Positions 1 to 29,665 of a stretch of DNA of 29,665 nt are shown here, one piece after another. Origin of the DNA: a virus; the IMG/VR virus record IMGVR_UViG_3300042505_000586, positions 1-29,665 of that record, one strand, 5' to 3'. The notes beneath the pieces were generated by a model. It made no database searches. It had not been told where the DNA came from and saw nothing but the letters and a program-made list of their open reading frames with translations. The position numbers were made by a program, and so were the translations under genes. Every line of letters starts with the position of its first letter. Positions within the stretch are counted from its first letter, which is position 1.

Positions 1-615
1 TGTTCCTGCTGGGAAATAAGCGTTGGTGATTTCTAAGTAGCCTCCGGCTCCTCCGCCTCCTCCTACGGGTCCACCACCGCCTCCACCACCGATGCAGAGA
101 ATGTCAGCGAAACCGCCAGTGCCGGTGATCGTCAACGTGCCCGACGAGTTGAATGTGATGTATTTGTACGAAATCCCGCCGCCGTCGGTGTAGGTGCCGG
201 TAGCCGCATCGCTGAAATCTGCGTTACCAACACCACCCGAAAAAGGGACGAGCGTCCAAGCGTTCTCCGAGGTGCGGATAGCAGCGCCACCCTGATATTG
301 CGCGATGGTGCTGGCGGTGTTTGTGACAGTCACCCCCGAACCGCCGTTGATGGTCAGCGCACCAGCGCCGGTGTTGGCAACTCGTAGAATTGAGTTAGCG
401 GTCCACGTCACAGACGACTGCGGCGGGATAGTAAAAGTTTTCGCAGAAGCATTCGTCGCCGTCACAAGTTGGCGAGCATTCGCCAGTGTGAAGGTGTACG
501 TGGTCCCTGACTCGGTATCTACGGGCAGGTTGTAATCCGCCTTCGCCGCAAACGTGTCATTGAGATCAGCAGCAGCAAGCACCTCACCCGCTGTGAAATC
601 TGTGCGAATTGCCAT
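1..615 (-). CDS. Tail fibre/adhesin-like protein, Gly-rich (3'-truncated by window edge)
   Basis: An open frame of 205 codons starts at the ATG at 615 (AGGAAAGGAAA ribosome site just upstream) and runs off the left edge without a stop, so the C-terminus is missing. The N-terminal part (MAIRTDFTAGEVLAAADLND) resembles the short anchor segment found at the start of many actinophage tail fibre proteins. The middle is Thr/Ser/Asn-rich and likely beta-stranded. From about residue 176 there are two polyglycine runs separated by PV, the glycine-rich adhesin type seen in receptor-binding tail proteins. It is the last visible gene of the tail module, 12 bases downstream of the hub-like gene, which fits a host-recognition role. 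The Gly-rich tip and position support the call; the receptor is unknown. Confidence 0.7.
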   Translation of the reverse strand, partial: MAIRTDFTAGEVLAAADLNDTFAAKADYNLPVDTESGTTYTFTLANARQLVTATNASAKTFTIPPQSSVTWTANSILRVANTGAGALTINGGSGVTVTNTASTIAQYQGGAAIRTSENAWTLVPFSGGVGNADFSDAATGTYTDGGGISYKYITFNSSGTLTITGTGGFADILCIGGGGGGGPVGGGGGAGGYLEITNAYFPAGT

Positions 616-627
616 GAGTTTCCTTTC

Positions 628-1839
628 CTAGAAACCGAGCGTGTTTTCATCGAGTAAGCCGAACAGCAAAGAATCAAGCAGGAACGACGCCGACGCCTCA
701 GACATGGAGAGCGTCATCACGTGCGAGGCAGGGGAAATGCTGTGATCAATCCGGTCAATGGTCGCGTATTGCGTAATGGTCGGCCCCACAGGTGGGGACA
801 GGCTCACTTGCACGGGGTCCACGATGTCAAGGCCAGCAACGACCAGCCGCTGCGCGGCACTCAAACCGTCCACCGCGATAGTGACCTGCTGGATGCGCAA
901 CTTAGGATCTTTAAACTTTGCCAAAAGAAAGTCAGCCAGTTCCTGATTGTCGTCGTCCGTGTTAAACAGCAAGCCAGTCTTAGAAAGTTCGTTGATGCCG
1001 TAGGCCGTTTTGCTGGTTGCATCGGTGGCCGTGGCCGTACCGCCACCATTGCGCACAAGGCTGATGTCGTTGAACAACTGTTCTGAGCCGTAGTCCACGC
1101 TGATGCTGCTCAGCGGGATGCCCGTGCCGCCGAGCAGCACAGGGTTGGAGAAGTCTTGGGAACCGTCGCGGTCAATGAACGCCGCTTCACCTTGACGGTT
1201 CATGAAGAACACGCCGAACTCGGTGTCCGTCACCGTGTTCAAGTAGTCAAGCACGTTGGTGTTCGCCGCTGGTGTGTCAGCTTGAAGGGTTACCTCACCA
1301 ACATCTAGTGAACGCTTGACGGTAGGCCATGCGGCCTCGTCAAGCACCGTGTCAATCCGTGTGCCGGATAGTTCTGATGACCGCGCAGCGGTGCCCATCG
1401 CCACTTGGCCAAGGATCGCAAACCCGTCAGCGCAGATCGCTGTCGTAGTGCTGTCCCCGCTTAGCTCAAAATCAATGTTCCAGTCATCAACGAGACCAGA
1501 GAAGATCGGCTCATCATCCATCATCACTGACACGTTCTTGCGGGGCACAATGGACGTGGAGTACGGGCTCACCGCTGTGCCCGCCGTCGGGTCAAACAGG
1601 CGCGCACGGTTATCCAATACGACCGTCGCTGCACCGGACTGCACACGATCCAGCAGCCGCGAGCGGCCACGGGAAATGCTCACTTGGCGCACGTACTCGG
1701 TCACGTCCACCAACGAGAACGCACCGCCGAGGGTGTACGTCGGATTGTCCAGCACGCCTTGCGGTGTCTCATCTAACTGAAAGAAGTTAGTGACCCCGCC
1801 CGCGCCCTCGTCGAAGGCGAACACAACCTTTAGCGCCAT
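628..1839 (-). CDS. Minor tail / baseplate hub-like protein
   Basis: 403 residues, translated directly after the tape measure gene: the TAA stop of the tape measure and this ATG share a base (TAATG), so the two are probably translationally coupled. The N-terminal third has the pattern of siphovirus distal tail and hub proteins (VTEYVRQVSISRGRSRLLD, then a stretch ending VLDNRARLFDP). The following region is predicted beta-rich, with an acidic FSGLVDDWNIDFE segment. This family normally sits at the tail tip and connects the tube to the adhesins. The C-terminus is hydrophobic (SFLLDSLLFGLLDENTLGF). Position between tape measure and fibre is the strongest support; the exact hub subtype cannot be told by eye. 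Confidence 0.65.
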   Translation of the reverse strand: MALKVVFAFDEGAGGVTNFFQLDETPQGVLDNPTYTLGGAFSLVDVTEYVRQVSISRGRSRLLDRVQSGAATVVLDNRARLFDPTAGTAVSPYSTSIVPRKNVSVMMDDEPIFSGLVDDWNIDFELSGDSTTTAICADGFAILGQVAMGTAARSSELSGTRIDTVLDEAAWPTVKRSLDVGEVTLQADTPAANTNVLDYLNTVTDTEFGVFFMNRQGEAAFIDRDGSQDFSNPVLLGGTGIPLSSISVDYGSEQLFNDISLVRNGGGTATATDATSKTAYGINELSKTGLLFNTDDDNQELADFLLAKFKDPKLRIQQVTIAVDGLSAAQRLVVAGLDIVDPVQVSLSPPVGPTITQYATIDRIDHSISPASHVMTLSMSEASASFLLDSLLFGLLDENTLGF

Positions 1840-4487
1840 TAGGCGACCCTGACCGGAATGGGGCCGTTGAGCCGCTCATACGATTTAAGGGCGTCCACGA
1901 TCTGACGGCCCACCTCGGCGCCTTGCGTGCCCATGCCGGCGTTCACGGTCAGGTTGATGGTGGTGCCAATCCCTGAGTTGCCCCCGCGGGATAAAGGAAT
2001 GATTGCCTCTGCGCCAGATTCACCGACAAGGCCAAGCATCGGTGCAGTGACAATGCCGCCATCAGCGAACGCACCAAAGCCAAAGCCAGCCAGATCAGCG
2101 TACGCCTCAAGGCCAGGGATGCCACCGGCGAACGGGTCACCTGTGCCGTGGTTCTGGTCAATGAATGGGACAAACCCTGGCTGCGATGACAATGGAGCAG
2201 CCGCGCCACCAGAGACGCCAGCAGAGCCGCCGATTGATGCGGCGCTGTTTAACTTGGAACTCATGGATGCCGCTAGATCGTCAATGACTGCCATCAGCAT
2301 ATTGCGCTTGCGACCCGAGGGCAGGAACTCCTGAATCATTCCCTCAAGGAAATCAAAGGTGGACATGCGCCCGATCATGGCGAACTGATCAGATGCTTGC
2401 GTGGCGACAGATAGCGCAAGGTCATTTGCACTTAGTAGAACCGCGCCCTTGCCTTTGCTTAATCCTTCTGCAAGGCCGGCAGCAGTGTTCTTGCCAATAC
2501 CCTCAAACAGTTTTGAGGGTGACGAGATGCCAAGGAATCGCTCAATGGGATCAGGCAAAACGTCCTTGACCCAAGAAGTGATCTTGCCAACTAGGTAATC
2601 CTTCATGGACAAGATCCCATTCCACAAGCCCATGACAATGTTCTTGCCAGTGTCGAACAAGATGGTGCCGGCGTTGCCGATGGCCGTGGTGATGCTGCCA
2701 GGTAGTTCTTCAAAGAACTCCACAACGCTGCCAATGGCCTCGCCCACAGATGTGGCAAACTCGTACACCTTGACCCCTGTGTTAAACAGGGCCAAGCCAA
2801 AGTCAAATAGGGAACTCATAATGTTGATCAGTGAGTTGATGACATAACCAATGCCAGCAACGAGCATCTTCAGTTGCGTTCCCACGAGCGCGGCGATCAC
2901 CGGCATGACGTACTTTTCGACAAACTCAAAGGCTGCCTGGAATCCGGCCTTGAGCATGTCAAGCTTCTCTTTGTTCTCATCAAGTTTGGCTTTGATGGAA
3001 TCAACTGCACTGACAATGGCTGACTTGACCGCTTCAAACACGGAGATGACGGCATCGCGGAATGCTTGCGATTGTGTCCATAAGACCACCAAGCCGACAG
3101 CAAGACCGCCAACAACGGCGATGACGGCTGCCACGGCAGCAATGACCGGTGCAGCTGCGGCGACCACGGCTGCAAGGCCACCGGCTGATGCAATCGCACC
3201 GATGCCAACAAGCAATGTGCCAAATGTGCTGACCAGTGATCCCACAACCAAGAGCAACGGGCCAAGGGCAGCAGCAGCGATGCCAGCGAACACAACGAAC
3301 TGCTGCACGGCAGGGCTTAGGGACTGGAACCGATCAGCCAAGCCTTGCAGGAATCCTGCAACCTGCTGAATCATGGGTGCGAGCACTTGACCGATCTGGA
3401 TGGCAGCAGATTCAACACTGCCCCTGAGTTGCTCAAGCGCGCCAGCAGTTCCCGACATGCGAGCATTGGCCAAGTCAGCAGCAACGCCTTGCTTGCTAAC
3501 GGCAGCTGACAAGCTCTCAAAGCCCACCACGCCCTCTTGGATCAAGACATTGGCAGCGCGCATACCCTCCACACCGAACAGGTCTTTCATCACCTTAGTG
3601 CGTTCTTTGTCGGTGAGATCGCCAAGTTTGGTGTCAAGTTCTGCGATGATCTCAGTCATGGGGCGCATCTCGCCTTGAGCATTAAAGAACTCAAGACCAA
3701 ACTCTTTCATGGTGTCGGCACCCTTTTTGGTGGTGCCCGCCAAGCCAAGGAAGAACCTGTTCAGCGATGTGCCAGCCGTCGTTGCATCAATGCCTGCATT
3801 GTTCAACGAGGCAAGAGCAGTGACAGAATCGCCAAGACCAATGCCGAACTGGTTGGCAGTGACGCCCACATATTTCAGGCCACCGGCCAAGTCCTCCACG
3901 CCAGCGGTTGATGCAACGGCGCCGGCGGCAAGTAGGTCAGCGATCTTGGCGGTGTCTTTTGCTTCAAGGCCGAACGTGTTCATGCCTTGCGCCACGATCT
4001 CTGCGGCGCGAGCTAAGTCCATGCCTTCAGTTGCGGCAAGGGCCATCGTTGATGCCAGGGCACCGGCTTGAATGTCGGCAACACCGAGCCCGCCCTTGGA
4101 AAGTTCAAGCATGGCGTTGGCGGCTTCACCGGCAGAGAACACCGTGTCAGCGCCCATTTGCAGGGCAAGTGATGACAGTGACTCCATCTGCTTGGCAGAT
4201 GCGTTGGCGTTGACTTGCAGCGAGTTCATCGACATTTCAAAGTCAGCCTGTGATGCCACCGCTGCGATGCCAATGCCCACGATGGGCAACGTCACACCAA
4301 GGGTGAGCGCCTTGCCTACTTTGCCGATGTCTGCGCCCACGGACTGCATCTTGCCGCCCATGGTCTGCATCTTGCTGCCCATAGAGTCACTGGCTGCTTG
4401 CAGTTTTTTGAGGTCACCAATAGCGCGGTTGATGTCTTTGTCTTGGTAATCACCCTTGACAACTACGTCAATGCTATTGCGCGCCAT
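1839..4487 (-). CDS. Tail tape measure protein
   Basis: 882 residues, the largest gene in the window. The N-terminal half contains the TP901/PhageMin-type tape measure domain: a helical start (KKLQAASDSMGSKMQTMGGK), then segments such as ELSKGGLGVADIQAG and GLKYVGVTANQFGIG. A long hydrophobic stretch around residues 390-475 would be the membrane-interacting part released at DNA ejection. The C-terminal GLVGESGAEAIIPLSRGG motif is typical of the family. In siphoviruses such proteins span the tail lumen, and at roughly 0.15 nm per residue this one implies a tail near 130 nm (inference). It follows the chaperone and gp10-like genes, the expected order. The start at 4487 lies 9 bases after the upstream stop. 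Confidence 0.93.
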   Translation of the reverse strand: MARNSIDVVVKGDYQDKDINRAIGDLKKLQAASDSMGSKMQTMGGKMQSVGADIGKVGKALTLGVTLPIVGIGIAAVASQADFEMSMNSLQVNANASAKQMESLSSLALQMGADTVFSAGEAANAMLELSKGGLGVADIQAGALASTMALAATEGMDLARAAEIVAQGMNTFGLEAKDTAKIADLLAAGAVASTAGVEDLAGGLKYVGVTANQFGIGLGDSVTALASLNNAGIDATTAGTSLNRFFLGLAGTTKKGADTMKEFGLEFFNAQGEMRPMTEIIAELDTKLGDLTDKERTKVMKDLFGVEGMRAANVLIQEGVVGFESLSAAVSKQGVAADLANARMSGTAGALEQLRGSVESAAIQIGQVLAPMIQQVAGFLQGLADRFQSLSPAVQQFVVFAGIAAAALGPLLLVVGSLVSTFGTLLVGIGAIASAGGLAAVVAAAAPVIAAVAAVIAVVGGLAVGLVVLWTQSQAFRDAVISVFEAVKSAIVSAVDSIKAKLDENKEKLDMLKAGFQAAFEFVEKYVMPVIAALVGTQLKMLVAGIGYVINSLINIMSSLFDFGLALFNTGVKVYEFATSVGEAIGSVVEFFEELPGSITTAIGNAGTILFDTGKNIVMGLWNGILSMKDYLVGKITSWVKDVLPDPIERFLGISSPSKLFEGIGKNTAAGLAEGLSKGKGAVLLSANDLALSVATQASDQFAMIGRMSTFDFLEGMIQEFLPSGRKRNMLMAVIDDLAASMSSKLNSAASIGGSAGVSGGAAAPLSSQPGFVPFIDQNHGTGDPFAGGIPGLEAYADLAGFGFGAFADGGIVTAPMLGLVGESGAEAIIPLSRGGNSGIGTTINLTVNAGMGTQGAEVGRQIVDALKSYERLNGPIPVRVA

Positions 4488-4496
4488 TGATAACTC

Positions 4497-5039
4497 CTAA
4501 GCTCGATTTGCTTGCTGGACAGCCTTCTCGATCAGGCTGGCAATAGTTGCTGATGCTTGCGGCCCTTTGGCGTAATAGGCCGGAGTCAAAAGGCGCGGCC
4601 ACATTTGCACATTGCGCGCGCCCACTCGTGTGCCCGTTTGCTTGTTGATGTTGCGGTTGAACGGGTGACCTGACCTGTCTTTGGAACCGGCCAAGGCAAA
4701 GATGGCAACGCTGGCCGAACTTGTGTCAAGGCTGGACCTGCCCTGCACCTCGCGGAATCCTTGAGTGACACGAGATTTGAAGCGGGTGTTGAACCTAAAG
4801 TTGCTTTTGCTGTAACTCAGGTCACGCCCATCTTTGGCAGCGATCCACTTACCCCAGCCAGCACCCCTGCGCATGGGTATCAAACCCATAGGTGGCACTC
4901 GGCTTTGCGCATCTTTCGTAATCTCCGCCGTGGCCTCTTTCACGCCACGTTGCACGATCTTCCACGCATCTTTGTCAAAACGAAAGACTGCATCAATCTT
5001 TGCAGCAGCGCCCGTGACTTTGACGTTGTACTTGATCAC
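4497..5039 (-). CDS. HK97 gp10-like head-tail/tail component (tentative)
   Basis: 180 residues, basic. The GTG start at 5039 overlaps the TGA stop (5038-5036) of the frameshifted chaperone extension, so translation is probably coupled to the -1 product. The N-terminal part (VKEATAEITKDAQSRVP) and the general size resemble HK97 gp10-type proteins, which sit at the head-tail interface or help tail completion. Those are usually encoded before the tail tube gene, whereas this one lies between chaperone and tape measure, so a different minor tail role is possible. No enzymatic motif is visible. The call rests on the N-terminal helix pattern and neighbourhood. Confidence 0.45.
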   Translation of the reverse strand: MIKYNVKVTGAAAKIDAVFRFDKDAWKIVQRGVKEATAEITKDAQSRVPPMGLIPMRRGAGWGKWIAAKDGRDLSYSKSNFRFNTRFKSRVTQGFREVQGRSSLDTSSASVAIFALAGSKDRSGHPFNRNINKQTGTRVGARNVQMWPRLLTPAYYAKGPQASATIASLIEKAVQQANRA

Positions 5040-5191
5040 CTGCCACCAGCCTTTCTTTGCTCAATGTTTCTCCAGCGCAAATATCGCTGCATTGTGATCA
5101 TCATGCGTGGAGATTCGGCGAGCACTTGACTAGGTGACAGATGGAACTCATACGCCAAATGCGCAACTAGGAAGTGGGCGCTGTCTTGTCC
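5036..5191 (-). CDS. Tail assembly chaperone -1 frameshift extension (GT-type C-terminus)
   Basis: This frame has no start of its own. It is open from just upstream of the slip site and encodes 51 residues after the slip. Joined to the first 85 residues of the upstream product it gives a 136-residue fusion. The extension reads as a genuine domain: HLAYEFHLSPSQVLAESPR, then a MITMQRYLRWRNIE helix and a basic KAGGR end, much like the T-type half of siphovirus chaperones, which recruits tail tube subunits to the tape measure. Its TGA stop overlaps the GTG start of the next gene, as expected for a real coding frame. It is easily missed because it lacks a start codon. Confidence 0.75.
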   Translation of the reverse strand, partial: GQDSAHFLVAHLAYEFHLSPSQVLAESPRMMITMQRYLRWRNIEQRKAGGR

Positions 5192-5445
5192 AAAGGGACT
5201 GGATCAGTTGAGTCCTTGACTTCAACGCCATCCAAGTTTTCGAGCCACTTGTCAAACTCACCAGCGGAACCGTCACGGTTCAACTTGTGCCATGCCAGCC
5301 AGCAGATATCTGTGAACCGAATCTCAGCAGCGAAGCGTGCAACGCTGCGATCAAACTCGCGCTCAAAGGCGACGAGATCAGGGGCCGACACAATTACATC
5401 GGCCCCTGTCCCATCGTTGTAGGTGACATTCAGGTTCATTCTCAT
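5167..5445 (-). CDS. Tail assembly chaperone, short (G-type) product
   Basis: 92 residues, translated from the ATG at 5445 with a GGAG site seven bases upstream. It lies between the tail tube gene and the tape measure, where siphoviruses encode the assembly chaperone (gpG in lambda). The protein is acidic with a conserved-looking core (RFTDICWLAWHKLNRDG) followed by EFDKWLENLDGVEV, a pattern I associate with actinophage chaperones. Near its 3' end is a CCCTTTG heptamer at 5197-5191, in the zero-frame phase C CCT TTG, allowing a -1 slip into the 51-codon extension described separately. The normal frame stops at TAG seven codons after the heptamer. Confidence 0.75.
   Translation of the reverse strand: MRMNLNVTYNDGTGADVIVSAPDLVAFEREFDRSVARFAAEIRFTDICWLAWHKLNRDGSAGEFDKWLENLDGVEVKDSTDPVPLDKTAPTS
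5191..5197 (-). promoter_or_regulatory. Programmed -1 ribosomal frameshift slippery site CCCTTTG
   Basis: On the minus strand the heptamer reads C CCT TTG in the chaperone frame, the X XXY YYZ form. After a one-base backward slip the P-site codon becomes CCC (still Pro) and the A-site codon TTT. The -1 frame has a stop two codons before the heptamer and none for 51 codons after it, so the heptamer lies within the short window where a shift can work. Confidence 0.72.
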
Positions 5446-5482
5446 TGCAGGACTCCTCGCAGGTTAAGGGTTAAAGGAATGA

Positions 5483-5902
5483 CTAGGCGCCAGTGCCGCG
5501 CGTGACTGCGCCAGTGATCGGCCAGCTCACACTTTGTGAGGCGAGATCGCCAACCGCACTATCGATTGGATTTATTTCTGTGACGAGGCAAGCAAACGTG
5601 TACTCGGGATTTGCGGTGCCAACGGCTGCGGTTCCACCTGGCCGAACTGCAACAGCGGCGGTGCCACCAAGCAGCGGGAACAGAATGGAGTCAAGTGCGC
5701 CGGCTGCATAATCGTTGTGGAAGTCGAAGGAAACGGTGCCTGACTTCAATCCGCCGATGCGCTCACGGAAGCCACCAGCAGATGCGAATGAGGTGGTCTC
5801 GACGTCATCGGCTGCAAGTGCAATGGTGCATTGTGCAACGTTCGCGCTAATGGTGCCGCCAGCGAGAACGACAACGGGGTTCTGAATAACAATCTTGGCC
5901 AT
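5483..5902 (-). CDS. Major tail (tube) protein
   Basis: 139 residues, beginning MAKIVIQNPVVVLAGGTISANV with an AAGGAGAG site upstream. Small tail tube proteins of this kind in actinophages have an N-terminal beta strand, a region binding at ring interfaces and the pattern SGTVSFDFHNDYAAGALDSI followed by PLLGGTAAVAVRP. The residues LVTEINPIDSAVGDLASQSVSWPITG near the C-terminus are typical of tube proteins that alternate strands with a conserved final SWPITG-like turn. It lies between the tail terminator and the chaperone, the canonical tube position, and should be one of the most abundant virion proteins. Confidence 0.8.
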   Translation of the reverse strand: MAKIVIQNPVVVLAGGTISANVAQCTIALAADDVETTSFASAGGFRERIGGLKSGTVSFDFHNDYAAGALDSILFPLLGGTAAVAVRPGGTAAVGTANPEYTFACLVTEINPIDSAVGDLASQSVSWPITGAVTRGTGA

Positions 5903-5914
5903 GTCTGGCTCTCC

Positions 5915-6325
5915 TTATGCTGAAAACACCTGAACGACGAACTCGGCGCTCAGGTAGGTGATGTCACCTACGGTTATTTGGGTGTAGTTGCGCAGGCTTG
6001 TTACTCGAAGGGAAAAGGCTTTTCCTCCGAGAGTCTTGTCAACCTCAATGGCAGCTTTGATGCTGCTTGCACCACTGCCGGAGCAGTAGTCATCAAGTTT
6101 GTTTTGTGCAGATCGCTCGTCAACGCGGCCAACAATGACCGTCACTGTGAACTCGTACTCATCGCCACCAGAGCGGGCAAAGGCTGTGTCATAAGTGATG
6201 GATGCGGGCATCACAACAGCAATGGGCGGGTTGATTGTGTCGGGCACGGTGGCCGATGTGCGCAGCCCTGTGATGGTGGCAAGGTTGGTGGCAATGCCGG
6301 TGCGTAGTTCGGTTACCGACGCCAT
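5915..6325 (-). CDS. Tail terminator-like protein
   Basis: 136 residues. The ATG at 6325 overlaps the TGA stop of the connector gene (TGATG). The N-terminal helix (TELRTGIATNLATITGLR) followed by strands and the mid-protein FTVTVIVGRVDERSAQNKLDDYC resemble the gpU/tail-completion family, whose hexamer caps the tail tube and joins it to the head. Position between connector and tube fits. The assignment is by order and secondary-structure pattern, not by a diagnostic motif. Confidence 0.6.
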   Translation of the reverse strand: MASVTELRTGIATNLATITGLRTSATVPDTINPPIAVVMPASITYDTAFARSGGDEYEFTVTVIVGRVDERSAQNKLDDYCSGSGASSIKAAIEVDKTLGGKAFSLRVTSLRNYTQITVGDITYLSAEFVVQVFSA

Positions 6326-6921
6326 CAGCTAGCCGCATATTTCTTGAAAGGCCTGATCAACATGGCCACGTCGGGGTCAACCTTGCCCACGCGGATTGCG
6401 CCCATGTCGCCAAAGCCGGCAACACCGAGCGGGGAATCTAGGCGCTTGAAGATTCTGCTGGCCTGGATGATGCACGCTTGCGTGACTTGAATGGGCAAGG
6501 GTGTGAAGCCGTAAACGCCTTGGATGCGCACGGTGGCTTGCCGGCCCCAGATGGGCAGCAAGTAATCGCCGATCATGCGCAAGCGATAGATGGGGTACGG
6601 GTTGCCTGAGACTCGCTGGTTCAACGGCTCGGTCTGGTAATCCGTTGCGGCGATAGTAATGGGAAAAGTCAGGTCGCCGGTGTCATCAAGCTTGACGCTC
6701 ACAATGCTGGTGAGGTCGTCGGTGTCTACGGTGTAAAGATCGTTGGGGGTGAAGTCGCGGGTCGCGGTGCCGCTGCTGTAAAAGTTGCGGTCGCACTCGG
6801 CGTCAATCATGCGGCTGGCCGATTCCACGGCCATTTCCAAAAGGCTGTCATCAACAGCATCGGTGATGCGGGCCGCTGCTTTAATTTGTGTCAGGCTGGC
6901 GTAGCCGTTGGCAATGGCCAT
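6325..6921 (-). CDS. Head-tail connector (gp6-like adaptor)
   Basis: 198 residues, start ATG at 6921 with a GGAG site overlapping the end of the epimerase gene. The N-terminus (YASLTQIKAAARITDAVDD, then LLEMAVESASRMIDAECDR) is the helical hairpin typical of HK97 gp6-type adaptor proteins that dock onto the portal ring. The beta-rich remainder is consistent with the long actinophage version of this adaptor. It begins the connector-to-tail order and is separated from the capsid gene by the sugar cassette, an unusual insertion. Confidence 0.72.
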   Translation of the reverse strand: MAIANGYASLTQIKAAARITDAVDDSLLEMAVESASRMIDAECDRNFYSSGTATRDFTPNDLYTVDTDDLTSIVSVKLDDTGDLTFPITIAATDYQTEPLNQRVSGNPYPIYRLRMIGDYLLPIWGRQATVRIQGVYGFTPLPIQVTQACIIQASRIFKRLDSPLGVAGFGDMGAIRVGKVDPDVAMLIRPFKKYAAS

Positions 6922-6928
6922 GATTCTC

Positions 6929-7621
6929 CTAAGCGGCTTGGTAGACGTTGCTGCGGGTGTAGAACAAAACGTCCATCTTGGGTGCCCAGTCGGGCAAGCG
7001 GTCGTTCACGTATTTGGGCGCGCAGTTCGGAAACTCCGCGTAGTCAGGGAGCACCCGACCGGTGACCGCTAGGGCCAACTCGTGCGGGCTGAGCGTTGAC
7101 AAGGTGGCCACGTCATAGGTGCCCACTGGTGCCGCTGTCGCGGCCATGTAAGCCCTGAAAACGTCCTCCACATGTATCCAGTCACGCTGTTGCCGTGATG
7201 CCCCTGCAAGGCTTGTGTGCCCGTTGGCGTAGTTGATCAGTTGCGGAATGAAACCGCGCTGTGCTCGTGAGGTTGCGCCGTACACGCTGAACAGCACCAA
7301 CGTGGTGGCAAACATTGTTTGCTGCGCTTGCTTGATCCGCGAGTAATACAGGCCCGCTGATTCCTCGCCCGCGTACTGCCACCATGTGCCCGTGTTGATC
7401 ACCGGCAAATAGGTTGAGGCAACGTCCTCGTTGAACCACATGAACTGTGCGCACTCGTGCTCGTTGCGGTGATCGGGTGCAGCTAAGTGCCAGATGACAT
7501 CGGCATCTAACTCGCGCGGGAAGTTGCGGCCAATGCGCGTCACGTCGTGCCCAAGCATTTCCAGCCGTGGGCAGATGTATGACCCGAGGTGCCCGCTGGC
7601 ACCGGTGACCGCAATCTTCAT
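6929..7621 (-). CDS. NAD-dependent epimerase/dehydratase-like (extended SDR) enzyme
   Basis: 230 residues from ATG 7621, which overlaps the TGA of the glycosyltransferase gene (ATGA). An upstream in-frame start at 7648 would lie inside that gene and is less likely. The N-terminal Rossmann motif is GASGHLG (residues 7-13, GxxGxxG), and YSRIK at about 93-97 is the YxxxK catalytic pair. A QRDWIHVEDVFRAYMAA segment matches the usual substrate-domain element of sugar-nucleotide epimerases and dehydratases. It is shorter than the usual 300 or so residues. It probably modifies an activated sugar used by the adjacent glycosyltransferase; the substrate cannot be read from sequence. Confidence 0.82.
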   Translation of the reverse strand: MKIAVTGASGHLGSYICPRLEMLGHDVTRIGRNFPRELDADVIWHLAAPDHRNEHECAQFMWFNEDVASTYLPVINTGTWWQYAGEESAGLYYSRIKQAQQTMFATTLVLFSVYGATSRAQRGFIPQLINYANGHTSLAGASRQQRDWIHVEDVFRAYMAATAAPVGTYDVATLSTLSPHELALAVTGRVLPDYAEFPNCAPKYVNDRLPDWAPKMDVLFYTRSNVYQAA

Positions 7622-9624
7622 GCGCTTGCTTTTTGCACGAAGTTCCACGTCTTGCTCATATCAAAGGGCAGACCGTGGCCCTGCTCGATGATCAGCGCCC
7701 ATTCGTTCAACGCCATGTCCACGTTCTGCTCTGGCTCGCCTCGGCTGATGTAGTCATCAATGTTGGCAATGCCCACGGTGAACGCGGGCTCGGCCATGAC
7801 CTTGATCCGCCGGCAGGTGGTGTTGGCCCATGAGTGCCCGTACAAGTAGGGCACACGCTCGGCGCCCTTGGCCAAGTCCAGCGAACTGCGGCGCACCACG
7901 TTTGCCGTGATCAACGTGGCCGCAATAAGTAGGCCAGGATCAAGCTCGTGGATGCGGGCAGCGTTGCCGCACATGCCCGCAGCGGGGGTATCGGTTGCCT
8001 GCGGTGTGAGCAGAATCAACCGGTCAAAGTCATCGGCGGTTAACTCGGTGAGCACGTCGGCAATGGCGTTGGGCAAAAGCACATCGTCATCACCGATCAT
8101 CCACACCCAATCGCCACGGCCCTCTGTGAAGCCACGAAAGATGTTCGGGTCGCCGCCAAGGTTGACACCGTGGTGCTGGTAGTCCACGCGGGCAGGTGTG
8201 CCGGCCAGTAAGTCCTTGACCGCTTGCGCGTGCTCGCCGTTGGGGTCATCGTCAGAGATGATCAACTCCACCTGCGGGCTCAGCTGCGGTGCGATAGATG
8301 CCACAAGGTCAACGAGGCTGGCGCGCTTGTAGGCCGGTATGTAAATGGTCAACCGCGCATCGGTGATGCCATCGTTGATGGTGAATGACTTGCTCGGCAA
8401 AGGTGCGGCAGGTTCAGCGGCCTTGGCCAAGTGCGCCAAGTAGGGGCGCCAGTATTCGGCCCACACTCGATCGGCGTCATATTTCAACGCGTGCTGGCGT
8501 GCCTTGTCGCTGCGGCCCTTGCCGCGCTTGTAGGCGGCCTCAAGGCCATCAACGATGCTGGGGATGTTCGGGGTGTTGAACCATGCAAGTTGTGCGCCGT
8601 CCCAGTACGGCTGGCCCTCGGTCAGCCAACCTTCACCTAGCAGTTCAGGTTGTGCGCTGAAGTTATTAACCACGGCCACGGTGCCGCACGCTTGGGCCTC
8701 AAGGACAGTTAAGCCAAATCCTTCCGCAAGCGTGGCCGCAAGCAAGCAATCTGTTGCACTGAATATCGCAGCCATTGCCTCGTTCGGTATCCCGTTGTGC
8801 ATGGCGTGCTGATTCACAAACCGGTACTGCTCAGGTCTAAGGCCGCACGCTTTGGCGAGGAAGTCCAAAGCCAAACCGCCGTAGTTGCCGAACCGTTCGG
8901 TGTGCATGTACAGCCGCGCGTCAGGTTTATCCTGCGCGAAAATGGAGAAGGCGAGAATGTTCTCGGCCCATGCCTTGCGGTGAATCCCACCGGCGCCGCT
9001 GGCCTTGTTCGCGTTGATAATGGAGACCACAAAGTGATCGTCATCAAAGCCAATGATCTCGCGGCCCGTCTGACCCTCAAAGGTTCCCGTGGGCTTGTAG
9101 ACATCGCAGTCAATGGCCATGGGGATGTAGAGCGCCTTGGTTAATCCTGCGCGGCGCATCTGATCCAAGCCAAACTCGGTGACCGCAATTGGGGTCACGT
9201 TGTCCCACTGCAACACTTCCAAGACCTTGGGCGGAATCGGCTGGTGATCAACCATTGTCCAGATGCTGACCGGCACGCCCTCGTACATTTTCTTGGGCAT
9301 CGTCCAGGCATCAAAGAGAACAACGACGTGCGCGGGGTTGTCGGGGTTTTCTTTCTTCCATGATGCGAAATTGGCGCGCACCGTGTCGTTGCTGTAAGCC
9401 TCCACACCCATCGGAAAGATGGGCACGTCCTCCCACACCATCTTGGTGCCTTGCAGGCCGTAGTTGGCGTTTACGGCGATGGCGTGACCATCGCGGCTCA
9501 TGCGGTCAACTACCTGCTTGGTTTGCGTTCCATAGCCTGTGGTGGCCCACGGTGCGTTGCTGTGCCAGAGAACTGTCACCGGTGCAACGTCGGTGCTTTG
9601 TGCTCGTCTTTGCTTTCGGTTCAT
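7618..9624 (-). CDS. Two-domain glycosyltransferase (GT4-like + GT2-like fusion)
   Basis: 668 residues from ATG 9624, which has GGAG nine bases upstream; in-frame starts at 9639 (ATG) and 9645 (TTG) are alternatives. Residues about 15-400 form a GT-B glycosyltransferase of the GT4 type, with an EGFGLTVLEAQACG segment carrying the E-x7-E pair (E301/E309). Residues about 423-640 form a GT-A, GT2-type domain: TIYIPAYKRASLVD, an acidic DDD near 458-460 and IGDDDVLLP near 511-519. Both active sites look intact, so it could add two sugars in sequence. It lies between the capsid terminators and the epimerase. Likely targets are virion proteins or host wall polymers (inference). Confidence 0.85.
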   Translation of the reverse strand: MNRKQRRAQSTDVAPVTVLWHSNAPWATTGYGTQTKQVVDRMSRDGHAIAVNANYGLQGTKMVWEDVPIFPMGVEAYSNDTVRANFASWKKENPDNPAHVVVLFDAWTMPKKMYEGVPVSIWTMVDHQPIPPKVLEVLQWDNVTPIAVTEFGLDQMRRAGLTKALYIPMAIDCDVYKPTGTFEGQTGREIIGFDDDHFVVSIINANKASGAGGIHRKAWAENILAFSIFAQDKPDARLYMHTERFGNYGGLALDFLAKACGLRPEQYRFVNQHAMHNGIPNEAMAAIFSATDCLLAATLAEGFGLTVLEAQACGTVAVVNNFSAQPELLGEGWLTEGQPYWDGAQLAWFNTPNIPSIVDGLEAAYKRGKGRSDKARQHALKYDADRVWAEYWRPYLAHLAKAAEPAAPLPSKSFTINDGITDARLTIYIPAYKRASLVDLVASIAPQLSPQVELIISDDDPNGEHAQAVKDLLAGTPARVDYQHHGVNLGGDPNIFRGFTEGRGDWVWMIGDDDVLLPNAIADVLTELTADDFDRLILLTPQATDTPAAGMCGNAARIHELDPGLLIAATLITANVVRRSSLDLAKGAERVPYLYGHSWANTTCRRIKVMAEPAFTVGIANIDDYISRGEPEQNVDMALNEWALIIEQGHGLPFDMSKTWNFVQKASA

Positions 9625-9663
9625 CGCAGGGAACTCCATTCGCAAGATGCGCAGGTGTCGCAG

Positions 9664-9706
9664 AAAAAACCCGAGGGCGCAAGTCCTGCGCCCCTGCGCC
9701 CTCGGG
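9664..9706 (-). terminator. Strong intrinsic terminator downstream of the capsid gene
   Basis: A perfect 12-base-pair stem (9670-9681 with 9695-9706; minus arm CCCGAGGGCGCA) with a 13-base loop is followed on the minus strand by six T (9669-9664). It ends messages from the capsid gene before the sugar cassette. Confidence 0.88.
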
Positions 9707-9715
9707 GGAAAAGGG

Positions 9716-9748
9716 GCAGGGGGCCAAGCTTGTGACTTGACCCCCTGC
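9716..9748 (-). terminator. Second hairpin after the capsid gene
   Basis: An 8-base-pair stem (9716-9723 with 9741-9748; GCAGGGGG) contains a nested CAAG/CTTG pairing in the loop. It sits 11 bases past the capsid stop and just before the perfect terminator. The downstream minus sequence is C/T-rich but not a clean T-tract, so it may stabilise the capsid mRNA 3' end rather than terminate. Confidence 0.5.
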
Positions 9749-9759
9749 GGGAGGTGTTG

Positions 9760-10968
9760 CTAGGCAGTGCCTCCGCGGAATACCTTCACGGCATCGCTGC
9801 CGCCGCCACCAAGATCACCATCAAGGCGAATGGTTGCGCGCCATGCGATCTGATCAGAGAGGAAGTAGGCCTCGTCTGAACGGACGATTTCAATGCCACC
9901 CACAACGCGGGTGATGTATGCACCGATGTCACCAAAGAGAACACTCTTGGCGTTGACCGCTGCGGCTGGAACGTACGGGTTTTCGTAGACGGGGTAACCG
10001 AGCAGCGAACCAACCATGCCCTCTGTGGAGTATGTCTGGAACAGGTAGCCCTCGGCACCCTTGAGCTGACGAACAGCGCCCATTGTTGCGCGGCTCATCA
10101 TGAAGCCAGCGGAAGGCTGCGCTGCGTACAGCGAGTCAACCGAGTGCATGAGTGTGATGAGCTGATCTGAAGTGAAGGCACCAGAAACGCCAGTGCCACC
10201 AACGGGGTTGCCCGCTGTGCCTGCTGCGGTCACGATGCCGTTCGCCTGAACGGTGCCGGTGCCGTTTGTCAAAACGGAGTTTGCCGCCGTCCCTAGAGCA
10301 ACACCGATCTGCGCGCCAAGGAAGGCTTGCAGGTCAATGCCTGAATCCTCAACGAGTTCACGAGAGGCAACAACGAGCGTGCCAATCTTGTGTGAACGCA
10401 AAGTGAGGTTGGCAAACGTCGGGTCAGATGCAGCGAAGGTTGCACCTTCAGCAACTGCGGTGCCAGCCATGCGAGTTGACTCAACAGGCACCTTGATGTC
10501 GTTGCCACTGTTGGTGTTCAACAGGTTGACAACAGCACCGTTGAGCATTGGGCCGGTGGTGAGCAACTTCGCTTGAACGGTGCTCAGGAAATCCTGCGGC
10601 ACAGTTTCTTCACCCTTGGTTGCGGTGAACGTATCAAGTGCGCGACGCTCAAACGTGTGTGAACGAATCTCGCCACGTGCCATGGCGCGAAGGATGTCCG
10701 AATCGCTGCGACGCTCAACCGGTGCAGACTCGGTGCGAACCTCGGGTGCGAAGGACATGGCCTGTGCAACTGCTGCATCACGCTGTTCGGCTGCGCGAAC
10801 CTCGTTGATGTGGTCTTGACGGTTGTCCATCTGTGCGTTCAGGGCGTCCCATGCGGTGCGCTCTTCAACGGACAGTTCACGCTTCTCGGTTTCTGCACGC
10901 TCAAGGTATCCACGAGCACTGTGCAGATCCCGCTTCTGTGCCTCGGTGAGGCTATTCAGATACGACAT
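9760..10968 (-). CDS. Major capsid protein (HK97 fold)
   Basis: 402 residues with an AAGGA site before ATG 10968. Residues 1 to about 90 are charged and helical (AQKRDLHSARGYLERAETEK), matching the scaffold-like delta domain that is removed during maturation; a protease is encoded upstream. The rest is a phage_capsid-type domain: ETVPQDFLSTV, an ALGTAANSVLTNGTG stretch, SRATMGAVRQLKGAEGYL and the C-terminal DEAYFLSDQIAWRATIRLDG, all familiar from HK97-like coat proteins. Flanking tandem hairpins suggest a separately ended, abundant transcript. Confidence 0.95.
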   Translation of the reverse strand: MSYLNSLTEAQKRDLHSARGYLERAETEKRELSVEERTAWDALNAQMDNRQDHINEVRAAEQRDAAVAQAMSFAPEVRTESAPVERRSDSDILRAMARGEIRSHTFERRALDTFTATKGEETVPQDFLSTVQAKLLTTGPMLNGAVVNLLNTNSGNDIKVPVESTRMAGTAVAEGATFAASDPTFANLTLRSHKIGTLVVASRELVEDSGIDLQAFLGAQIGVALGTAANSVLTNGTGTVQANGIVTAAGTAGNPVGGTGVSGAFTSDQLITLMHSVDSLYAAQPSAGFMMSRATMGAVRQLKGAEGYLFQTYSTEGMVGSLLGYPVYENPYVPAAAVNAKSVLFGDIGAYITRVVGGIEIVRSDEAYFLSDQIAWRATIRLDGDLGGGGSDAVKVFRGGTA

Positions 10969-11015
10969 TGTTTTCCTTAATGATTGGAGTGATGCGCAAG
11001 AAATGAAGGGTGCGT

Positions 11016-11060
11016 GGCGGGACGCTCAACGCGAACAGTCGGCGGGACGCTCAGACTGTT
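11016..11060 (-). repeat. 13-bp direct repeat with flanking inverted repeat in the capsid leader
   Basis: GGCGGGACGCTCA occurs at 11016-11028 and 11041-11053 (25-base period). The second copy is enclosed by AACAGTC (11034-11040) and GACTGTT (11054-11060), which can pair as a hairpin. It lies between the tRNA-like element and the capsid start, so it would be in the capsid mRNA leader. Confidence 0.7.
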
Positions 11061-11061
11061 A

Positions 11062-11132
11062 GTGGGGTGGTGAGAATCGAACTCACAAAGCCTTGACCGC
11101 GTGTGCGGTCAGTCGCTTACCAATGCACCCCT
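11062..11132 (-). other. tRNA-like element (degenerate tRNA or pseudo-tRNA)
   Basis: On the minus strand there is a GGGGTG/CACCCC acceptor stem (11126-11131 with 11063-11068; a seventh pair would be G with C) and a canonical T-arm (GTGAG stem at 11082-11086 and 11070-11074, loop TTCGATT). The D-arm region is about five bases shorter than normal. The anticodon arm is a continuous 7-base-pair stem TGACCGC/GCGGTCA with an ACAC loop (11094-11111), so there is no normal 7-base anticodon loop and no U33. No CCA is encoded. It fits a decayed tRNA or a tRNA-shaped processing signal between protease and capsid genes better than a decoding tRNA. Confidence 0.5.
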
Positions 11133-11151
11133 CTTGGGTCTAGAGCCCAAG
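11133..11151 (-). other. Short hairpin overlapping the protease stop codon
   Basis: CTTGGG (11133-11138) and CCCAAG (11146-11151) form a 6-base-pair stem around a 7-base loop holding the TAG stop. There is no T-tract. It abuts the tRNA-like element and may be part of a processed junction. Confidence 0.45.
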
Positions 11152-12930
11152 TGCTTTCTCTGCTAGTTGCAACTTTGCCGCCAGCACGCTCATCGGCGTG
11201 GTGGCCTCGGCCACAACTTGCGGGGAAACTTGATCGACAACGCTGCGCAGCAATGTTGCCTGCACCTCATCTATGGTGCCCAACTGCAATGCGGTCATGG
11301 CTGCTGCCAAGTCGTCCACGTCAGTGGCTGTCCGAGCAGCAAGGCGGGCAAGGTTGCGCACGCTTGCGGTTGTCTGCGGGTATGCAGGAATGCCGGTCAC
11401 AACGGACACTTCAAAGAGTTTGGCTTCCATGAGGGTGCGCTCTGCGCCGTCATCGCTCCACTTGTCGCGCACGGTGGCAAAACCAAAGCTCATACCAGAA
11501 ATATCTCCACGTTGCGTGAGAACTCGAACGTCATTCCCTGCCGTGGTGTTGGGAAGATCAATCTCCACATAACCACCCTCAGCGCGATCATCAATGCGTA
11601 AGGTCTTGGCACGGGTTGATCCGAGCAGCATCTCATCGTTGTGGTTGACGTAGGCGCGAATGTCCACGCGAGACTTTAAAGAACGGGTGAACGCGCCAGG
11701 TGCGATGCGCTCAGTGAATGGCAGCGGCAAACTTGGTTGCCCATAGCGCCACGCATAACCGCCAAAGGTCATCCCGTCGCCATTTTCCATTGCGCGGATT
11801 TCTGTCACAGTCGCATCAAAGGTGCGAAACTCTAAGTCGCCCACGGCTGTCCTTTCATTGTTCGGTTGCCATGCGTTGCAGTAGTAACCGCCGTCAACGT
11901 ATTCATCCCAACGCTCACAAAATGCTTGATCTCCACGCACGTTTGTCTCGTCATAGAACATGCAGTTGCCACACGCGCGGCCCTCGGGCACGTCGGCCTC
12001 AAGTGCTGGCCGGTAGTTGTCCGGCAGTTGTCGCTCTTCTGTCATCTTTTCAACCTGACGCTCAAGCCAGCGGCGTGCTGGATTTGGATTCAATGGGTCA
12101 ATGCCCCACAAGTAATGTGCAACCGCGCCGGCACCTGGCCAATCAGGGTGCTTGCTGTCACGATTCTTGGGCGCATCAAGGTCAACCGCATGACGTGCAG
12201 CCCACGCATTTGTGCGCACAACTTTGTCATCAGACATCTGGCCCTCAGCCATCAGTCGAGCCTCGCGCACAGTCTTGTCCGTGAGGCCATCGCCACCGAA
12301 ACCCTCGCGGCGAAGTTCTAGCCCGCGAGCTGCCGCGTTGCGCATGTATTCGGGCACGCTGACTGCGCGCTGTTCAATGCTGCGCTGTGATGGGTGGCGC
12401 GGGTGTCCTGAGTTGAGCAGATCATTGTCACCGGTGTAGGCGGGATTTTCTGGCCGGCCCCTGCGTGCAAGGAATAAAAAGGCGTTAACTCGCGCCATAG
12501 ACCATGCGGCCCGTGACACTCCTGGCCGATGTGAGGTGGAGTAAGCACCCGAGCCTCTGCGATAAACAGCCTTGAGTGCGCCAAGGGTAACCCTGGTCCA
12601 GTCTGGCCGATCATCTGCGGCCATCTTGTCGTTGTGGTCCTTGGTTTTGTTTTCTAGCGCGGTGGTCGTTGCCGCGCTTAGTTCAATCCCACCACCTGTG
12701 CCGGCTGCTGATCCTGGCTCGTTGGTGTCACTGCCCTTGATCTGATCACCGGCAGGTGCGGGTGCATCGGCACGCTGCCCACCAGGGTCCATGCCTTCAG
12801 CAATGCTCAAGGCAACCATCTGATTGATGGCGGCTTGCTTTGTCGTGTGGCAGCCGAGCACTTCACCGTCACCTTTAATGGTGGCCCAGCCATTGCATGA
12901 CTCTGCCTTATCGGTGATGAAGTAGGGCAT
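11140..12930 (-). CDS. Multidomain prohead maturation protease (S78-like C-terminus)
   Basis: 596 residues from ATG 12930, which overlaps the TGA of the preceding gene (TGATG); a TTG at 12951 is less likely. Order: a small N-terminal domain (residues 1-47, ending in Ala-rich linker), a helical module about 103-180 (GALKAVYRRGSGAYSTSHRP), a second helical module about 220-290, a four-Cys cluster (C320, C323, C338, C351) likely to bind zinc, then the HK97 prohead protease at about 364-530. In the protease, H430 in YVNHNDE and S481 in SGMSFGF are the probable catalytic pair. It would cleave the capsid delta domain and itself. The family is usually near 200 residues, so the N-terminal two thirds are extra. 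Confidence 0.85.
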   Translation of the reverse strand: MPYFITDKAESCNGWATIKGDGEVLGCHTTKQAAINQMVALSIAEGMDPGGQRADAPAPAGDQIKGSDTNEPGSAAGTGGGIELSAATTTALENKTKDHNDKMAADDRPDWTRVTLGALKAVYRRGSGAYSTSHRPGVSRAAWSMARVNAFLFLARRGRPENPAYTGDNDLLNSGHPRHPSQRSIEQRAVSVPEYMRNAAARGLELRREGFGGDGLTDKTVREARLMAEGQMSDDKVVRTNAWAARHAVDLDAPKNRDSKHPDWPGAGAVAHYLWGIDPLNPNPARRWLERQVEKMTEERQLPDNYRPALEADVPEGRACGNCMFYDETNVRGDQAFCERWDEYVDGGYYCNAWQPNNERTAVGDLEFRTFDATVTEIRAMENGDGMTFGGYAWRYGQPSLPLPFTERIAPGAFTRSLKSRVDIRAYVNHNDEMLLGSTRAKTLRIDDRAEGGYVEIDLPNTTAGNDVRVLTQRGDISGMSFGFATVRDKWSDDGAERTLMEAKLFEVSVVTGIPAYPQTTASVRNLARLAARTATDVDDLAAAMTALQLGTIDEVQATLLRSVVDQVSPQVVAEATTPMSVLAAKLQLAEKALGL

Positions 12931-13193
12931 CAGACTGTTTGCCTTAACCAACTAATGACGTGATCACCGCTTGCGCTGATTGCATAAAGTGCTTCACCTG
13001 GGTTGATTGTGAATTGCAGAGTCTCCTCTTTCAACAACCTCAACCCAGTCGTTGTGGAAACAGCTGTGCCGCCGAGATACATGACCTTGGTGTTGTCGTT
13101 GTTGTGCACGGTCAAATAGATTGGGTTCACACTTGACCCGTCAATCTGCACGGGGGTGGCTGTTCCAACCGTTGCTTGGCCACTTGTAATCAC
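12930..13193 (-). CDS. Small beta-rich virion protein (hypothetical; possible head decoration)
   Basis: 87 residues. The GTG start at 13193 overlaps the TGA of the repeat-protein gene (GTGA), and its own stop overlaps the protease start. The sequence is built of short strands and turns (PIYLTVHNNDNTKVMYLGG, LQFTINPGEALYAIS) with a Trp near the end. Such small beta-sandwich proteins are common between portal and capsid genes, and some decorate the head. No motif proves that here. Confidence 0.55.
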   Translation of the reverse strand: MITSGQATVGTATPVQIDGSSVNPIYLTVHNNDNTKVMYLGGTAVSTTTGLRLLKEETLQFTINPGEALYAISASGDHVISWLRQTV

Positions 13194-13981
13194 AACAACT
13201 CCAATGTCAAAAGTTCTTGCTCAATTGCTTGCTTTGCCCAACGCGCCACAATCTCGTCAGTCGGCCATCGGGCGCCTGCACATAAACCCGTGCAGATTGC
13301 TGCACTGCGCACCGCACCCGTTTGGCCAACCACACCGGTGGCGCGTCCACGCGCTCGGTTGTAGCCGCGTGCCACACCTTCACGGTGCGTGGCCACAAGT
13401 TGTGGCCGTGGGGGCCGTGGTGGTTGCGGGATAAAGAAGCGCGGCCCGCCACCAACAATGGCCTCGGGCTCCGGTGGCGCGGGGTCCGGTGGCACATCCG
13501 GTGAACCACTAGCCGTGCCGGTGCTTTCACTTGCACCACTTGCCTGCCCTGTAAGGGCCGGTGAGCCGTTTGTATCGCCAAGCGATACAGATGCACCACT
13601 TGCCGAACCTGACACGCTAGGCGCGCCCGTAGCGGCACCTGTGGTGCTTGTGGTGCCAGTTGCGGCACCAGTGATCTGCGGTGTGCCCGCTGCGGTGCCG
13701 GTGCTCGTTGATGTAGCACTTGTGCTACCTGTAAAGCCCACCGAACCGGTTGCGGTTCCGGTGCTTGTGCTCAACCCTGAAGCCGAGCCACCTAGACCAG
13801 CGGCACCCGTTGCGGTGCCTGTTGTGGTGTTTGATCCTGAAGCCGAGCCAACAAAACCCGCTGCACCGGTTGCGGTGCCGGTGCTCGTGCTTGTGCCTTG
13901 GGCAAAGCCTGTGCCAAGGCCACCAAGGATGCCCTCGTTGAGCTTGCTGGTGTTAAGGGTGAAAAGGCCGATGGCGGCCAT
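13190..13981 (-). CDS. Ser/Thr/Gly-rich tandem-repeat protein
   Basis: 263 residues. The gene starts two bases after the upstream stop and has no clear ribosome site, so it probably depends on re-initiation. After a short N-terminus, residues 30 to about 163 are seven copies of a 20-residue unit of the form STSTGTATGAAGFVGSASGx, with Gly at fixed positions and nearly half the residues Ser or Thr. A Pro-rich hinge (PDVPPDPAPPEPE, FFIPQPPRPPRPQ) follows, then a 70-residue C-terminal domain with basic and helical segments (DEIVARWAKQAIEQELLTL). It looks like an extended surface fibre with a C-terminal anchor, possibly glycosylated by the nearby cassette. I know no named family for it. Confidence 0.75.
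   Translation of the reverse strand: MAAIGLFTLNTSKLNEGILGGLGTGFAQGTSTSTGTATGAAGFVGSASGSNTTTGTATGAAGLGGSASGLSTSTGTATGSVGFTGSTSATSTSTGTAAGTPQITGAATGTTSTTGAATGAPSVSGSASGASVSLGDTNGSPALTGQASGASESTGTASGSPDVPPDPAPPEPEAIVGGGPRFFIPQPPRPPRPQLVATHREGVARGYNRARGRATGVVGQTGAVRSAAICTGLCAGARWPTDEIVARWAKQAIEQELLTLELL
13493..13894 (-). repeat. 60-bp tandem repeat encoding seven 20-residue units
   Basis: Within the repeat-protein gene, seven 60-base units encode Gly/Ser/Thr-rich 20-residue repeats. The DNA copies differ while the protein pattern is kept, which suggests selection on the protein rather than recent slippage. The last copies drift most (GDTNG, then PDVPPD). Confidence 0.8.
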
Positions 13982-13983
13982 GA

Positions 13984-14337
13984 CTAGCTGATGGATTCAG
14001 ACAAGTTGCCAATTGCAATGGTGTAGGTGCCAGCCGTTGCAAAAGTCTGATTTTGATCAAGTGCCCGCGAACCGTAAAACGTTCCCGCGGTGCTTGCTGA
14101 CCAGTAACCAAGGAACTTGATGGTGGTGCTGCTAGGAACGTCAAACACAATGGCCGATGCGTTGGTTATTGCACCTGCACTGGCCGTGCCCCATGCTGGG
14201 CTTTCGCGGGTGTACGAGCCACCAGTGACTTCGTTGGTGCCCGTTGTGCTGGGATCGTCGGTGTGCAGAGAAACAAAATCAGCAGCAGCGCCAAAAGCAT
14301 CAAGCATAATGTTTAGTGCGGCGGGTCGTAATGGCAT
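13984..14337 (-). CDS. Tail-fibre-type/virion surface protein
   Basis: 117 residues, ATG 14337 preceded by GAGGAA within the portal stop region. It contains the SLHTDDPSTTGTNEVTGG pattern shared by many small phage proteins annotated as tail fibre or decoration domains, followed by aromatic and Gly strands (FLGYWSASTAGTFYGSR). It is encoded between portal and protease, not at the tail end, so a head surface role is as likely as a fibre role. Confidence 0.6.
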   Translation of the reverse strand: MPLRPAALNIMLDAFGAAADFVSLHTDDPSTTGTNEVTGGSYTRESPAWGTASAGAITNASAIVFDVPSSTTIKFLGYWSASTAGTFYGSRALDQNQTFATAGTYTIAIGNLSESIS

Positions 14338-14339
14338 AT

Positions 14340-15875
14340 TTATTCCTCAACAATCGCGGTGATGTTGCCATCCTCGTCACGCTCAACGCGCTTTGATCGG
14401 GCAGACGGCTCGGGCATGTTCACGTTGATCACTGGTGCTGGCAATGACTTGATTGATTCAGCCATTGCGTTGGCAATAGCCGCGTCACGCTTTTCAGCCA
14501 TGAGGTCTACATCGCGCCCGCTGTAATCCACCTCAACATCGGCTTCAACTTGCTGCACAAGGTTTTGCAACTGAACGCTCGGCAAGCCGGTGTGATCCAT
14601 CGGTGGCAAGCTCAGGCCAGCCAGAACGTCGGCAGGATCAAAGCCCACGTTGATCAGGCGCACCGCCATGGTGATGCGCTTGTCCTGCTCAACAATGTTT
14701 GCCGCTGCAAGGTCAACGTGCGACAGCGGCACGCGGTACACGTCGCCGCCCTCAACGGGGCGCATGTCCTCAATGCGGTGAATGTCATTGATGGAAAGGA
14801 AACCGGCCTGCACGCCTTGGGAATAGGCCGCGTATCGGCTTTGAATGTCACCGCGCAGCAGACCTTCCATGTTAAACCGCAAGAACGCTGCTGGATTCAA
14901 TGGGCGCAGCAAGCGCCCAAAGGCTTCCTCAATTTTGTAGATGATCGGGCGCAGCGTGATCGTGACAAAGGAAACGCTGTCCTGCTCTTGGCTGGCGTAT
15001 GCACGGGCGCCAGGAACCTGCGAGCCGAGCATGGATGGCTGGATTTTGAAGATTCTCGCCACCTCTTCTACCGCGAACTTTTTGGCCTCGGTGAGTTGTG
15101 CCTGCTGCGCATCATCAGAGATGCGCTCATACTTTGCACCGCCCGTGAGAATGTTGGGCCGGTGCGCGTTCTTCATGCCTCGGCTGTTTTTCTCGAACTG
15201 ATCCTTGAGCCGGCTTGCTTGCTCATCAGTCATGTCGCCTGGGTAGGCGATGATGCCACTGGACACGGTGCCTTGGCCGAAGTAACGGGCTGACCATTCA
15301 TCGAGTGCGCGCGAGATTCCGAGCACATCCTTGAGCTGATCAACGCGGCTTTCACCCTTGAGCGAGCCGGCCTTGCGTATGTCGGTGATGTGAATCATAT
15401 CTTCACCGGTGATGACAATGCGGCTGTCAAAAACGAACTCAACGAAGCCGAGCGCGTTCAAGCGCACGTCGGTCTTGGTGGGGTCAAGGTTGCGCAGCGC
15501 AATGATCTCGCCATCACCGTTGCGCAAAATGCGCGTGTAGGAATTGCCGGCGAGCAGCAACGACATGATCACGGTTTGGTAGAAGTCACTGCGACCAACG
15601 GTCGGATCAGGGTCGGGCTGATCTACCCATTCCGGCTTGGGCCGGTAGGGCAGGCGCTCACCATCGCGGCGAATGTAGGTGTCAAGGGGCAGCGTGGCGA
15701 TCGTGTCAGAGATCAAGCGCACGGCTGCATAGACCACGCCAATCTTCATGGCAGCGGCCTGATTCATCACCACACCGGCCAACGGGCCACGGTCAAAGGT
15801 TTGGTCAGTCAAGAAAAGTGACTGGTAGGAAATGGCGCGGGCCTCATCGGCTGGCTTCAACAATCGACCCAGCAT
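14340..15875 (-). CDS. Portal protein (HK97-type)
   Basis: 511 residues from ATG 15875, which overlaps the TGA of the small membrane protein gene (TGATG); the GTG at 15878 is a less likely start. Portal signatures include MKIGVVYAAVRLISDTIATL near residue 45, MSLLLAGNSYTRILRNGDGEI, and the ARIFKIQPSMLGS and EEAFGRLLRPLN segments of the wing and clip. The dodecameric ring is the DNA entry and exit channel and docks terminase. Length is a little above the typical 400-450 residues because of a polar C-terminal tail (SARSKRVERDEDGNI). Confidence 0.93.
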   Translation of the reverse strand: MLGRLLKPADEARAISYQSLFLTDQTFDRGPLAGVVMNQAAAMKIGVVYAAVRLISDTIATLPLDTYIRRDGERLPYRPKPEWVDQPDPDPTVGRSDFYQTVIMSLLLAGNSYTRILRNGDGEIIALRNLDPTKTDVRLNALGFVEFVFDSRIVITGEDMIHITDIRKAGSLKGESRVDQLKDVLGISRALDEWSARYFGQGTVSSGIIAYPGDMTDEQASRLKDQFEKNSRGMKNAHRPNILTGGAKYERISDDAQQAQLTEAKKFAVEEVARIFKIQPSMLGSQVPGARAYASQEQDSVSFVTITLRPIIYKIEEAFGRLLRPLNPAAFLRFNMEGLLRGDIQSRYAAYSQGVQAGFLSINDIHRIEDMRPVEGGDVYRVPLSHVDLAAANIVEQDKRITMAVRLINVGFDPADVLAGLSLPPMDHTGLPSVQLQNLVQQVEADVEVDYSGRDVDLMAEKRDAAIANAMAESIKSLPAPVINVNMPEPSARSKRVERDEDGNITAIVEE

Positions 15876-16009
15876 CACTCACGCTCCAAGGCAACACCAA
15901 ACACGGCCAAGCCAATGCCCGCAACAATCACACCAGCGGGCGGGAAGATTAACCCCGCACCGATGGCGACAACGGCAATGCCGCTGATCTGCAAAATGTT
16001 GGCAAGCAT
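15875..16009 (-). CDS. Small two-helix membrane protein
   Basis: 44 residues, starting at ATG 16009 with TAGGAG upstream and ending in a TGA that overlaps the portal start. Nearly the whole protein is hydrophobic, with helices at about residues 4-24 and 26-41 separated by PPAG, and a charged LERE end. Tiny membrane proteins at the terminase-portal junction recur in siphoviruses, with unknown roles. The tight overlaps and ribosome site support it as real. Confidence 0.7.
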   Translation of the reverse strand: MLANILQISGIAVVAIGAGLIFPPAGVIVAGIGLAVFGVALERE

Positions 16010-16016
16010 GTGGCTC

Positions 16017-17573
16017 CTAATAGAAATTGACCGCAGGTGGTGCAGGTTCTTCCACGCGGGTGAGGGCGCGCTCTAATCCCATGACCATCGCAACGGCAAG
16101 GTCAATGCGTCGTTCGGATGACTTTGATTCCTTGCTCAACCGCGTGCCGCGGCTATCACTGCGCAACACTGCATTGGATACGTGGCGCGTGAGCGCCTGA
16201 TCACCGGAATGCGTCATTGCGCGGGTGTTCACGTAGTCCGTGGTTCTTTTTGTTGCGGGCGTCATTCTCGCTGGCGACTGTGGGAACTCAGTGACCGGCA
16301 AGCCTTCCTCGGCCAAGATTTGCAACGAGCGCGCCCACAAGTGCGGGTCGGCGGTGATCTCTTTGACGTGCCAGCGCAAGCACGCGGTGCGGATCGCATC
16401 TTCAACTTCGAGAATGTCTACGCGCCAGTCGGTTGCACCAGGCAACTTCTCCCAATGCCCTGCCACTTGAACGTGCGGGAACGCTGCGATCTCCACCGCC
16501 ACGAGTGCGGTGGAGTCACCAGAGAACGAACCGTCAAGGGCAAGGACAACATCAGCGCCATCGGGTATCTCGCGCACGCTTTGACATTCATCCCACGCGG
16601 CTTGACCGAGCCAGTTCCCTTGCAAGGAAACGGGCCGGTTGAACCAATACCGCTCCCATTCGGCGGCCGATGTTTGCGGGTCGTCGTAGGAATTGGAAAT
16701 TGCCTCTAAGTCCATCCAATCGGCTGCGGCGAAATAAACGTCGCGCAAACCCTCCATGCGGTGACTCTTAAACTTGGGGTCAAACTTTGGGCCAGCTTGC
16801 CGGTGATCGAATAGCAAACCGGCATCGGACACGCGGCCCTCGGCAACGGCCTTGGCGTATTCGTGCGTGCCCTCAGCAACCGAGCCTTCACCTGGCGCGT
16901 ACATCGTCGTGGTCTCTAGCGCCCAGCCGCTTGCAATCTTGCGCTTGAGCAAGTTGCGCAGCACCACTTGGTGCATGCGTTTCAACTTGGGAAGCACCCA
17001 CAAGTGCGACTCGTCAAAGATTGTGAAAGTGGACTTGCCACCATCCTTGGATGAATCAGCCGCAGACTCGGGCGAGATCACGCCACCATCGGGCAGCAAG
17101 ATGCGGGTCAAGCCAACGTCAATGCGGCCAAACGTTTCCACAAGGTAAGGGTGCGCAGTCTCAGGGTTAAGCATGTAGTAAATGGCGTCATAGGTGTTGC
17201 CCGCCTGTCCAAGCTCAGTGGCAAAGCACAACACCTCGGGGCGCTGCACGGTAGCGCCCACCGGCTCGCCCTCGGCGTACTCATACCCCCACGGGGACAC
17301 CTCACCGGCTGCGGCGAAGTGCGAAAAGCGCACGGGGCCAATAGCCTCGGCCACTGCAAGGAATGCAGCAAGTTCAGATTTGGCGCGGCCCTTGGGCCTG
17401 CTGATCACCGCGCGGCGCACCCGCCGGTTGCCGGCGTCGTTGATCTCATAACAGCGCGCAACGAACGCGGCAAACTCATCATCAAAGGTGACCGGTTCGC
17501 CTTCAATGTCGCCAGGTCCATGAACACAGAACGACTCGATCCAGTCAATGAGCGCAAGGCCAAGGGTCAGCAT
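16017..17573 (-). CDS. Terminase large subunit
   Basis: 518 residues, ATG 17573 overlapping the TAA of the preceding gene (TAATG). The ATPase domain has a Walker A-like SRPKGRAKS (residues 58-66) and a Walker B FTIFDESH (D187, E188). The nuclease domain starts near residue 345 with LALDGSFSGDSTALV (D347, D353) and ends with RIDLAVAMVMG, whose Asp is the usual third metal ligand. The enzyme translocates and cuts DNA at the portal. A neighbouring HNH protein suggests cos-type ends. Confidence 0.93.
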   Translation of the reverse strand: MLTLGLALIDWIESFCVHGPGDIEGEPVTFDDEFAAFVARCYEINDAGNRRVRRAVISRPKGRAKSELAAFLAVAEAIGPVRFSHFAAAGEVSPWGYEYAEGEPVGATVQRPEVLCFATELGQAGNTYDAIYYMLNPETAHPYLVETFGRIDVGLTRILLPDGGVISPESAADSSKDGGKSTFTIFDESHLWVLPKLKRMHQVVLRNLLKRKIASGWALETTTMYAPGEGSVAEGTHEYAKAVAEGRVSDAGLLFDHRQAGPKFDPKFKSHRMEGLRDVYFAAADWMDLEAISNSYDDPQTSAAEWERYWFNRPVSLQGNWLGQAAWDECQSVREIPDGADVVLALDGSFSGDSTALVAVEIAAFPHVQVAGHWEKLPGATDWRVDILEVEDAIRTACLRWHVKEITADPHLWARSLQILAEEGLPVTEFPQSPARMTPATKRTTDYVNTRAMTHSGDQALTRHVSNAVLRSDSRGTRLSKESKSSERRIDLAVAMVMGLERALTRVEEPAPPAVNFY

Positions 17574-17998
17574 TAGTCATCAACAATGGACAACAGGCGC
17601 TCGCGTCGGGCCTTGCTCATGCGAGCAGGGCGCGGTGCTTGTGCGGCCTCGGTGTCCACTTCCATGCGCAAGCGCAACCGGTCCTCGGGGGTGCCGGCAA
17701 GTTTGCCCACACGCAACCTGATCTCTGCGGCGTGCTTGGTCTCGCCCTGCCACATCTGCGAGTGCAGCATGGCCGTGTCGAGCAGAAAGGACCAGTCAGC
17801 GTCAATGAATGTGGCGGCCATCGGTGAAGCGCGCCACGTCTGCCACCAGTCAAGGGTGCGCGGGTGCCAGTCACCATCGGGCAGATCAGGACCGCGCAAC
17901 GTTCCATCAGCGGTCAAGGGTGTGAACTCTGCGGCCCTGCGCGCGGTGTCGTTAGGTCGTGAGCGTTCGCGCTTGGGGGCCGGTCCTCGTCCTGGCAT
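17573..17998 (-). CDS. Terminase small subunit (actinophage type)
   Basis: 141 residues, ATG 17998 with AGGGGA upstream. A basic, Pro-rich N-terminus (MPGRGPAPKRERSRPND) is typical of actinophage small terminases, followed by helices (HPRTLDWWQTWRASPMA, then TKHAAEIRLRVGKLAGTPED). It binds packaging sites and loads the large subunit. The gene directly precedes the large subunit with a one-base overlap, and the Arg-rich KARRERLLSIVDD tail is common in this group. Confidence 0.75.
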   Translation of the reverse strand: MPGRGPAPKRERSRPNDTARRAAEFTPLTADGTLRGPDLPDGDWHPRTLDWWQTWRASPMAATFIDADWSFLLDTAMLHSQMWQGETKHAAEIRLRVGKLAGTPEDRLRLRMEVDTEAAQAPRPARMSKARRERLLSIVDD

Positions 17999-18126
17999 CG
18001 TGTCCCCTAGTTAACTGAGCAAGCGGTGACGAACGTACATACAGAAATAACAAAGTTTGTCTTGCGCATGGCAGGACTCCAACCGTTTGCAGGGTTAAGG
18101 TGGAGGGGAATCGATTAGGGGAAATC
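17999..18126. promoter_or_regulatory. Divergent intergenic region between small terminase and the plus-strand gene
   Basis: 128 bases that must carry leftward signals for the terminase genes and rightward signals for the gene at 18127. It includes an AT-rich patch with the dyad ACAAAGTTTGT at 18050-18060. I could not identify convincing -35/-10 pairs on either strand. Confidence 0.4.
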
Positions 18127-18525
18127 ATGGGATTGTTCGGAAAAAAGAAAAGCAGCATCACATTTGTGCCAAGTGACGATGGCGCCGGCAATCAGCCTGC
18201 CAGTAGTAATGGTGCGGTCACACTTGATGCAGCCAAGCGCGCGTTGGGCTTAACCGATGGGCAAACGCTGATGGAAAATGGAATCTGGCTGGTGCGGTCC
18301 CAAGATTGCAGAGCACTGCAAGGTGATGACTATTGGATCGGGACGTTGCAACCAAAAGGCAAGAACGTAGGCATCTACGTTGGCAGCAAAGCCGTTGGCA
18401 CCGTTGAGCCACGAGGTCTTGAGTCAGCAGTGAAGATGCTCAAAAGACAAGGTGGGCGCCGAGTTTCGTGCGTGATTTCGCAAACAGGTGCCGGCAGTTG
18501 GAACGTCTACGTCAACATGGTGTGA
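18127..18525 (+). CDS. Lone plus-strand gene, unknown function (moron-like)
   Basis: 132 residues from ATG 18127, with AGGGGA a few bases upstream; an in-frame start at 18100 would add a poor N-terminus. The protein starts MGLFGKKKSS, has a polar low-complexity linker (residues 15-37), then a compact C-terminal domain of alternating strands (WIGTLQPKGKNVGIYVGSKA and VSCVISQTGAGSWNVYVNM). It vaguely recalls HIRAN-like beta folds, but I do not assign it. It is the only gene besides the integrase on the plus strand and interrupts the HNH-terminase order, which suggests independent expression, perhaps in the lysogen. Confidence 0.65.
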   Translation: MGLFGKKKSSITFVPSDDGAGNQPASSNGAVTLDAAKRALGLTDGQTLMENGIWLVRSQDCRALQGDDYWIGTLQPKGKNVGIYVGSKAVGTVEPRGLESAVKMLKRQGGRRVSCVISQTGAGSWNVYVNMV

Positions 18526-18601
18526 CCTGCACACGCTGCGGGTGTCATAGGGCCAGGGTGCCCGCCGCGCGCGCCGCCCCAGTTAGACCCCACCCTCGGG
18601 G
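18526..18601. other. GC-rich gap near terminase, possible cos region
   Basis: 76 bases with a CCGCGCGCGCCG core and C/G-rich tracts lie between the lone plus gene and the HNH gene. In phages whose HNH protein neighbours terminase, packaging is usually cos-type. I see no proof of a cleavage site. Confidence 0.25.
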
Positions 18602-18913
18602 TTAACTCCCCCGTGCCCTTCGGATATTGCAGCTGCGGTGAGCCTTGAGCAATGGCGAGTCAGGATCAGCAGGAACTAGATGATCAGCGTTCCAAGGGTC
18701 ATTTTCTTTTTCGCCTTCACCACAGAGCCAGCATGGGCCAGCAGACTTTCGCACCTCACGAGCTCGGCGCTTGTAGTCTCCAGAATAATGTTTTCGTTTC
18801 GCAGGATCGCGCAGGGCATCCCACTCGCGGCCCTTAGATAATGCGCACTTATCGCATCGAGATCGCGCAGTGAGAACACCACAGTCAAGGCACGGCCTTG
18901 GTAGTCGGGTCAC
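18602..18913 (-). CDS. HNH endonuclease
   Basis: 103 residues. The GTG start at 18913 overlaps the TGA of the upstream gene (GTGA). The N-terminus has a CxxC pair of pairs (C8, C11, C20, C23) likely to bind zinc; a second CxxC (C61, C64) precedes the HNH core ADHLVPADPDSPLLKAHRSC, with H78 and N96 as the key residues. Small phage HNH proteins next to terminase stimulate cos cleavage and packaging, which is the likely role here. Confidence 0.88.
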   Translation of the reverse strand: MTRLPRPCLDCGVLTARSRCDKCALSKGREWDALRDPAKRKHYSGDYKRRAREVRKSAGPCWLCGEGEKENDPWNADHLVPADPDSPLLKAHRSCNIRRARGS

Positions 18914-19098
18914 ACCGCTTTTTCTGGTGTCTCCGTTGCTTTCACAATTCGAGTTTCTTTGGCAGATTCTTGGGGATAGAGCAAGCGGTAGACGGCCTCG
19001 GCGATGCCTGGCGTGAGATCGCAGACAATGCCGGAACTAGGTGCCCCCGTCACATTTTCGATGGCCCCCACAATTTCTTGCTTCGTCACTTGTGACAT
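18910..19098 (-). CDS. Small hypothetical protein
   Basis: 62 residues from ATG 19098, AGAGG about eight bases upstream, stop overlapping the HNH start. It has an N-terminal helix (SQVTKQEIVGAIENVTG), a central segment with one Cys and a charged C-terminal tail. I do not recognise a family. Coupling to HNH implies co-expression with packaging genes. Confidence 0.6.
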   Translation of the reverse strand: MSQVTKQEIVGAIENVTGAPSSGIVCDLTPGIAEAVYRLLYPQESAKETRIVKATETPEKAV

Positions 19099-19109
19099 GA
19101 ATCAACCTC

Positions 19110-19265
19110 TCAAAGAATGGATTTATCGGCTCGCATCTCAAGCAAGCGGTCAACGAACGCGAACCATGCAGGCCCGCGCTCATCGTGGGGCAAGCGCCGT
19201 GCGTGCCCTAGTGCTTCATCAATCTCGGCAACGGTCGCGTCCTCTGTGATGAGCAGAGTTGCCAT
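19110..19265 (-). CDS. Small acidic hypothetical protein
   Basis: 51 residues from ATG 19265 with GGGAG six bases upstream; a longer reading from 19328 would run through the terminator hairpin and is unlikely. The sequence is helical and acidic (DATVAEIDEALGHARRLPHD, then WFAFVDRLLEM). No family recognised. It is the first gene after the terminator at 19281-19311. Confidence 0.6.
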   Translation of the reverse strand: MATLLITEDATVAEIDEALGHARRLPHDERGPAWFAFVDRLLEMRADKSIL

Positions 19266-19280
19266 GCGCGCTCCCGTAAA

Positions 19281-19311
19281 TAGCAAAAGCCCACGCGGTG
19301 TGCGTGGGCTT
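19281..19311 (-). terminator. Intrinsic terminator after the early genes
   Basis: A perfect 10-base-pair stem (AAGCCCACGC at 19287-19296 with 19302-19311) and 5-base loop are followed on the minus strand by TTTTGCTATTT. It separates the 260-residue HTH protein gene (stop at 19384) from the HNH/terminase genes. Confidence 0.82.
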
Positions 19312-19341
19312 GCATAGGTGCAGAACACCTGAGTCTTTCAT

Positions 19342-19370
19342 AAGGTAGCGCCATTTTCACAATAGCGCAA
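19342..19370 (-). promoter_or_regulatory. Candidate leftward promoter
   Basis: On the minus strand TTGCGC (19370-19365) and TACCTT (19347-19342) are 17 bases apart, a fair sigma-70-type match (TAnnnT -10). It lies in the gap ahead of the packaging genes, but its start would be just upstream of the terminator at 19281-19311. Confidence 0.35.
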
Positions 19371-19383
19371 GGGGGTGACACAC

Positions 19384-20166
19384 CTACGTGGCAATGCGCA
19401 TCACGTTGTTCAAGCTCTTGTATTCGTACAGGCCACCCTCGCGGCGCACTTTGCCATCCTTTGCCCACCTGCGCAGCGTTGGTGCGGGCACACCCGTGTG
19501 CCGGCAGGCGGCTTCAATGTCCACCCATAGGTCAGCCTCGCGGCTTGTGGCGACTACGCGCAGCAGCCGTTCGGTCTCCCAATTGGTGCGGCATGTGCGG
19601 CAGGTGATCGAGCCGCCAAAGTCCTCACCGGTGACGCGCAGCCATGTGCCGCATTCGCCATCATCCACATCGGTGGGGCAGGTCACTCGCCATGCTTGCC
19701 TTGGCTCTTGGCTGGCGGCTTTGCGGGCTTGATGCCAGCAGGTGCCCACTTCAACGGCGAACTCATCCACCGCGGGGTGGTCAAAGATACGGTCAAGGTG
19801 TGTGCGCAGGAAGGACACGGTGCCCGTGAGGTAGGCGGGCACTTGTTGCACTTGGCCGCGCCCACGTTGGAGGGTGGTCTCGCCCCATGTGGCAAATCCC
19901 CATTCTTCACGGTAGAGGCGCTCCCATGATTCAAGGATGGGTAGCACGTCGTTGCCGGCCACGAGGTCTAGGGCATCTAGGCGCACCCCTAGGCCGCGCT
20001 CGGTGCTTCTACCATCTCCACCGCGCCCTGGTAGAAGTTCATCTTCAGCCAAAGCGACAAAGGTCACGATGTCGCCAAGGCGCTGGGAGGTGCGCCGTTG
20101 GCACCAGATGCAGGCCACGTGCTCACTGGGGCGCTCGCAGATCACGCAGGGTGTGGTGGTGTCCAT
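19384..20166 (-). CDS. Zinc-ribbon protein with C-terminal MerR/excisionase-like HTH
   Basis: 260 residues from ATG 20166, overlapping the TAA of the upstream gene (TAATG), with GGGAG before it. Residues 7-22 hold two CxxC-type pairs (CVICERPSEHVACIWC), a second four-Cys ribbon is near residues 175-210 (VTCPTDVDDGECGTW and ITCRTCRTNW). The C-terminus (DIEAACRHTGVPAPTLRRWA, then a KDGKVRR wing) is a winged HTH of the MerR/excisionase kind. It is probably a DNA-binding regulator or recombination directionality factor; the palindromes at 20563-20615 are candidate targets. Confidence 0.7.
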   Translation of the reverse strand: MDTTTPCVICERPSEHVACIWCQRRTSQRLGDIVTFVALAEDELLPGRGGDGRSTERGLGVRLDALDLVAGNDVLPILESWERLYREEWGFATWGETTLQRGRGQVQQVPAYLTGTVSFLRTHLDRIFDHPAVDEFAVEVGTCWHQARKAASQEPRQAWRVTCPTDVDDGECGTWLRVTGEDFGGSITCRTCRTNWETERLLRVVATSREADLWVDIEAACRHTGVPAPTLRRWAKDGKVRREGGLYEYKSLNNVMRIAT

Positions 20167-20540
20167 TAGAACGCTCCCAAGGTTGTCGGTGCCGTGACGT
20201 GCCGTGGTTGGTGGAACTGTCGGTCTCGTGGCTGCCATGTGGCCAAGGTCCGGTCACCGGTGGCAGTGGTGCAGCAATGCAGTGTGAGTACGGTCGCGGG
20301 GATCGGTAACCGTTCGGTGATGAGCTCAATGACCGCTGCGCGGTTGTCGGCGGTGGCCGGCCACCATCGGAAGGTTTGGCTCAGGGTCGTGGTGGTGAGC
20401 ATGTAGGTGCGCCAACCCTTGATCCATGCTCGGGCAATCTCTGGTGCGTCCAAGGCTTGAAGGTCAAAGACCCACGGCAGCCCGAGGTAGTCGGCCCGCA
20501 GGATCGGGCACCGGCACTTCACACATTCGGTGATTCTCAT
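20166..20540 (-). CDS. Cys-rich early protein, unknown function
   Basis: 124 residues, ATG 20540, first gene after the palindromic region. Starts MRITECVKCRCPILRADY, a CxxCxC knuckle that could bind metal, followed by a Trp-rich helical part (IARAWIKGWRTYML) and a basic C-terminus with HCCTTATGDRT. Homologues with this Cys start occur next to HTH proteins in actinophages, to my knowledge without function. It overlaps the HTH gene, so the pair is co-translated. Confidence 0.6.
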   Translation of the reverse strand: MRITECVKCRCPILRADYLGLPWVFDLQALDAPEIARAWIKGWRTYMLTTTTLSQTFRWWPATADNRAAVIELITERLPIPATVLTLHCCTTATGDRTLATWQPRDRQFHQPRHVTAPTTLGAF

Positions 20541-20562
20541 GACGTGTATGCCAGGTGTCTTG

Positions 20563-20615
20563 GTATGTATTCCCTATAGGGAATACATACATGTGTATGT
20601 ATTGAGGGAATACAT
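20563..20615. promoter_or_regulatory. Nested palindrome array (operator or origin-like element)
   Basis: A perfect 28-bp palindrome spans 20563-20590 (left half GTATGTATTCCCTA). Its right half also forms a second perfect dyad with GTATGTATT at 20595-20603 around a 4-base ATGT spacer. A third dyad, ATGTATT-N5-AATACAT, is at 20597-20615. Thus four half-sites related to ATGTATTCCCT alternate in 53 bases. The block fills the gap between the helicase stop and the ATG at 20540, as expected for an operator; the palindrome centre is CTATAG, a possible -10. Confidence 0.75.
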
Positions 20616-20619
20616 GTCA

Positions 20620-22791
20620 TCATGGGGTAACCGCCAAAGCCAGAATTGGGTGCCCAGATCGCTTCTCACCGGTAGAAATCAGCACCTCGTTGTCCACCAT
20701 TTTGAGGAGCACGTTGTAGGTTTTGTTGCGGTCTCCACCGGTATCTCGGGCTATTTCGTTCTTGGTTCGAGCCTTCCCATCGCTCATCACGGCCATGACC
20801 TTGCGCTCTATCCCGTGGTCTTTGGCTGCCGAGCGTGGCTCATCGGTGAGGGTCAAATGGCGCGTTGTGTCGTCAAATTGGAGCAGTCGGGCGCCCATTT
20901 CCACATCGCGCCCGTAGGCTGACAGGAAGCGCGGGGGCGGTCCAAAGTGGGCGAACTCGCCGTCATCATCACCGGATTCCTTGCCAAGGGTCCAGATGGC
21001 ATCGGGCTCATCGAGTAGCCGAGAGGCGCCACGAGACCGCTGGCCGGCATGTCCAGTGTGGTGAACGATCAGGTCATCCGTGACCCCAGCCATGGTCAAC
21101 GCTTCTGACCACCAGCCAAAGAACTGGGCAACCTGGCTGTTGTCGTTCTCATCGAGCCCGAGGCTGGCAAGGATTGGTGCCAGCGGGTCAAGGATCACCA
21201 CGCCCGCTTGCTGGTCGGACAGCCATTGGGCTAGGCGCCTGCGCCCTTGCTCGGTGCCTAGGGCCAGCGAGGATGCTTTGCCGCGCAGATTGGATACAAT
21301 TACTCGTTGGCTGTTGGTGATGCCGGCATCGCGCATCCACCGGCGCAGGGTGTTGGTGCCCACTTCCATGTTGAGCAGCACCACGGTGCCCTCGGTGATC
21401 TGCTCCACGTCGAACTTGCCAAGGAATCGACCACCGTCAACGAGGCAGGGGATCAGGTTTGCTGCCACCATCGTGGTCTTGCCACTCTTGGCGGCAGCTG
21501 CGAGCAGCACCCGACCCTCGGAGGGCCATAGGTCGGTGACGCGGTAGCGCACGGGGTCATCAGGTTCGGCGAGGAAATCCGAGAGCGCCGTGGCGTTCAA
21601 TGGTGCGATTTCACCGAGCTTGAGTTCCTTGATCTGGTCGCGGGCATATTCGCGCACCAGTTGGCTGCGCACTTCCCTGCGCACGTCCTCGTTAAATGAG
21701 GCGTCCTCGGGTGTGGCCTGCTCGCGTGGGGCATTGACGGTGATCTCGGGCACCCACGAGGGCAGGGACGTATCGGCCATGGCCTCGCCATATCCATCAC
21801 CGGCGAGGGCGCGGGCCGCTGCCTTATGGTCCCCGCCGTGGTGCAGCAGGGTGTATACGTGCATCTTGCTCATGCCTTCATTGGCCGGTAGCACCGTGGA
21901 GGTGCTGAAAACGTACATGGGGCCATCGGTGATCGTCGTGGCACTCGTGCCTTCGCTGGCTTTCTTTCCTGGCCTCGTCCAGTGAATCCGCCCATCGGGG
22001 GCTGCAAAGATCGCTTGCCAGCCCATTGGCTCAAGAATCTGCGCCCATGTGGTGCGGGCGGTGAAGTCATCCCACGGGGTCAACCCGTCACCCTGTAAGG
22101 GCCGCTGGGGCGTTGGTTCGTTCTGGGGTGTCGTTGTGCCACTTGTGGGGGTTAACGGCTCAGTGTGGCTGTGGAGGGCTTCTGTAAACAAGTAGTGCAG
22201 CGCCTCTACCTCATCTGCGCTAATGGTGACCGTATCGGCGGGGGTGCTCGTGCCCACGAACATGTAGACGGTGTTTTCCTCATGGCCACTACGGGCAGGG
22301 GTCGGGGCCACGACCACGAACCCGCCCTCGCCACGAGTCTCTGCGAGCACCTTGCCGGCATCGTCCATCGCCAGTTTGGTGTTCCCTGGCACCGCTCCAC
22401 CGGTGATCATCACGAACATATGCAGCCCCGCGCGTGGGCTTGATTCCACGCACCCCTGCAGCACTTTGCGGAGCAACTCATCCATGCCAATATCGCGGTA
22501 CTTGTCGGCAACTGCCGATAGTTTGCCAATGGCCGCGATGGTGTTCGGGCCTTCGAGCTCAATCATTTCCACGTTGCCGGACACGGCACCAGTGATGACA
22601 CCAATGCCGGTGTATTTGCCCGATGCCAGCCACGCCTCTATCTGGTCCCATGTGGGGCGCTCGTGCTGGTATTGCTTCCACGGGCCAAAGGGCCGCTTGG
22701 AGCCGTCCTCGTGCGTGGGCACCACGGAGTAACCGGCATCGAACCACAGCCGTGCGGCTGCCAGTAGTGGTGATGGATCAGGTGCGGTCAT
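20620..22791 (-). CDS. Prim-Pol / superfamily helicase fusion (replication protein)
   Basis: 723 residues from ATG 22791; the GTG at 22833 lies inside a hairpin and is rejected. Residues about 5-215 form a bifunctional primase/polymerase N-terminal domain: AAARLWFDAGYSVVPTHEDG, an acidic IELEG where the usual DxD lies (E78, E80) and SPRAGLHMFV with H124. Residues about 415-640 are a RecA/RepA-like ATPase with Walker A AAAKSGKTT (432-440) and Walker B GVVILDP (D535), followed by HHTGHAGQRSRGAS. A C-terminal winged helix (residues about 650-720) could bind DNA. It probably starts and unwinds phage replication forks. No DNA polymerase is seen in the window. Confidence 0.87.
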   Translation of the reverse strand: MTAPDPSPLLAAARLWFDAGYSVVPTHEDGSKRPFGPWKQYQHERPTWDQIEAWLASGKYTGIGVITGAVSGNVEMIELEGPNTIAAIGKLSAVADKYRDIGMDELLRKVLQGCVESSPRAGLHMFVMITGGAVPGNTKLAMDDAGKVLAETRGEGGFVVVAPTPARSGHEENTVYMFVGTSTPADTVTISADEVEALHYLFTEALHSHTEPLTPTSGTTTPQNEPTPQRPLQGDGLTPWDDFTARTTWAQILEPMGWQAIFAAPDGRIHWTRPGKKASEGTSATTITDGPMYVFSTSTVLPANEGMSKMHVYTLLHHGGDHKAAARALAGDGYGEAMADTSLPSWVPEITVNAPREQATPEDASFNEDVRREVRSQLVREYARDQIKELKLGEIAPLNATALSDFLAEPDDPVRYRVTDLWPSEGRVLLAAAAKSGKTTMVAANLIPCLVDGGRFLGKFDVEQITEGTVVLLNMEVGTNTLRRWMRDAGITNSQRVIVSNLRGKASSLALGTEQGRRRLAQWLSDQQAGVVILDPLAPILASLGLDENDNSQVAQFFGWWSEALTMAGVTDDLIVHHTGHAGQRSRGASRLLDEPDAIWTLGKESGDDDGEFAHFGPPPRFLSAYGRDVEMGARLLQFDDTTRHLTLTDEPRSAAKDHGIERKVMAVMSDGKARTKNEIARDTGGDRNKTYNVLLKMVDNEVLISTGEKRSGHPILALAVTP

Positions 22792-22824
22792 GGTCACAGC
22801 GCAGGCTCTCGTAGGTTGGTGGAA

Positions 22825-22861
22825 GCGGGGCACCTACACCTCAACCATGTAGGTGCCCCGC
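22825..22861 (-). other. Perfect 13-bp hairpin before the primase/helicase gene
   Basis: GCGGGGCACCTAC (22825-22837) pairs perfectly with 22849-22861 around an 11-base loop. It lies between the SSB-like stop and the helicase start. Neither side has a T-tract, so it may be an mRNA-processing or partial termination signal. Confidence 0.6.
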
Positions 22862-22878
22862 GCTTAAGGGGTTGTGAC

Positions 22879-23334
22879 TTAGACCTTCTTGGCGCCAAGG
22901 GATGCAAGGGCAGCCATTAAGTCATCGCCACCAGCAACCGGTGCAGCTGCTGGTGCTGCGATCTGTGCGGCCACTTGACCGGTCAGGTAGGCGGTGGCCG
23001 CTTCTACGGCCTTGGGCTCACCGCTGGCATCCTTGAGCACCCATGGCGCGGTTTGACCTGGCTTGGCATCGCCCTTACCCATGACGGCGAGCACCTTCTG
23101 GCCGATGCGGCCCTTGAGGCTGCTCACCAGAACCTTGGAGAACCAGAGAACACCCTCGGTGGTCTCACCGGTGGTGATGTCGTGCACGGTGACGCCGACC
23201 GCATCGGACTCACCCATGCTGGTGGTCATCTTTTCGATGAACTCGGTGGGCTCGACAACGAGCAGGTGGCCTTCAATGTCGGCAGGTTTGACAACGTTGC
23301 CGCCACCGGTTTGTGGTGCTGAGAATGTGATCAT
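22879..23334 (-). CDS. SSB-like early protein (tentative)
   Basis: 151 residues from ATG 23334, with AAAAGGACAC upstream (the same leader motif as at 24373). The extended reading from 23400 overlaps the nuclease stop and is rejected. It has beta-type segments (GHLLVVEPTEFIEKMTT, AVGVTVHDITTGETTEGVLW) and VLAVMGKGDAKPGQTAPWVL, a pattern I recall from actinophage proteins annotated as ssDNA-binding. The C-terminus is an Ala/Pro linker then GGDDLMAALASLGAKKV. Between the nuclease and helicase genes, an OB-fold ssDNA-binding role is plausible but not proven. Confidence 0.5.
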   Translation of the reverse strand: MITFSAPQTGGGNVVKPADIEGHLLVVEPTEFIEKMTTSMGESDAVGVTVHDITTGETTEGVLWFSKVLVSSLKGRIGQKVLAVMGKGDAKPGQTAPWVLKDASGEPKAVEAATAYLTGQVAAQIAAPAAAPVAGGDDLMAALASLGAKKV

Positions 23335-23383
23335 TTTCGTGTGTCCTTTTCGTGTGGTTGTGCAGGTAACCAAGCGCGCAGGA

Positions 23384-24193
23384 TTACGCGGATGGCGCAT
23401 AGGGGGTCAGTGGCTTGGCCTTGAAGATGTCGCGCACCACCACAGCGGTGCGGGCAAGGTGCCACCCAACGGTCAGGTCCAAGATGTAGAGATCGCATTG
23501 CGCTTTGCCAGCGGGCAGGTGGATCAGCAAGCCCTCATCAGTGGACACGCCAAGGTCGGGCAGGTAACCCAACCGGCCCCGCTCGGGGTCATACAGGTGC
23601 CCGTGGGCATAGACGCTGATCTGCACCGTGGCGCTGTGCGGGTACTTCGGCTCATGCTGACCGGTCTTAATGTCAGCAACCATGACGCGCCCATCGGGTA
23701 GGCGCACAAGCCGGTCGAACGTGCCAGCGGCCATGACCTCATCGCAGACAATGAACTGCTCGGTGCCAACGATCTCGATGCCTTTCATGGCTTGCTCGTA
23801 GGCATCAAGGTCGGCCACATGCTCGGCGGGCAGGTTGTCCGGCATCGTGCCGGCGTCCACATGCTCGGTGAGCCAATGCAGCGTGGTCCCGATGTTGGCT
23901 GCGCGATCAGATTCAGCAGCGGCCATTGCCTGCTCAACGATGTCGTCAAGCTTGCGGTTGTCCCCGTCCACGGCACTGGCCATGTTGGCAAGGTCAGGCC
24001 GTTTGCCAAGGCCGATGACCGTTTGACGTTGCTTCCATTTCATCAGCGCGTCTTTGTTGTCTAGTGCTTTGGCAAGTGTGCTCACGCGCGTGTAGGCGAT
24101 GGCCTTGCCACCACCGACCGGTTCGATCAGTGGCCGGCCCCACCGGTCGCGCTTGATCGTGTCCTCTTTCATGGGGGTGAAGGTGATGGTCAT
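23384..24193 (-). CDS. Cas4/RecB-like PD-(D/E)XK exonuclease
   Basis: 269 residues; ATG 24193 overlaps the TGA of the upstream small gene. The nuclease core is in the C-terminal half: GTFDRLVRLPDGRVMVADIKTG, giving the D and the D-x-K of a RecB-family site, followed by QISVYAHGHLYDP, the motif with conserved Gln and Tyr. The N-terminus (AYTRVSTLAKALDNKDALMKW) is typical of phage members of the family. It would process DNA ends in recombination or degrade host DNA; no CRISPR genes are present. The four-Cys cluster of true Cas4 is not obvious. Confidence 0.82.
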   Translation of the reverse strand: MTITFTPMKEDTIKRDRWGRPLIEPVGGGKAIAYTRVSTLAKALDNKDALMKWKQRQTVIGLGKRPDLANMASAVDGDNRKLDDIVEQAMAAAESDRAANIGTTLHWLTEHVDAGTMPDNLPAEHVADLDAYEQAMKGIEIVGTEQFIVCDEVMAAGTFDRLVRLPDGRVMVADIKTGQHEPKYPHSATVQISVYAHGHLYDPERGRLGYLPDLGVSTDEGLLIHLPAGKAQCDLYILDLTVGWHLARTAVVVRDIFKAKPLTPYAPSA

Positions 24194-24369
24194 GACCGCG
24201 CCTCTAATCTCAAGACGCGTTCGGCAAGGTCAAGGAATGATTCGGTCATGGGTATGACTTCTATGCGCTTGGGCGGGAACTCTTGCGCGTCGTTGTCTAA
24301 CTTGGCGCGACAGTCAGCTGCTAACTGCTCAACGCTGCGCGGTGCTCGTAGGTCAAAGTTGCTGGTCAT
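24190..24369 (-). CDS. Small hypothetical protein (early operon)
   Basis: 59 residues: ATG 24369 with AAAGGACACACA directly upstream; stop TGA overlaps the nuclease ATG. Sequence is acidic and helical (SVEQLAADCRAKLDNDAQ, then MTESFLDLAERVLRLEARS). Real by its ribosome site and by overlaps at both ends (ATGA on each side). No family recognised. Confidence 0.62.
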   Translation of the reverse strand: MTSNFDLRAPRSVEQLAADCRAKLDNDAQEFPPKRIEVIPMTESFLDLAERVLRLEARS

Positions 24370-24500
24370 TGTGTGTCCTTTCGCAGGTAAAAGATCGTGC
24401 GCAGTGCGGCAATGGCCACACCGCCGACCGGTGTGCCAATGTGGAACTCAGCCAGGGTTTCCAAGCGGGTAATGGTGGCGTCGATTTCCTCGGTGGTCAC
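24366..24500 (-). CDS. Small hypothetical protein after WhiB
   Basis: 44 residues. GTG 24500 overlaps the WhiB TGA; ATG 24515 is an alternative start. The sequence is MTTEEIDATITRLETLAEF, then a Gly/Ala hydrophobic stretch (GTPVGGVAIAALRTIFYL) and a charged end. The stop overlaps the next ATG. Possible short amphipathic or membrane-associated protein; function unknown. Confidence 0.55.
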   Translation of the reverse strand: MTTEEIDATITRLETLAEFHIGTPVGGVAIAALRTIFYLRKDTQ

Positions 24501-24832
24501 AACGCCACCCGCCATGCAAAGTCAAGGGCCTGGGTCCATGTGTTAGCACTGGCCTCGTTGCCTTGCTGGGTGACGGTCCACTTGTTCTCGCGCTTGGCAA
24601 CCCGTGGGCGCTTGCGCCACCGGACACGTTCAGCCGGTGTCATGCCACCGAAAATGCCGTGCTGGATGTTTTCATCAAGTGCGAACCGCAGGCAGGCGAT
24701 GCGCACGGGGCAATCAGCGCAAATGGCTTTCGCCTTGAGGTTCGCTTGGGTGAGCAGGTGCCCGCCCTCAGATGGAAACCAATCCTCTGGGTCACGGTCG
24801 CGGCACTTGGCTGCGTCCATCCATGTGGTCAT
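24497..24832 (-). CDS. WhiB-family Fe-S transcription regulator
   Basis: 111 residues from ATG 24832 (AGGGG upstream, overlapping the preceding TGA); an upstream GTG at 24856 is less likely. Four iron-sulfur ligand Cys are at 10, 38, 41 and 47 (C-x27-C-x2-C-x5-C), followed by GIFGG at 59-63, the family's G[VI]WGG turn with Phe for Trp, and a basic RWRKRPRVAKRE segment. WhiB proteins are almost confined to actinobacteria and their phages and act with the sigma factor. Phage copies such as TM4 WhiBTM4 can interfere with host WhiB and superinfection. Here it may reprogram host transcription or immunity. Confidence 0.92.
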   Translation of the reverse strand: MTTWMDAAKCRDRDPEDWFPSEGGHLLTQANLKAKAICADCPVRIACLRFALDENIQHGIFGGMTPAERVRWRKRPRVAKRENKWTVTQQGNEASANTWTQALDFAWRVAL

Positions 24833-24990
24833 CGGTCGCCCCTGCGCAACGTCCACATGGTTTTACCGACGTACACATCAAGTGTGAATCGGTTGCGGTA
24901 GTTCCAGATGAGAGCGCCGTAGTTGCGCTCGGTCTCATGGCGCTTGATGATCTGCACGCGCAGCGGCAAGTACCAATCGCGGCGGGTCAT
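24829..24990 (-). CDS. Small basic hypothetical protein before WhiB
   Basis: 53 residues: ATG 24990 overlaps the previous TGA and its TGA overlaps the WhiB ATG. The protein is basic and aromatic (MTRRDWYLPLRVQIIKRHE, then NYGALIWNYRNRFTLDVYVG) and begins like a short beta-hairpin domain. No family recognised; co-translation with WhiB suggests linked use. Confidence 0.6.
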   Translation of the reverse strand: MTRRDWYLPLRVQIIKRHETERNYGALIWNYRNRFTLDVYVGKTMWTLRRGDR

Positions 24991-25217
24991 GGCTTGTCAC
25001 TCAACATGGATTCAAAGCGTGCGGCCATATAGTCGTGCGAACACGGCTCGCAGCCGAGCACCTTGGTGTGCTTGCAGTCTTTGTACATCACATCGATGCA
25101 CTCGTTAATCACTACATCGCGCACGAGCTCAATGAGCAGGCACTGGCACTCTGACCAGTCATCAATGCCACTGGGGTCGTTGACGATGGAGCACAACTGC
25201 TCATGCTTCATGCTCAT
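24987..25217 (-). CDS. Cys-rich small hypothetical protein
   Basis: 76 residues, ATG 25217 (ATG 25211 is also possible). Six Cys are spread through it (SECQCLL, NECIDVMYKDCKH, LGCEPCSH), so a metal site is plausible. It is acidic, and its stop overlaps the next ATG. Function unknown. Confidence 0.6.
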   Translation of the reverse strand: MSMKHEQLCSIVNDPSGIDDWSECQCLLIELVRDVVINECIDVMYKDCKHTKVLGCEPCSHDYMAARFESMLSDKP

Positions 25218-25438
25218 TGGTCCACCAATGCGCGCAGGGCGTTCGTGATCTCGGTCGCCGTGGCGGGCTCAGCGCCCTCGTGTGCTTCAACAATGGCGTT
25301 CACTACCGCAATGACGTCACGGATAAAATCTGCATGAGTTCGCAGCCCTACGCCCCATGACGGGCGGGCAAGGTTCTCACTCGCCTCTAATGCTTGAGCC
25401 ATCAGCTGATCGCGGAGCGCGATCGAGTAGCCGCTCAC
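25214..25438 (-). CDS. Small hypothetical protein
   Basis: 74 residues, ATG 25438, stop TGA overlapping the next start. Largely helical (YSIALRDQLMAQALEASE, then DFIRDVIAVVNAIVEAHEG). No recognised domain; overlaps at both ends support it as a translated member of the early operon. Confidence 0.6.
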   Translation of the reverse strand: MSGYSIALRDQLMAQALEASENLARPSWGVGLRTHADFIRDVIAVVNAIVEAHEGAEPATATEITNALRALVDQ

Positions 25439-25635
25439 TTGGCGTGCCTGTGTGCATTGGCTTTGATGCCCATGACGATGGCCTGCAAAATGAAGCGGGT
25501 GTCCTCGTCGTAGCCGAGCATGTCGGCGTTCATGTAGCGCACCACCGCGTCACGTTCAAAGTCGCGGCCAAGGTCCATCACTTGCTGCGCGGTCACCACC
25601 TCGGCGTGCGGTCGTGTATCGGTCAAATCATTCAC
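25435..25635 (-). CDS. Small hypothetical protein
   Basis: 66 residues from ATG 25635, which lies in the end of the resolvase-like gene, and its stop overlaps the next ATG. Sequence is acidic and helical (AEVVTAQQVMDLGRDFERDA, then DTRFILQAIVMGIKANAHR). No domain recognised. Confidence 0.6.
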   Translation of the reverse strand: MNDLTDTRPHAEVVTAQQVMDLGRDFERDAVVRYMNADMLGYDEDTRFILQAIVMGIKANAHRHAK

Positions 25636-26051
25636 AGCGGGTCACCCCATCCTTTGTCTCGTAGCAGGTCAATGAGTTGGATTAGTGGCACTTCCACGCG
25701 GCCACTGGCCATGGGCCACAGGTCGCCAAGGTCAAAGAACGCTCGGCATAGGTGCGCGCGGTCCTCACCGATGCCGTTGCGTTGGATCACAAGGAAAGCC
25801 ACATCGGCGCGGCTGTTGCGCTTCTCGGCGAGCGTTTGCGCCCACCAGATTTCAACATCGTTCAAGCTCGCGGTTTTCGCGGCCTTGCCCCACTTCACTT
25901 CAGCGATCACGCCAGGGGCCACGAGGATGTCGCCAAGGTCAGCGGCTCCGGCGAGTGCGCGACGTTCCGCGCCACCGAACCCGTTCGCGCGCAGCGCCTT
26001 GACCACGGCAGTTTCACCGCGCGTGCCGATGGCCTTGGGCTTGTTGGTCAC
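25632..26051 (-). CDS. Holliday junction resolvase-like nuclease
   Basis: 139 residues from GTG 26051, overlapping the TGA of the upstream gene (GTGA); the longer 170-residue reading is rejected. The N-terminus has TRGETAVVKALRANGFGG with the Glu of archaeal Hjc-like enzymes, then AADLGDILVAPGVIAEVKWG, with D and E-x-K in the PD-(D/E)XK arrangement. It would resolve branched DNA before packaging or during recombination. A VRR-type nuclease is the alternative. Confidence 0.72.
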   Translation of the reverse strand: MTNKPKAIGTRGETAVVKALRANGFGGAERRALAGAADLGDILVAPGVIAEVKWGKAAKTASLNDVEIWWAQTLAEKRNSRADVAFLVIQRNGIGEDRAHLCRAFFDLGDLWPMASGRVEVPLIQLIDLLRDKGWGDPL

Positions 26052-26323
26052 GCCATCAGCCCCGAGGTGCGCACCAAAGCCCAAGCGCCAAGGGAAAGCA
26101 GCACCACCCACATCGCTGCCGAGGCGAACATGAACACGGTCCAACCGGCCAAGAACGCCCGCTGAATCTTGTGCGCACGGCGCTCGTTCTCAAGTGCTAG
26201 GCGCTCGGCAGGTTCGGTGATCTCAAAGTCCTTGCCGTACCAACCGCAAGTGCACTCGTTGCGGCCAATAAATGCATCGTCAACATCTTCAAAGCGGGTG
26301 TCGAGCACCACGCGGTGCTTCAT
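26048..26323 (-). CDS. Membrane protein downstream of the transglycosylase (possible holin)
   Basis: 91 residues from ATG 26323, which overlaps the transglycosylase TGA (ATGA). A soluble N-terminus with a CxC (C24, C26) precedes a charged helix (ERLALENERRAHKIQRAF) and one long or two closely packed membrane segments at about 56-84 (WTVFMFASAAMWVVLLSLG). The position next to a cell-wall enzyme suggests a holin or other lysis role, but that is only inference. Confidence 0.55.
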   Translation of the reverse strand: MKHRVVLDTRFEDVDDAFIGRNECTCGWYGKDFEITEPAERLALENERRAHKIQRAFLAGWTVFMFASAAMWVVLLSLGAWALVRTSGLMA

Positions 26324-26742
26324 GGCTTCACCGATGTGCATGACGACCCGTAGGCCCAATGGTGTGCCCCATCACCGTGCCGCAGCACGGTCCAGAAGGC
26401 GGCGTCTTGCCAGTAGCGCGGCCAATGGTGGATGGGCTTGGTGCGCAGGGCTTTGACGGTGGCCCGCTCGTCGCGGTGCTCAGGCATCAGCATGTGCGTG
26501 AGGCTGATACGCCATGCGGTATCAAGGAATTGGTACAGCCCACGGGCGCTAGATGATCGGTTGGCAGCGCGGGGGTTGTCGCGGGATTCACGGGCCACCA
26601 CACAGGTGCGCCAGCGTTCCCATGCGTGCGAGTAGTGCTTGCCGGTGTAGGTCGATGAGCGAACCTCTCCACTGATGCCATCGGTGGGCAGTGCAGAGGG
26701 GGTGAGCAGAAGCGCAGAGGTCAGAAGGGTTGCCATGATCAT
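26320..26742 (-). CDS. Secreted lytic transglycosylase-like protein
   Basis: 140 residues from ATG 26742, overlapping the TGA of the previous gene (ATGA). A short hydrophobic N-terminus (MATLLTSALLLTPSALP) looks like a signal or release sequence. The core CVVARESRDNPRAANRSSSA followed by RGLYQFLDTAW is the SLT/resuscitation-promoting-factor pattern, with the Glu of ARES probably catalytic and GLYQF the usual downstream element. It would cleave peptidoglycan for lysis or wall entry. It is far from the tail genes, between resolvase and integrase. Confidence 0.75.
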   Translation of the reverse strand: MIMATLLTSALLLTPSALPTDGISGEVRSSTYTGKHYSHAWERWRTCVVARESRDNPRAANRSSSARGLYQFLDTAWRISLTHMLMPEHRDERATVKALRTKPIHHWPRYWQDAAFWTVLRHGDGAHHWAYGSSCTSVKP

Positions 26743-26918
26743 TGTTCTCCAATGTCCGGTGAAGCCGTGTGCTTGAGCGCACGAACCATGGCCGCGTGGC
26801 GGCGCATCGGTTCGGTGTCACGGCACCGCTGCGAGCGATATGCGGCGGTTGCTGATCCGGCAGCCCATCCAATGAACAAGCCAGCGGCAGCAGATAGCGC
26901 AAGTGCAATGAGGGCCAT
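26739..26918 (-). CDS. Small membrane protein
   Basis: 59 residues: ATG 26918 overlaps the TAA of the upstream gene (TAATG), and its TGA overlaps the transglycosylase start. An N-terminal membrane helix (LIALALSAAAGLFIGWAAGS) is followed by a polar, Arg-rich tail. It is one of three membrane proteins around the transglycosylase. Confidence 0.62.
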   Translation of the reverse strand: MALIALALSAAAGLFIGWAAGSATAAYRSQRCRDTEPMRRHAAMVRALKHTASPDIGEQ

Positions 26919-27118
26919 TACTGGCCGTTAATCACGCGCAGGGTCGGGTGCGTGTTCTTCCGCTGCCCGAGTAGGTCCACGATCAGGTCTTGGGAATAGT
27001 CAAGTTCTTCCAGCAGGGCGTCACGGTCGCCTTCACCGTGCCGGCGACCGGTCCAGTAAGCCACGAATGTGATGGCGCCGATTGCGGCGATGGCCAGTAT
27101 TAGTTCTCCAGCAAACAT
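26918..27118 (-). CDS. Small membrane protein with cytoplasmic acidic tail
   Basis: 66 residues from ATG 27118 with GGGAGAG just upstream; first gene of the early operon after the leader inverted repeat. One membrane helix (ELILAIAAIGAITFVAYWTG) is followed by a charged tail (GDRDALLEELDYSQDLIVDL) likely to form a short helix or coil. Function unknown; holin-like candidate by size and topology. Confidence 0.62.
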   Translation of the reverse strand: MFAGELILAIAAIGAITFVAYWTGRRHGEGDRDALLEELDYSQDLIVDLLGQRKNTHPTLRVINGQ

Positions 27119-27139
27119 GTGCTCTCCCGTTAGGTGAAA

Positions 27140-27225
27140 AGCACGGCTTGGGCGGGCGGTGCGCTGCGGTGCCCCCCAGAGGCTTTGCAGCTATTTAGTT
27201 ATGAGGCAGGAACCCAAGCCGTGCT
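27140..27225 (-). promoter_or_regulatory. Leader inverted repeat (13-bp arms) ahead of the early operon
   Basis: AGCACGGCTTGGG (27140-27152) and its exact complement (27213-27225) enclose 60 bases with a nested GCTGC/GCAGC pair (27163-27167, 27187-27191). On the minus strand the last arm is followed by TTTC then the ribosome site of the 27118 start. It could fold as an attenuator or leader RNA. Confidence 0.55.
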
Positions 27226-27360
27226 GGCCGATGTGTTCGGCTGTGGGAGAACGTAGAGAAATAAAACGACGAAAGCCACCGTGGTTTCCTTAGTTGACAA
27301 ACGATACCGTGGTGAAAATGGCCCGAAACAACGAAATCCGCAGATTAGGTGTAAGTACGC

Positions 27361-27404
27361 AAAAACAGTGATAGCCCCAGCGTTTGACACGCGGGGCTAC
27401 ACTG
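27361..27404 (-). terminator. Minus-facing intrinsic terminator upstream of attP
   Basis: CAGTG-TAGCCCC-GCG (27366-27382, two bulged A) pairs with CGC-GGGGCTA-CACTG (27390-27404) around a 7-base loop, followed on the minus strand by TTTTT (27365-27361). It stops leftward transcription coming through the integrase antisense before the early operon leader. Confidence 0.68.
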
Positions 27405-27477
27405 GAATTGCACGGGCAGAAATGCCGAAAACATCAAAGATACCAAGGGATTTGGTAACAATGAACGGTCAGAGATT

Positions 27478-27516
27478 GCTCCCCCACTTGGACTCGAACC
27501 AAGAACCCTTCGGTTT
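27478..27516 (-). other. attP core: 3' half of a host tRNA gene (tRNA-Asn-like)
   Basis: On the minus strand this reads as the last part of a tRNA: anticodon-stem 3' arm CCGAA, variable loop GGGTT, T-arm CTTGG-TTCGAGT-CCAAG, acceptor arm TGGGGGA and discriminator G. No D-arm or 5' acceptor partner TCCCCCA follows upstream, so it is not a whole gene. Next to the integrase it is the expected attP identity block. GGGTT, discriminator G and the acceptor suggest actinobacterial tRNA-Asn, but the anticodon is outside the identity. Confidence 0.78.
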
Positions 27517-27627
27517 ACGGTTTGGTGAATCTCGGGTCAAGGGTCCGTCGTTTGTATGCACAAAACCTACGAAATCCGTAGTATTAAAAAAAATAAATAT
27601 TGTCGGCGTGTCGCGGGGGGTGAGGGC

Positions 27628-28416
27628 ATGAATACAGCCATTGATGGGTACTTGTCCTATTGCCAAGCAGCGGGCATGAGTGCCGGCACCATCAAGATCA
27701 AGCGGTCCAAGCTGACCCATGCAGCCCGTGAGCTTGACCTGCTCACCTGCACTGAGAACGATCTGGTGGACTACCTTGCGCGCCAGAACTGGCGCCCTGA
27801 AACGCGGCGATCCTCGCGCTCGCACTTGCGCGGTTTCTACACATGGGCGGTGCGCCACGGCTTGCGGGCAGATAACCCCAGCGCCTACCTTCTGCCGGTC
27901 AAGGTGCCCCACGGCCAGCCCAAGCCGGCCACCGATGATGCGATGGAACGAGCCCTTGCGGTGGCCGATGTGACCCTGCGGGCCATTTTGCTCTTGGGCG
28001 CCTACGCCGGCCTGCGCAATGCAGAGATTGCCTCGTTGCGGATTAAGGACGTGGAAGCCACCCGCCTGCGGGTCACCGGTAAAGGTGGGCGGGTGCGCAT
28101 GGTGCATATCCACCCCGAACTGCACGAGGCATTGCAGGCGCAGATTGCCAAGGTGCGACCCAATGAGTACGTGTTTCCTGGCCGCTTTGGCGGCACGCAC
28201 ATCGGCACGTATTACGTGTGGCAGCACGTCAAAGAGGCGACCGGTGGCACGCCACCGCACCACTTGCGCCACCGGTTTGCCACCCGCGCGTACCGGCACA
28301 CGCGGGATTTGCGCGCGGTCCAGCAACTCCTCGGGCACTCCTCCCCCACGACCACGGCCAGATATTGCGGCGTTGATGATGATGCGATGGTCAACGCGGT
28401 TCTTGGCGTGGCATAA
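27628..28416 (+). CDS. int: Tyrosine integrase
   Basis: 262 residues from ATG 27628 with GGGGGGTGAGG just before it; an in-frame ATG at 27556 overlaps the dyad at 27567 and is less likely. The N-terminal SAM-like DNA-binding domain covers about residues 1-85. Catalytic residues are in order: R130 (YAGLRNAEI), K152 (TGKGGR), H211/R214 (HHLRHR), H237 (LLGHSS) and Y246 (TARYCG). It integrates the phage into the host tRNA gene matching the adjacent attP core. It is one of only two plus-strand genes and shares a terminator with the convergent genes to its right. Confidence 0.95.
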   Translation: MNTAIDGYLSYCQAAGMSAGTIKIKRSKLTHAARELDLLTCTENDLVDYLARQNWRPETRRSSRSHLRGFYTWAVRHGLRADNPSAYLLPVKVPHGQPKPATDDAMERALAVADVTLRAILLLGAYAGLRNAEIASLRIKDVEATRLRVTGKGGRVRMVHIHPELHEALQAQIAKVRPNEYVFPGRFGGTHIGTYYVWQHVKEATGGTPPHHLRHRFATRAYRHTRDLRAVQQLLGHSSPTTTARYCGVDDDAMVNAVLGVA

Positions 28417-28420
28417 GTAA

Positions 28421-28445
28421 AAGCCCCCCACCAAACGGTGGGGGG
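28421..28445. terminator. Bidirectional terminator between integrase and convergent genes
   Basis: A perfect 9-base-pair stem CCCCCCACC (28424-28432) with GGTGGGGGG (28437-28445) around AAAC. On the minus strand it is followed by CTTTTACTTA, a good tail for the genes ending at 28446; the plus side has only TTAGT. Confidence 0.78.
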
Positions 28446-28676
28446 TTAGTCGTCCCAGTAATAACTAGGGTCATCGGCGGGAATGTGCTCGGGCAATCGT
28501 TCAACCTGCGCGGTAAAACCAAACGCGGCTTGCACTTCTTCCTCTGACACCACGGTGGTGCCACCAGAATCGGCCAAGGTGGCCGCAAGTTTGGCCAAAG
28601 CTCGAATGTCGGCCTTGGTCAGGTCAACGCCATTGGTGTCAATTTGTACGTTGCCCACGGTGATCCGCACCTTCAC
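28446..28676 (-). CDS. Small hypothetical protein
   Basis: 76 residues; GTG 28676 overlaps the TGA of the upstream gene (GTGA). N-terminal strands (VRITVGNVQIDTNGVDL) are followed by a helix (DIRALAKLAATLADSGG) and an acidic tail ending SYYWDD. No family recognised. Last gene before the shared terminator. Confidence 0.6.
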   Translation of the reverse strand: MKVRITVGNVQIDTNGVDLTKADIRALAKLAATLADSGGTTVVSEEEVQAAFGFTAQVERLPEHIPADDPSYYWDD

Positions 28677-28900
28677 CGCAGCTGCTCAGCGATCTCGGCA
28701 TAGCCCTTGATGTCCTCATAGTTATCGGCCTTAATTCCTGCCTTAGCTCGGGAGACCTTGACCAAGATCATGCACATGGCCACGTCGTGGCAGGTGATCG
28801 GTGTGGCCGGCTCAAGGTAGGCGTTCCACAGGTGCGCGATGCGCTCGAGGTTGGGGCGCGGGTGCCCGTAGTCGGCGGCACGTTCGGTGATGATGTCCAT
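28673..28900 (-). CDS. DUF6378-like phage protein
   Basis: 75 residues, ATG 28900 with AGAGGGGAC upstream. The pattern RAADYGHPRPNLERIAHLW, followed by ITCHDVAMCMILVKVSRAK and DNYEDIKGYAEIAE, is that of a small all-alpha domain (DUF6378) found in many phages, sometimes beside nucleotide-metabolism genes. Its biochemical role is not established. Confidence 0.75.
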   Translation of the reverse strand: MDIITERAADYGHPRPNLERIAHLWNAYLEPATPITCHDVAMCMILVKVSRAKAGIKADNYEDIKGYAEIAEQLR

Positions 28901-28911
28901 TGCGGTCCCCT

Positions 28912-29665
28912 CTAGGCAGGTCGGGTGTCACCGTTGGTCATGACTTTGGAATAGGCACCGCACTCGCACACCACGCGCAGATACTTTGCCGTTTTGGTGT
29001 AGGCAATCCCCGCCGGTGCTAGGTCAGCCGACCCGCAGAGATAGCAGGTGGTCATGTCACCGGTCCATAGGCCCATGTGCGGCACCGATTTAACCCAAGG
29101 GGATATGGTCGCCAGCAAATCAGCCGTGAGCCGCACATCTTGCTTGCAGTAGCGCATGAACTTCTTGCGCGCTTTCTCATCGCCATCAAGGACGTTCTGC
29201 CACAGTTTCCATCCACCGGTTTCCATCTTCGCCCCAATCTCCAACGACTGCCCCACTTGCCCGAGCTTGTTCGATGGGAACTTGAAACGGTGGCGCATGG
29301 TCTTGAGCAGGTCAATGGTTTGGTACGGCGATGGTGGGCCAAGGCCGGCAAGGATCAACTCACGGTTGATGTGCTTGAGGTCAAAGCCATCGGAGTTGTA
29401 GCCCACGACGATATCGGCGCGGTCAAGTAAATCCCAGAGCGCCTGCACCATTGGCCCTTTGCCGTCATCCCATTCACTCCAGGCATCCACGCGCGCGGCG
29501 GGATACCAGTTGGCGGCAAAACACAGCACCCGCGAGGGTGCCACGATCATGTCCGGTGAAATGTTGGTGTTCCATGTTTGGAACGACCACGCCAAATGCG
29601 GCGAGGTCTCAATGTCGATCACGAGCACGTTCGGTGTGGTGGCTTCTAGTGCATCAGCCAGCGCC
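28912..29665 (-). CDS. DnaQ/RNase H-like 3'-5' exonuclease with C-terminal zinc ribbon (5' end beyond window)
   Basis: The frame is open to the right edge (ALADALEATTPNVLVIDIETS), and no ribosome site precedes the GTG at 29628, so the true start is probably outside the window. Visible exonuclease motifs are VIDIETS, VVGYNSDGFDLKHINREL and MRYCKQDVRLT, giving the acidic D-E...D...D set of DEDD exonucleases. The C-terminal CYLCGSADLAPAG and VVCECGAYSK segments form a CxxC...CxC zinc ribbon, which may bind DNA. It may proofread or trim ends during replication; a polymerase may lie further upstream. Confidence 0.8.
   Translation of the reverse strand, partial: ALADALEATTPNVLVIDIETSPHLAWSFQTWNTNISPDMIVAPSRVLCFAANWYPAARVDAWSEWDDGKGPMVQALWDLLDRADIVVGYNSDGFDLKHINRELILAGLGPPSPYQTIDLLKTMRHRFKFPSNKLGQVGQSLEIGAKMETGGWKLWQNVLDGDEKARKKFMRYCKQDVRLTADLLATISPWVKSVPHMGLWTGDMTTCYLCGSADLAPAGIAYTKTAKYLRVVCECGAYSKVMTNGDTRPA

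Follow-up and report, generated by a model that had tools for sequence, protein, structure and literature searches.

The gene at 5445–5167 on the minus strand of the window, the 29,665-nucleotide stretch of viral DNA analysed here, raises the question of whether all of its product ends at its own stop codon, or whether some ribosomes slip into the -1 frame and continue into a second domain. The minus strand of the window has a siphovirus-type order, with terminase, portal, protease, capsid, sugar-modifying genes, connector and tail terminator, then the major tail protein (5902–5483; PHROG 4574, E 1.6e-24), the tail assembly chaperone, a 180-aa gene and the tape measure protein (4487–1839; PHROG 1533, E 4.6e-116; PF10145). 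The chaperone gene therefore lies between the major tail protein and tape measure genes, with one extra gene before the tape measure, the 180-aa gene at 5039–4497 on the minus strand, for which neither Pfam nor PHROG returned a match.

The zero-frame product of the chaperone gene, the G protein, is 92 aa long, starts at an ATG, and ends at the TAG at 5169–5167. The heptamer C CCT TTG, at 5197–5191 on the minus strand, is in phase with this frame (codons CCT TTG) and could re-pair as CCC TTT. The -1 frame is closed by a TGA at 5206–5204, two codons ahead of the heptamer, and is then open over 5203–5036 on the minus strand until the TGA at 5038–5036, with the 51 codons past the slip encoding a T-type extension; this TGA overlaps the GTG start (5039–5037) of the 180-aa gene. 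The position and phase of the heptamer, the two bounding stops and the overlap are exactly as described in the initial annotation, which had proposed a hidden frameshift product at this place. Tandem slippage at the heptamer is predicted to yield a G-T fusion of 136 aa (coding span 5445–5036, minus strand), comprising 85 zero-frame residues up to ...DPVPL, followed by GQDSAHF... of the -1 frame.

Relatives were sought in IMG/VR with each part separately, and together with two GenBank phages this gave 115 loci encoding both parts, the window included and a few contigs counted twice, having been retrieved by both searches; dereplication at 90% nucleotide identity, which removes the double-counted contigs, left 56 sequences. 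The initial annotation had held that it would be contradicted by relatives with neither the heptamer nor an open -1 frame, and what was found is an extension in the -1 frame at 115 of 115 loci, nearly all with an in-phase heptamer. Among the dereplicated sequences, 53 of 56 carry a canonical in-phase heptamer (43 CCCTTTG, 3 CCCTTTA, 5 AAAAAAA and 2 CCCAAAA), with CCCTTTR present in 46 and AAAAAAA or CCCAAAA in its place in 7, and heptamer and frame are kept in relatives down to 26–30% protein identity. The search with the G part used peptide patterns ending ahead of the slip site, and is thus free of heptamer bias; it retrieved 53 loci with an extension, 52 of them with a canonical in-phase heptamer (35 CCCTTTG, 9 CCCAAAA and 8 AAAAAAA), and one, L027, with TTCCCCC. 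Across the longest other frames of the loci, 34,490 codon junctions in all, in-phase CCCTTTG does not occur and any in-phase XXXYYYZ occurs 89 times. As far as sequence can tell, the chaperone heptamer has come close to fixation throughout a large uncultured clade.

The predicted junction is conserved along with the heptamer. If both tRNAs decode the zero-frame codons before the slip, the fusion at the heptamer of the window would read Pro-Leu-Gly, and Pro-Leu-Gly or Gly-Leu-Gly recurs at the predicted junction across heptamer types. In CCCTTTR lineages the Leu comes from the zero frame. Elsewhere it comes from the -1 frame, and the lineages that would slip earlier (AAAAAAA, CCCAAAA, CCCGGAA and the C run) encode Leu-Gly, mostly as Pro-Leu-Gly, in that frame. 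Leu-Gly is thus kept whichever site is used, so that the predicted fusion aligns across the junction free of gaps; the only exception is formed by three CCCTTTA lineages, in which Arg follows Leu with an insert of several residues. The conservation of the junction supports the predicted position of the slip, and suggests that the residue at the joint is Leu rather than Phe.

The extension might instead be a separate small gene, translated from a TTG or GTG start of its own or by re-initiation past the zero-frame stop. The initial annotation had called the extension start-less, which is slightly off, as the -1 frame of the window holds candidate starts inside the extension, namely a TTG at 5158–5156, close to the zero-frame TAG, one GTG, and ATGs. 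However, in 31 of the 56 dereplicated relatives the -1 frame contains no ATG, GTG or TTG at 30 nt or less from the zero-frame stop, the heptamer stays in phase at the junction, and the conserved stretch of the extension, PLG-[ED]-x-S-x-H-W, starts ahead of any such codon. We consider a separate gene very unlikely, and a programmed frameshift the better account of this conservation.

The conservation of the heptamer at the DNA level also bears on what is being selected. Three positions of CCCTTTR are synonymously free, namely the third codon base before CCT, the third base of CCT, and the first base of TTR, and none of them varies among the 46 sequences. Since lineages with other heptamers exist, and these heptamers can evidently replace CCCTTTR, the constraint appears to act on slipperiness rather than on the residues Pro-Phe, with the DNA of CCCTTTR conserved for slipping. 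In the openly accessible literature no report of CCCTTTG (CCCUUUG) as a phage frameshift site was found, and a paper found in connection with CCCUUUA concerns, judged by its title, Giardiavirus (PMC8230311). Of the three non-canonical sequences, two have motifs of classes already known from annotated chaperones with a frameshift: in L073 an in-phase CCCGGAA lies immediately ahead of the stop, and L027 has a C run, TTCCCCC/CCCCCAA, of the twofive/fivetwo type. The authors of PRFect name CCCGGAA as the most frequent form within one of the motif classes that they define (PMC10885494). L073 fits threetwotwo and L027 fits twofive/fivetwo by name, the classical XXXYYYZ of the window site also being among the PRFect classes, all of which were inferred from annotated SEA-PHAGES genomes and not from this clade (PMC10885494).

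Two individual contigs depart from the general pattern. L109 (3001–3040) is the only relative with CCCCCTG replacing CCCTTTG, and, as one contig alone shows it, the change may be either genuine or erroneous. L050 has a chaperone with an AAAAAAA heptamer as in L049, with the ~190 nt that code for the extension in L049 absent directly after the zero-frame TAA, which may reflect either an assembly artefact or a deletion of the T part in nature.

The variety of heptamers also permits transcriptional slippage to be weighed, in which the polymerase rather than the ribosome would join the two frames. In the AAAAAAA lineages this could in principle occur. Efficient polymerase slippage needs runs longer than three, however, and those of CCCTTTG are three bases at most; furthermore, what the heptamers have in common is their codon phase, which is relevant to ribosomes and not to the polymerase. 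Slippage during transcription is accordingly a highly improbable explanation, and slippage during translation is retained.

Pairwise Nei-Gojobori comparisons of related pairs, which are descriptive only as the pairs are not independent, gave a median dN/dS of 0.11 for the extension past the zero-frame stop; the G part had 0.21, and the DNA of the extension read in its other two frames had 1.17 and 2.45. Judging from these ratios, the extension evolves as protein, under purifying selection. The same values bear on the idea that a sequencing or assembly error, or the decay of the gene, has split one continuous chaperone gene by an indel. An indel would give two frames instead of one, and phage contigs from metagenomes can carry them, but both parts are under purifying selection, and the same frame relation holds at all 115 loci, two GenBank phages among them, with a continuous frame at none (0/115). 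This explanation is, in our estimation, extremely improbable. Lastly, a chance heptamer within a chance open frame is as good as dismissed by conservation down to such low protein identity, even though 8 of the 5,879 codon junctions in 14 genes of the window carry an in-phase XXXYYYZ, and a 12-junction overlap would thus hold one by chance in ~1.6% of cases. From the window by itself the evidence for the slip site is moderate, and with the relatives added it is overwhelming.

The two parts were folded separately with AlphaFold2, using alignments of the window and loci proteins, with two rows from annotated phage records left out of alignments A3 and A4. The extension is confidently modelled as a compact domain of three helices (pLDDT 92.7), and the G part, also with confidence, as an alpha/beta domain (pLDDT 83.5) whose residues 80–88 are disordered (pLDDT below 50), the slip falling in these last residues. 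Foldseek matched mostly unnamed phage proteins, with the extension resembling part of the tail assembly chaperone of Bacillus phage 019DV002 at a probability of 0.99 but an E-value of 0.21. Searches of the PDB returned nothing above Z 3.7 by fold and insignificant matches only by sequence, and no encoded relative of the extension was found in bacterial genomes.

Neither the window nor its relatives show a clear stimulator, be it an RNA structure or a Shine-Dalgarno element. Downstream RNA structure has z-scores of 0.07 in the window and -0.51 for the wider region, and in relatives there is a weak excess (16 of 53, the control windows having 6 and 12). Shine-Dalgarno-like tetramers lie upstream in 28 of 53 relatives, compared with a background of 13%. 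An upstream Shine-Dalgarno-like element was considered as a stimulator and rejected, with synonymous resampling of acidic codons giving 24.2 (maximum 31) against the 28 observed.

Taken together, the conserved frame, the in-phase heptamers, the purifying selection, the confidently predicted fold and the kinship to annotated chaperones bear out the proposal of the initial annotation, and the gene very probably undergoes a programmed -1 frameshift of the lambda G/GT type. Most ribosomes would terminate at 5167, their product being the 92-aa G protein. A minority, holding Pro-tRNA and Leu-tRNA on C CCT TTG, would slip by -1 onto CCC TTT and add 51 residues of the -1 frame, giving the 136-aa G-T fusion (...VPL-GQDSAHF...). 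In the lambda model, the tape measure protein is contacted by both G and G-T and the major tail protein by T, in a ratio of ~30:1 (PMC5009743). By analogy, many G and few G-T molecules may coat the tape measure protein of this phage, with the T part recruiting the major tail protein, these two proteins being the expected clients of the G and T domains respectively. That slippage occurs, its rate, and the contacts with clients are points that we infer.

The distribution of slip sites suggests a wider history. On balance, we favour a scheme in which a widespread clade of uncultured siphoviruses, probably of actinobacteria, fixed CCCTTTR, with sister lineages having shifted their slip upstream by a few codons without loss of the Leu-Gly junction. 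If this is true, the clade would provide a natural series in which the frameshift site is exchanged and the product is left unaltered, apparently without an obvious RNA stimulator. The comparison indicates that the conserved tail-assembly frameshift is carried by a large environmental siphovirus group, with the extension unannotated in both matching GenBank genomes. The loci provide more than 50 divergent slip sites from nature, among which heptamers are interchangeable, and these can serve annotation as well as tests of what sequences allow frameshifting in actinobacteria.

An actinobacterial host is indicated by a WhiB-family transcription factor gene (24497–24856, minus strand; E 1.5e-20) together with the closeness of the window to Pontimonas phage phiPsal1. 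A temperate lifestyle is suggested by a tyrosine integrase gene at 27556–28416, which lies on the plus strand and runs counter to the structural genes. Between the capsid and head-tail connector genes (6929–9645, minus strand) lie a sugar epimerase gene and a fused group 1/group 2 glycosyltransferase gene, possibly for modification of virion or host-surface glycans; phiPsal1 has glycosyltransferases and a methyltransferase immediately ahead of its neck gene. The 603-aa frame at 11140–12951 on the minus strand has the prohead protease domain PF04586 at residues 384–532, and a match to DUF5824 in its N-terminal half.

The nearest named relative of the chaperone is gp16 of phiPsal1 (MG835450), which also has the nearest portal protein. 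Its gene order is the same as in the window and it too has a -1 extension, the slip heptamer being AAAAAAA directly ahead of the stop, unlike the CCCTTTG of the window. This gp16 was deposited as a hypothetical protein and its extension (L003, 3243–3344) is unannotated in GenBank, as the initial annotation had anticipated in stating that ordinary annotation would miss such a product. EBPR siphovirus 6 gp13 (JF412301) shares both CCCTTTG and a -1 extension with the window, although its G part is only ~30% identical; it too is annotated as a hypothetical protein, with the extension (L004, 1738–1853) unannotated in GenBank.

Among annotated tail assembly chaperones, Arthrobacter SerialPhiller gp10 and Gordonia Schiebs gp13 match PHROG 6889 (E 6e-41 and 5e-23 respectively), as do 36 of the 56 G parts, with the G protein of the window at E 0.0016; no Pfam family was matched by the G part or the extension. 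The relation to PHROG 6889, together with gene order, is the reason for filing the gene as a G/GT-type chaperone. Both annotated chaperones have a -1 stretch similar to the extension, weakly by E-value. They differ from the window in their order, major tail protein, hypothetical protein, chaperone and tape measure, and at the junction, with AAACCCT in SerialPhiller and no motif recognised near the junction in Schiebs.

The likeness to lambda G/G-T lies in a small gene after the major tail protein gene and upstream of the tape measure gene, an in-phase heptamer near its 3' end, and a -1 extension with a small domain of its own; in chaperones of this type the open frame past the slip is usually -1 and less often another. 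The lambda slip site is GGGAAAG, compared with CCCTTTG in the window, no sequence similarity between the two chaperones was detected, and the 180-aa gene between the chaperone and tape measure genes is a further difference from lambda. The frameshifted chaperone is a well-known device of long-tailed phages, of which the gene in the window is a solid new example rather than a new phenomenon.
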